Shown here: positions 1 to 64,000 of the stretch, piece by piece | How the letters are laid out: each line of letters starts with the position of its first letter | How positions within the stretch are numbered: position 1 is the stretch's first letter | Assembly (NCBI GenBank): GCA_020543525.1 | Contig: JAHYIO010000031.1 | Coordinates: forward strand, 2,232,001 to 2,296,000 | From: Coriolopsis trogii | Lineage: Eukaryota; Basidiomycota; Agaricomycetes; Polyporales; Polyporaceae | DNA length: 64,000 nt | Direction of reading: 5' to 3' | The notes under the pieces: generated by a model | The model's input: only the letters and a program-made list of their open reading frames with translations | Told to the model about the DNA's origin: nothing | Database searches by the model: none | Made by a program: the position numbers and the translations under genes

Positions 1-449
1 CCACCAGCCACCACAACTCGGTGCCTACCATCGCTCCTCCCGTACCGCCCTCCCGAAACGGAGGATACCATCAGCCTATCCGCCCTCCCCAGCCACACCC
101 GATCCGGACGAGCTTCCCGCCGCCCGGGTACCACGAGACATACCACCACCACTCACCGCAGGGCTACGCGCCGGGCACGAGTCCGACGAGCGCGGTGCCC
201 GTAGACTACCGCGTGTCGTTCCCGAAAGACGAAGAGGAGAGCCTTGGGGAACACGATCGCCTCCGGCTGAGGCTTCTGGAGGAGGCGTTTCGGCGACGAC
301 CGCCGCAGGGGATGCCGCATAGCGCCCCTGCCGTACCTGGGGGAGCGTACGGCGTCGCTGGGTCTCCGCAGCATGTGCACCCGCCAGAGCACTGGGTGAA
401 TAGGGGAGGACATGGGTACGTCGGACGCGTTGTGTTCTGGTGTACGTGA
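1..449 (+). CDS. 3' end of a proline/histidine-rich protein (partial)
   Basis: The frame is open from the left edge to a TGA at 447-449, so only the C-terminal part of a gene is present. The sequence is rich in Pro, His, Tyr and Gly (for example 'PPVPPSRNGGYHQP' and 'HHHSPQGYAPGTSP') and includes a short charged stretch, 'DEEESLGEHDRLRLRLLEE', that could be helical. No catalytic domain is visible. Low-complexity tails like this are common in fungal transcription or RNA-binding factors, but that is only a guess. The GTG at 21 is not a start. I do not recognise the gene. Confidence 0.45.
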   Translation, partial: TSHHNSVPTIAPPVPPSRNGGYHQPIRPPQPHPIRTSFPPPGYHETYHHHSPQGYAPGTSPTSAVPVDYRVSFPKDEEESLGEHDRLRLRLLEEAFRRRPPQGMPHSAPAVPGGAYGVAGSPQHVHPPEHWVNRGGHGYVGRVVFWCT

Positions 450-1317
450 ATGTGGAGTTGATGAGCGGTTGCTCGGCGTGCAGGTGGTCGTAGGCTCGGT
501 CGGTCAAAACGACAGTATGCTTACTCGGTCAGACTGCATGTTTTCATCGTAATCGTTTCTTCTGCTCCTGGATTTTATTGGGTCGGCTTGGACCCTGGAC
601 TTGGTTTCCGACTCGTTCGCTAATGTCTGGTTTCATATAGCCCCTCGATACCGTTGTAGCCTTTCCAGCCCTGAAGTTCGTGATTTTGCTACTGCCACTG
701 CCACTACTGTAATTTGCTCGTTTACTCGCTCACAGCTGTCTTTCTCGCATGGTCATCAACACTCAACCGCTAATCGTCGTCGTCTCGGAATTCTTCTATT
801 CTTTGTCTCTTCGTGAGGATATAATAATCGCTACTCTTTGTTCGTAAGTGTATCTACTTAGCTTGTGTATATGTCACATTGTTACTGGTCCCCTCGCGTG
901 CTCTGTGCTCTCTGATGTCTTGACAAACCGTTGCTGTATTGTAATGTCTAATGCCACGTTCCGGATTCTTCTCCGTGTTACAAACACCAGCCTTGTCAAG
1001 CACTGCATACAGTGACCGATTGTCACGCCACGCATAATATCCATGTTGCCCATGTTGTACTTCCTGTTATCTCAGGCCTAGGGGACAGCCGAATTACCAA
1101 CCTCATGCCTCATGATCAACTTTTGGCGTCATCTCGCAGTATAAGAGAGGGTCAGGGCAGCCAAGGCCGTGAACGCCAGCGGACAAATCATAGTCGCAAC
1201 ACTATGCAGTGTAAGGATACGGCTGCCTCCCTTGATCAGTATGTTTCAAGCGCAGTTGTTGAGCTGCACATCTTTTGCACACAGGAAACTATTGCTCTCC
1301 TTTCAATGTTGCTCGCA
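450..1317. other. Intergenic, convergent 3' regions
   Basis: This stretch lies between the stop of the partial plus-strand gene and the stop of the minus-strand phosphatase. It is T-rich and I see no convincing coding sequence. It most likely holds the two 3' untranslated regions. Confidence 0.5.
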
Positions 1318-2404
1318 TTAGAGCTGATCCAGAAGCTCTTCCACCTCCCAGGCGCCAGTCCAGTACTGAACACCGCAGTGGAGGCGGCCCTCTTCCTCGT
1401 AGGGCTTGATCAGGTTGTACAGGCCACGGTAGCGGCGGCAGAACACAACGTCTTGCCTGAGTCAAGCATGATGGCGCATGAGCACACCGATCGATACGAA
1501 TGCCGCGTAGAACGAAAATGACGCACTTGCGAAGCCGGAGGACGGGACAGAAGTCGTTCGAGCCATCACCCACGTACACGATGCGGTCGAAGTCAGGTGC
1601 GTGTCTCTTCAAGAAGGCTTCCAGCTCGTCACCTAATATGCATCCCTCGTCAGACCACGAACGCTGGGAAAAGGCCGTGTATGGACTCACCCTTGCACAT
1701 GTTAGGGCTGCAGCCGACTTTGCAATCGTGCTGGGGACCGGAGGGATCTATGCGCCTGCGCAGCTTGAGCAGGCCGGAAGGGTCCCATTCGGCAGGGTTT
1801 GTGATGATTTCGTCGAAGAGCGACTCGAGGCCTTTCGACTACGAACTGTGTCAGTGCGACCTTGAAAGAATGTGCATGCAACAAACAAACCTTCAAGATC
1901 GTTGTAATGTAGACGATGTTAGCGTTGGAGAGGCAAAAGAAGGTGGTCTTTCCCCTGGACTTAAGCGAGGAGACCCCGCGGACCATGGCCGGGTGCTACA
2001 AACGCAATAAGGTGCATACTCCGAGAGAGAGAAAACAGTTGACTAACGAAAGGCATGATCTTGAGAGCTCCCTCTATCTGTTCTCGTGTTCCGCCCTGCT
2101 CATGGAGCTCTTTCAAGGTCATCGCACTTCGTCTGTCAGGCGATTGTGTTTTCTTCGTAGATAGCGTCGCGCTCACACGAGATCAGTCCATTGAACTTCC
2201 TTCTTCAGGTCCTTCATTTTTCTCCGGAGCTTAGGTGCCAACACCTCGAGGACCCATCTGTCCGAGTCCTGATCGGCGAGAGACCTGACACGGGAGTTCA
2301 GTATCATACATGTGACAATCTTGAACAGAGACCGACCAGTCAAAATCGAACACAATCAACTGGCGTTCTACGGGAGGAAAGATAGTGCTCTGTGGTGCAG
2401 CCAT
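1318..2404 (-). CDS. PHOSPHO-type HAD phosphatase
   Basis: Several short exons join into a HAD-superfamily phosphatase of the PHOSPHO1/2-like family, small soluble enzymes that act on phosphomonoesters such as phosphocholine, phosphoethanolamine or pyridoxal phosphate. Exon 1 starts at ATG 2404 and carries motif I as 'LIVFDFDWS'. The first intron (GTCGGT...CAG) restores 'DWSLADQDSDRW'. Later exons give 'LSNANIVYITTILK', then motif III 'VYVGDGSNDFCPVLRL', and the C-terminus '...YWTGAWEVEELLDQL' with TAA at 1318-1320. Motif I has Trp-Ser after the DxD pair instead of the usual DxDxT. The fold assignment is firm; the substrate is not decidable from sequence. It is convergent with the partial gene on its left. 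Confidence 0.8.
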
Positions 2405-3361
2405 CTCAGCGTCTCGGTCGTCTTCAAGGCAAGAGGCAAAGTGAGTCAAGTACGAGTTGGGAGCAACTTTTTTCCGCCGGCGCACAGCCACCTAATATCG
2501 CCGCGTCCCGATTAGGGAAACACGAGCGTGGGCGCCCACTGCGTCCCTTTCGACCACAACTCAGTTTTTGGCTATGTAACATCATTAGCCGCAAGGCGTT
2601 TTACAAACGCAAAGAATAACCTGAGCAGCAATGACGGCAAATAGCAGCATTCCATCCTCCAGTTAGGACAACCGGTCGACATGGGTATCCAGGTGGCAAG
2701 ACAACTCCGCCAACAACTTACCACTGGCACCTGCCAGTGTCTACCCCAAATCCGGCATAGCATTTGTGGTTTTGCTATGTTACGACCCTCTAGGCGCAGT
2801 AACATTTTGGAGGCAACCTGCGGGTGAGTGCATTGGCCAGTGATGTTTCCAGAACTACCAGAGGCCTCGCAACTCACCGTTAAATTGTCGAGTTGAAGGC
2901 TCTCACTCGCAGCCCGAGCCTGATGTCGAGAACTTGCAGATGCGATTGAACTCAAAGCCTTGGGAAGACGCTCCCCATAGTATGCTTCAACGTACAATTC
3001 ACACCGTACCTGACGGAAACTGCTCCTCCGAACCTCATTCGATTGGCGGCCTCTGTACCGCTGAGTATGACATGCTCTGACCGGACGCGGGATTATTTGC
3101 CTGCAGACCTTCGCTCGATGGAGCTATGCTTCTGTCTCCTTTCCATCTAGCTTCATAAGGAACCGTCAGCGGATTGCAACTTTATGTGAGCAGAACCGCG
3201 ACATGAGATGACCCCGCCACCTGCTACCAGCAGAGCTCCCTAAATGCGAAGCTCGGAAGAGCAGGTTGCCTACAATGTTGTATTATAGTTGTACAGTTGT
3301 TAAGACGCTAATAAATATGTACGTTCCATGCTCGCCTCCCGACAATATCCCCGCCATAGCA
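2405..3361. other. Intergenic with one unassigned minus-strand ORF
   Basis: An open frame of about 140 codons lies at 2572-2997 (-). It includes plausible splice borders (a GTGAGT...CAG block) and a segment around 'KMLLRLEGRNIAKPQMLC'. I could not connect it to a start codon or a known family. It may be a gene remnant or chance. Confidence 0.35.
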
Positions 3362-5267
3362 CTATAGATCGCTCCTCGGCCCCTGGTCCTTGCCAGACAT
3401 CCTGAACACGCTCGCTGCCGCACGCACGACCTCCTTCGCGCCATCAACGAGACCCTGCAAGCAGCCCAAGGTGCCGTCGCGGCACGCGCGCACCCAGCAC
3501 GCTAGCCGGTCGAGCACGTCCGCGAGGAACTCTTGTGGAGACCCAGGTGCACCTGCGGCTGGGGAGCGGCGGGGCTTCGCGGCACCAGTGCCTTCTGCTT
3601 CGCTGAGACGAGCTTCTTCGGCGACACCACTCTCCGCCCACATCCGCCGGAAGTCTTGGACCATGTGTAGGGACTCTACAAGTCGGTGGAGGGTGTTGAT
3701 GAGCGCGACGACCTCAGAGCGTTGGAGGAGATTAGAGTTGGACTTTGGGCTGCCAACAAGCCATTAGCACCCAAGAGAATCCGTTGTGCGGATGAACAGA
3801 AGGAGGCTCACTCTAGCGCCTTCTCGTCGAGCTCGAACAGAACCTTGAGCGCAGTCGCAATACCGGTTGTCTGCACCTTGCCCCACAGTCTGCATTTGTC
3901 GCACCCGACGCAGTCCATAATCCGAGTTACGTTCCGGAAGTGGTCCTTGAACTCTGCCTTCAGCACGTTCGCGTTCTCTCCCCGGAAGAGGACCGTTTCG
4001 TCGAAGCGCCCGACTGTGCGGGCGATATCGATGACCTTCGTCAGGCGGTCGTACGTCTCTGCGTCCTCTTCGTGCGTCCCGCTGGCGCAGTAGTCGTATG
4101 CGGAGAGGTATGGTTCTAAGCGGGCTACCGCACGCAGGAGGAGAACGGCGTCGAAGTAGATGTATTCGAGCCGTTCTGGGTAAGCAGCGACTCGGGAGAT
4201 GAAGCATTGCAAGTTGGGACCCTACGTAGGTCGATCATAAGCGACTGCAAAAATGGGTGGTGCTGTAGACAGAATACGTACCCATGTGCCGGTTGTCTGG
4301 TTCATGTCCTCATGGCATATATGGGTAGAGATACTTGCGTGAAGGCCTGATACGATCTTGTAATACACTCTACGCTCCAGACACTCCTTTGAGCCGTCGC
4401 CGTCCTCAGTTAATGGGCTGGCCATAGTGTCCGGTATACTGACAAGGCCAGGGTTGCGGGAGTGGGATGACAGGAGGTTGAGCTCGGACATGCCGAAACA
4501 GTTCTCCTCGTAGATGGCTTTCCAAACTCTGCGTGCGGAAGGCCCTGCGTAACCAGTGAAGCGTTCAGGGTTAAGAGACAAGTCGATGTAGTCCCCTTCT
4601 GTGAGGTCATCGAGGAAGCAGTAATCCGAATCACGGTAATAGCATCCGGGAAGTTCTGTCCGCTAATTTGGGGGGAGGTTGACTTGGTATGTGCGCCGTA
4701 ACAAGAAATGCTGAAATCACGTACCTCTGCACCTTCAGGCATCTCAATCTTACTCAGTGCAGCCGCCCTCCATTTCTCTGGAATCTCACTCTGAGTGATC
4801 GTGAGCACAATCCCACGTATTACAGAACAGAGGTCACGCACCTCATCCACTGTGGTGATACCACACTCCCTGTTCATGCAAAACCCGTTCTCTTGCCAGT
4901 ATGGGCATTCACGGTATAAGTCGGCACGGAAGTAGCGGAAGAACGGCGTCTCGACGAGCGAGTGTAGTTCGTTGTAGAGTGTATCAGTGACACTCTCTAT
5001 GGTTTCGAAATCACATTGTGTAGTCTCTATTGGACCGGTGGGCTGTAACGCGTAAGTCAGGGGACGGAGCGAGCTCAAGGTACGGATGTGACGCACGAAT
5101 TGTTTACAGGCAGGTTCCCTTGCTGGCTGGTGCTCTAACACCGACTTGACATGTCCACTGCGGCCTTGTACGTCTCCGAGAATAGGGGAGTTGACTTCGG
5201 AAGCAAGGGAAGAGAGAGGGTCGAGAAGGAAGGCGAAGACTAGCGCGTATAGATGACGCGAGAACAT
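3362..5267 (-). CDS. ERO1: ERO1, endoplasmic reticulum thiol oxidase
   Basis: Ero1 is the FAD-dependent sulfhydryl oxidase of the ER lumen that passes oxidising equivalents to protein disulfide isomerase. ATG 5267 opens a hydrophobic signal peptide ('MFSRHLYALVFAFLLDPL'). The N-terminal Cys-rich region includes 'YRECPYWQENGFCMNREC' and is followed by an intron that restores 'DYCFLDDL'. The FAD-binding signature 'NPERFTGYAGPSARRVW' and 'IYEENCFG' come next, then the diagnostic active-site block 'DCVGCDKCRLWGK' (CxxCxxC). The last exon gives 'QRSEVVALINTLHRLVESLH' and a charged tail ending at 3362. All conserved Ero1 blocks are present and in order. An antisense ORF overlaps its upstream region but looks spurious. 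Confidence 0.95.
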
Positions 5268-6371
5268 TAGACTCAGACCGTCAGGCGGTGGCTGCGGCTT
5301 CTTGCGGTCCTCGACGTAGTCGCGACGGAGGTAGGAAAGACGTGTGAATGCCCGGATACCCGCAGGACTTTTAAGCAGGAGGTGGTGGGAGCAGAAGGAA
5401 TAGAGACTGGATGTGTCAGACTTTGGCCGAAGGGATCCATACGACACAGACGAGCCACGTCGGCGCGAGAATACAGCGCCTTCGCGCTTTCTCCCCGCCT
5501 CCATCTGGCCATGGTCCATCTCACGCTCCAGTCCCTTCCAGACAGTCTCCGAGACTCCTCTCGCCCCCGCTTGCACCACGCACATCGTCTACTACCCGCA
5601 CTCTAATGCCTGTCCCATACGTGTCACTAGCGTTCATTCGACGGAGGATACATGGTCTGTACTGGTCCTAGGCAGACCGTACAGCGCTCTGTTGGCGGAG
5701 GGGACGTACGGGTACGTGTATATGTACTCACGACACCCGTATGATGCCTTGACCTACGAGAACATTTTTATCATGGAATATATCCCGTCTCTCCCTTTTC
5801 ACATTGAAGCCCGTGTTAGTCGTGCTTACAGTGAGGTCACATTCTCACATCTGAGTCAGATCGGCCATCCGCAATCTCCTTACACTGAAGTACTGAAGGC
5901 CGAATGGGCTTCAGGATCCTCCGAGAGCTCTGAGGGCCTCAGCAACGCCGCGGAGGCGAATTGTACGTATTGGAGGTTCAGTGTGTATGACTGGCCATCA
6001 GTAACGTGTCTTTAAAGTGCAGTGTGTGGTCATCTACCACTCTGAGTTTCGTCCAAATGATAGCTTGCATGCCCATCGCTTGTTCCCCCGCTGGGACGGA
6101 GTCCCGTCGGAGACCATGTGGAATGCGCTGAACTACACCACTGCAATCTCAAAGCCAATGTCAAAGCAGGCCAATAGAGTAGAGGATAGACCATGAGGTA
6201 CCTTCGCTTGTTATAACTCAAGGTTGGAGTCGCCACTGAACGCGCAATCGTGCAGACCCCAGCTGATCGGAGACCTACTGAGTGGTCGAGTCAGCTGCAT
6301 GCGTGACTCAGGTACTCCTTGAGCTCATAAATCCAGGGCAATACTTGTCTCTGGCAACACCATCACCAACC
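5268..6371. other. Divergent intergenic region between ERO1 and the GNAT gene
   Basis: About 1.1 kb separates the two start codons. A 200-codon plus-strand ORF at 5413-6015 has no recognisable domain and begins inside what should be the ERO1 leader. I treat the region as shared promoter and leader sequence. Confidence 0.45.
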
Positions 6372-7148
6372 ATGTCTTTCGTGAACACCTACGTTCCGTC
6401 ACCGCCAACTCAGCCGTTGTCAGAAAGCGAGCTCTACGGTCCTACGCCATATGACATCAACTTTGCCTATCCCCTACACGAAGAAACATTGAAGAGCGAT
6501 AGCCTCAAGCTCGTACCCTTCGTGCCCGCCGTCCACGCAGAGACATACTGGGCGCACGTAGGACACCGACCAGAGCTCTTCCGGTTCTTCCCCCGCCTCT
6601 CCACCACGCTCGCCGACTTCCTCACCCGGGTCGAGCTCACCGTCCGGCAGAACCCCTTCTACACCCTCCTCGCCATGGTCGACACCACGCGCCCCTCCGC
6701 CGCGCACCCGGACTGGGCCGGCAGCCTCGCCGGCATCCTCTCCATCTGCAACACCGTCCCGCACAACCTCTCGACCGAGATCGGGTACATTGTCGTCTTC
6801 CCCGAATTCCAAAAGACGCACGTCGCGAAGGAGATGGTCGCGCTCTGCCAGCGCTACATCCTGAACCTACCCAGCGCGTCGCCGTTTCCGGGGATCGGGT
6901 TTCGTCGCCTACAGTGGTGCGCGCACCCGGGCAACGCGCCGTCAATAGGCCTCGCCGAGCGGATGTGGTTCAAGAGGGAGGGCACGTTGAGGTACCTCTG
7001 GGTCCTCCCGGAAGTTTTAACGCCTTTTGGAGAGAAGGGGCGCGAAGGGGATTCGGCCGGCTCTGGGAAAGGGGGGAGACATACCGTGGTGCTTTCCGTT
7101 TGCTGGGATGTCAAGGAGAAGGTCGACACTTTCTTGAGGAAAGAGTAG
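6372..7148 (+). CDS. GNAT-family N-acetyltransferase (RimJ/RimL-like)
   Basis: This is a single-exon gene of 258 codons from ATG 6372; the frame is open 30 codons further upstream, but this start sits in a good context. It resembles the Acetyltransf_3 branch of GNAT enzymes common in fungi. There is an N-terminal strand/helix block ('DSLKLVPFVPAVHAETYW'), a central 'WAGSLAGILSICNT' strand, and the acetyl-CoA-binding region 'TEIGYIVVFPEFQKTHVAKE', where the usual Q/RxxGxG loop is degenerate, as in many fungal paralogs. It then has 'RLQWCAHPGNAPSIGLAERM' and 'FKREGTLRY', the typical C-terminal half. The substrate is unknown. Confidence 0.82.
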   Translation: MSFVNTYVPSPPTQPLSESELYGPTPYDINFAYPLHEETLKSDSLKLVPFVPAVHAETYWAHVGHRPELFRFFPRLSTTLADFLTRVELTVRQNPFYTLLAMVDTTRPSAAHPDWAGSLAGILSICNTVPHNLSTEIGYIVVFPEFQKTHVAKEMVALCQRYILNLPSASPFPGIGFRRLQWCAHPGNAPSIGLAERMWFKREGTLRYLWVLPEVLTPFGEKGREGDSAGSGKGGRHTVVLSVCWDVKEKVDTFLRKE

Positions 7149-7549
7149 GGCGCTTATAGTCGTGCCTGCGCACGTATGTGCAATCTGTGTCACGCTTCCA
7201 TGTTTGTACCAAATGCGAGACGTAACCCCCCCGGGTGTGGTATGCTAAGGAGCACATAGTACACATCAGTCCAGATTCGTTGGCGATTAGAGTTCCTAAA
7301 TATTTGTCTCTCTTTTGCTTACCCGCATGCGCTCATGGAGTCGTATGTCTTTGCAGCAACACACTCAAGGGTTTCGTACTCAGTGTACAGTCGCGGTAGA
7401 GGCCCAATAGCAATAAGGATACAGTATAGAACGCAAATATGATGCTACACGAAGGCAACAGTCCCAGACTCTCAGCGAGCACCCACCATCCAGATACACG
7501 AACGAGAGAGAAACCGCAAAGTGTATACCGTATACGTGCAGAGCCATGG
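7149..7549. other. Convergent 3' intergenic region
   Basis: Four hundred bases separate the stop of the GNAT gene and the stop of GCN5. Plus-strand ORFs starting near 7439 are shadows of the GCN5 bromodomain exon. I see nothing else. Confidence 0.5.
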
Positions 7550-10005
7550 CTACTCCTCCCTCTCCCTCTTCACCTTCGAGCTCCGAACCAGCCCGTACGT
7601 CTTCATCTGCTCCTTCATGTACCTCTCCAGCCGCGTCGCACTCCGGTGATACACGGTCTCCTCCGGATTGTACGTCCGGCAGTTGTCGAAGACGAGCTGC
7701 GCGTCGTCGAGGAACGCGTCCGTGTCGTGATACTGATTCGTCTCGAGCTTGTGCTCCATCGTGCTGAAGTCTGCGCGATACGGTGTGGATGAGTCAACCT
7801 CGAGCTCAGAGACAGAACTGGGAAAGAGAGCGAGTGCTGGGAGGGAGAGTCGACGCACCCATGGGATGTGTGATCACATCGTAGTAGTCCGGCACCTCCT
7901 GCGCGTTGACGGGTTGTAGGAATGGCCAGGCGGCGGAGTGCGCCTTCAGGTCCGACAGGAGCTTCTCCATTAGCGTGTACTCAGCACCACGTCCCATAGG
8001 GCGAACGGGCCTACGAAAAGGGGCCTCAGTTGCAAGCCAACGATGAGAACCAAACATCAACAAGGATCCACGCACGTAGTCTGCATCGCAGGTGTCCAGC
8101 CAGTGTCCCGCAGTCCAGGGACGTCCTTCGGGTCGACAGACACGCCGTCCGGCATACCCTCCTGGAACTGCGGCAGTCCGTCATACACGATGTGCGACCT
8201 GCTCTTCTCCCTTATTTTGTTCAGCACCGCCTCGCGCTGCTGAGCAGTGATGTCGCGCCAGTTGAGGTAGTCGACCTTGGGGAGCATCTTGCATTGCATG
8301 ATCGTGCCGCCCTCGTAGTCCTTGATGTATCCCGCCCAGACGGAGCGGTCGAGCGTGATTTCCTTGGAGAAGCCCTGCTTGCGGAAGTAACCGACGGCGT
8401 AGTTGTCGGCGTATGTGAGGAAGTACATCATGTCGGGGTAGGTCTTGCGGATGTGCGCCTTGAAGTGATCCATGAGCATCCCTCCGTATCCCTATTGTCC
8501 GTCGGCGGGTTGGCCGTCACCGTCAAGTCCATTGGTACGCGGATGCGAGAGGGCCTCGTTACGCACCTTGATCTGATCGACCGAGGTAGTGGCGAAGAAG
8601 ACAATTTCTGCGAACCCGCGATGGGGAAATGGGCGATAACAGATGCCGCCGACGACCTTGTAACCCCGCTTGATAATGGCAAGACATTTGGAGTTCGAGT
8701 CGTACACGAGGCGAGCGATATACTCTCGAGGCATTTTGGGGAGCTGCTTCTGGAACAAGGTCTTGAGGCCCGTCAGAATGACCGATGATCTCGGTTGTCG
8801 GTCATTCTCCACGTCGATGACCTGTATGATCCCTTTCCGCAGTTCCACGTAGGCCATCTTTTCTTGTTTCCCAGTTGGCTAGAACATGTACAGCAGTGAG
8901 CTTCACCGAGACGTAACCAGTTTCTCGAGACAACTGTAGTGGCATACCGCAGCAGAAGCTGGACCGGATGTATCGACTGTAACACCTGTCGCTAACCTGG
9001 ACAACTGGCTCTCATCCATCTTGTCCTCGACTTTGACCCTGGCGTCGTGCCCGTTCACACCGTTGGGCCGCATCTCTTCGCGCTCTTGGGCAGTCGGTGG
9101 TGGTTTGTTCGCAGGAGCGGTATGCGCTTTGGCCTTCTTGCTCTTCTGTGATTTACCGCCCCGTTGTCCCCTCGCTTTGCCACCATTTTCCTTTGCTTTC
9201 TTGTTGGCAATAGGACGTGTTACGCGCGCGGCTAAAGGGCGTTCTTCTTCCTCGTCCTCATCGTCGTCTTCCTCGCTCAAAGAGGAGTAATCGACTGAAA
9301 CGCGACGCTTCTTTGTCGGACGTTCAATCACGTCACTGAGAAAGGATGACGCCGGTGACAAAGAACGTTTCTCCGGAGATGATGGGACTATGAGGGAGGG
9401 TCGATATAGATGCGGAGTTGAGCGAGAGTGGCTATCATACCTAGTGCACCGAGCTCATCAGAGAGTGAGCTAGCGGGAGACTGTGGCTCAGGCAGCTGCA
9501 TCTGCTTGCGCAAGGAGTCGATGTCTTCGTCCGAATATTCAAAGTCAAGGAGACGTCCCGAGTCCTGGGAACATATGATGAAGGATACAGGGTGCGGGAA
9601 AGGCAGGCTGGAAAGCGTACCTTTCAAAGCAAATGGGCAATTGGATCAACTCGGTTGCGTATTACTAGCGCAAAAACTCACCTCAAGCAGCTCGTCTAAT
9701 CGCACTGCGACGCGCCCTCTCCGGACGAACTCTTCGTGGCCTATGGACGATATGTCCGCGCCGTGTGCTTTGACATTGTGGCCACATGCGCATCGGTCCA
9801 GGTAGTCTGAGGCAAGCTCCCCATCGTCATCCGAGTCGCTTCCGTCCGATGCGTCTGAAAGTACGCGCCAGCCTGGCGGAGGATGCAGCCCGAGACACGA
9901 TCCTCTCGGACAAGCGGAACAGCGGGAGTGGCGTGCGATTTTGAGCGACAAGTGGGTGTCTGGGAGGCTGGGTATATCGTGAGTTGCAGGGTATAGGACC
10001 TTCAT
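7550..10005 (-). CDS. GCN5: Histone acetyltransferase GCN5 with an N-terminal Cys/His module
   Basis: Gcn5 is the lysine acetyltransferase of SAGA/ADA complexes in the nucleus. The catalytic domain spans exons at about 8057-8857. It has 'FQKQLPKMPREYIARLVY', the general-base Glu in 'FAEIVFFA', and the acetyl-CoA loop 'QIKGYGGMLM', created by a canonical intron. 'DNYAVGYFRKQGF' and 'RSVWAGYIKDYEGGTIMQC' follow. A bromodomain comes next ('EVPDYYDVITHPM', 'LVFDNCRTYNPEETVYH') and the protein ends at TAG 7550-7552. Upstream is an acidic/basic nuclear segment. A GTATGA...TAG intron at about 9391-9441 joins this in frame to an N-terminal part running to ATG 10005, which carries CxxC and CxCGHxxxxH patterns like the PCAF N-terminal domain. 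The true start may lie further upstream. Confidence 0.93.
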
Positions 10006-10469
10006 TGTTGTCGTCCCGGTCGAGAGGGTCGTGAGCGGAGAGGTCGCGTGTAGTCGCGGCGGGCGAGGTGGCTGAGGAGTATGTACGATGATGACAACTG
10101 CTTCGAATCGCTCAAACGCCCATACTGGTGGCTGTGTCCCGCCCTACGGTCCGGTCTGCCGCCGGCCTCGACGTCGCGAAACATGGCCTCCTCGACGTTG
10201 GGTTCGTGTGCTTCACGCCATTCACCATGTTCGTGACTCTGTCGGAAGCGTATTACCCTATCACATCTTTCTGTTTCTACTCTAGTCTTGGACAACCTGC
10301 ACGGTTACACCCTACCACGCAAGAAAGCAATGATGTGATCTTCCCAGTGCATATGATCCCGCGCTCATCTCATAAGAAGACCTTGCGTTCCCCCATGTCG
10401 GTCGGTGCAGCAGGCACTGTGACCAAGTCTTCGACCCCGCAGACTGTACATCTCTAGAGATATCCATCC
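10006..10469. other. Divergent promoter region between GCN5 and the expansin-like gene
   Basis: This 464-base gap lies between two divergent start codons. Short ORFs cross it on both strands, but none shows a family signature. A further 5' exon of GCN5 could lie here. Confidence 0.4.
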
Positions 10470-11697
10470 ATGCCGCTGTCATCTCGTGCACATAACTTCT
10501 GTCTCTGCCTGCTTTGGCTCTTGTCTGTCTCTTCTCTAGCCCTCGCAACGGATTGGATCGACTACCCTGCGGATGGCACCGCGACTCTGACACACTATAC
10601 CTTGCCCGACGGCTACATTGCTTCATGTGGTTGTACAGGCGAGAGCACCAAATACCCTACGGCCGCAATGAGCCAGTACGCGTACGGGAGCAGCACCGCG
10701 TACGGACCTGGGTGCGGCCGCTGCTTCAAGATCACTCTGGTGAACACGTACACCGGTACTCCGCCATTCTTCCCCGACGTAGAGAAGAGCGTGGTCATCA
10801 AAGTCACAGACTTATGTCCTGCAGCAGGGGCGGGATGGTGCTCGGCCACCCCAGGCAAACCCAACCAGTACGTCCAGCGATGATTTCCAAACCCTACTCT
10901 TCCATTCCGCGACACTCGGCCTTGTCCTTCTTGGACTTGCCAAAGTGTTTGCTGCCATCCTGGGCAGCATCAATGACGAAATCTTTGAGAGGCGACAGGA
11001 GTTTTGCGAGGGTAGCCTGGAGGACATTGTTCTGGAACAGAGAGCACACCCCGGTTATGCTCTCTGAGCAATCCTACCTTGTCCCATTTGAGTCATATGC
11101 TACCTTTGCATTGTTCCATGCTGCTGGACCTACACGAGCGTGCAGCACAACATGCCTGTTGACGTTCGATGCGGTATCAGTCCATACACAACTACTGACG
11201 GTGCCGAATTGATCGCAGGAGTGGTCACTACATCAACTTCGACCTCGCATGGCCGTCCGCCGCCATTCCAGACGATTTCTTCCCGTCAGACGCGGACTTC
11301 TACGGTCAGTGCCTTCGCGATGTCCTCCACGTACTCCCCGTTTATGTTATTTTCCGACTACAGGGTACACGGTAAGCCTGCATCGATACTGGAGTCTTAT
11401 TCAGGTCATCTCATCCCGAACACCCGACGAAGGACTTCGGCGTATGGAACGTCACATATAAGACCGTCGACTGCCTCGAGAACTGGGCGGGCGCAAACGA
11501 CGCCGCAGCTCTTGGCAGTGTCGATGATGGCTCCAGTGTCTGTTGCCCTGCTAACCCTACCGTAAGTTCCCAATCCTTGGTCCATACTTGTCAAGTCAAC
11601 ACCGACGCCGATAATGCCTGGTGATGACATGCAGGGAAGTGTCAACGACACCTGTCCGTCCTTCTCTGACGACAATGGTATCCCACTCCTCCTTTGA
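10470..11697 (+). CDS. Secreted expansin/GH45-like (double-psi beta-barrel) protein
   Basis: ATG 10470 opens a signal peptide ending near '...SSLALA'. The mature part has the Barwin/EG45-like fold of expansins and family-45 endoglucanases: 'GTATLTHYTLPDGYIASCGC', 'AYGSSTAYGPGCGRCFKITL', 'VVIKVTDLCP', then after introns 'INFDLAWPSAAIPDDFFPSD', 'DFGVWNVTYKTVDC' and 'NDTCPSFSDDNG'. Cys spacing and the basidiomycete 'endoglucanase V-like' pattern are clear, so it probably acts on plant cell wall polysaccharide, though I cannot say whether it hydrolyses. Intron 1 (10868-11218, 351 nt) is far longer than its neighbours. The frame stops at TGA 11697, but a matching hydrophobic C-terminal tail lies just downstream in another frame (11746-11871). 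Confidence 0.88.
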
Positions 11698-11745
11698 CCC
11701 TTCCTATCCTCGAATGGACGCTGAAATAGAGCGTACCATCGCAGA

Positions 11746-11871
11746 CCGGACACGGCAACCTCTGCTGGCGATGCTTCCGTACTCACAGTTCCGAATCTTG
11801 GTCACACACTGCTCCCGCTGTATTCGCTCTTTGTACTCTCGTTCGTTTGCTCTGGGTATATATTGGGATAA
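11746..11871 (+). other. Unconnected C-terminal hydrophobic tail of the expansin-like gene
   Basis: In one frame this stretch reads 'PDTATSAGDASVLTVPNLGH' and then a Leu/Val-rich segment, '...LYSLFVLSFVCSGYILG', to TAA 11869-11871. Related fungal proteins of this type continue after the 'NDTCPSxSDxNG' block with a 'PPDTST' spacer and a hydrophobic tail, as expected for GPI or membrane anchoring. No canonical GT..AG intron joins it in frame: the donor at 11677 and the acceptor at 11744 leave it one base out. It may be a broken exon or use an unusual splice. Confidence 0.55.
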
Positions 11872-12202
11872 GTCGGGTGCTTGTGCTAAACTTGGAGAGT
11901 GGGATCGTCAGGGCACAGGGCATATTGAGACAGGACACGTTCATGCAACGGGGATGTCAAGGTGTGTAGCTACCCGGTTACCTTTATACTCACGCATTCA
12001 TTCAGCGGAAAGCCGACGGCGAGAGGCACACTCCATGTTAGGCTCAGACAGTCGTTTATGGGCCACTCTGTACGGATGTGCCAATGCAACGTGCTTTGAT
12101 TATTGATGATGATAACAATGATGAAGTGGGAGCTAGTCGTACAACATTCCAATACATGAGTGCTATGGCAGAATCGTCCAAAGGCAGCCGCACAGACACC
12201 AC
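11872..12202. other. Convergent 3' intergenic region
   Basis: This short convergent gap lies between the expansin-like tail and the formate dehydrogenase stop. ORFs running through it are extensions of the last FDH exon past its splice donor. I see nothing else. Confidence 0.45.
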
Positions 12203-13684
12203 TCAGCGCTGACCGTACGCCTTGGTCTCGTAGCCCTCTGCGTGACCAATCGTCAGAAGGACATCGATCCGAGATTGAAAACGGTAACTCACTCTTGCCA
12301 ACGATGATGTTCTGCGGCTCCTGCGGCTTCTGGCTGATGTAGTTCTCGAGGATGCTCTTCGTGCCCGCCGCATAGCGCGCCTGCGCATCGAGCGTCGTAC
12401 CCGAGTAGTGGGGCACCATGCCGTTTCCGCCACCCAACGGGTTCTTCATCGTCCGCCACACGTGGTCCTTCGGCGCCGGCTGCACGTTCCACACGTCGCC
12501 AGAGTAGCCAGAGATCTGGCCGCTCTTGAGCGCCTCAGCCACTGCGTCCTTGTCGCAGATCGCACCGCGCGCGGTGTTGACGAGCCACGCGCCCTTCTTG
12601 AAGTGCTTGAGCAGGTCCGCGTTCACGAGCCCACGCGTGCCCTCGTGGAGCGGGCAGTTAACGGTGACGACGTCGCACTGGGAAACAAAGTCCTTGAGAT
12701 CGTCGACGCGGCGGACACCGACAGCCTTCGCAGCTTCTTCGGGGAGCGCGTTGTAGTCGTAATACAGGAGCTCCTTGGTGTTGAAGGGGACCAGGCGCTG
12801 AAGGACACGGTAACCGATGCGGCCTGCGCCGATGGTGCCGACGACCTTGCCCTCGAGATCGTAGGCGTTGCGAGCAATCTCGGACACCTGCCAGTCTCCG
12901 CGCTCGATCATCTGGGGGCGCCTCAGGTCAATGTATGGATTGATGAGGGACGCTAGCGATCACGAACCTCATGTGCGGGAACAAAGTTGCGGACGAGCAA
13001 CAGGATGCTCATTATGACGTGCTCTGCGACAGAGACGACGTTGGAGCCAGAGACTTCGAGGACCTCGATACCCTTTTCAACGGCAGCGTTGAGGTCGATG
13101 TGGTCGGAACCGACACCGGCAGTGATACAGATTTTCAGGTTCTTCGCCTGTAAAGCAGATTGATCTGTGAGGAAGCTGCTGCAAGATACACAGGAAAGCC
13201 TGCATACCTTCTCGATGAGATCACGGGTGAGGTATCCGGGATGGAAGGGAGTGGTGATGAGGACCTCGGCCTGTGGTGAAATGTTCAGCGTCTCAGTATC
13301 AGGAGTGTATTGCGAAGGTACGCACATCGCTGAGGTTCTTCTGGAAGACGGAGTTCGGGCCCTCCTTGTCGTCCGTCACCTACACGCTGTGTTCAACTCG
13401 GTGTTCACGAGCCGACGGACATGGTTCGGACTTACGATGTATTCATGACCGAGGGACTCGAGCCAGTCGCGAATGCCGAGCTGTCAACCCCCGATGAGCA
13501 TGGCATCATCGGGCGCGTTGCTCAACGACATACCTGGTTCTCAATCGTACCCAGGAGACGGGGCTCCTGTCTTGCGGCCTCACCACCAGAGTAGAGCACA
13601 GCGAGGACCTGCGCGTCAATACATATGACGTCAGCGTCCGTTCAGTCGCACTCGTCGCAAGGACCGAACGCAACACACCTTCAT
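12203..13684 (-). CDS. FDH1: NAD-dependent formate dehydrogenase (cytosolic)
   Basis: This D-isomer 2-hydroxyacid dehydrogenase-family enzyme oxidises formate to CO2 with NAD+; fungi use it to clear formate from oxalate or methanol metabolism. Exons join to give 'MK' + '[20 protein letters not shown]', '[15 protein letters not shown]', '[18 protein letters not shown]', '[20 protein letters not shown]', the Rossmann loop '[18 protein letters not shown]', the catalytic Arg in 'NTARGAICD', '[15 protein letters not shown]' and the catalytic His in '[16 protein letters not shown]'. The last intron gives the tail '...[10 protein letters not shown]', with TGA at 12203-12205. Exon 1 is only six coding bases (13679-13684). 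No mitochondrial presequence is present, so a cytosolic location is likely. Confidence 0.96.
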
Positions 13685-13775
13685 ACCGGCGGTTGACTGA
13701 CGACTGAGAGAGGGTGCGAGGCGAGTAGAGCTGAGAAGGCGTGGGGACCTGGCCGCAGTCGAGAAAAGACCCCGT

Positions 13776-13785
13776 CTTAAATAGG
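13776..13785 (-). promoter_or_regulatory. TATA-like box of formate dehydrogenase
   Basis: On the minus strand this reads CCTATTTAAG, about 95 bases upstream of the FDH start codon. The position suits a TATA element with a short leader. Assigned by position only. Confidence 0.4.
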
Positions 13786-15099
13786 AGGAACCAGCAGCGA
13801 GCATGGTCATGGGTTAAACAGTTGAGACGAGGGCGTGCGTGTGCGTGGGGGATCGATCGGGTTCTGAACGATTACTGGTGTCAACAGTCAGAGCGGGCCC
13901 AGGCAGAGGTTGCTAAACCATTCAGAAGAGGGCAGGACGCGGAAAAGGAAGACGGGTGAAGACATGGGAGAACGTGGAGCGCGTGCGTACCAAGAGCGTC
14001 GGAGGCGTCCACGTGAATAGGCGGGACACCGAGTTCTCCCTGCTGACCTTGCGAGTATAGCTAGTCTGTGTCTGTGCAACTGTCTGTGTTAGACCGAGCT
14101 CTGTAAGGTTTATGTACCGCCCAACGCACTCATCCGGAAGCCTACGAACATCTCAGCTCACCATTTCCACGGCAGCACGCCCCGGCACACCCGGCATACT
14201 CCAGCTGCGTCAGCTGATCTCGAGTGCGACGGTTCGCGTCTGAGAAATGCTGAGCAAGCGACGTGTAACTCGCAAACTCAGTGGTCCCCACCCGTCTCCC
14301 TCCGCGAGGGGCCCGGCGCAGAGTAAGGAACGGTAAAGATAGCCATGGGGAGAACCGCGGACCGAAGTATTCGCAGGCTTATTGACGCGACTTCCTCCGA
14401 CCGCCTTCTTGCCCCTGCTCTATTTCGACACTGACGTCCCTTCGCGACTTCGGCAGGTTCGCCATATTGTCCTGCCCCGCATTCTCCGAAGCCCAGAGGC
14501 CGCCGTCTGCTGTGAACCCTAAGATCACCTGAAGGCACAACGTTGGCCGCCCGGGAGCAACCGCAGGGCCCCTGTGTCCCTGATCCCCTTCCCTCGCACG
14601 TCGCATGACGATAGTTTCGGTTCTAGCCTGCGCCGCCCGAACTCTCTTCGCGAGCACGGCAGGATTGGCGTTCTCATGTCCACTCTGTCATCATACATAA
14701 CGACAGCTTCTACTCACATGGCTGGGCACGCGATGCTTGTTCCGTGGAAGGCCGCCGGCAGCGCAAGTCGATGCGTACTCAAGGGCGAGTGCATTGACGG
14801 GGGTGAGTGCACTCATTCGAGGTCCTCGTATCCTGGATTCCCTGAGCGCTAGGATTACGAGAGGAATGTAGTACGACAGGACCATAGAATAGTTGCAGTC
14901 CTATACAGGAAGGTCAACGTGAACACGTCTGGCATAGTGGGATGGCGACTCGCACTCACCAGCCTGCCAAGAGCGAAGCGTACACGCATTCGTCCATCCC
15001 TTCCCACCGCGCCGACGCGCCGACAGCCCACATGTCCGACTCCTGTCGCGCCCGTCCAAACTGAAGTCCGTAGCCCCATTCCTGCAAAAGGTCTTCGTC
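13785..15099. other. Intergenic region without recognisable genes
   Basis: About 1.3 kb lies between the FDH promoter and the stop of the EXS gene. ORFs of 60-100 codons occur on both strands (for example 14379-14657 minus), but none has a family motif, a clear start context or clean splice sites. Confidence 0.45.
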
Positions 15100-17355
15100 T
15101 CACCCGGCTTCAGAGCCGCGAGCGCTAGTGTCCGACGGGACCATCTCGAAATCGTCCTGCTCGGGTATCGTCTCACGGTAAGACTGGCTGCGGCCCATCG
15201 CGAACGCACCCGCGTCCCCACCCGCGGTCCGCATCCCAGGCGGGGGAGACCGGGCCTCGCGCGCCTCCTTCACCGTCTCCCACTCGACGCGGAGGAAGAC
15301 CCACATCCAGCGGCGCACGACCTCGGCAAGCTCGATCCAGAAGATGACGAGATCGCCTTCGGCGTAAGCGTGCAGGTGGCTCGAGAGCTTCGCGGACCAC
15401 GTCAGACGCAAGATGAGATCGACGATGATCGCGAACGGGTAAACGGCGAGCGGGAAGAGCAGGGTAGGGCGAAGGCCCCATGGATGCGGTCTGCGATCCT
15501 CGAGCGTGTGCGCGGCCTCTTCCAGGACACCTTCTGGGAGACTGTCGGAAGAGGTAACCGGGTGTTTCAGGAGCGCCGAGCGTGAATGGAGGCGCGGGAG
15601 CAGAAGCGGTCGTGGCGGGCTCGATGACCGAGCCTGCCCACCGACACGTCGTGGTACGAGTAGGTCAAGGCCCCAATCGTTTGTAACATCCCACCAGAAG
15701 GAGTATAAGGAGTTGACGGCAGCGGCGAAGAGCCTGTGCAAGATTCAGCGAATTGTGTGACAAGATAGAGGCAAGAAATAACTCACCATAGTCGGAAGAG
15801 TTGGTGCTCGCCGTGCCACGTCTCGGCACTCTCGCCTTTGAGGGCTAACGTATCCGACACAACAATCCGCTGAGCGGCTGAGAGATATATTACTGGAAAG
15901 GATGATGCGTATTTGAGAGCATTGTAGAGCGGGCGGCGGCTTTCATTGTTTGGCGAATTGTATTCGACCAGACATTGTCGTAAGCGCACAGCGTAAGGTA
16001 TACTGGGAGGGGAGGGTACGTCAGTATGCGTGCCCAAGCAGCTTTTATATAGCGAGCAGACGTTGTGCGGTAGCATTCCGAACATAAACACGGGGACTCG
16101 TGACGCAGCCCAGGCGCATAGATCACACCGATGGAGATCTGGTACTAGCGGGAAACTTTGTGTTCCATTAGAGTACCGTGCCGCCCTGCATACTGAATGC
16201 CAATAGACCTCTTCATGTCGAACACAAGCTGGCATTGTAAAGCCTTCTGTGAAGGCAGTGTTGTGACGAAGCCACAGGAGTCTCAAGCCAGCACTAGCCA
16301 AGTACACAGAGCCCGGTCTACCCCGCAGGGGCGGATGAAGATAGGTCAAGGTACGTCACTCACCTCATGATCGTTGGCAATATCCAGCGCGTGAGCCCGT
16401 CTTGAGCAGGCTGAGCGAGTAAACTTCCGCTAGGGAGTAGCATATATACAGACAACCAAACGTCTCCAAGAACTTTCGCAAATGAGGTGAAGACATCGGC
16501 GAACACAACGTCTGAGAAGTAGACGCCGTGTGGAGAGGGAAAGAGACATCTGTGAATAGCACTGCAGCGACATTAGCATGTCGAACGGACAACAGCCATG
16601 CAAAACGCGGCTCCCAAAGAATTGCACTATCATACTGCTCAGGCCATAATACTGAACTCCGTCAGAGCCCCGGATCGTGGGTTGGTATGATTGTGAACAA
16701 ATCAACTATGGCTGATTGCACGCATACAGCCAGCAATGGCTCAATGCGGCAAGAAGGACGCTTGAAACCAAGGTGACACGGCTTCTCCATGTCAAACAGC
16801 AAGAGCACACCAAAACTTCCCGAGCCCGCAAGCAGGGAGGATGTGCATACAATAGATTCACCGAAACTAGATTTCGAAACCCAAAACCAGAACACAAAAG
16901 ACTCACCCAAGGAATCTGTCCCTCTCCTGCTTGTACAGCACGTTGAACGGACACACGAGCACGGTGAGCACGCCCAACGACGCGACACCCGGCACGAACT
17001 TGAAACCATCCGCCCCGCCCACATCCCCCAGTGTCGCAAACCGGAAAACGAGCCAGCACGCGGCTACCCAGGCGGAGTACGCGACGAACATCCTATAGAC
17101 GGGCCGGTATGTCTCCGAGGTATGCTGGACCTGCTTCCACCCAGCACTTCTTCTATCAATAGGGAGGGGTGACGTGAGTCGCCGTCCATCGTAGGCGTGA
17201 AGGTCCAAGACTTCAGCAGCATCGATGCCCCAGAGGTGTAGACCGTGCAGGTTGGTGGCCCAGCCAAGGATACCGAGACCGACGAGACATAGTACGCGGA
17301 AGGGGAGTGGGAAGGCGGCAGAGAAGTACAGTTCGTCAAGGAAGTCACTCTTCAT
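15100..17355 (-). CDS. ERD1-like EXS-domain membrane protein
   Basis: Exons from ATG 17355 to TGA 15100-15102 give a multi-spanning EXS-domain protein like yeast Erd1, a Golgi protein linked to phosphate recycling and retention of ER/Golgi residents. Exon 1 has 'FPLPFRVLCLVGLGILGWAT' and 'NLHGLHLWGID'. A middle exon reads 'GVYFSDVVFADVFTSFAKVL', 'GDVWLSVYMLLPSGSLL' and 'GLTRWILPTIMR'. The next gives 'VRLRQCLVEYNSPNNESRRP', 'LYNALKYASSFPVIYLSA' and the EXS hallmark 'FAAAVNSLYSFWWDVTNDWG'. The C-terminus has further membrane helices and an acidic Ser-rich tail. It has no N-terminal SPX domain, so it is ERD1-type rather than PHO1/XPR1-type. The direction of Pi transport is inferred from yeast. 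Confidence 0.88.
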
Positions 17356-17703
17356 CTATGTTGTCAGATTGTCAGCGAGTGTCTGAGAGAGAGGAACGAC
17401 ATAAAGCATGGAGACAATGCGCCCTGCGGTGGTGGAACGTCACATCGAAAACCAGTCCAGCGGCTGTGTCTCCTCACCTAGACGCTCATCGCGCACCATA
17501 CCATATTTGATCCTTCATACTGAACGCCTGACAGACGCCACCAATGAGGTCTATTGACTCACGCAAGAAGAGAGGTATCGAGAAACGAGCCATTATATAG
17601 AGATTGAAGGAGTGTGGAAGCCTGCGTGACGAAGTCTACAACCGCGAGGCAGATAGCGATGATACAAAGCAATTCGAAGCGTCCCTAGAGTTCGTCCTTC
17701 CCA
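17356..17703. other. Short intergenic region upstream of the EXS gene
   Basis: This 348-base gap lies between the EXS start and the stop of the secreted Ser/Gly-rich gene. A TATATAA-like string near 17593-17600 (minus) could serve the EXS gene. No coding signal is seen. Confidence 0.4.
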
Positions 17704-19054
17704 TCAAGTACTGCGGCCTCCGTCTAGGCATACATCTACGTCAGCACCCGGGTGGGGACACCCATTGTCGCTACCCTCGGAGACCTGAGGCGACTCTGTG
17801 ATTGGTGTACTTCCCAGTGCTGTACCTTCGGTCTTGCTGACGCCGACTGCGGGTGCGGCGCTCGCTTTCCCCGCATCGCTTAGTAGATCCACGTTGGTGC
17901 ATACTTCGCCAATGCACTGATTGCTCCCAGAAGCGTTGCGTGAGACACCATTGACGTTTCCACTACCATCGAGGTCCCCTGCGCCATTGCGGTCCCCACC
18001 AGTGCGACCGTCCCCGCGGACGAGATCATCCGAGCCCGAGGAAGAACCGTCGTATGTGGCGTAGCTGGGAGAAGCCGCGGAGCCGGAAGCAATGTTGGTA
18101 GAGGTGCCGTCGCCGGTCTGGTATGCTGAGCCACTGAAGTCGCTAGAGCCACCATAGGTACCAGTGGTGTTACCACCGTCAGAACCATCCCCAGAAACTG
18201 CAGTCGAGGAACTGCTGGAGCTTGAGGGGACAAAAGGAGATGGGTTTTCCGCAGGTGGAACAGAGGGGGAGTCTGTTTGAGAAGTTTCAAGGCTAGGAGC
18301 AGAGGATGTGAAGCCGTTGGCTGGGGTACCGTCGGTGTTATAACCGCTAGAAGTAACAGGGGTATTCGAGCTGGCATCTGGGGAGCTGAATGCAGACTCG
18401 CGAGAGGAGCTAGCCTGAGGGGCATTGAGGCTAGTGTTCGGGGCATTATAGCCGGATTCGTGGGTGTTCAAGCCATTGCCAGGAGCGAAGCTAGCATCGG
18501 GAGAGTAGAAGCCGCTGTTGGGTGCGCTGGAACCATTGCCAGAAGTGCTGAGGCCAGAAACAGTCGAGCTTCCATCGCCTGAAGAATCACCAGAAGTAGA
18601 GGACTGGGCACGAGAGGAGTCATCAGGAGAGACAGTCTTGGTGGTACCGAAACCGGGACCAGCGTAGGCGGCCGGACCAGCGTTTCCACTGGCATTCGAG
18701 TCATCTTCCAAGCCGCCGCCTCCAGAACCGCCCATTCCTCCGGAGATGCCCCCGCCGCCTGCATTGGAACTCGCCGGAGAAGCGCCAATCTTGGTGTTGC
18801 CACCGTCCTGACACGATGCGAAGAGGCGACCAGGTACTTTGCCGTCAGTGTTGAGTTTCACATCCGCCAGGTCGCACAGCAACTTGTCGACGAACTGGGG
18901 GATATCGTATGAGTCAATTCAGAATGAGAGCGACGGGTTACAAACTCACTTCCGGTGTGATACTGGATGACTCGGGGTCAGTCGTTGGGACCGGCGCGCC
19001 CTCCGACAAGCGGACAAGGGCGACGAGATGGAGGAAGACGAGGAGAGAGCGCAT
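17704..19054 (-). CDS. Secreted Ser/Gly/Thr-rich protein of unknown function
   Basis: Exon 1 (ATG 19054) encodes a signal peptide, 'MRSLLVFLHLVALVRLSEGA', then a short Thr/Pro linker. A GTGAGT...CAG intron leads into 'FVDKLLCDLADVKLNTDGKV' and 'RLFASCQDGGNTK'. The rest, about 370 residues, is low-complexity, with Ser, Gly, Asn and Thr dominating. Loosely repeated units contain 'SGYNxxxTxxNAP' and 'SxPDASxxxPxxS'. Near the C-terminus is a small conserved-looking Cys cluster, 'NQCIGEVCTN', and 'GCPHPGADVDVCLDGG'. There is no membrane tail. The composition suggests a heavily O-glycosylated wall or matrix protein. I do not recognise the family. Confidence 0.72.
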
Positions 19055-19180
19055 TGCGAAACGACAGCTGAGAGCTTAAAGGAGTGTCTTAGGTTGGATG
19101 GAAACGAGCGTGAAGAGCAGGATAGCGATGGCGGCCGTGCAAAACAAGTCGATGGACGAGAGGAATCCTCTGGGGTCAGT

Positions 19181-19188
19181 TTATATAC
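19181..19188 (-). promoter_or_regulatory. TATA box of the secreted Ser/Gly-rich gene
   Basis: On the minus strand this is TATATAAA, about 130 bases upstream of the start codon. It is a near-perfect TATA element, often seen in strongly regulated fungal genes. Confidence 0.5.
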
Positions 19189-20475
19189 GCAGGGACATGT
19201 GGCGGGCAAGTCAGCCGAACAGAAGGACCCGCAGATTGTCAGCCGTCCATGGCAGACGTTGCTCGGGACAGCGGGGGTGCGATCGAGTGCAGCAGCGACT
19301 TGGATCCATATTAGGAAGCGGCACTGGCAGCGAGTGTGCAAGCCCGACCTGCAAGATCACCACAGATGATTGCGTGTCATTAGTGCAGTGTTAATGTGAA
19401 GTAAAAGGAAGACTTTCATACCGAACCCCGCTTTAGGTCGGCCTGACAGTGCTGGACTCCCTGGCGTGACAAGCTGCGATGTAGTTCTGATTATGGTGTC
19501 CTCGCTTTGCACCGGTAAGCCATAGAATATGAACCAAGGCGAACAGATATAGCATAGCATTATCGGTGCGCTCCATGAGGGCATCCCATGACTGGAGAGT
19601 TGAGCCGCAACACCGTGGAAGCGGCTGACAGGAGATGTTATGGCACTGGAAGAGCTGCGAGCTGCGAGCATATCATTATCGAACATTGCTTGAGATTCAG
19701 CGGAGATACACCTATACCCCGGACGCACCTAGCTGTACCTGCTGGGAACCACGTACCGCAGAGCAGTACATATCTTCCTCCAGTGAATGATATTGTCCGA
19801 CCGGCGGAAACAACGCACACGCGGCCTAGTATCCCGATCTCCGGCAATGCACTGAGCGTTGCGGGCGCGCATGGTTGCGGAGATGCCCCTGTCCCGCAGT
19901 GTCTGTAATCATCTTGCGAATACGCTCAACAGCGGGAGAACAGCCCACTTCAACGTTCAACGCTGCGCACATGTCAATGCCAGAGACCACAGCCAAAACT
20001 CAAGAACGCGCCGTTCTCAAGCCACAGGCTCCCATCGGTAAGCAGTAACGTACCATGGTCCACTGTGTCCCCTAGCATTTCCAGCCTTAAGTGCGACGTT
20101 CCGAGCCCGTCCTAGGCCCTGTGCAAAGTTCAAGACGTCCTCGGCGCTCTGAGGAGACGCAGTCTTCCTGGGATCTTCATGACAAAGTCTGCCGTCCTTG
20201 CAGTTCTCCCACCCCACCTGTCAGCCGAATGTGTCTTCTCTGAATTGGCCTTCGATCGCGAATGACTCATTGCCCCCAGACCAAACACGATGTCCATCCT
20301 TCCGCGTCCCAGTGCCTTGGCAGCGCATCGCGGCGGGCGCATCAAGCGCAGTCTGCCATGGGCCGTCCACGTCGATTTTGTCGCTCGGCTACGTGCGCTA
20401 GGGTCGCGGTGAGATCGCACCGCCCTCGGAGGTCTTCCACTGATCGCTCACGACGGTCAGCGGTCGAGCCGTAAG
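19189..20475. other. Left flank of the transposon, no firm genes
   Basis: About 1.3 kb without a gene I can support. Minus-strand frames at about 20017-20420 look somewhat protein-like ('CKDGRLCHEDPRKTASPQSA'), but they need frame changes without good splice sites and match no family I know. They could be a remnant of a gene hit by the insertion. Confidence 0.4.
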
Positions 20476-20484
20476 TACCTGGGA
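20476..20484 (+). repeat. Target-site duplication, left copy (TACCTGGGA)
   Basis: The nine bases TACCTGGGA sit directly outside the left inverted repeat, and the identical nine bases occur directly outside the right one at 28135-28143, in the same orientation. This is the expected footprint of a transposase making a 9-bp staggered cut. Confidence 0.85.
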
Positions 20485-20618
20485 TAGACTCGAGAACCAG
20501 TCGATCGGGAGGTGATGGCGGAGTGCGAAATGGGGGTCACCTCCCGAACGACTGGTCAAACTCGTGGGGGTTTTGGCGCGGTCGCCCGATTTGGTACCCC
20601 GTGTGAATACGTACTTAG
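20485..20618 (+). repeat. Left terminal inverted repeat
   Basis: It begins TAGACTCGAGAACC. Its inner part, 20557-20618, matches the reverse complement of 28014-28075 at 59 of 62 positions. Its outer part aligns more loosely with the right repeat but keeps a hairpin. Short ORFs across it are meaningless. Confidence 0.88.
20496..20556 (+). repeat. Hairpin inside the left inverted repeat
   Basis: The arms 20496-20515 (ACCAGTCGATCGGGAGGTGA) and 20537-20556 are complementary at 19 of 20 positions around a 21-nt loop. The right repeat has its own hairpin at the equivalent place with a different arm sequence. Confidence 0.8.
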
Positions 20619-20735
20619 TGAAATCGCGCAAAGGCTCCTGCGGCGGAGAGAGTATTATATGTTTTCACGCTCGATGCGAGGTGTTTGTCCATGGAAATAA
20701 TGATGATAATGCAGGTATTATACACGATACATGCG

Positions 20736-23700
20736 TCAATAATAGGGTGGATTGATATTTTGAGATGCAGTGGGTGTGGAGGGATATATGGTGGAATGGT
20801 AGCGGTGCAGGGTGGGCGTAGGCATAGGCGTTGATGGTGGGACAGGTATTGAATATGATGGTGTAGGATATGTATTACTTACTAGTGGTGTCGAATGCAG
20901 AGTGCCATTATCCGGTGCGGAGTGCATATAGGGGATGTGCGGGTGTGTAGGTGGGGGTGTAGAAGGGGATGTATGGAAAGCAAGTGGCGTACTGACTGAA
21001 GCCTGAGTGGGCTTGTATCCCTCGGAACCCTGGCCAGCGTAAGACCGCATGCCACGAGATGTAGCTGGCCTGGGAATCCCGTGGTGAGGGATGGATGATT
21101 CCGTATGAGGTGAGTCTGCGGTTTGGTGATGTAGAGGGTGTGTCGGTATGTGCTGATATGTTGGGTACACATGCTGTGACAGATGGTTTGCATTCTGAGG
21201 AGTCCCCAGAGGACGACAGTGGAGCGATGAGTCGGGAAAGGCAAGGGCCTGAGGGCGGTAGGGGTGCGTGTATTGTTGGTGTGTGTAACGGTGTGACATT
21301 GATCGTAGGGTGGGATGAGGTGTTGGCGGCACAGGCATCCCGCCACGGCCCCATATTGGCTGACCAGGTGACAGAGGCGTAATGTAGAGATGGTTCAGGT
21401 CGGCGGGCAGTAGATGTGGCACTGACGATGACGGCGGTTGTTGAAGAGAGGGTCCGGCGCCTGGCGACATGCCCATGGCCGATTTGGGGGACGGCGCTAA
21501 GAAGGCGTTTGCAAGCTCGGTGTCGAAGTCTTCGGAGGCCAGTGTCTGGGACTCCACGCGCGCACGTTTCGACGGAGTTTGATACGCTTCTTGCAGTTGT
21601 GGTCGCTTGTTTCCCGTCGCATGGATGGAGGAAGGAAGAGGGTGAGCAGATGCGGGAATCGTAGTGAGGGGAGTAGGTGGGCAAGCCTGAGGAGGAGGAC
21701 GAGCTTGAGGAAGGGGTGCAAGTTGAGTAGATTGTGCGGGTAGGGGTAACACTGTAAGAGACCCGCTAGGCAGAACGAGGTTTTTGGAGGGGCGTGGTTT
21801 GGCAGGAATAGGCGTGAATACAATGTTGAGAGTCGCTATACGGGCGGCAAGGCTTGCTCCGTAGCGCTTGAAGAATATCCACTTGTCCTTCAGAATCTCA
21901 GTTGCGTGAGCAGCTGTGAGGGGTCCAAGAGTGGTGAGGGTGGTAATGAGGTCGTCGGAGAGGATGCCCAAGTCGCTGTACTGAGCAAATTGGTGATCTC
22001 TTATGAATATCTCCTGGCGCCATACGCGAAGGGCCTGCTGGGCATTCAAATCTGGAAGGCCACGCTTGGACGGAATCTTCACTCGCAAGTCGGCAGTGAG
22101 TGTTGATGCGGGGCGGGTCTGTTCTAGCAAGCGTGGTACGCATATGTCACAACATGGCACAACAGGATCTGCAACATTCCGAGCCCGTCAAAATGCTAAA
22201 TGGTCGCTGTTCGCGAAGGTGATAACGTACCTGGTAAGTCCAAATTCGCACTGTCGAACGCCTTGGCCCACATTTTCCTCCTGCATGACGTGCTCTGAAC
22301 GAATGCTAAGAGGCCTTCGTCTGGTTGTTCTGGATCTAGGCGTGGCTGAACGCCTTGAGGCGGCTCGTCGCGTTGGGTAGAGCCACCTCGATCTACGCCA
22401 TGAGCTTGAGCGTACTCGCGTAGTTTCTTAGCGTCCGCTTTGCTCCCTTTTGATGTGTTGGTCTTCGTTGCAGATACTGGATTACGACGAGAGGTGCGAG
22501 ATGGAACAGGACGGGTGGTGGGTGGGAGGGAAGGCCCTTGCGTAAGGTCAATAGCGTATGCCGACTTCTCAACCAGTAGCACTGCGAGACCTGTGCGATT
22601 TCTCCCTCGCGCAGCACGCCCCGCACGTTGTATGAAATGTGAGAATGTCGCGGGCAGCTTCCACTGAACAACTCTGTCAATATCTGGAATGTTGCATCCC
22701 TAGTAGCGGCGTAACTTGTCAGAGTGTGGATGCGTGATAGCGAGCATGGGAGTACGGACCATTCCGGCGGCGTCAGTACAAACTAAGATCTGAATGTGTC
22801 CTGTTCAGAAGAGCGACATGGCGAGCGTGCGATAGTCGAGGGAAAGTGTGGCATTGAATGGTCGGACAATACCGCAAGGGAGGCTTGTAGTATGCTGTGC
22901 GAGCTTGGCATTGAGGTAGTCTATGATCTCTCCTCCCATAGCGATGTTGTCGACGTATATGTACGTTTTTGGTATGTCGTTGGCGGAGCGAATCCGACCC
23001 GGTGGTGGTATCACGAAGTCGAGATCCGCATATGTATTGAGTGGGTGCTCACAAGCTCGTACAACTATAGAGACATTCGGACGGTCATTGCCCTTGTTTA
23101 TGAAGCGGCTCTGACCTTCGGACTGTGCAAAGAGGAGCGAGGAGTAGATACCTCGGCGGACACGAGCCGTGAGCGTGGCGGTAACAGCGATGACAGGAGT
23201 TCCGGGTGGGAGAAAGGCTCGGATCTTCCCAAGAGTGCCGTACTTCTTGCGGAAGTCTGCGCCCCAATGGACGATACAGTGTGCCTCGTCAATGAACATG
23301 GAGATGATGTTTTTCATGAAGGCCGAATTGCGGAGCACTCGGTTCGTGAACGTGCGGGATTGGAGCATCTCGGGTGACACAAGGATGATCTGGTACTTCA
23401 TAGCCAGAATGTCCTGTGAAAGCTGTCAATCGCGGCGTCGGCGGACAAGCAGAATCACCGATGCATACCCTGATGACGAGAGGCGAACAAGCTCCATTCT
23501 TGCTGTTGAGCGCGATCGCCTTGAGGCCGAAATCGGTGTCGAAGGTCTGAACCTATCACTCATGGCGGTTAGCTGTTACAGACAACAAATGAAGTACAAG
23601 TCCACTTACCATCTCCTCTTCGAGAGCTAGGAGCGGACATACCATCAACGTGAATTTGCGCACTGCGTACCATAGATGGGGTCCCGCAGCCAAAGCGGTC

Positions 23701-23930
23701 TTCCCTGCTCCGGTAGAGGCCTGCACGATCATGTCGATCCCTTCGATCTGCGCCTTTACGGCTTCCAACTGGAAGTCTTTCGGGTCCGAGTCCCAATTGA
23801 AAACTGTTCGCATCTTCGCGGCCAGAGCCTTCACATCTTCAGCTGTCAGCCGTGGACGAGCTTTTGCTTTGACGGGTTTCGGAGTGCTTGTTTTCCATTT
23901 CCCGCTCGGTTTTTTGGTTGCAGGCGGCAT
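20736..23930 (-). pseudogene. RecQ-like helicase of the transposon, interrupted by one stop codon
   Basis: ATG 23930 starts a superfamily-2 RecQ-type DNA helicase. Motifs in order: a Q-motif-like 'DFQLEAVKAQIEG', Walker A 'ASTGAGKT' (residues 71-78), 'LALEEEM', 'YQIILVSPEML', DEAH box 'FIDEAHCIVHWG', motif III 'VIAVTATL', 'DNIAMGGEIIDYL', 'ILVCTDAAGM', 'VVQWKLPATFSHFIQRAGRA' (motifs V-VI), and the zinc-binding-like 'CRRKMW...CCDICVPRLLEQ' after the helicase core. A long Pro/Thr/His-rich tail ends at 20736. Splice sites are canonical. An in-frame TGA at 22805-22807 lies between 'LAMSLF' and 'GHIQILVCTDAAG' and no intron removes it, so this copy should make a truncated protein lacking motifs V-VI. 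Confidence 0.85.
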
Positions 23931-24131
23931 GAGACAGTATATAAGCCAGACAAAGCGGATTGTAGCTGAAGTAGAGGTAGAGGAGCACGTCAAGTCGGGC
24001 GCTTGAAAGCCAGAGAGGAGTTATCAAAACAAAGCGACGCATCTTGGCAGTCGTTTGTATTCTGTGTCGCATACTCAACAGACAACACACATCTGACTAT
24101 ATACTCATCTCTGTGAAGAGAAGTCAGTGTC
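23931..24131. promoter_or_regulatory. Compact divergent promoter of the transposon
   Basis: Only 201 bases separate the two start codons. TATATAA lies at 23938-23944 on the helicase side and TATATA at 24098-24103 on the DUF6589 side. The helicase TATA is within 10 bases of the assumed ATG, so transcription may begin inside the frame, with Met40 as the actual start; that would still retain the whole helicase domain. Confidence 0.5.
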
Positions 24132-27100
24132 ATGGCCGACCTGGATCTAGATGATCTACTTGCCCTATCTCCCTGCCCTTCCTCAAGTCCGCTCAGTTTG
24201 CCCCCTTCGTCGCTGCCCCCACCTACCCCTCCATATCCTCACAACACACCCACACGACCGAACGACAGGGCGGCGTCCATGGACCGACAGACTCCGCTTA
24301 CACCGCATACACCCATTGCTGCACACGAAGACTCCGACTCCGACCCCGGCATCGAAAACACTTCGCCTGCGGTTGGAAACGCGCATGAGACTACGCCTGA
24401 GGTGAGGCGTCGAAAAGGCCAGAAAAAACGGAGCCGTACCCTCGCAGCTATGCGTGCTGTCCAAGCTGAAATCCGCGAAGCTGCAACCGCTGCCGCTGCA
24501 CAAGAAAATGAGGGAGCATATCGAGAGATGGAAGTCCAGGGAAGTGATGCCAAATACACCTGTTTCACGTCAGTTCTCGCTATACTGAAGGAAAATGGAC
24601 ATACGTGGGGGGATTTTGTAGAATGGATCTCAGACCCGGCGGATACAGTGTGCAAGACGGAGCGGTGGACTGGGCTGTTCATCAAACCAACCCAAGTTAG
24701 AACAATCCTGGATCTTTGGGCTTGGAACAATACGAAGAAGCCGCGGCGCGTCGTTCAATCCTGGGCCGTGAACTGTGCATCCAGAATGGTCAGTCTCGAA
24801 GCCGACAAGGTCACACGTAGTGGCATACTTCAAACCCGCCGTCAGGCCTTTACGGATACCCTCGTCCTTGAGTTCAACTTTGCTGCCTTGTACCAGAAAG
24901 TCCGTGCTATGTGTCCGTCCATGACGCAGATCATGGAAGCGTTTAGTACAACCGAACGCCAGAAGAAAGACCGGGCACGATCCGTGGCAACCGTGCGCCA
25001 GCGAGAAAGGGCCGCAAGACGGGACGAGCGCAAACAGACCGTGAGTGCCATGTTGAACTCGTATTCATGCATGTATCTATGCTTACCAGAACAATAGAGA
25101 CTCGGAGCGGCGCTCACCGGCTTGCTAGGCGAGCGCAGCCAAAACAATAGTCTCACGAAGCACGTCCTGGGACTATACTTGTATGTGACTGGAGCTCAAA
25201 GGCAGCTCATCTCGGTCCTCAGTAGCTTGGGAGTCTGCAGTAGTTACTCGACGATCGCTGGGAGCAGCCAGGCCACGGACAAGACGGACGCACAGACAGG
25301 ACCTACCACATCCCAATCATCCTCTCGGCCCTCTCGTTCTCGCTTGTCCTCGATGTTCCCAGGATACCAAGAGGAGTCTCTGGACGACTCCGTGGTGACG
25401 GATGATGAAGACGACTCCGATCCGGACTGGCTACCAGATGAGGATTGCGAAGACTATTCACCCAGTGACAGTGAAGACAGCGGCATTTCGAGCGACGAAG
25501 AACACAATCCATTCCTAGATGCAGGACACAGAGATGACAGACAGGGATCCAGAGAGAGAGAACAACTGGATCGCGTGGAGGGTGCGCCTCCAGAAACTGG
25601 CCAGAGACAAGTCGCAATCGAAGACGCGAGCGACGAGCACGAGCCCGCGTTACCTCCGCAAGCGCCCACGACTCTTCCCTTGCTCGCGCGCGGTGCAGGC
25701 TTGCTTAGACGCGTCTGTCATGCTTGTCGTACAACTACACGATTCATTGCACAAGTGGGACTCTGTGGGCACGTCTACGACAATATCAACATGGTATTCA
25801 AGATCGCTGAGCAAATCCTCGGACGAAAGGATTCACAGGAGAACGGGACTTGCGCGACCGTTTTCCCTCTCTTTGACGCCTCGCCCGCTGACATGCAGAC
25901 CACCGACCTACTCAAGTCTCTCGACAATGCCCCTCCCCTGACCATAGACGACATACTCCACACTCCCGACGAGGCTTCGCTTTTCAATGAATCGCTTCAA
26001 CACGCTGTTCTTCACGACCTCGTATCGTCAGCATACTTCGCACATTTTCGCGCGGACGTCGAGGCTTGTCTACCAGGCAAGGACGACCAGATCCCACTTC
26101 ACAAAACCGACATATATCCCCTTCCGGCCATGCAGATTGACGAGTCGAGTATTACCGGCAATGCGGATGTCGTAGATACGATGTTCCGAGAGCTAGGCTT
26201 CGATGTCGGCACCACCAAGTTCTCTGGAATTGTTCGCCCTATCTTTGGCGACCAGTTGTCTATTGCCCGCCTGCGTACTCTGATTGCAAACCGAGCTGGA
26301 CATGAAACACTCTCAAACTCGTACGCATATGCTGTCTTTGGGCCTGGATTCTTTCACCATCAAATGGCTCTTGTCCATGGAATCATAGAAACTCATTTCG
26401 GCGACTCTTCATCAGGCACGCGCAATCCTAGCTCGATATCTTTCTTCAACACTGTGGTCGACCGCAAGCCGATCACACCCACATCTCTGCCACCCTACCG
26501 AGTCTGCCGCGACATCATCTTGCTCATATTATCTGCATGCATCCCGGTTTGTCTCCAGGAAGTCGCGAACGCCGAGGACCTGGAGGAGTACGCCTCGAAC
26601 GTCACCTTCGAACAGCTTCGCGAACATGTCGCTCAAGCATTCAAACTCATGATCAATCCGACCGCGATTGCCTCCTTGCGTCAGGAGAGGCATGCCGAAC
26701 TCGAGGAGTGTATCCGGCAGGCAAGGGCCGCGGGCGGTGAGGACTCTGACATGGAACCGGATCTCGTCGCCAATCCTCTGACGTCCGGTGACATGGTATT
26801 TGAAAATATCTCTCTCTTTCTCCGCGACGCCCTGGTACTTCGTGAGTTCATAGATGCGATCAAGGGGGGCTACTCGGGCAGAATCATACGTGTTCTCAAA
26901 GTGCTTGCCCTCATGTACCGCGGGTGCGGCCGGGCAAAGTACGCTCATGAGCTCCTCCACCTCCTCCACAACCTCATCCATGTATGGCCCAAGCCCTTAC
27001 GGTATGCGCACAGTCTCGTTCTCGAACTCGATAGTTGACTGACTGATAGTCTGATACACAGTAACATCATAATCAAGAACTGGCTCGTCAATCCGACGGG

Positions 27101-27917
27101 AAAGCCTAATTGCTGGGTCCCCGTCGACCTTCTACAAGAGCACATGAACTTTTGGATCAAGGTGAGCTATCTCGGTCTCTCTTGAGTGTGAGATGTACTG
27201 ATGAACAACCTACAACAGACCGTTTACAAGGCCCAAGGCAGTAACGCATCTTGGGAATGGCTACAGATGGTCTCACCGTGCATTGCGCTGCTCCGACAGC
27301 TTGCCTCGCAAGTCAACACCGCGCTCGGTGCTCGCCTTGGTACTAAACACCATTCTCCCGGGTTGGAGAAGGATCTTGCGACGATCCAAAGCGCGCTCCA
27401 TGAACATGGAGTCCTACGCATTCAACGGGGGCGTTATCTCCACGGTATCAAAGGTGCAGAGGTTCCCAACGTCATCACTCTCGGCCTCGATCGACTTCAT
27501 GGGCCACTTTCCGAGTACAACAAGACATTTGCGCAGCTACAGCAACGCCGTCGAGGTACGCCCCTCACCGCGCACCCCGCCGCAGATCTCCACAAGGACG
27601 AAGCACGCCAGGACGAGGTGTCACCGGACACGGACAGCCTCGTCCGTCTGCCGGTATGCTACAAACTTATTCACCCTGTGACGTTTCGTGTACTCACTCC
27701 GCCCGCTCCGCAGAATGCACACAGCCGAGATATAGCAAATGATGATGGATTCATGTCAAGCGGACGACGGGAGGTTGACAGCGTGGAATCTGCGGACGGC
27801 CTGGAAGATCCTGACGCAGATGACACATTATGGAGATTCTTCGAGGACGAAGAATACGATCCACATCACGCTTTCGCGGAGGAGGACGAGCCCTCTCTCG
27901 ATATCGAGGACTTCTAG
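24132..27917 (+). CDS. DUF6589-family protein, candidate transposase
   Basis: Four exons (24132-25040, 25098-27001, 27062-27161, 27219-27917) give 1203 residues without a stop. The N-terminal 100 residues are Ser/Pro-rich, followed by a basic segment. A conserved block then reads 'GHTWGDFVEWI', 'QSWAVNCASRMVSLEADKVT', 'HVLGLYLYVTGAQRQLISVL' and 'SSLGVCSSYSTI'. An acidic linker follows, then the DUF6589 core: 'VGLCGHVYDNINMVFKIAEQ' (Asp531), 'PIFGDQLSIARLRTL' (Asp688), 'FGPGFFHHQMALVHGIIETH' (His723), 'YAHELLHLLHNLIHVWPKPL', 'NWLVNPTGKP', 'DLLQEHMNFWIK' and 'YKAQGSNASWEWLQMVSPC'. The invariant Asp residues suggest an RNase H-like catalytic fold, but this is inference. The C-terminus is acidic. 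The family is expanded in Agaricomycetes and its function is not established to my knowledge. Confidence 0.82.
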
Positions 27918-28013
27918 AGTGGATGTATTGATTGTGGCAAGGGGAACAATTGAGCATACACGATAAAGCGTCGCGTCTTCTCACTTTGCTTGTAGGCCCT
28001 ATTGTCCAATTCT

Positions 28014-28134
28014 CTAAGTACGTATTCACACGGGGTACCAAATTGGGCGACCGCGCCAAAGCCCCCACGAGTTGGCCCAGCCGTTCGGGTGTTTCTCCTA
28101 GTGGCGCACACCCGAACGGATGGTACCGAGCCTA
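28014..28134 (-). repeat. Right terminal inverted repeat
   Basis: Read from 28134 inward on the minus strand it begins TAGGCTCGGTACC, the counterpart of the left end. The inner 62 nt (28014-28075) are nearly identical to the left copy. The outer part holds a hairpin. Confidence 0.88.
28081..28119 (+). repeat. Hairpin inside the right inverted repeat
   Basis: The arms 28081-28092 (CCGTTCGGGTGT) and 28108-28119 are perfectly complementary over 12 bp around a 15-nt loop. The arm differs from the left copy, yet pairing is kept. Confidence 0.8.
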
Positions 28135-28143
28135 TACCTGGGA
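28135..28143 (+). repeat. Target-site duplication, right copy (TACCTGGGA)
   Basis: Identical to 20476-20484 in sequence and orientation, and directly abutting the right inverted repeat. Confidence 0.85.
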
Positions 28144-31100
28144 GTGTGGACCGAACTTACTTGTGACAACCCTTGTGACACTAGCTTGTGGTGCAACCTC
28201 AACGTCTGATACGCGAGTCGGTTGTGGCCATTGTTGATTATCGCGATCACTGAGGCCACCAGATACGTGCGCAGGTACTGCGGCGATCAGGTCCCTATAC
28301 TGTTTCCGGATGAAAGTCCGAAATCTATGGAAGGTGAGCACAATGTCCATATTCCAGAGACTCAGAGTCGATGTGCAAGGCATCGGACGCATGGCAGAGG
28401 TATGCGCACTGTCAGGGAGAGTCAGCACCGTCATGAGGCCTGTTGTATTACAAGCGCTCCAGTCAGCCATGCGATGTGCGTGCGAGCCACCGATATGAGA
28501 TGTCGTCAAATTCGAGGTCTTCAGCAGAGGCAAAAGAGCGATCTATTCCCAGAGTCTGCGTGTAGGTACTCAAACCTATCATCAAGCGAACCGACCACGT
28601 TGATATCATTGTGGGATGGTGGCGTAGGAAGGCGCAGATACTAGTATGGTTCTTGGAAATGGCACTACTATGGCACTTCCAATGACCGTAGTCGTCACGT
28701 CCCATGCTGCGACACCATCCCACGGGGCTCCCCAATGCAGCACCGATCTTTCACCGCCATGTCACAGAGAGCTCAGAGGAATGGAAGGCAGTCACTCGTG
28801 TTCAAAGCATGCCTAAATCCACATACCTGTTCAGCCGGATGACGTGGCTTCGGAGTTAGGGCTTACACGTCTGAAGATTAGGTCACTTGACGGCGTCTTG
28901 TGGCTTGAAGTGACTATTGCCAATGAGGCCTCCTCGCTCGCCTGAGCAGGCGCAACGTCCAGCATGGTTCTCAAGGCGTAACGTCCCTGAGACCGGGAGA
29001 TATACCGGTCGTCCATGTTCTCTTGCTGTGCCTCGTGTACCGTAATTGTCTTCTGCTGACTTCTGTTTCGTTGAGCATATTCAAATACATCCTAATAGTG
29101 ATGCGCAGGGCGCTTGCAACAGCCCCACACGCGCGACCGTCTGGTTTGCCTACCGAGATTACGTCCCCGGCGCGGACGATTGTAATCCAATTCAACGTAT
29201 TTCTCCCAATCCTGCAGTTCACCCGGACAAAAGAGCGGTTAGCGTACCCGGCTACGCCGGAGACTGCACTCACCGACACCGTCGCTGTCATGCCGAAACA
29301 CGACGCGACTCGGACAGAGACCGCGTTCGTGCATAGTTGCGGTCAGTCTGGAGACTCGACGCGATCTGCAGCAGAGTGTCAACCCAGAAGTGAAGCGTTC
29401 ATGAGCATGTTCATGATTTGCATTTCCGAGGCCGCCCCTTGGAAGCTTGACCGGCTTGGCGATGCGTAAGTAGTCAAACAGGCGCAGTATTACAATCGCA
29501 GTACTCACACCGCTCCGATGTATAGATGACTCGGTCCATAGCAGTGTCAGACCGCCGCCCGATGCGATTAATTGAGGTTGTGGGGCAACGAGCGGTACGA
29601 TCTCCGGAGGTGAAGCCACGATATTGTATAGAATGAGATATCCCAAGGACACTGCTGCCGGTCATCGTTTAACTATATGTCCATGGATGACGAGACCGGG
29701 ACAGACCTGGAGAGCAGTTGCAGTGAAGGCCGGCGCTGCTGCAAACGAAATGGGTCGGCAGCTATATTGAAGTGATGAAGCCTAGGGGCGTGACGGTGCG
29801 TTGCCGATCACAGATAGGAGAGCGAGGGTCCCAAAAAGCCCGATGAGATATTGATGCGCCAAGTGGTTGGCAGCACATCCGGTCCTATCTGGTCAAGCTC
29901 GGACCGAGAAGGTATTAGACCGACATGAGCGAGGCGCTGGAGTGCACTCAGCAGGCGATGCGATGAGCATGTGAGATACAGTACTTAGCGGATGCAATTT
30001 GTATATTATGGTTGCGTCAGCGGTGGGCAGCGCAATCGACGCTGTCACGGTCCTCGCAGTGGTGTCAGAGGCGTAGGTTTATTTACGTGCTCGTGCGTGT
30101 CCGGATATCATGAGTCAGTGGATGCGGAGAGGATATCGGCGGTGGACTCGGGATGCCGGGTGGACGACATTGTCAGAGTGAGTACCGAAGCCGAGTGACT
30201 TGCGTATATCGTGTAATGTGTCCTGATTGCTGACACGATCCGCGTAGCGCTGCCTTCGCGAGGCTGGGTGACTTGACGGGAACCCGGATGCAACGTGGTG
30301 GCGAGTGACACCGGGAGCGTGACGGGATGTGGTCAAATTCGGTCGATAGACGGTTGGCAACAGGAGATGCTCAGATACCAGAGCTGGGAGAGTCGCCTTC
30401 AAATTGGACCTTTGAAGCTGACAGCCGGCGCGAGCGAATGGTGCGTTTATTTAGGTTGTGAGGAACAAGGGGTCGCGGTTCGGACCAGATCTGGGAACCG
30501 GGCGAAGGTTGCAGACCGGCCTCCGACCGGGGATAAGTGGGACTGGGGGCAGGAGACGGGGATGAGGTGGAGATGGGCTGAGAGAGACCGAGCGCCGCGG
30601 GCGTAGAGAAGGAGCATAGGAAAGCTTGAAACTGATCCCATCGGCAACGCGGCGGACATAGCCCCATATTCACACAAGTCCGAGGTCCCAGGGGCCCACA
30701 TAAGGTTGCGGGCGCGCGCTCCACGAGGCGCGAGGCGATTTGAAGTCGTGCCAAGCTTGTGTGCGAGGATGTCCTGCCCAATTTGACCACCTGTAATCAA
30801 ATACGCAGAGCCCAATTCAGACGTGCCCTCAGACCCACGCCGCGTACGCCGCCCGCCCGATGGCGGCGGCGGTGTGCTCGTACGCTGGCTTATCCCGATT
30901 GCTGGCCAAGACGCGGCACAGGCGAAGCATGCTGCGGGGGCACGCATCGTGAGACCGGATTGCAGATCGGCTCGTCAAATTCAACAGACGGGTAGAGCAT
31001 GATTGGGAATTGGGGGAAATTCATGGAGAAGACCGTTGTACGAGATATCGGCCGGGAAAGCACAGCACACACATCATAGACGAGATCCAAGGCCGACGAA

Positions 31101-31253
31101 CAGCGCCCAACGCCCGGCTGGTGATGGCTTGTTCAAATCCGTGCACAAGCTCTCAGCTGCGCTCATGACAGTTGTCTGTCACGGAGTCAATCTCCTTTGC
31201 TTTTCAATGGGCGCTCTCAGTCAAAGTCAAATAGTAATCCCGCTCATCGCTCT
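28144..31253. other. Gene-poor stretch, possibly decayed sequence
   Basis: About 3.1 kb without a gene I can support. Minus-strand frames at about 28463-28735, 28831-29016 and 29239-29665 contain stretches that look protein-like, such as 'MDDRYISRSQGRYALRTMLD', but they are short, shift frame and lack clean splice sites. The pattern fits a degraded gene, perhaps a membrane protein, and old insertions. Confidence 0.4.
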
Positions 31254-31260
31254 TATATAA
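31254..31260 (+). promoter_or_regulatory. TATA box of the bZIP gene
   Basis: TATATAA lies 113 bases upstream of the bZIP start codon and is followed by a CT-rich tract, the usual arrangement for a strong fungal core promoter. Confidence 0.55.
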
Positions 31261-31372
31261 CACCCGGCCTCTCTCCTCGCAGCCCCTTCCAATCCCCGCC
31301 TAGCGTCCCCTCAAGAGCAATCACCTCACCCTCGCACGCACAACTCAACCAACACAACCAGCACTACAGACC

Positions 31373-32440
31373 ATGACCCGCGGACGACGAAAGGACATGA
31401 CCATCCCGCCCTCCCGCGCGCTTCTCCAACAGCGTGATTACCGGGCTCGCAAGGCACAATACCTAGCAGACCTCGAGCAGCGCGTCAAGAAAGCAGAGGA
31501 CGAGAACGTCATGCTCCGCAAAGAGGTCGACGCTCTCCAGGCCAAACTGAAAGCCGCCGTCCCTCCTCAGGCGCAATCCCCATACGGCCCCGAAGTGGTA
31601 TGTGTCACAGCCCTATCTCATGCTCGCCCTCCGATCCCCGAGAGTGAGCCTGAGAGAGAGCGCGCCCATCTATCCTTTTGCTCTCTTCCAATTGACCATT
31701 GACCAATTTCTCCCACACAGGCCGCAGCCTCCTCCGACCTCATGCACCACCTCACCGTCGCCGCCGCCTCCATCACGCGTTTCCAGCAGCTGGCGTTCTA
31801 CCCTGGCCCGTCGAGCTCCGGCCCCGGCCCCGCGCCCCACGTCAACCGCACCCCAATCACGCTCGCGACACCCACGTACACTCCATCCCCGGGAGCGCCG
31901 CCACACGCCCACAAGCTCAGCGTCTCGCCGCGGATCGAGCTCCCCCCACTCGCCCTCTCGCCGCCCTCTCGCTATCATACGACGTCTGCGAACGCCGACC
32001 GAGACCGGGAGCGCGACCATCGGTCGTCGTACCGCGAGCCGCTCCCGACAGTATACCCACACCGATCGCTGCCCAACACCGTCATGGGCCCAGCACCACA
32101 CGCTCCCCCCTCTCGTTCTGATTCGCAACCGCACCCGCACTCGCATACGCACACGCACACGCATACGAACCGATACCCCGCCCCGAGCGACCCGGATTGT
32201 TGCGGGGGCTATGTCGACTGCCGGGGGCTCGTCGAAGACGAAGACGAGGAGGATGAGGAGGTCGACGAGATGGAAGACGATGACGAGCACGACGAGGACA
32301 ACATGGACATGGACACAGACGGGCGCGCCGACAGCCGCTTGCGGTCAAGGTTCACGCAGCGCACGTCTGACGTGAGATCCACGACGTCGTCCTCGGGCCC
32401 GGAAGACGGCCAGAGTTCTCATGCGGCGAGCACGAGATGA
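31373..32440 (+). CDS. bZIP transcription factor
   Basis: Exon 1 (ATG 31373) encodes 'MTRGRRKDMTIPPSRALLQQ' followed by 'RDYRARKAQYLADLEQRVKK' and 'AEDENVMLRKEVDALQAKL', which is a basic region plus a leucine-type zipper. The usual NxxAAxxxR/NxxAQRxFR core is altered to SRALLQQRDYR, as in some basidiomycete Yap-like factors. An intron (GTATGT...ACACAG) leads into 'HHLTVAAASITRFQQLAFYP'. A long Pro/Ser/His-rich region follows with a short His-Thr repeat, then a Cys pair ('DPDCCGGYVDCRG') and a strongly Glu/Asp-rich tract that could be an activation domain. The stop is TGA 32440. Target genes are unknown. Confidence 0.82.
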
Positions 32441-33179
32441 CTCGCCGCCTCCGTCTCCACGCTTCCCTTCTCTCGCCTCTCCATCTCTGCGATTGTTATG
32501 CCACCGCCAGGGCCGCCTGCGCCCACGAACCCACGATGGTATGTCTGCCCACCCAATGCCCGAGATCGAACGAGGAGAGAGCTGACTGTCGCCGGCAGAT
32601 CATGTTTCGAACCCCCCCCCCCCCAACCTATGTGCTATGACCGGTTCTTTGTCGGACGCTGTCCCCCTTGTCACACTGCCCTTGCTACATTGCTTTGCTG
32701 CCCGCGCTCGTGCTTACGTGCATCATGATGTGCTCCTACCATTACTACAGTATATTGCCCGCCCGCTCCGCATCCGTACCATGTATCTCCTAATCGCATT
32801 TGTACAACACACGCCATCTCAGTTGCTATAGGATAACGGAATGATCAACACGCACGACCGACGGTGGTGTCTCCTATGATTGTTACCAGAGACAGGCACT
32901 CGGACTTTACGACTTCTACATTCGTTCCGTGTCTTCGAAAAAGAGCGCGCGCCCGCAGAGGCTCGGCTTGAACACGATGTATGCACAATGTGACTGTTGA
33001 TTGTTGATCAAGACAATCAATGATGGTTCTGCGAGTGAGTATACGCTACGTCTGCCCCTCATGCTATGCCCTCCAAGGGAAGCAAGGGCGGCGTTACGTA
33101 TCTCTTCTCCCCCACTCTCCCCGGGGCCCCGGCTCCAATCGTCAACGAACGGCCGCAACTTGGAACGACTGCGACGGGT
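32441..33179. other. Convergent 3' intergenic region
   Basis: About 740 bases lie between the bZIP stop and the stop of the DUF6924-like gene. The stretch contains a run of ten C near 32611, part of a likely 3' untranslated region. No gene is seen. Confidence 0.45.
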
Positions 33180-34380
33180 TTAGGTCACCGGTTCCACGGC
33201 TTCCTTCATGTTCCGCACCCGCTCAGCGTAATCCCACCTGTCCAGGCCGCCAAAGTCGATGGTCATCGCCCCCGATGCCAAGTTCACCTGGAGCTCGCAG
33301 ATGTGGCTCACACGCGCACGCCAGCTGTCGGCACTGGCGACCCGGAGACGCGCACGCGCGCGCGGGGATGCACGATCGCGAGCGGGGTATTACAAGGCAG
33401 GCGGCCGACGGTCCAACAGTTGAACGGAATCCGGATGCAGGGCCACATGTCATCGTCAATGCATTGCGCGGGAGGCGGCAACCAGGCATCGGCATCGGCA
33501 TCGGGCATCGGGCATCGGGCGAACAGATCACACAGAACGCAGAACGCAGAAAAAAGAACAGACAGAAAGCAGAGAACGCGAACGTCAGCGACCAGCATCT
33601 GAGCTCTCGGATGTGATGAACGGATACTGACGTCGCCGTGCCGTACATCGCCGCGCCCTTCTGGCTCACGAGCCGTGCGCACTGGTCCTCGTTCGACTTG
33701 GCGTCGTAGATCCACACCGTCTTGCCCGTGTACACCTCCTGCCAGCCGTCGTGGTCGACGAGCCGGTTCGGGGGCCGGATACGCTTCGTGCCCGGCGGGG
33801 GCACGGGCGCGCGCCGCACGTCGACGTCGTTCAGGAGCCGGAGCGCGGCCAGGTTCGAGATGCCCGGAAGTTTTCCTGCCCAGGGTGCTGACATGCGTCC
33901 GGGCTCGGTTTCGGTTGGGGTTGCATTGACGATATGGATTATCGGAGACGGGCCGCCGCCCGCGTCGTCCTCGTCAATGTCAATGTCGTGTTCGTCTTCT
34001 GCGTCTCCGTCCGCGTCTCGGTCGTCTTCGCCACCCATCGCCGAGTCGCCCTGAGCATCGGTTGAATATGATGATGATACGGCTGGTGCTGGTGCTGCGC
34101 CTTGGGCGGCGGATGAGGCTGTCGATGAGGTCTCTCCGACTGGCGCTTCTGCTTCCATCTCGACGTTCTCGTCGTCAACGGGCGTCGCCTCGGATGCGAA
34201 CTCTGCTTCGGCGTCCTGCAGCCGTTTATAGAAGGCTTGCCAGGCATCCTCGTTCGAGTAGTCGGCGCGGAGGAGGACTCCGATCCCCGGTGCACCGTCG
34301 GAGATGGCGTCCAGCGGATCGTCATCCGTGCTGAAGTCTGCATCTTCTACGCTCTCAGCGGAAGGCGCATTTTGACTGAT
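33180..34380 (-). CDS. DUF6924-like conserved protein (5' exon not resolved)
   Basis: The main exon reads '...DAISDGAPGIGVLLRADYSN', 'EDAWQAFYKRLQDAEAEF', an acidic Ala-rich insert, 'PSPIIHIVNATPTETEPGRM', 'GKTVWIYDAKSNEDQCARLV' and 'SQKGAAMYGTA'. An intron with good borders (GTCAGT at 33631, CAG ending at 33334, 298 nt) joins 'TADSWRARVSHICELQVNLA', 'SGAMTIDFGGLDRWDYAERV' and the stop TAA 33180-33182. The RxDYSxxxAW start and the late 'qxNLxxxxmxiDFxxxd' block resemble the DUF6924 family. Its function is unknown. The first exon with the ATG lies upstream of the acceptor at 34381-34384 and I could not fix it. Confidence 0.62.
33485..33519 (+). repeat. Short GGCATC-type tandem repeat in an intron
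   Basis: Five to six imperfect copies of GGCATC/GGGCATC lie inside the long intron of the DUF6924-like gene. It is a simple repeat of no evident function. Confidence 0.7.
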
Positions 34381-34384
34381 CTGG

Positions 34385-35916
34385 ATTAGGTACGGGCGTG
34401 AGTATCATTACATGGATTGTTAGATTGGAGAGCGCCCTGTGTTATAGAAGGGTGAATGTGTCATCTGTGGGCACAGCCAGGATAAATGGGGATCCGCATG
34501 AGGCCTTCTGCGTCGACAGCGCACGACAGGCAAGGTTACGTGTGACCCTCTTTCAAACCTCAACAACACCGCCTGGTTCTTCTTGATCGCCTCAGGGCAG
34601 TACAGAGTCATTGACAGGAGCCAAAAGGACGCCCTATTCTTGTGCTTCTGCACCCGTGAAGCCATTGTAAAGCCTCGTCGACAACACGGTATCAGCCCGC
34701 AGGACATGACAAGGTGAAACTCTTTTCTCATGACGCCTGTGTTCAAATACTGTCATCACTCGTTCGAGTTGAATTGAGCAGTCGTCTCGAGGTAAGCAAG
34801 CCAGCAGAGTTGCATAGTCTGTGCCTGAGCTCTGGTCAGATGTATGACGTCGGTGCAGATGAGCGGGTGATGGTTAACGTATGAACTCCAGTTGCGGTGA
34901 GCTCTGCCTGCTACACATCATTGATCTCTGCGATCACACAGATGGAAGGTAGAATGGGAGTTGGCAGCGGTAGCTCGCGAAAGACCATCCAACAGGGATA
35001 GAACACATGTGGTGGCTATTTCATGGCATGCTCCGAACGAGTTCAGTCAAGGTCTCGGGCGGCGGCAGCGACGTGATGATGACTGATGCGATTGTGACAG
35101 ATGCAAGATGGACAGTTAACATGCCGCTCACCGAAGCAAGATAGGACGCCTTCTCCTCAGACGAGAGACTCCAAAACATTTCGGCCACTCTCAGCCGCCA
35201 CTTACGGCGTCCTTCACCGGGATAGCGCGCCTTGATGGACGGATAGTGTTTCTGGACATACGCGCCGTTAGCGCGACGGCCAGTGTCCAGGAGGTGGGTT
35301 GCTGACCGTCAAGAAGAGGGCAAGACCTTCAGAGCGAGGAGGGTCCATGGCGGAAGCAGATAGTAGGAAGGTGGGCGGGCGTGGGCGGCAAAATGCATGA
35401 TGCCCGCGCCGCTCGGCCATACCCGGTCTGCCTTGCCCAGGGGTCATGAGCTCCTCCGCTGTTCCGGGATAGGCAGTCACAGTGATCCAAACACGACTCG
35501 CTTCAGTCTATTCCTCCGTCCGTCGGCCACCACCACCTCAGGCATAAAACACATCCCACACGTCGCAATGACATCGTCGTCAGGACATCGGGTGTTCTCG
35601 ACGTCTGTGGCAGGTATGTACTATCAGAAACGTTGACCTCGCCTCGTGCGCCAAGTACATCCTCGTCCCCAAAGAGTCGACGACTAGATGGCGGTCCGAG
35701 TGTTGTCCGTCGGCAAGCGCGATGGAGCGCACGAGTTTGGGCAAGCGTGGACAAGACGGGTCACGACTTGCTCAGATCGTCGCCTCCGTGTGCGGGGAAA
35801 CGTTCAACGCTGATGGTGCCCGGTCCGCTCGAGTAAGTATCCCCAGATCACGCGGGGTACGCGGGGAACCAGGTCATCAATGCGCAGGTTGCATGGGGCC
35901 CCACTCCCGCGGAAGG
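34385..35916. other. Intergenic region between two divergent genes
   Basis: About 1.5 kb. It should contain the missing first exon of the DUF6924-like gene; a minus-strand candidate is near 34560-34660 with 'CPEAIKKNQAVLLR' and a GTTTGA donor. Otherwise I see only short ORFs without motifs. Confidence 0.4.
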
Positions 35917-35923
35917 TATATAG
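35917..35923 (+). promoter_or_regulatory. TATA box of the MFS transporter gene
   Basis: TATATAG lies 95 bases upstream of the MFS start codon, followed by a pyrimidine-rich stretch. This is consistent with a core promoter. Confidence 0.45.
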
Positions 35924-36011
35924 TTCAACTTGTGCGAATTTGTCTTATCGTGTGGTTCCGTGCCTTGCCCACCGTCTTCGCTGTCTCTCCACGCCCACTC
36001 GCCATCTCGCC

Positions 36012-38211
36012 ATGGCGCAAGGAGTCACCGGTCAGTCCTCAGACGTCCAAATCATCTTCGAGCTCGAGCTGAGATCCGCCGCGTTCTCCAGGTAGTGATC
36101 TGACACGCAGAGAGTGGTTGTTTGCGTTCTCTTTGGTGACCTCGCTATTCTTCACCTGGGGATTTGCTTATGGCGTACGGTCAAGTCTCACGTACCCCAC
36201 CTGCACTCCCATGGCTCACTCCGTCTGCGACAGTTGCTCGATGTCCTCAACGCACACTTTCAAACCATCTTTGGCATCGGCAAGACGCAGAGCACGCTCC
36301 TGCAACTGGCCTACTTCGTGAGTCGGGATCACCCTGGTCGCCCCAAACGTATCTGATCATTGATGATACGTACGCACAATCCCCACAGGGTGCCTACCTC
36401 GTCTTCGCCCCGTTCGCGAGTCTCTTCGTAAGTGGTGCAACCTTCGAACCCTATCCGCAAGCCATCTAACCGCTCCGCGTCACAAAGATGGAGAAATATG
36501 GTTACAAGGTGAGCACGCTCCGACCCGTCTACCTTGTCGGCCGTGCTCAAGCAGCCGACGTCATCGTTGTCAGAAAGGCATCCATTTAGGTCTCACCCTC
36601 TACTCGCTTGGTACGTTCAGTTTCCCACCGGCACAACGCCACCGTCTCTCAATCATGATCTCAGGTGCCATCTTCTTCTGGCCCTCGGCCAAATTCGCAA
36701 AGTACGGCGGCTTTGTGGGTTGCACATTCGTTATCGGTGAGACCCTTCCAATTCCTGTTACAGGGACGATTGCTCACCTTGCTTTGCGACAGGATGCGGC
36801 TTGTGCTGTCTGGAAGTCGCGGCAAACTCTTACATCTCTGTCCTGGGAACCCCCAAGTATGCTGCGGCACGTTTGAACTTTAGTCAAGGTTTCCAGGGCG
36901 TCGCGTCGTTTGCTGGCCCCATGATCGCCTCGCGGTGGTTCTTCCAGGGCGAGAATGCAACCTCACTTGACACCGTACAATGGTCGGCCTTTCACATTCC
37001 GATACGTTGTGGGTGGCACTGACAGCCGTCCCAGGGTCTACCTTGCCGTTGCCGGGCTCGGCCTGGTCCTGAATATCCTCTTCTAGTGAGTTTATTCAGA
37101 CAGAGTCCTCTCTGCAGATCCTGAACGAATTTCACAATGCACAGCTTCTGCAAGCTTCCCGAAATTACTCAGGATGCTCTGGCGGAAGAGATGCACCAGG
37201 CAGGAATGGAAGACGACTCAAAACCATTCCGCAAACAATACCATTGTATCTTTGGCTTGGTTGCGCAGACTGCATACGTCGGCGCACAAGTGGCAGTAGC
37301 AGCGCTCGCAGTCAACTATCTCACGGAACAAGGTGTCGGAATCAGCAAACCGTTTGCGAGCCAGTTGTTCTCCTACTGCCAGATCACCTTCACGGTTGGC
37401 CGGTATGTTTATACTTGCATCTCCATCACCAGAGTAGCTCTTGATATCTTTGTATGCAGCTTTATTGGCGTTGTCCTCCTGAAGTGGATCGATCCCGCCC
37501 TCTTGCTCAGCGGCTACTCTATTGCTTGCATGACATTCGCCCTCGGAGTCACTTATGGCCCAGGGCGCTCAGGTGTTGGATGCCTGTTCGCCCTGTTCTT
37601 CTTTGAGTCCATCTGCTACCCGGTATGCGGTTTTCCCGAGCGTACCACTATCAACAATGACGCTAATCTCCGCGCTCCCCCCTCTCGTTAGGTCATATTC
37701 ACCCTCGGCACTAAGAACCTGGGCAGACACACAAAGCGCGGCTCCGGCTTGATCGTTATGGTACGTATAAAGCCGCCATAGCCGGTTCACGCCGTATCTT
37801 CGATCGTAACTGACAAACTCTATTAGGGTGTTGGAGGAGGGGCCTGGTGGCCGCCAATGGCGGGTGCTATCGCCGACCACATCTCGACGGCACAGTCATA
37901 TGTCATTCCCTTTGCCGGATACACCATTATGGCCGTGTATGCGATGTACGTACCTTGCCTTCCACTTCTCCCATACCCCTCCCACTTTCTTATACTTCTC
38001 CCGGCCGGTTCTAACGATGATGTGCGACTTCTCGCTCGACAGCGGCATGACTGTCTCCCAAGCACGGCACGGCGGCTTCCGTATCCGCACGGTCGACGAA
38101 ATCGCCCAGAAGCGCGAGCAGCTGCAAGCGAGAGAGCCGAGTGCAGTCAAGAGGGAGTCAGACTCCGACATCGACAAGAAGGGAAGCTCGGAGTTTGTCG
38201 AAGCTGTTTGA
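36012..38211 (+). CDS. FucP-like major facilitator sugar transporter
   Basis: At least eight exons join into a 12-helix MFS protein of the fucose/glucose/galactose:H+ symporter (FucP) type. Blocks in order: 'LFAFSLVTSLFFTWGFAYG' (TM1), 'LLDVLNAHFQTIFGIGKTQS' (the classical FucP loop), 'GAYLVFAPFASLF', 'MEKYGYKKGIHLGLTLYSLG', 'FVIGCGLCCLEVAANSYIS', 'RLNFSQGFQGVASFAGPMI', a cytosolic loop, 'VAQTAYVGAQVAVAALAVNY', 'LFALFFFESICYPVIFTL', 'TKRGSGLIVMGVGGGAWWPP' and a hydrophilic tail to TGA 38209-38211. All introns checked are GT..AG. The gene should import a hexose or fucose-type sugar at the plasma membrane; exact specificity is not readable. Confidence 0.88.
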
Positions 38212-38669
38212 GTTCCAGCTCGCATTTGGCGTCCCTGTTCGATCTGCGTTGTGCCTCTGCGTGACTCGTTTCGTGCCTTTGTGAACCTTAGCTCACCTCC
38301 GGCATTACTGTACAACTCCGGTGATAAGGATAGGACTAGATAGACGGGCGTGTCGTCGCTCTTCTCTCACCCCTACACATTGTATTATAGTCCTCATACG
38401 CATATCGCTTGCTTCTCTCACGCGGACGTACGCCCCATCCAACCTGGACTCACGAAGAAATCAGATTGGCGCGAACTCCCTTTAGTGAGTTATTGTGGGT
38501 GACAGCGCCCGTTTCAATGATTGCTCCAGCACCGCCGCAAGGAGCTCCGCTCGCGCCCATCCTATTCAATAATACCAAGAAGGCCCACGGTGCTATGTAG
38601 CGAGGCGCACAATGTAATTCAGATAGATACTCGTTCCCCTCCGACCCGACCGGCAGCACCGAAAGCTAA
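38212..38669. other. Convergent 3' intergenic region
   Basis: This 458-base gap lies between the MFS stop and the nucleoside hydrolase stop. Nothing beyond likely 3' untranslated sequence is seen. Confidence 0.5.
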
Positions 38670-40724
38670 TCACGTATAAACTCCCCACACACGCTCGAGA
38701 AGCAGCTTCACGAGCGCCGCCGAGCCAGGTGTCTCTGTGACGCAGAGCACGCCGCCCGGGGCCTTGTATTGAGTCGCAGCACCGGCAGATTCGGGCAGCT
38801 GCTCGTTGACAGCACCGGTGGTATCATGAAAGTGACTGTCACGGCGGGGAGGTTCCTCGATTTCGACCTGGGCGGGGACGGCGGTCGACTCGTACGCGCC
38901 GGCGTGGTGAAAGTGGTGCCGCTCGAGCTCTGCTTGGACCTCTGCCCGGTTCGCGCCCGGCGCGTAGGCGCTCTCGTCCTCTCGCCGGTCGACGACGAGC
39001 ATGCCGCGCGTCAGCTCGCCTACGCTGTGGTCGAGGTATGTGGCAGTTTGGACGGCGGGCGGTTCGGGTTCGGGTTTAGACGTGAGGGAGAGAAGGAGGG
39101 TCAGCGTGACATCGCGTGAAGGGATGGGCAAGTGCCTGATGTCGAGTGTGAATTGCAGGAGATGTTCGTTTGGGAACGTATGACGTTAGTCCGAGTCAAG
39201 GACGGACTGCTGCACCGGGCTTCCATGACCATGATCAAACAATAACCCTCTGCCCCTTTGTTCTTCCGCACGTGTATCAGAAGGACAGATAGGACTGCGT
39301 CCACTCACCGTTCGATATCGAACTTCCGCCTCGTCATCTTCCATCCCTCCTTGAGCGTCAAGGACACGGTCGCCGTCTCTCCTGCGTCTTCGATCCTCTC
39401 TCCACCTTGTTTCACCTCAAGTGGAGGGTTATCGAGCGCACACCACACGGCGGCGATGTCGTGCAGCTCCATCGCGTCCTTGCCGAAGGCGACCATCACC
39501 TCCCGTGTGCGCTCGAGGAACGCACTCGTGAAATGCACGAGCGGCGGTTTGCAGTCCGCGCGCGAAGGGGCCGCTGTAGACTCGAACGACGGGTCGACGG
39601 CGGCCTTGTAGTATGGGAACGAAAGCTCGTGTGGGGTGGTTATGTCCAGCGGCAGGAGGAGGAAACGATCGAGCGGGAGGCCGTGCTCTGGGTCACTCGG
39701 CGTCAGGAGTTCTTTGACCGCGTACGGGTCGGCAAAGAAGTTGACTGTAGAGAAATGGTCAGCCGAGGGTACGTGCATAGGCCTAAAGAGGACTTCAAAC
39801 GCTTGCATTCGGCGACGGGACTCGTGTTCCCTGGCACATCGAGGGCACCCCCCATACAGACCACACGCCCGATGCGGTCCCGAACAGCTGTGCGATCGGC
39901 ACGGACGATTTTTGCAAGGTTTGTGAGTGGCCCCAGGGCGAGGTAGGTGATGCTTCGTGCTGGCTCTGAGCGGATTAGCTCCAGTGCGACGTCGACACCT
40001 GCCTGCCTCGCGAGCCGCAATTGTGGGTGATTGAAAGGAGCGTCATCGTCTACGTTCAAGTCGGGATGGCGTTCCGTGATGCCAGCTAAGCCATCCCTGG
40101 AAGATGTGGCGGGACAACGTCAGTAATACCAGGAAGACTGTTCATGTAGCCGTCGGTACCTTCCGTGGAAGTACTGTGCGCTGTGCAGTTCACCTTCCAG
40201 CGGTCCATCCTCACCAACGGCCAGTATTGTTTTCCGGGCCTGCGCAAAGTTCGGGAAACGCGACACATCCTCGGGATACTGCTCGAAGTGTCGAGCCAGT
40301 ATCTGGTATATTTTGAGTATATTCACACTTGCGGGGAACTTAGCGGCTAACTCCTGTTGTTTATCTGCGATCGAAAGCACTCACAAGGAAGATCGTACAT
40401 CGGTGTTGCCTGGCTCATTGGAGGTGTCAATACGAGTTCAATTGCAATTGTGCAAGACGCATACTCACCAAACGAAATGATTATGGCTAAGACCTCGAGC
40501 TCGGGGCTCGCAAGCGCAAGCAGTCTGGAAACAATGACGCTGGGTCAGCCAACAGCCCTCCATGGCTAGTAGAAAGCGACAGACAATGCCAACGTGTCAT
40601 CTACTCCGGGATCGGTATCGACTAAGTCCAAAACATCGTCAGACTCTTCTGCAGAGCGCTAGATTTATGCCAATACTGGACGCTTACTGATCACAGGTAT
40701 TTTCGCTGAGGGATTTTGGGACAT
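38670..40724 (-). CDS. Inosine/uridine-preferring nucleoside hydrolase
   Basis: The enzyme cleaves the N-glycosidic bond of nucleosides for purine/pyrimidine salvage. Exon 1 (ATG 40724, 'MSQNPSAKIPVI') is joined by an intron that ends TTAG to complete the Ca-binding 'DTDPGVDD' motif. Next come 'LLLALASPELEVLAIIISFG', 'KQQELAAKFPASVNILKIYQ', 'ARSITYLALGPLTNLAKIV', 'VVCMGGALDVPGNTSPVAE', 'NFFADPYAVKELL' and the late 'DAMELHDIAAVWCALDN' block with the catalytic His. The C-terminal quarter is a longer, less conserved extension ending at 38670. All active-site segments of the family are present. It is divergent from RACK1 and separated from it by about 870 bp. Confidence 0.92.
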
Positions 40725-41595
40725 GGTTCACAGGGTCGAACAGACAAGGGCGACGTGCTTGAACTTGTGCTCTGCGTTTGAGGCTCAATGTGTGAGGTAG
40801 GGCGTGACTAATAGTAAGGGCGAGATACAAAGGCCTTATCGCGTCGTTATCGCGATACACACATAGTACTGGATAGATAGCACGTGGTGAACAACCAAGA
40901 TTAAGCCTTCCCGAAAGTACAGTAGCATAAAACGTCGTCAGGAGTATACCAACACAACTAGGTTCGATGCAGGACATGTATTGTGTTTATTGTTACTAGT
41001 GCAGACGCTTTGCCTAAAGAAACAAACTCGTAAGCTGCATAGTTCGGTGAACGATCGGCAGTGCTACAAGGTAATCAGAAAACAATGTAGTATTCTCATC
41101 GGGCTACACCCATCAAGGATAGAACAATAACATAGACATCATATTCGGAAGGGAGAAAGCATATGGAACAATAATACTCACAAGGGACGTCGCGGAGAAA
41201 TGGCCTGAATCGCACCGCGTTAAGTTAGGATGCACATGCTCGAGCGCGAGGTGACTGGCCATGGCGGCACGGTGTATAATAGTATGCCCGTGATTGAAAA
41301 GGTACACCTAGTCACGACGTTTGCGAATGGGAGTCATAGGTCGGTCGTTGTGATGCAAGACTCATTAATCGCTAAGTTGAGTTGCAGTTACTGAACATAA
41401 GTCTGACATAAGTACATATGATGGTACCTCGAGCGCCACGCTTCCCGGAGAAGCGCTCACTAGAGCTATACAGTACCAGTCACAGTGGCTGTCACACCTC
41501 CCGAGAGCACGCTCCTCGACAAGGCAAGCACACAAAATAGCGACGAGCTCGACATCGACGCCCGACACCGACGCTAACGGCCCTTATACGACGCC
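40725..41595. other. Divergent intergenic region, nucleoside hydrolase / RACK1
   Basis: This holds the promoters of two divergent genes. It is AT-richer than the coding sequence. Short ORFs only; no RNA gene recognised. Confidence 0.5.
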
Positions 41596-42926
41596 ATGGA
41601 ATCCCTCCGTTACCTCGGCTCTATGGCCGGCCACAAGGGCTGGGTCACCGCCATCGCGACCTCCTCAGAAAACCCCGACATGATCCTCACGGCTTCCCGA
41701 GGTATGTACGTCTTTCAATTCACGTTCCTGTGCGCTGCAGAACGTAACAGCTCATTCGTAAAGACGTACTGACGTATTGGCTTCTGTCTAGACAAGACTA
41801 TCATTGTCTGGCAGCTCACGCGCGACGAGGATCAGTACGGTTACCCTAAGCGTATCCTCCATGGCCACAACCATTTCGTTTCGGATGTCGTCATCTCTTC
41901 TGACGGCCAGTTCGCCCTCTCCTCCTCATGGGACCACACTCTGCGCTTGTGGGACCTTAACACTGGCAACACTACTCGTCGCTTTGTCGGCCACACCTCC
42001 GATGTCCTCTCCGTCAGCTTCTCTGCTGACAACCGGCAAATTGTTTCTGGCTCGCGCGACAGGACAATTAAGCTCTGGAACACCCTCGGTGAATGCAAAT
42101 ATGACATCAAGGATGATGGTCACACCGAGTGGTGAGTGGTTACCCTGTGAACGCGAAGGACCCTCCATGAACGCCTCTGCATAGGGTATCATGCGTGCGC
42201 TTCAGCCCGAACGTCTTGAACCCCGTTATCGTTTCGTGCGGTTGGGACAAGGTGGTAAAGGTATGTTTCTGCTTTCCTACCGGTCATTACATTGCCTTCG
42301 GCCCTTCGTGCCTGGTATGATGTTAGAATAAATATTTGCTACTTCAGAGGGCTCACACCCTATGAGACTACATTAAATCACCAAGATCTCTGACCACCAC
42401 ATTCTTCGTGTCGTCGTAATTGATCTATATGTTCGTGCTCGCTCACTATCATCTTCTACAGGTCTGGGAGCTCTCCAAGTTCAAGCTCAAGACCAACCAC
42501 TACGGCCACACCGGCTACATCAACACCATCTCTGTCTCGCCGGACGGTTCGCTCGCGGCGTCTGGTGGCAAGGATGGCATCACCATGCTCTGGGACCTCA
42601 ACGAGGGCAAGCACCTGTACTCGCTTGAGGCCGGCGATGTTGTCAACGCTCTTGTCTTCTCCCCCAACCGTTACTGGCTCTGCGCAGCGACCGCGTCGTG
42701 CATCAAGATCTTCGACCTTGAGAGCAAGTATGTATATGTCTTGATAGGCGACAATTAATGTGCTAACATACACCGGCTTAGGTCGATTGTCGACGAGCTC
42801 AAGCCTGACTTCGCCACCAACCAGCGCGAGCCTGAGTGTGTATCGATTGCCTGGTCCGCTGACGGTCAGACTCTCTTCGGTGGTTTCACGGATGACCTTG
42901 TCCGGGTGTGGACCGTCGTCTCATAA
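41596..42926 (+). CDS. ASC1: RACK1/Asc1-Cpc2 ribosomal WD40 protein
   Basis: This is a seven-bladed WD40 protein bound to the 40S ribosomal head, acting in translation control and signalling. ATG 41596 gives '[20 protein letters not shown]' and '[13 protein letters not shown]', then after introns '[20 protein letters not shown]', '[20 protein letters not shown]', '[20 protein letters not shown]', '[17 protein letters not shown]', '[13 protein letters not shown]', '[20 protein letters not shown]', '[20 protein letters not shown]' and '...VRVWTVVS', with TAA at 42924-42926. Every blade is present and conserved. The fourth intron (42261-42461) is 201 nt, longer than the others, and carries a U24 snoRNA. 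Confidence 0.97.
42313..42397 (+). ncRNA. snR24: C/D box snoRNA U24 (snR24) in a RACK1 intron
   Basis: Inside the fourth RACK1 intron there is a box C (AUGAUGU, 42317-42323), a box D (CUGA, 42390-42393), a D'-like CAGA at 42345-42348 and a C'-like AUGAGA at 42362-42367, with a short GGU/ACC terminal stem. The guide before D' (AUAUUUGCUACUU) and the guide before D (AUCACCAAGAUCU) match U24, which directs 2'-O-methylation of the large-subunit rRNA. In budding yeast U24 also lies in an intron of ASC1, the RACK1 gene, so both sequence and host gene agree. The match to U24 is from memory, not from a search. Confidence 0.9.
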
Positions 42927-43305
42927 GCCATCATCATCCCCTCATCTACCTCGCACTCTATTATACTCGAGAAAAGTGCACGGCGCACTGCTAGTGGGGC
43001 AGGCGGGCGGCAGTCGGCGGGACGATTGTATGTACACTTGGCGGGATGTGTGTCTTTTTCACGCTTTACTGCATGTAGCCTCAAAATCTAAGCTCTGCTT
43101 TGCACATCGCATACCCACATGTCTTGATGGCCATACACACGGATCCGGATTAGGTGTCGCAACGATGCTGCTGGTTAAATGCAACAGAAAGGTGTCACAC
43201 AATATTGCGGGTGCTACTTGTGTTCACACGTAGGCGGGCCAAGGATATAGCGGCTCACTGCCTAATTGTTTCCTCCCAAGGTACTCGCTCAATGTCCATA
43301 ATCGC
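42927..43305. other. Convergent 3' intergenic region
   Basis: This 379-base gap lies between the RACK1 stop and the end of the SDR pseudogene. No feature is seen beyond 3' untranslated sequence. Confidence 0.5.
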
Positions 43306-44310
43306 TCATTCTTCATCTCGCGCCAAGGAACTCTCGTTACCGGATACCCCAGGCGCAGAGACATACATATGCCCCTTGCAGTCCCGCTCCACTTCAGGTG
43401 CAGTAGCAGCCCAGAGGGTGTTCAGACACACCTGTTCGGGTTCGCGCTCGAACGGGGTCATGATCGCCTTCGCTGCGTCGCCCATCATGGGGCCAAACGC
43501 CTCGCGGTACTGGCGCGGTTGCGAGGGGTGCACGGGTCCCGGGTCGGCGGCAAGGGCGAGCACGGGCGTTTGGTAGGCCTCGAGGAGAGACGCGGGGTGC
43601 TTGTTGAAGAGGACGGTGGAGAGTATGGCGCGAGCGTGAAGGCAGAGGGGAGAGGCTTCTCCAGACTCGGAGGAGAGCTCGGCGAGGGTGAGGAAGAAGA
43701 CTGTTGGGCTAGCGGCGGTGTGAAGCGTCGAGGATAGGGCGACGATGCGAGGGTAGGTGGGTGGCATCGGTAGCGCGACGCCGCCAGCGGCCGTCTCGTC
43801 CGTGGCAGAGGCTAATTGCTGAGGTGTGGATATGGATGCGGTGCGCCTGAGGAAGGGAAGGAGGCGGTTGATGAGCACGAAGTGTGCGAGGTGGGTCACT
43901 GCGAAGTGTTTGTCCAGTTTGTCTTGGGAGTGCTCAAATGGTTGCAGCCCTACCGCAGCGGCGCATACGACCTTGCATGCATGAAGCATGGCGGGTAAGC
44001 GTGCGCTCGTGAATATAGAGAGCAGAGGGATGCGCACAATGTCCATTTGGCTCTCCTGGTGGTATATTGCATCTCCGACGCGCTTCACATCCGCCAAGCT
44101 GTCGAGTTCGCATTGGAAGAAGGTCACGTCCGGCTCTTGAGAATGGCCCACATTGTCGCGACAATGCTGGCGGATCTGCTCTACATAGTGCGTCATTGGA
44201 GTTGTCTGCTTTGTCTGTGACGACGAGGACATGAGCCTCTGCACTGGCGAGGGTCTTGGTTGCTTCCAAGCCGACGTCTACGTACCACCGGTTACCAATG
44301 CTACCTGACG
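43306..44310 (-). pseudogene. Short-chain dehydrogenase/reductase, N-terminus frameshifted
   Basis: The minus strand encodes an SDR related to fungal retinol-dehydrogenase-like enzymes, but the N-terminal part lies in three frames. 'VALVTGG' (near 44283-44305) is followed by a TAG; the next block, 'VGLEATKTLASAEAHVLVV', is in a second frame; and 'MTHYVEQIRQHCRD', 'VTFFQCELDSLADVKRVGDA', 'VVCAAAVGLQPF' and 'HFAVTHLAHFVLINRLLPFL' are in a third. Only the GTGCGC...AAG intron before 'VVCAAAVG' is a credible splice; the other gaps are far too short to be introns. The Gly-rich NAD(P) loop between 'VTGG' and 'GLEA' is also shortened. The C-terminal half is intact to the TGA at 43306-43308. Probably a recent pseudogene. 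Confidence 0.65.
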
Positions 44311-45083
44311 GTGACTATCGGTCAATATGATATGGTTGCACAATTCTGTATCATTTTGACTCGCCCTTCCTTCGAGCTTAAGCCTTAGGTATGTCGATAT
44401 ATAAAAGAATTCTTGCGCATTCTTGGGTGGATGCCAGGCTTTGGATGGGATAGCTGAGGGCGTTAAGCATGAATTGCGAAGAGGAATTTGACGGATGGAT
44501 GAATGGATGTGCGAGAACTGTTTGTTGGGGAGGGAGCAATGTGGCCGAAAATGAGCTTAATACGCAGCACCGGCAGCAGCATAAGACGTGATTTGAACGC
44601 GAGGCATTTTACACCGAGACAGCGTCCGCACGGAAGCCCCAAGGCTATCAAGAACACGGAAGAGGTCATTCTAGAGATACCGAAGGTTACAATGAAAGAA
44701 TTCCCGCATAGCACCAGCCCAGTTCCGATACTATAGCATGATTGACAGACTCCCGTTCGAGTGACCAGCGTTGCATGTTTGTAAGTATAGCACTGAACCA
44801 CTCGTTTTTCATGGACATGTTGGTGCTTCAGCGATCAAAATGACAAAATTATTAGCAGTAAGTGTTAAAGTGACGTGAACGTTTCCGGAGAGCGGGTGGC
44901 GTGTTCAGATCCTAGTCAATCGTGAGGTTAGTGTTGATGAAAGTTGAGAGCAAGCAATATGGGCGCCCCCTATAGCCGAATTTGTCTGCGATATTCAAAA
45001 TCGGCGTCTACAGTGAGAAGAAAGCTGGAGGGACCAGAGAACCTCCTCTCGTCCTCCCCTCATCTCCCCTGCACGACCTTCTG
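44311..45083. other. Intergenic region upstream of ACR3
   Basis: About 770 bases. A TATATAAAAG string near 44397 is oriented plus. Short ORFs without motifs occur; the frame around 44982 reads into ACR3 exon 1, but the first ATG is at 45084. Confidence 0.4.
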
Positions 45084-46594
45084 ATGACCAAAGACATGAA
45101 AGACAAGATCGAATTTTCCGCTGAGCCTTCCAGACAGGAAGATGCGGAGGCAAACAATGATGTACCGCTAGAGTCGAACTTGTTGAACGACGAGGTCAAT
45201 GCACCCACTGGTAAGCACACTAAACGTTTATAGGACTCGACTTCTCATTAAGATGAACGATACAGCATTGATGAAGAAACTGAGTATACTTGACCGTCTC
45301 CTGACTCCTGCCATTCTTATATGCATGATCGTGGGCGTGGTCATCGGGAACTTCGTACCTGGAGTTCAAGCAGCATTTGACACCGCACGTTTCCAGTCCG
45401 TGTCCGCACGTATGTACAGTTTACTCGCACAACGCATCATCCTCGAAACCCTTCAAGCTCACCATACATGTATCTGTAGCGATTGCAATAGGTCTCATCG
45501 TCATGATGTGGCCCATCCTGACCAAAGTGCGCTACGAAGCGCTCCCCAGTCTCTTGCCGACCAAGCACATGCTCACGCATGTCCTCCTGTCGCTCGCACT
45601 CAACTGGCTCATCGCTCCCTTCCTCATGCTCGCGCTCGCGTGGGCTGCGCTCCCGGACCTCCCGACGTACCGAACCGGGGTGATCATGGTCGGCCTCGCA
45701 CGGTGCATCGCGATGGTCATGGTCTGGAATGGGCTCGCAAAAGGAAACGCCGAGTACTGCGCCGTGCTCGTCGTGATCAACAGCTTGCTGCAGATCGTGC
45801 TGTATGCGCCGTTCTCGCTCCTGTTCGTGAACATCCTCGGAGGGGGCGGAGGCGTCAAGGCCACGATCCACGTTTCGTACGGCGACGTTGCCATCTCGGT
45901 CCTTATAGTACGTCCAGTGGCTACATCATAGTCCAGGGTTTGCATTCGCTTACCCCATGTTGACAGTATCTCGGAATTCCGCTCGCAGCGGGCGTCATCA
46001 CACGCTTTGCGGTCATACGGGCAACTTCATGCGCGTTCTTCGAGGATCGATTCCTGCCAGTCTTCTCCCCGTTGGCGTTGCTAGGCCTCTTATACACAGT
46101 GATCGTCATGTTCGCCTACCAGGGACACCATATCGTGCACAACCTGGGCCCGGTGTTCCGCGTCTTCGTCCCGCTCATCGTCTACTTCGTCATTATGTGG
46201 ACATCCGCATTCGCGCTCGTGTGGTGGTGCGCTAGACGTGCAAAGGCAGCGGGAGCTGACAGCAAGAGAGCCACGTGGTCATACGACATGGCAGTCGTGC
46301 AGAGCTTTACTGCAGCAAGCAACAACTTCGTGAGTCGGGTATGTGTCATGGTAGATTGGTTGGAGACTTACGGATCCACAGGAGCTAGCAATTGCGGTGA
46401 CCATCGCCGTCTACGGTGTCGGGTCAGACCAAGCTCTCGCTGCCACGATTGGTCCCCTTGTCGAGGTCCCCGTCCTGCTGTCGCTGACGTGGGTTGCATT
46501 GTTCTTGAAGCACAAGCTGGACTGGAAGGAGGTGACGCAGGACAAGACAGAGGAATCTGTCACTGAGGAAGGAACAGTTGAGAGGAAGGTCTGA
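45084..46594 (+). CDS. ACR3: ACR3-type arsenite efflux transporter
   Basis: This plasma-membrane carrier of the BASS superfamily extrudes arsenite (and often antimonite). Exon 1 from ATG 45084 encodes an acidic cytosolic N-terminus. After an intron come '[20 protein letters not shown]' (TM1) and '[19 protein letters not shown]', joined by the GTATGT...TAG intron to '[20 protein letters not shown]', then '[20 protein letters not shown]'. The transport cysteine lies in '[20 protein letters not shown]', followed by '[20 protein letters not shown]', '[14 protein letters not shown]', '[20 protein letters not shown]' and '[20 protein letters not shown]', which carries the conserved Glu. A short charged tail ends at TGA 46592-46594. 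The length and ten helices fit the family. Confidence 0.94.
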
Positions 46595-47664
46595 TTGCCG
46601 GCGGAGGAGGATTCGGGTATTGCTGCGGTAGTCCATGCTAGAAGCGCAAAGTTTTGGATCCGGAAACTAGGAACCCTTGTTTGTACGTCGGCCTGCAGAA
46701 TGCATAGAGTGGCGTGCGAATGCTTTCTGAGATGACATAGACGAAAGGGCACTCACAAGCAAGATTGCCTTGATCGTCCAACTCCCCTCACTCTGTCTGC
46801 TTGTAATGCTTTTCGGTGCAATCAGTCGTTCTTTCCATGCACTCTGATCGTGCTTGATTGTAGGCGAAGCTCTTGACCTTGGCTAATCGCGCGCCGACCT
46901 TGAGATACCTACAATCACAACACAAGGTTTGTCATAGTCGGATCGACCAAAGCTATAAGCTAGCGCAATTACCCCCGCCGTACGGGGAGAAGGTTCGTGC
47001 CACTACTCACCATGGCTCCTGAAGGGCTAGTAGGCTGGGCAGAGTGTGCATCGTGAATGTGGTTGTCGGTCCACATTGCACAGCATGACCCAGCGATGAT
47101 TTAGACTTCAGCTTCTTCAAATTCCCAAGGGCGAGGAATCAGCGTGGTGGTGATGCTCCGGCACGACGAAGTGCTGCAGCACACCTGCGGATTGCGGCCA
47201 TAAGAGATAGATAGAGTCCACGCCTCCACGCTTCTCGCTCGTCGCACCAAGTCAACCCCAAACCCTCCAAGGTGAGTGTCTCGTCGCTTCTTGTCTGTTG
47301 TTACAGAAATCTGGGCACCGCTGGAGGAAGAGGAGTGCGGTGATGGGGGCTTCGAAGACTCGTCCTCAGGCTGCCGGTAGCGCCGGAGAGGATCGCACGC
47401 GTGCCTGGCCGGACGAGTCACGGTACCTTCGCGACGCGTCGTCGACGCGTTCGCACTGGCAGACTTGACCTTGTACCACCACGGGTGTGTACAACGTTGA
47501 CTATAAGAAGTGCTCTCGCCTTCTTGGCCGGGCTGTCTCTCTCATAAGTGCCGCGCTCTAAGCTCACACGAAGACACCGCGACGCCAGCCTCAAGCCTTG
47601 CCGAGTCTCAAAACCTCAAGTCCCACACTCCCGACCGTCGAGAACTCTGACATATCTCAACAGA
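46595..47664. other. Intergenic region upstream of Argonaute
   Basis: About 1.07 kb. A minus-strand ORF at 47101-47421 has no motif. An upstream Argonaute exon encoding extra N-terminal residues could lie near the end, because an acceptor-like CAACAG precedes the ATG at 47665. Confidence 0.4.
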
Positions 47665-50600
47665 ATGGCCGCCTTCGAATACGTCGAAGTTTACACGAAC
47701 TTGTTTCCTATCACTCAGATCCCGACCCGATTGTTCTACCAATACCAAGGTACGTTCTGCCTCTTCTACGTGCACGTCGGGCTCAGCAGCGCTCATAAAA
47801 ATCCGCTCCCCACCAGTGGGTCAGTAATTCGCGTCCACACTCCATGGTTCAGCATCTCAACATCTCTGCAGATATTGAGCCTGAGGTTCTCTCAAGTCGC
47901 CGGAACTATATCATTATCAACCGTGTGCAGAACGAGAATGCCGAGCTCTTCAACCCGCGTGCCCTTTATGACGGCAGGAAGCTTTTGTACACAATGAGAG
48001 ACTTGTCAGCAGTGAAGGAGGTAAGCTCATACAACTTGATCGATTATCTTGGCTTCATGCAGTCCAACATGGGTCACTATTAGTTCGAACTATATGGACG
48101 CCGTGACAGGTCCCGGCTATCTCACCGAGTGAGAATCACAAGAGTTGCGATTATTGATGCAGGGTAGGCATATTCCTTGTGTCGTCATTCAATACTCATG
48201 CCTAGAGTCATTCCACATAGTCTTCTCCGCAACCTCACGAGGAGGCTCGAGCCGAACGAGCGGCCGGACCCAAACGCGATGCCTCTGACTCTCGCTCAGT
48301 TGATTATTCGACAAGCTCCTAACTACCGGCATGGCTTCCCTGCGCATGCTCGTGCCTTCTTTGATAAAAACCTCTCCAAGAATCTCGGAATGGGCGTTCA
48401 GGCATGGCCTGGGTTCTTTCAGTAAGTCAATGCTTACTCGAATACGACCAGGTGAGGCTCATGGGGACGAACAGGAGCGTACGACCGGCCACAGACCAGC
48501 TCCTCATCAATGTTGATGCGACGTGGTCTCTCTTGTGAGTGCTGTCATCTCACATCCGAACTATCACTGACGGTCCTTACAATGTGTTATAGCTACAATC
48601 CGTGCTGGCTCATTGAGTCGATGTTGGATGCGCTGGACAAGCAGAACACGCGCGATCTCGAACGGCTCGATAGACCAACAATTAACAAGCTCCGCGGACA
48701 TCTGAAGGGCGTCCGCGTGGTGCTCACAGTTGGAAGTGCGGAGCGCGGCAGACCCACAGAGAACATTGATCGTAGCAAGCCCATACTTGATATCGTGGAT
48801 GCCGCTGGATTGCAGGAATTTGACAAGGATGGTGAACGTTTGACGGTCGCGGTGAGGGAGATGTGTCCTCTCGTACATCTCGAGGCGCCCCCCGCTAACT
48901 TTCAAGAAAGGAACACTTCCAAAGAAAGTACAATGTGCAAGTCAGATACCCTCGCATCGCTGGTGTGCGGATAGGTAGAACAGCGATCGTTCCCGCCGAG
49001 TTCTGCAAGATTGTCCCGGGACAATTTTACAGGAAGAAACTCACGCCACGTATGCAGAAGGACTTCCTGAACTTGGCTTCCCAGAAGCCTCATGTGCGCC
49101 GGACTCAGATCCAGCAAGCAGTGAACAATAATGTCTCACCCACACTTCCTGGCATCCTCACGTATTGCTGAGATTGACTACGAACAGGTATTCAGCTATG
49201 CAGACTCGGAATATATCAAGGAATCTGGCATGGAAGTCAGTCCTAACATGTTGACCATCACTGGCAAGATTCTGAGTCCTCCTGACGTCCATTATGGCGG
49301 GAACGCGGTGGTGGTAAGTGTTGCCGTTAGCCCCATGTATTTGTGTTCTGATACCACTCATGTTGGGCGAAGACGTCAGGGGAACTTAAAGGACAGCATA
49401 GCACATGGAATGTCGTCCGGAAACAATTCATCCAACCCTGCAAACCGATATATGGCTGGGCAGTGGCCATATTTGACCACAAGGTTGCCAATGGTGACCG
49501 TAGGGATGTGATGGCCTTTGTCAATACACTCATGAGGAATCTCCGAGCTCTTGGTAAGTCCCCCATTCGTCAGTACACCGTACCGGTTTCTGAACGTACT
49601 CCACATCGCTCCGAGCAGGTATAGGTATGTCCAGATGAATCTCATTTCCTTTTGAACCCGCGTTGAATGACAGTAATCCATCAGCTGTGCACCAAGCACC
49701 CGAGATTGTTGCAGGGAATGTCGCGAGTTCAGACCATGTCCAACACGTACGTGCCGATTTGTATGAGCAACCAGCTTCCAGGGAGCTGATATATGCATGA
49801 TTACGCAGACTCTTGTAGATGCAGGACAAAGAGCTGCCCGGCATACTCCCAACAATCGCCCACAGCTGATACTTGTCATTTTGCCCGAATATGCTGCCGA
49901 GTGCAAATTGACGGTGAAGCGGTGGGGAGATATCTACAGGAACGTCCCGACCCAGTGTGTTGTAAGTTCTGCCCATCGTCTGGCGAGTGACCCGAAATCG
50001 ACCCGTCATTGCCTACAGCGGGGCGGGAAGTGGAACGCCCCCAGGGGCCAGGACCAGTATTGCAATAACCTCGCTCTGAAGTGAGTCATACGTTCATTTG
50101 GTCATGACGGCCAGTGCCCTCAGAATTTGAGCAGGATCAACTCCCGTTTGGGTGGAGTGAATTCGGTCACCCGCTCGCCGGCAAGCCCTCTCCTGGCGAA
50201 CTCCATGGTAGTGGGTGAGTTATCCTGAATACTACTACTGTGATCCGCTCCTGATACCGAGGCATATCTTGCAGGTGCGGATGTCGGACATCCCGGTCCT
50301 GGGCTTGCGCAGAAACCCTCCTTCGCCGGACTGGTCGCCTCCGTCGACCAAAACATCAGCGTGTACACGTCATATTGCCGTGTTCAGGAGCCTCGGCTGG
50401 AGATCATCCATGACCTTGAAGACATGATGCTCGTACGTCGCGCGACTTGAGGTTTTAGGAGACGTCCACTCACGCCGAGAGTGTTCAGAGCTGCTGCAAA
50501 GACTACGACGGATTCAGGCAAGGCGTCCCGCCCGCCTATGTGATCTTCTACCGAGACGGGGTCAGCGAGGGCGAGTTCGACACAGTCGCCGACATCGAGA

Positions 50601-51577
50601 TTCGGAACATCAAGAGTAGGTCTGTTCAGACTGTCCAGCCGTTCGGCGATATTCAGCTCGCGTAGGTGCTTTCGACAGAATGGGGGGCAAATGGCAAGAC
50701 CCCGAGCGCCGTCCAAAGCTTCTGTTCATCACTGTAGGCAAGAGGTATGCTGCTGGTCTACTGAGCGAAGGCATTGATTTGACAGAGCTTGGTATCTAGG
50801 CATCATGTTCGTTTCTTCCCCAAGAGGTAGTTGACGCCTTGCCGACGTGCAAAGACATGGACGTTTACAATCTGAGCGCAGGTCACAAGACGAGGACAGG
50901 TCCGGCAACTGCCGTCCTGGGCTGTTGGTGGAGAACGACATCACCAACCCCCGGTACGACGACTTCTATCTGCAATCTCATCCGGGACTCTTGGGGAGTG
51001 AGCACTCTTGTAAGCCGTTTGGGCGAGAGGAGAGACTCTGACGGGGTCATCCAGCGAGCAAATCTGCGCACTACGTCGTCCTGCAGAACGAGACAGGCGA
51101 GAGCATGGAAATGTTGGTTCTCATTCTGATCCATGAAGGACTAGAACGGTCTAACAAGTGGTTCTGGTGTCTGGCCACAGGATCCAAACGATCACGAACC
51201 ACCTCTGCCATTCGTACGCCGCAGCAACCCGCGCCGTCTCCATACCCGCTCCGGTCTTCTGTAAGTGACAATGAATAACGTCATCCGCCGCCTCCCAACA
51301 ATCACTGAATTTGACTTGCGCTCTAGATGCCGACGTACGTGCTCTTCTCCCGTTGCACCGGGATAGAGCATTCGAGGCCGTACTGACATCGAAATTCTCT
51401 CTCTCATCCCCACAGCAAGTATGCTCGCGGCTGGACATTCACTGCTCCCTCGGCAGCGCTAGTGACGCCGTGTCCAGCCTGGGCAGCGGCGAGGTCGAGT
51501 TCGACCTGGAGAAGTGGAAAAAGTCATATCAGCCGTCGGGCCTCAGCAAGCGGTTCTCGTTCCTCTCGTCGTCATGA
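47665..51577 (+). CDS. Argonaute (small-RNA-guided silencing effector)
   Basis: Many exons give a full Argonaute. N domain: 'FEYVEVYTNLFPITQIPTRL', 'ELFNPRALYDGRKLLYTMRD'. Linker: 'MPLTLAQLIIRQAPNYRHGF', 'SVRPATDQLLINVDATWSLF'. PAZ: 'LIESMLDALDKQNTRDLERL', 'LKGVRVVLTVGS', 'KYNVQVRYPRIAGVRIG', 'VPAEFCKIVPGQFYRKKLTP'. MID: 'ADSEYIKESGMEVSPNMLTI', 'QLILVILPEYAAECKLTVKR'. PIWI: 'DQYCNNLALKNLSRINSRLG', 'GADVGHPGPGLAQKPSFAGL' (Asp 1), 'PPAYVIFYRDGVSEGEFDTV' (Asp 2), 'LCHSYAAATRAVSIPAPVF', 'YADQVCSRLDIHC'. The fourth catalytic position is Asp where animal slicers have His, giving a DED-D set. A start upstream of 47665 is possible. The protein acts in RNA interference, quelling-like or viral and transposon defence. 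Confidence 0.93.
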
Positions 51578-52280
51578 ACTTCCCACCCGCTCGTGTACTC
51601 ACGCAAACTGCTAGCCGTTGAACTGTCATGTATCTGCATCGTTTAGAATTATGCTCTATTATCATTGTCTCCGCTTACACCGTCCCTCGAATCTGATTGC
51701 TCGAAGCAACAAGGCGGCGTGAAATCGCCCTCGCCAATTCTGCGGAGAACGATGATTGCGAAAGAGGCACAGTTGGCAATTGGAGCAACAGGCCGACAGA
51801 GCGGAGAACAGCTCTAGCTGCGCGCGCAAGCGAATAACCCATTCAACGTGCATGACAGTACCAAATATACATGCATCGGCACAGCCCTGGTCTAGGTGTG
51901 AGCAAAGCAGATGACACCAGCGAGGGTTGCGTTCCTACGCAGGCAGCGATCTGGCCAGACTGGTGCGTGCAGCTTGACAGCGACGTATGTCAAGGGCCAC
52001 GCTGCTTGCTTGCTGCGCTGACGTGCCACTGCAACGTGTTCGGAGGGAGGGGTGGCACCTGCAAATGAGTAGACGGCCGTAAGGAACGTAAGATCCGAGT
52101 CTAGGTCGCCGGAGGCACGCAACTCGTACATGACTTGCTGCTGTGCGGATGGTATCGACTAATGCGACTGCCTTCGTAGGATTGACGGGGTGTACAGTCC
52201 AGATCCCAGGTCTGGAATCCACAATCAAGACCCGAGAGTCGAGATGGTCAGGCCGTCAGGCCAATCGACGCGTCCACCGT
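51578..52280. other. Convergent 3' intergenic region
   Basis: About 700 bases lie between the Argonaute stop and the methyltransferase stop. Only short ORFs occur; no RNA gene or repeat is recognised. Confidence 0.5.
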
Positions 52281-53552
52281 TCATTTACGCGCGACAACGA
52301 CGCGGTCGACACCCCAGGGGTCTTTCCATATGTCGATCTTGTCTAGGCGCGCCCTGCGCTCGACAATCGCGGCAACCGCGGACGCCTGCCCTGCACCGAC
52401 TTCGAGAGCGAGCATCGCCCCCGGCCGCAGGAGGCCGTGGTCGCCTACGAGGGCGGCGATTCGGTGGTAGAAGGTAAGACCCCGCGCTCGGTCGTCGTCG
52501 GGGATGTTAAGGGCAGACTCGTGAGAAGGTGAGGAAGTGGAAGAAGTCGTAGGAGGAGTCCGGGGAGAACGCCCGGAAGCAGGCGTAGGCACGTCTCCAA
52601 GGAGCGCCCGTACGTCCTCGTAGTCTTTGACGGAAGATGGGAGCGCATCGTATTCCGCCTTCGGAATGTACGGAGGGTTGGAGGTGATGAGGTCGTATGG
52701 ACCCGGAGGTTTCATGCGCTCTCTGTGCGCAGGTACAAAGACGTCAGGCGCCATGATGTCCGCCAGGACCGGGGTGAATGTGTTCGCGCGACCGATGGTT
52801 CTGTCAAGCTGGGCGGCTGTGTCGTCATAGGCCGTAATGCCGCAGAGAGCTGCGTTTTCGCGCGCGAGTGCAATAGCTTCGCGAGAGATGTCGAGACCGG
52901 CCGCATGGACGGAGCCCGGGGGCCAATGGTGGCAGAGGAGGAGAGGGATGCAGCCAGTGCCGGTGCAGATGTCGAGGATGTGGAACGGTCTGGACGGGGA
53001 GGGTGTGAGGGCCTCTGCGAGGCGCAGGGCCCAGTCTTCTGTCTCGGGACGAGGAATGAGCACGGGTGGACGGACAGCGAGGTTGAGGGGACCGAACGGT
53101 TGGGAACCTGGATAGCATGTGAGCAGGTTAACGAGTTTGCGAGGATGTTTGGTTCGCCAAAGAGGAGTTAATGCGACGCCACTAGTTCTGGACTGTGAGC
53201 AGCCAGCAGGCATGGGAATGGAGGCGCGAGCGTGGATGTGGTTTAGATTTCTCCATAGTGCCTAGACACAAAGTCGACACAACATACTTGTAGTGGGTCG
53301 CGAGTCCAGAGTCGCTTGTGTGGACGGATATGAGCGACAATCTGCTGTGTAAAACTCACCGAGGATGTATTGGAGAGGCTCGCCTGCGACTCTTCGAGAG
53401 ACCATTTCTTCTAGGCTTCTTGCCGAGGGAATAATCCCCAGGGAAGGATGCTCTAGAGTCTGCCTCATCCATCTGAGTTCTGATTGGGCAGACTCGCGGC
53501 CAATCGCGGCTGCAAGTTGGGACAGGAGACGAGAGAGTGTTGGAGTAGACAT
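52281..53552 (-). CDS. MTQ1: HemK/PrmC-type glutamine-N5 methyltransferase (Mtq1-like)
   Basis: This family methylates the GGQ glutamine of peptide-chain release factors. Exon 1 (ATG 53552) encodes the helical N-domain: 'SRLLSQLAAAIGRESAQSEL', 'RWMRQTLEH', 'MVSRRVAGEPLQYILG'. An intron joins to 'SQPFGPLNLAVRPPVLIPRP', then the SAM motif 'ILDICTGTGCIPLLLCHHWP', 'GLDISREAIALARENAALCG', the catalytic 'DLITSNPPYIPKAEYDALP' and, after a Pro/Ser/Thr-rich insertion, 'RGLTFYHRIAALVGDHGLLR' and 'ALEVGAGQASAVAAIVER'. TGA is at 52281-52283. The N-domain points to the mitochondrial Mtq1 branch rather than the shorter cytosolic Mtq2. It is divergent from ERT1. Confidence 0.9.
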
Positions 53553-53986
53553 GGCCGCATGGCAGGTTACGTTTGTGCTATATCCTGACGTCGTGAGTTA
53601 ACACCGCTCGAGTTGTGATCTCCAGCTGAGGCAGCTGCGAACAGCGGTGGTTGTGGTTGGTTGCAAGATCGTGCGCAGACGCGGTTGTGGCAGAACCAGG
53701 GATCGGACTGCTGGCGGAATGGCCGGGACGGGGGCGGAGGCGTGACGGGCAGCGCGTGACGTAACAGCCAATGGGTGCATGGGCGATTACATACACGGGC
53801 GTCTACGCAGGAATGACGCCAAGAATAGCAGGCACAAGAAGCGCTGGCCGTGGGCGAAGGCAGCGGACAAACGACCGGACTGCGAACCGTCTCTGGCACG
53901 CTCTCCAACGTCACTCGTCCTCTCATTCCGAATGCGCTAACGGCCTCGTCCAATCCCGCCTCACCTCCTTGCTTATAACGGCCACC
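53553..53986. promoter_or_regulatory. Divergent promoter, methyltransferase / ERT1
   Basis: This 434-bp region lies between two divergent start codons. It is GC-rich with no clear TATA on the methyltransferase side. The ERT1 start has the strong context GCCACCATGA. Short ORFs on both strands read through it without domains. Confidence 0.45.
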
Positions 53987-56916
53987 ATGATTGCCTCCTC
54001 GTCCTCCAAAGATCTCCCTCCTCTCGCCCCTGCAATGCACCCTCTACCACCCGTCTCCCACCATCCTTCACTCCCCTCTTCGTCCTCAAATTCAGACAGC
54101 AACACTCCTGGTCCGTCTAGCTCAGCCACAGATCCAAAGAGGAAACCTCCCGCCAAGCGTAAACGCACCAATGACTCCAACGGCGACGCCGACGGACAAC
54201 CGAGGACGCGCGACGGCCCGAAGAAGAAAAAGGCGAATCGCGCCTGCTTTCATTGTCAGAAAGCCCATCTCACCTGCGACGACTGTGAGTCTTGATTCGT
54301 TGCCTTATTTTGCCTTGTGCTCGCCGTGCGTGCTGCAAATTTCTCCATTGAGTGCGGAGCAGTGGGTCTTGCATGCCTCTGCTTCTCTCTTCTCATTACG
54401 CCTTCCTGCCTTCCTATCCTCCTTCCATGCTTCCGCGTTGCATGACGTTACCCATACTGCCCGTCGTAAGCCGGTGGATACTCTACCCGAAGGAGGCGTA
54501 CCCGGCTGTCCAAGCATGATTGTCACTTCCACTTGCATTAGCCGTATGCATTGTCCATTTGACTGACTGCGCCCATTTTACTCACTCCGACACTGGCCGT
54601 AACTCTGCATGTGTCGATAGTGCTAGCACACGAGCAATATTGGCACATACAGCACGCCATTCCCAGTAGTTTGACCATCTGGCGAGCATTACCATACCTC
54701 ATTCCAGGCCGTAAATCGGCCCACATTTCGCCGCGCGCCCTCTACTACATTGAACAACCATGACCCGTTCTGAAGGCTGACAGTGTAGAGCGACATTGAC
54801 GGTGCATTACTTCAATGTGCCCCCATACGGGAGTCACGGATATATCCTATTCCTTCGTCTTCGCTTCCTTGAAACCGCTTCTTCCTTCTCCTCTGGCGCT
54901 CTATTCAATCGCTCAATGTTTACCCTGTCCGTTTGAGACTGACTTCCTTCGTAGCTCGGCCATGCCAACGATGTGTGAAGCGTGGTATGCAAGACCAATG
55001 CACTGAAGGGCATCGCAAGAAGGCCAAGTATCTCTTGGACGAAGAGGAACTAGGCAAGTCCTCACATGACAGCCTGCTGACAGCGAACCTAATTGCACAA
55101 CAGAGGCGCTTAAACGCGCGAAGTCTGGCGAAGGTTCGTCAAAGAGCGTAGAGCCGTCAACCCAACGTAATGTTCCCCACCTCAGTCTCGTTGGAACTAT
55201 CTCACACTCCCTTGATCACAGCGCGTCCACCACCTGAATCAGTACCTCCGCAACAGCCGTATATATCTCCCGACGCGATGTTTCCCGTTTACAACACGGC
55301 CGGGTCGTTCGGAGTGCCTGCTGAGGCAGCCAACCTCGAGTATTCTATTCTTTCAGCCATCTTGGGCGGATCTCCCGACTCTGGATCGGGTGGATCGCCT
55401 GCGGCTGCACACGCTACCCAGCCTGCTTCCGCCGGATCGTCCTTTGCGCCCAACCCGCCGTCTGGGCTATCTAACGCGTCCTGGCCAGCGGAACCTGCCC
55501 CTGGACAGTTCGCTGCTGCGCCTGGTCAAACTGGATATACAGCCCCAGGGTACAGCGAACCACCGCAGATGGGTATCCCACCGTCAGAAACGACTCTGCC
55601 GGCATCTTCATCTGGCGGTATCCCTCCCGAGTACATCGCGTCAAATCCGTCAGGCTATCCGGTGGGATATTCTGCGCCGACAGGCCACGCTGGCCCATCG
55701 CAATACGAGTATCCTGCGGGTCATCCACAATCACAAGGTCAAGGACAGCCATCGGCGCCTGGGCAGAGCGTATCGTACCAGTCGCCGCCCCCATCCTTCT
55801 TGGTCCGCCCAAGGCGGAATCCTAGCTCGCCCACGGCGATCAGATCGGCTGGGTGGACCCCTTTGATATCGACACCGACGGTCGAGAACGCTGTGCAGAG
55901 CGTGTATCGCAATGTTACCAAGGGCTATGATTACACCGAAGGTTATCACTTCCTCATGAAGCATATGAGTCGACGGTGGGTGCTGCTTCTGGTTCCTGTT
56001 TGTCAATAATCTCGCTGATCATGAACAAATCCAATCTCTGTGATCTATGTCCTTCATGGCCCGATGCTTCGTCGTTTGCCCGATCGTGTGGGTGCATGCT
56101 GTGCCGCACTCGAATCCGGCGACATGGTGTTTCTCCGGTATCTGTGACGCCGTTTTGCTCTGGGCCTTTGGGGTTTCTATGGTGCCCGCTCTCTAAATCC
56201 GCGCCTCGCCATGTGCGGTCCGGTCCGGGCGACAACAGGTTCGAGAAGAACGACATTCTGCGGATCGTGCGCGCGCTCGCGATCGTACGGCCGTCGTTCA
56301 TCGCGCTCCAGATGCCGATGACGGAGGAGGACGAGGTGTTTGTGGAGAAGTGCTTCCAGCGGTCGCTCATCGAGCTCGACAAGCTCGTCTCGTTCTCGGG
56401 CACGCCGACCGTCGCGTGGCGGCGAACGGGCGAGATCTGCCTCGTCGGCCCCGAGTTTTGCATGCTCACCGGCTGGGAGAGGGAGGAGCTCGTCGGGCGG
56501 AGAAAGTACATATACGAGGTGCGCCCTTTTGCGTGGTCTTTCTTGGACGTGCGGCCGTGGTGCTAACAATAGTCGACTATGTTTATCGTGCTGGCGTCCG
56601 TCCTGACTGCGGTCCACGTGCAGTTGTTCGAGAACCAGTCGGTGGTCGAGTACTGGGAGAACTTTGCGAACCACGCGTTCGAGAACACGACGCAGTCCGT
56701 GTACTCGCATTGTGTGCTGCTCAAGCCGAGCGGCGCCCCTGTGCCGTGCACGTTCTGCTTCTCGATACGGAGGGACATCATGGACCTCCCCAGTTTAGTT
56801 ATAGGTGCGTGTCCGCTGTCTTCCGCCTTGCATCCTCCACCGTCGTCCTCGTCCCCGTCCCCGTCCCCGAAGTCGATGTTGATCTTCGTGCAGGGCAATG
56901 GCTCCCATTATTATAG
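53987..56916 (+). CDS. ERT1: ERT1/AcuK-type Zn2Cys6 regulator of gluconeogenesis
   Basis: This nuclear Zn-cluster transcription factor with a PAS-like domain controls gluconeogenic and nonfermentable-carbon genes. Exon 1 (ATG 53987) ends inside the zinc cluster ('[19 protein letters not shown]'). After a 670-nt intron (54285-54954) the cluster continues '[20 protein letters not shown]' and '[13 protein letters not shown]', giving all six Cys. A 50-nt GC..AG intron (55054-55103) restores '[20 protein letters not shown]'. A long Pro/Ser/Gly region follows, then '[18 protein letters not shown]', '[20 protein letters not shown]', '[20 protein letters not shown]', '[17 protein letters not shown]' (PAS), '[20 protein letters not shown]' and the terminal 'GQWLPLL', with TAG at 56914-56916. 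The match to the Ert1/Rds2 family is strong across the whole length. Confidence 0.92.
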
Positions 56917-57561
56917 CCCATATGGTGGCTATCATCTCTATTCTCCCTGGTGCCGGCCGGTAGACAGGCCCAGCTTGTATCAAACAGTCGGTATTCGTCT
57001 CTCCGTCGCCATCGTCCGTCTTTTCCTACACGCCTGTGCTACGCCCCTCGATATACGTATACGAACATCACGATTCAGTATACAGCCCCACATGACGCTG
57101 GACACTGTACTACTTATTAACTCACTGTATATGGACTGCGCTAGAGCGTTAGAATCCTGGTGCATTGGTTTCTGTGTTATATGTCGAATGAACGAACGTT
57201 GGGGCCTTCTCATCCCTGCTGCCGTCCGGCGGTAGGGATGATTAGCTCCGCGCTGTATGCTCTCTCACACTCTTCCACGTCAGGGGGCGGGCATGATATC
57301 CGTTGTCCGCCAGTGGGGCATTTGCGCATGAGTACAGTGAAAGACGAGATGGATATTAGGGCATGACCCGAATAAAAATCGCAAAACGAACAGTCCGTAA
57401 GGGATCTATGTACGACGAACCTGGCAGGCCACCTAGAAGATCGAACGCGGGTTCGGACCACCACAACGCCCCCGCCCCTATTGGGCATTCCACCCTTCCA
57501 CCCATTCTCTTCCATCCTCATCCTTCGAGTCCTCGAGAGCAGTTCCTGACTGGATACGTGC
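56917..57561. other. Convergent 3' intergenic region
   Basis: About 645 bases lie between the ERT1 and PRA1 stops. The ERT1 reading in other frames continues into it, but no separate gene is supported. Confidence 0.5.
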
Positions 57562-58637
57562 TCAAACGGACTCCTGGACCTGGGCGTACTCGCTCTCGAT
57601 GCCGGGCTCCATGATGGTCGCGTGGCCGAGGATGAGGACGGCGGAGGCGCCGACGAGCCAGAAGAAGGTGCTGAAGGGGGAGGCGATCCAGAGCATTGGG
57701 ATCCCGATCACGAACAGGCCGGTGTAGAGCGATTTCTGGGTGATGGTGTGTTCGCCGACTTGGATAGGGTCTGGGGCTGTTGGGGTATATTGTGGATGGC
57801 AGAGGTTGGTCGCGTGCGTCGTGGTCGATTGTGGGCGGAGGGAGGGTGATGGGTTCCGTATGATTGGGAGAATGGAATGGACAAGTGGGGTTGGTGGAGG
57901 CGAGGGTACGTCGGCCGGGTTTGCGGGTCGGTAGATGCGGACGGTGGTGTGGGCACGAACGGGCACGCGAGAGGAGATGGGCATAGGGTAAGGAGTTTCA
58001 AAGAGCGTACAAATGCGCCAGTCCGCGTGGTTCGGAAGCGGCGAATGAAACATGGGCGGAGGGGATTGCTCGTCAGGAAATGCACTAAAAGTATGTGAGG
58101 CTGAAAGACTGACCGAAGCGGTTGATTGCAGCGAAACCGCCGACGAGGAAGAGAACAGCGAATATGAGGAAGAGGTTTGTAAGGCTGACAGTCTCAGTTT
58201 AGCTGACTGAGTTGGATATTTGATTGTGTTACGTACAGGGCATAGACGGCAAGGAGCGCGATAACCAGGCCATAGTTTCCTGCGTGCCACCAAGTCAACC
58301 ACGACGGCCTATGCATATAGCAAACGGATGCATACCTGAGAAGTAGCGAGTGTTGTAGGATATCCGCTATATGGTGCAAGCCAATGCCGAGGCATGGTGA
58401 ATCCTAGGGAGGCGAGATGCATGAATGAAGCAAAGCGCGCACATGTGTTGCTTGGTTGAGGTCTGACGGTCTTGAGACACGGTTGTAGTCAAAGAACTCT
58501 GTAGGTGGACGGAGTGCACTGAGGCGAGATTCCTGCAGTAGGAGATATGTTCAGCCCCGAGGAGATCTTCGCAGCCTGGGCGGTGGACGAACCCGAATGG
58601 ACTTAAGGGTGTCGCTGACACGCATGAGGGTCTCCAT
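57562..58637 (-). CDS. PRA1/Yip3 family prenylated-Rab acceptor
   Basis: This small Golgi/ER membrane protein binds prenylated Rab GTPases. Exon 1 (ATG 58637) gives 'METLMRVSDTLKSIR', joined by GTTCGT...CAG to 'ESRLSALRPPTEFFDYNRVS' and 'RPSDLNQATH', then 'RISYNTRYFSGNYGLVIALL', 'AVYALLTNLFLIFAVLFLVG', 'GFAAINRF' and, after a long intron, 'DPIQVGEHTITQKSLYTGLF' and 'VIGIPMLWIASPFSTFFWLV', then 'GASAVLILGHATIMEPGIES', ending at TGA 57562-57564. The two hydrophobic hairpins and the 'RPxxEFFDxxRvSrP' motif are diagnostic. The last intron (57771-58113) is 343 nt, far longer than the others in this gene, and happens to be open in the downstream exon's frame. Confidence 0.9.
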
Positions 58638-58925
58638 GGTAATCTGTGTTGTCTGGAAGTGAGAGGAGAGTGTTACAGTCTGGGTATGTGCAGCGTGGAG
58701 GTGAGGGTGTGTGTTAGATGATGCGGCGCGAGGGGGGCGAGTGTTTTGAATACGTTGCACCTCGAGCGCCTGTTCCCGCGCGCAGCCACTTTGGTCCATT
58801 CAGAGTGCGCGCGCAGCTACTACTGCCATTGTTCCACGACCTCGACCTCGCCGCAGCTCCTCTATTCACGGGCTTTCCTCTTGTCACCTCTTCATACCTA
58901 CTGAAACTCCTGTACGGACGGAGAT

Positions 58926-59153
58926 ATGATTCGGAGACCACCAACCATGATCCCGATGACGGACGCGGATGTGCAGCAGGTTCGCGACGCTATGCGTTTG
59001 AAGGCCAACGGCGGACGCGGGAAACAAGGCACGCCCCTCACACCTGCGCAGATGAAGGCTGTTGCCACACCCTCGCAGCCATACCACCATGCTGAGGAGC
59101 AGAAGAAGAAAAGGGAGGGCATGTCCCGAGACGAGCGGCTCGGACTGCGGTGA
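58926..59153 (+). CDS. Small basic protein of unknown function
   Basis: This 75-codon ORF from ATG 58926 to TGA 59153 contains 'MTDADVQQVRDAMRLKANGG', 'KQGTPLTPAQMKAVATPSQP' and 'HAEEQKKKREGMSRDERLGL'. It is hydrophilic and Lys/Arg/Gln-rich, with no membrane segment. The regular composition makes it more gene-like than most ORFs of this size, and it sits in a gap with room for its own promoter. I do not recognise it. Confidence 0.4.
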   Translation: MIRRPPTMIPMTDADVQQVRDAMRLKANGGRGKQGTPLTPAQMKAVATPSQPYHHAEEQKKKREGMSRDERLGLR

Positions 59154-59494
59154 AGGACAGGTACGTCTCGTCTGCTCTCAGTCTGCGCATTACTGACGTC
59201 TGGCGGAAGAGTGCAGCTATTGCGTCAACCGCGTCGATGGACAATGAAAGAAACCTTTAAGATGTATTACTACGCCATGAGGTCGTTGCTTCACAGGTCC
59301 TTGCGAAGGCAGGAGGTTCGTGTCACTCATCTCGCTTTGTCGCGCTTCCGGAATGTGCTCCAGGTGAGGCACCCCACACAACCATTTCTTTATGGGATTC
59401 ACTGCGTTTGTGGCTGTGTGGCGTTCCAGTATATTATCTATGCCAGTATGTCTATCAGCAGCCGCCCTCTCGGACCTCTCTCGCACAACTCTCT
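59154..59494. other. Intergenic region upstream of the F-box gene
   Basis: A plus-strand frame at about 59211-59380 ('KETFKMYYYAMRSLLHRSL') is open but unassigned. It could be a further exon of the small basic gene. No other feature is seen. Confidence 0.35.
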
Positions 59495-60659
59495 ATGATG
59501 TCTCCTCCAGCAAACATTCACAACCTCCCAACGGAACTGCATTACGCCATCATCGACCACTTGCGCACCGATCGCACAGCGCTTCTCGCCTGTTGTCTCG
59601 CATGGCATCTGTGGCGTAATTACGCTCAAAAGACACTCCTCCATACCGTGCACATCGATGCGGATAGCAGTGCGCAATTCCTGAGGACAGCGGCGTCGCG
59701 ACCTGATCTTATGAGCCATATACGCGAGTTCATCCTCAGTGACGCAGACGAGGTCCCTCCGCTGCGTCTCACAGGCGTGCGGTTATTGCGTTTGGTCAGT
59801 GTGGATATTTCCAAACCCTGGAAACTCGCCGCCCTCCAAAGCAGCCAGTACACGATTCAGCAGCTCAGCCTGCGCAACTGCAACATAGGCGATATGGATA
59901 CGTTTTCCGCGTTCTTGAAAGAGATGCACAATTTGAAGAACGTCGAAGTCGAACGATGCAGGTTCGAGCCCGGGACCTCCTTCAGTAACCAACAGCCGGA
60001 TGTCCAAGGTCCACAGCTGCAGTCGGTCGCTTTGGTGGATGGTGGCCCATCGTGCGAGATCGTGTCGTGTGCGATGCTTCACGTCCTGCAGAAGGGACAC
60101 CTTGCGCATGAGAACCTAACCATCGTGAAGATACGTCTCGGAGAACTATATCTCCCCGCTTTAGACGGTTTCCTCCGCGTTGTCGGTCCTCGTCTCCGAG
60201 AGCTTGACCTTGGTATTCAAGGAGGAACGATGATCGAAGGTACGTGATCCTTTCCACCTTGACACGTCCAATCCGTTTACACGACTTGCTACAGATTCCA
60301 AAGACCTTCCGTTGTCGCTGGGGAGCTGCAACGGACTCGTCCTTCTCAGCCTCAAGATTAGACTCCGGTCCGTCTTCGGTAACCGCTACGTCCCACTGCT
60401 TCTGGACACACTCCGAGCTCCCAACCTGCGTCGCGTCAAGTTCGTGATCAGTACTCGGCGAGCGCGTGTCATTGAGCTACGCGCTCTCGACTGGGATCAT
60501 GTCGGACGGGTTCTGAGCGCTGAAAGATTTGGGTCGCTGAAAGGGGTCGTATGCCATGTCGTCGATGGGCACAGTCCGCAGAGGATGATCATCCCGTTTT
60601 TGGAGGAGCGCCTCGCGCCACTCGCTGCTCGTGGTGTCCTTCGCTGTCTTCAGGATTGA
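59495..60659 (+). CDS. F-box protein with leucine-rich-like repeats
   Basis: ATG 59495 opens 'MMSPPANIHNLPTELHYAII' and 'DHLRTDRTALLACCLAWHLW', an N-terminal F-box of the type widely expanded in Agaricomycetes, which links substrates to SCF ubiquitin ligases. The remainder has irregular leucine-rich segments ('LRNCNIGDMDTFSAFLKEMH', 'LKNVEVERCRFEPG', 'LRELDLGIQGGTMIEG'). A GTACGT...CAG intron near 60241-60295 leads into 'DSKDLPLSLGSCNGLVLLSL', 'LLLDTLRAPNLRRVKFVIST' and the C-terminus, with TGA at 60657-60659. The substrate is unknown. Confidence 0.8.
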
Positions 60660-61130
60660 ATTTTTCAGGAGCTCTGGTTCTCCGACTAATCTGTGTCGGT
60701 TTCCTATCTTTTTGCAGATCTCCCCTTGTTGTCTGTTGATCAGTGCCCTGTTATGTACGTCTCTAGTCATAGCGTCCCCTAATTGTAGTCGCGAGGTCCG
60801 CTCTAAATCCACAGCATGCAGTATAGAAGACGTTAGAGGAGACCTGGAGCCCGACAATGTCGACCCAGCCAGCCGGATGTATGTGTACAAACCAAATTTT
60901 CACAGCGTATGTTTGCGGATGAGCGAAGGACAAGTGGCCATTACTATGTACCTCCTCTCAGAGTTTGACGGCAAGCAGAGACTCAGAGTGCGACTGCCTT
61001 ACAAGGAATTCACATGGTATTGCCCACCGGATGAGTTATGGGCGCTTGTCCATAACACCGTCCTCCGAGTCTCCGACAGGCAGCTTACTTTACTTCTTAC
61101 CACCACAACTGCTCTAGACGACTCAAAACC
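60660..61130. other. Intergenic region between the F-box gene and PEX5
   Basis: An open frame at 60631-61152 crosses from the F-box 3' end into the PEX5 leader. It has no motif and its codons look unselected. It holds the F-box 3' end and the PEX5 promoter. Confidence 0.45.
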
Positions 61131-64000
61131 ATGTCGCTCCCTATGCTTGTGAATGGCGCAGAATGTGGCCCTTCAAATCCGCTGCAAGGTCTATCGAAAC
61201 GGTTTGATCAGGACAGAGGCATCCAGCAAGTATGTCCGCAAGTGTGCTTGGTCGTGCGATTGACACTCAGGCTTGTTTGGTGTACAGGACCAGTTCGGAG
61301 CTGGTCGTGCGGGATCTTCTAGAGAGGTGCGTTTGAGATACTCGGTCATACAAACTCCGGAGCAAGGAGGTTCAGTGAGAGACTGGGAGGTGGTGACTGG
61401 TCGCCAAGAATGATGCCTTCGTGCATATGCTTGTCTTGTGGGTGCAGCCCGCATATCGTGACAACTAGCCACTGCCTCCGCCACTTGCCATACGTTATCA
61501 CATCCCACTCCAGTCAAGTGAAAGGTTCTGACCGATACATCGCGTTGTAGGCATTTCGGAGCCAGTACACCTCTGCACCAGGCGTGAATCAAGATGCCGC
61601 AAGGTTCTTCTCTCCTTCCTCTTCCTCCGCCCCCACTCTTCCCGCGGCCTCTCCCTTTGACCTCTCGGCTCTGCATCACCATTTACCCGCATCTCATGCG
61701 CAATCCCCGGTACATGCACAATCCCCGGTGCAATCCCCTTCGCTTCAGGCTGGCCCAGCAGCCTGGGCTGCGGACTTCCTGCTGCAACAGCCGAATACAT
61801 CTATAGCATCCATGTCAGCTGGTAAGGCTGCACAGCGCCAAGGAACACCAATGTCGGTCGAACAGAACATGTCTGTGACGCCCCACAGTCCGCCTAGCAC
61901 TTATATGCCTAGTACGTCTGTTATCCCCATAAGTACACCGATGTTCGCTTACATGACCTCATAGACATGTCTTGGAGTCCTTCCGTGGGCATTGGCACCG
62001 CTCAATTCGCTTCGGCTCCAGGAATGCAGGCGATATTTTCTCAAGCGAACACACACATCGATGGTTTGTGAGAATTGCAAGTGCCAGACACGACGTCGCG
62101 CTCACCCTTCGACTCTTGAATACAGCTGCTAAATGGGACCAAGAGTTCCGGTCACAAGAGCTCTCTTTGAACTCAGCGACGAGCGCATCCGTCCTTCCCG
62201 TACAAGCCGAGACGGTCGCCGAGGCATCTTCGCGGGCGCAGGCCCACGATCAGGACGAACTCGCGCGCACGGCAGCCCTTCTCATAGACACTGTGCAGAA
62301 TGAGGCGAATCCCAAGTTCAAGAACAGCGCTTTCATGGGACTCATGCGCCAGTTACGTGACGGCGAAGTGATTGTAGAGGGCAATGATATGGTCCAGCGA
62401 TCTGAAGCTTCCGGCGTTCAGCAATCTGTCGACACGAAAGGCAAGGGCCGTGCTGTAGACGTCCCATCGCTCGGCGTGAACGGTTTGCAGCTGCCGACGC
62501 TCAGTCGACCTATCACAGCTTTGCCCGCGGGGTATACAGCAATGACCCAAGAACAAACCTCCGATGAGGACGGAGCTTCCCGTCAGGAGGACCCCAACGA
62601 CGCCTATTTCCGACAAGAGAACGAGGATTATATCGCGATGCATTCCCAAATGACGGACGCCCACTCGGCGCCATCGCCCCAGTTCCAGTTACAGCAAGCC
62701 GAGTGGGACAATATGCAGCGCGACTGGGAAACATTCGAGGCTACCGCACACGGCTTGCGGCCGCTATCGAACTACCAATTCCAGGCGAACAACCCCTATC
62801 TGAACGGAGAGGCGTCCCGTACAAGACACCATGCTGCACACATTGGGATGTCGGAAACGCTTTACGAGGTATGTCTAACCCGAACCCGCCGAGCTACCGA
62901 CACGCCCGCAGAAGCTGATGAAATACCGCCTGGGGGTGATAGAGCGTGCTCGAGATGGAAGCTGCCGTCCAGCGCGACCCGACCAATGCAGCGCGTTGGT
63001 ACGAGTTGGGCGTCAAGCAGCAAGAGAACGAGCGGGAACAGAAGGCTATCCAAGCCCTCCGCCGCGCGATAGAACTCGACCCCACACATCTGGCGTCCTG
63101 GCTCGCACTCGCCGTCTCCCACACGAACGAGGGGAACCGCACGGGCGCATACACCGCGATCCGGGAATGGGTGGAGCGCAACGAGCGGTATGCGGCCGCT
63201 GTCGCGCAATTCCGCGCACTCAACCCCGAGCAGCCGGACGCGAGGCCCAGCGAGAAACTGACGAGCCTGATGCAATGCCTGATGAGCATCGTCCAGCAGA
63301 ACGCGGGAGGAGAGATCGATGCCGACATCCAGATTGCGCTTGCTGTGCTTCTGAATACCAACGAGGTGCGCGGTCGTCGGACTTGTCGTGGCCTATGTTC
63401 CCAGTATGGGATGTTCTCCGGGGGAACGCTAAGCTGAACTGCGGCTATTGTAGGACTATGCCAAGGCTCGAGATTGTTTCACCACAGCGCTTGCGGTGCG
63501 CCCTGAGGTACGTATGCCCTCGGCCATGGGCCTCGGGAACGAACCGTTCAGGACTCATGTGTTGCTTGGTACAGGATTGGTTGCTCTACAACCGTGTCGG
63601 CGCAACACTGGCGAACAGCGGTCACCCTGAAGAGGCCCTTCAGTACTACTACAGGGCTCTTGAACTGAACCCGACCTATATTCGAGCAAGGTGAGGCGGC
63701 TTTTGAGATCAAAGTCACTATCAATAGTACTGAATAATTCACTAAATATTCTTAATTCGATGCCACAGATTCAACCTGGGAATATCTTGCACGAACCTGC
63801 GCGTGAGTTGCAACTACTGAAAGTATTTGGTAAATCACCCGCTCACGCTTCACACGTTTTTCATCAGCGTTACGACGAGGCCGCTCAGCACATCCTCGAC
63901 GCGCTCCTCTTGCAGGACAGCGACAGCGTCCGCGACCCCTCCGGGGACGACGCCAACCGGGGCGTGACCTCGCACGCACTGTGGGACAGCCTCAAGACGT
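61131..64000 (+). CDS. PEX5: PEX5, peroxisomal targeting signal 1 receptor (3' end beyond the window)
   Basis: Pex5 carries SKL-type proteins from cytosol to peroxisome. Exon 1 (ATG 61131) is '[20 protein letters not shown]' + '[13 protein letters not shown]', with the conserved N-terminal Cys used for export ubiquitination. A small exon, '[13 protein letters not shown]', follows, then WxxxF/Y-type motifs that bind Pex13/14: '[11 protein letters not shown]', '[15 protein letters not shown]', '[13 protein letters not shown]'. The TPR array starts at '[20 protein letters not shown]', using the TGATAG acceptor, and continues '[20 protein letters not shown]', '[20 protein letters not shown]', '[19 protein letters not shown]' and '[16 protein letters not shown]'. 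The frame is still open at 64000, so the last few dozen residues are missing. Confidence 0.93.

What the first reader, a model, noticed from the sequence alone, without database searches (positions are those of the whole stretch)
20476..28143. Complete DNA transposon carrying a DUF6589 gene and a RecQ-like helicase
Seen: identical 9-bp flanks (TACCTGGGA), inverted repeats starting TAGACTCG/TAGGCTCG, inner repeat identity of 59/62, and only two genes inside, divergent. Known: DUF6589 proteins are abundant in mushroom genomes and, to my knowledge, without assigned function. Inference: the element defines a transposon class in which DUF6589 is the transposase and the RecQ-like helicase an accessory factor. 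This would explain the expansion of both families in these fungi.
Basis: partly seen in the sequence, partly recalled or inferred. Interest (0 to 1): 0.92.

Follow-up and report, generated by a model that had tools for sequence, protein, structure and literature searches.

The report
Mushroom jumping gene with its helicase
This stretch is a mobile DNA element of a mushroom-type fungus in which a protein family of unknown function (DUF6589) appears to be the cutting-and-joining enzyme and nearly always travels with a DNA-unwinding enzyme; the element most likely belongs to a group described in 2020, so its type is known, but the role of this large protein family becomes testable.

The parts
20485..28134 (.). 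DNA transposon, 7,650 bp, TAG terminal class
   Evidence: ends, duplications and shared ends with other copies
20476..20484 (.). left target site duplication TACCTGGGA
28135..28143 (.). right target site duplication TACCTGGGA
20485..20556 (+). A-end: TAGACTCG plus a subterminal palindrome (arms 20496-20515 and 20537-20556)
   Evidence: I4; kept in related copies: 91% of 100 cells paired over 5 distinct sequences, 22-39% when slid; 2 pairs changed on both sides, a number that 139 of 500 shuffles also reach
28077..28134 (-). B-end: TAGGCTCG plus a subterminal palindrome (arms 28077-28092 and 28108-28123)
   Evidence: (I15)
20561..20622 (+). inner inverted repeat, left arm, 59/62 identical to right arm
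28010..28071 (-). inner inverted repeat, right arm
24132..27917 (+). DUF6589 gene, 1,183 aa, predicted introns 25041-25097, 27002-27061, 27162-27218, 27654-27713 (all GT..AG); DDE transposase by fold of its relatives
   Evidence: fold
25779..25781 (+). first catalytic Asp (residue 531, YDN)
   Evidence: family conservation; role inferred from fold position
26250..26252 (+). second catalytic Asp (residue 688, GDQ)
   Evidence: role inferred
27138..27140 (+). catalytic Glu (residue 964, LLQEH)
   Evidence: role inferred
20736..23930 (-). RecQ-type helicase gene, predicted exons 23930-23610, 23552-23469, 23413-22760, 22699-22231, 22168-20736; GAGKT at residue 74, DEAH at 177
22805..22807 (-). in-frame TGA (codon 338) that breaks the helicase; the sister copy on C20 is open at this place

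Best explanation
A DNA transposon of an agaricomycete fungus, most likely of the AcademH lineage. Strongly supported: DUF6589 is an RNase H-fold DDE transposase with a large helical insertion between the second Asp and the Glu; insertion makes 9-bp duplications, so joining is staggered by 9 bp; the RecQ-type helicase is a near-constant partner kept by selection. Short copies that share the ends also have 9-bp duplications and are presumably moved in trans. Inferred: excision is by cut-and-paste; the transposase binds the TAG/CAG ends and their subterminal palindromes; the helicase opens or remodels ends, gaps or repair intermediates. The window copy cannot make a full helicase and, if one is needed, would borrow it from another copy, such as that at C20:30267-38713.
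Against: No Academ reference sequence was at hand, so homology of DUF6589 with Academ transposases is untested; Kojima 2020 itself is not held. Four of 12 DUF6589 loci lack a complete set of ends with duplication: C30 (none found), C36:455k (one end lost), C28:2528k (one end only), C7 (degenerate). Foldseek alone gave no E <= 0.001 (best Hermes 2.5e-3; 0.71). No other place matches the window's own flanks in the list, so its own empty site is untested. The helicase is broken in the window, and the match at C36:1948k also contains a TGA. No activity or excision was observed. The helicase's step is a guess.
Confidence: 0.82

Rival explanations
1. A separate DDE superfamily, near hAT and P in fold, that is not Academ but independently acquired a RecQ helicase.
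For: Membership in Academ could not be tested by sequence; the nearest solved folds are Hermes and P element; no paper found links DUF6589 with AcademH.
Against: The combination of DDE transposase, DEAD/Helicase_C helicase and 9-10-bp duplications in fungi is that stated for AcademH.
Confidence: 0.12
2. KolobokH, the other fungal DNA-transposon lineage with a RecQ helicase.
For: RecQ helicase, found only in fungi (PMC9587614).
Against: There the helicase lies downstream of the transposase domain; here it is a divergent gene. Kolobok duplicates TTAA (recalled); here 9 bp of varying sequence in 13 of 13 elements with perfect duplications.
Confidence: 0.02
3. Both genes are passengers of an unrelated element whose transposase lies elsewhere.
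For: Short copies without room for these genes exist, so ends can move without them in cis.
Against: DUF6589 relatives have a transposase fold and D-D-E; no third gene with a Pfam domain was seen inside; two terminal classes with 20-27% identical DUF6589 and different gene order keep the same pair.
Confidence: 0.03

Closest known systems
AcademH DNA transposons (Kojima 2020, Mob DNA 11:15; paper not read, cited second-hand)
   Same: DNA transposon with helicase (DEAD, Helicase_C), 9 or 10-bp duplications, low copy, in fungi including Basidiomycota
   Different: No difference shown; the transposase relationship is untested here; the name DUF6589 appears in none of the papers searched
KolobokH
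   Same: fungal, RecQ helicase
   Different: duplication (TTAA, recalled) and gene layout
hAT (Hermes) and P element transposases
   Same: RNase H fold with helical insertion, D-D-E; best solved-structure matches
   Different: no sequence match in the PDB search; duplications of 8 bp or fewer and no helicase (recalled)
AcademX
   Same: named as the other lineage of the Academ superfamily
   Different: nuclease instead of helicase, 3 or 4-bp duplications
Helitron
   Same: encodes a helicase; occurs in fungi
   Different: HUH nuclease, single-stranded transposition; here DDE, inverted ends and 9-bp duplications

Membership tests
AcademH | 9 or 10-bp target site duplications | tested here: met
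   9 bp, perfect, in 13 elements; empty sites for two
AcademH | encodes a DEAD/Helicase_C helicase | tested here: met
   (in L025 the Helicase_C match is 22.3 bits, just under the 23.5 cut-off)
AcademH | DDE transposase | tested here: met
   fold and D-D-E; by prediction, not by assay
AcademH | transposase homologous to Academ superfamily transposases | not testable with these tools
   no Academ reference sequences held; paper not held
AcademH | no XPG nuclease (AcademX has a nuclease; XPG recalled) | tested here: met
   no such Pfam match in the ORF pieces scanned
KolobokH | TTAA target duplication (recalled) | tested here: not met
   13 of 13 are 9 bp with varying sequence
[quoted passage not shown]
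   separate, divergent gene in the window
hAT | 8-bp duplications and hAT C-terminal dimerisation domain (recalled) | tested here: not met
   9-bp duplications; only PF20231 above cut-off in the three homologs scanned
P element | fold of the P transposase core | tested here: inconclusive

The most novel reading that the evidence does not exclude
DUF6589 elements form a DDE transposon superfamily of their own in mushrooms, not Academ, in which a RecQ helicase is an obligate co-factor that acts on hairpin-forming subterminal palindromes during 9-bp staggered insertion.
Probability: 0.1. Interest if true: 0.78.

Novelty: new member of a known kind. Interest (0 to 1): 0.5.

Why it matters
It gives a testable function, with named catalytic residues, to a large Pfam family of unknown function that is common in mushroom genomes: 415, 263 and 140 proteins at E <= 0.001 in three searches that may overlap. 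It suggests that these genes and the RecQ-like helicases beside them are transposon genes rather than host repair genes. It also offers two terminal classes, short derivative copies and empty sites with which to ask what a helicase does in DDE transposition.

Tried and rejected
First guess of the catalytic triad (D305, D342, E575 of P0006) was dropped: E575 is not kept in the CAG class, and the fold puts the first Asp at D184 and the Glu at E618. E618 was placed by the ends of the structural alignments (model 628 with Hermes 582; model 567 with Hermes 609), with Hermes E572 recalled; no residue-level structural alignment was seen. DUF6589 against solved structures by sequence: nothing (best E 0.22). 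NCBIfam: nothing. Virus contigs: no relative in two scans. Term searches in PMC9674265 (helicase, RecQ: none) and PMC12730594 (RecQ, Academ: none; helicase once, for Helitron) did not find this element. A first count of palindrome pairs used a misplaced structure string and was discarded; one search is the corrected one. Not counted among the 13 elements: L024 (C36:455k) and L032 (C28:2528k), one end each; TAG-type places C28:1332k (one end decayed, flanks 8 of 9 alike), C36:1947k and C20:1529k (one end lost), C9:488k (inner repeat only). L022 (C30) and L030 (C7) gave no ends. The Mantel test left out L032, whose DUF6589 piece is 73 aa; it includes the near-identical pair L027/L029 and a 100-aa helicase piece for L027. 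A3 was not conserved enough for a scan of bacterial genomes.

Papers: passages only seen of PMC10045372, PMC10799480, PMC8290104, PMC9587614, PMC12730594, PMC9674265, PMC10294476; a reference-list line only of PMC12210899 and PMC9970103; the rest only as search listings. Kojima 2020 was not read (not held); its content beyond the quoted statements is recalled.

Full report
The observation. Reading 20300-28400 and testing it mechanically confirms the structural claims: TACCTGGGA at 20476-20484 and 28135-28143, ends TAGACTCG/TAGGCTCG, inner repeats 59 of 62 identical (20561-20622 and 28010-28071), and two divergent genes. The DUF6589 gene (24132-27917, +) has a spliced frame of 1,183 aa with four GT..AG introns. 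In 200 plain shuffles of the region a 9-bp repeat with 7 of 8 matching end bases arose 12 times in all, so the ends alone would be moderate evidence; the other copies make it decisive.

The other copies. The window lies in a 38.8-Mb assembly. DUF6589 occurs at 12 loci there (exon matches merged by me, counts are lower bounds). The window helicase finds 10 places at E <= 1e-5 among 12 candidates scored, all 10 beside a DUF6589 gene; the two DUF6589 loci without helicase are an internally deleted copy (C3:1145810-1147486) and a decayed one (C7). Searching the window's ends found further copies. Perfect 9-bp duplications are present in 13 elements: eight with TAG ends (window; C20:30267-38713; C3:1080833-1081331; C36:343703-344397; a 1,012-bp copy near C4:234000; C36:918756-919437; C20:655075-655752; C3:1145810-1147486) and five with CAGGCTCC ends (C1, C20:752k, C3:3537k, C34, and C36:1947k-1954k). 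Five of the 13 are 0.5-1.0 kb copies found only by their ends; those of 0.7 kb or less are far too short for either gene. All 13 nine-mers differ and show no fixed motif. Of 19 places with at least one end or end region, 6 lack the second end or a perfect duplication; one of these (C28:1332k) has flanks alike in 8 of 9 bases (CATCTATAG, CATCTCTAG). Two DUF6589 loci (C30, C7) gave no ends, so 4 of the 12 DUF6589 loci lack a full set.

Empty sites. The flanks of the C1 element were joined with one 9-mer and searched. The element's own flanks match up to and from the 9-mer, while six other copies of the surrounding repeat span the junction at 90-97% with equal lengths of query and target (C33, C2, C25, C8, C1:760k, C5) and a seventh at 90% with one base of difference (C4:2064k). 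The same holds for the 1,012-bp TAG copy on C4: C4:230813-230978 at 99% and four further copies at 82-88%, all of equal length to the query stretch. The letters of these sites could not be cut out, so this rests on coordinates. It fixes boundaries and duplication length in both classes. No other place matches the window's own flanks among the 40 rows, so the window's site could not be tested in this way.

Two genes as one unit. Across nine loci the DUF6589 and helicase distances correlate with r 0.93, never reached in 20,000 permutations. The classes differ in gene order: divergent in the two TAG loci with both genes, convergent in the CAG loci. DUF6589 is only 20-27% identical between them, so the pairing is old. 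Between window and C20 copies pN/pS is about 0.26 (DUF6589, 370 codons) and 0.19 (helicase, 200 codons), with synonymous sites saturated. Both genes have thus been kept by selection, although the window's helicase has since been broken. Passenger capture does not explain this.

What the helicase is. The part before the stop matches RECQ5 (E 1e-19), WRN, RecQ and RECQ1 in solved structures, with GAGKT and DEAH motifs. Its role is inferred only: unwinding ends, gaps or repair intermediates. A hint is that each end of the window element carries its own palindrome. In the A-end 20 pairs are 91% paired over five distinct sequences, against 22-39% when slid; two pairs changed on both sides, but 139 of 500 shuffles reach that number (13 of 500 reach the covariation score), so this is weak support for a folded form. 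In the four CAG elements with both ends read, 7 of 8 ends have an 11-13-bp inverted partner some 80-200 bp inside. This may equally be a dimeric binding site.

Known or new. PMC10045372 states that AcademH makes 9 or 10-bp and AcademX 3 or 4-bp duplications and links this to helicase and nuclease. PMC10799480 names DEAD and Helicase_C for AcademH, KolobokH or Helitron and reports AcademH as low-copy elements in Basidiomycota, Ascomycota and Mucoromycota. PMC8290104 reports putative non-autonomous Academ elements, citing the AcademH paper, in another mushroom genome. The window element fits on every feature that I could test. The missing test is sequence comparison with Academ transposases. 'DUF6589' is in none of 5.39 million held papers, and PF20231 or IPR046496 in no relevant one (listing). 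So the element is, at about 0.82, a member of a known kind, and the link from the Pfam family to that kind is what this analysis adds.

Noticed in passing
L045 about 1547-1580 and L027:6846-6863 (C36, about 1947470-1954860): A CAG-class element is inserted at the very end of a truncated TAG-class element; its duplication GTCTACTCC takes in the last bases of the TAG element.
   Followed up: partly
L025 flanks (C1, about 3869991-3876340): The C1 element sits in a palindromic repeat rich in ACCGGTCATGACCGGT with about a dozen other copies in the genome; it looks like another transposon family.
   Followed up: no
L022 (C30:728300-738200): A third, divergent DUF6589/helicase pair without recognisable ends or duplication: an old remnant or a domesticated pair.
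   Followed up: partly
C20:30267-38713 and C3:1145810-1147486: The 1,677-bp C3 copy has the same ends as the 8,447-bp C20 copy (identical scores) and keeps only a 3' part of DUF6589: probably a recent internal deletion derivative.
   Followed up: partly
P0009, P0130, P0329 (Ganoderma boninense): DUF6589 proteins carry unrelated automatic names (PRP28 helicase, CshA helicase, aminotransferase regulator), apparently wrong labels.
   Followed up: no
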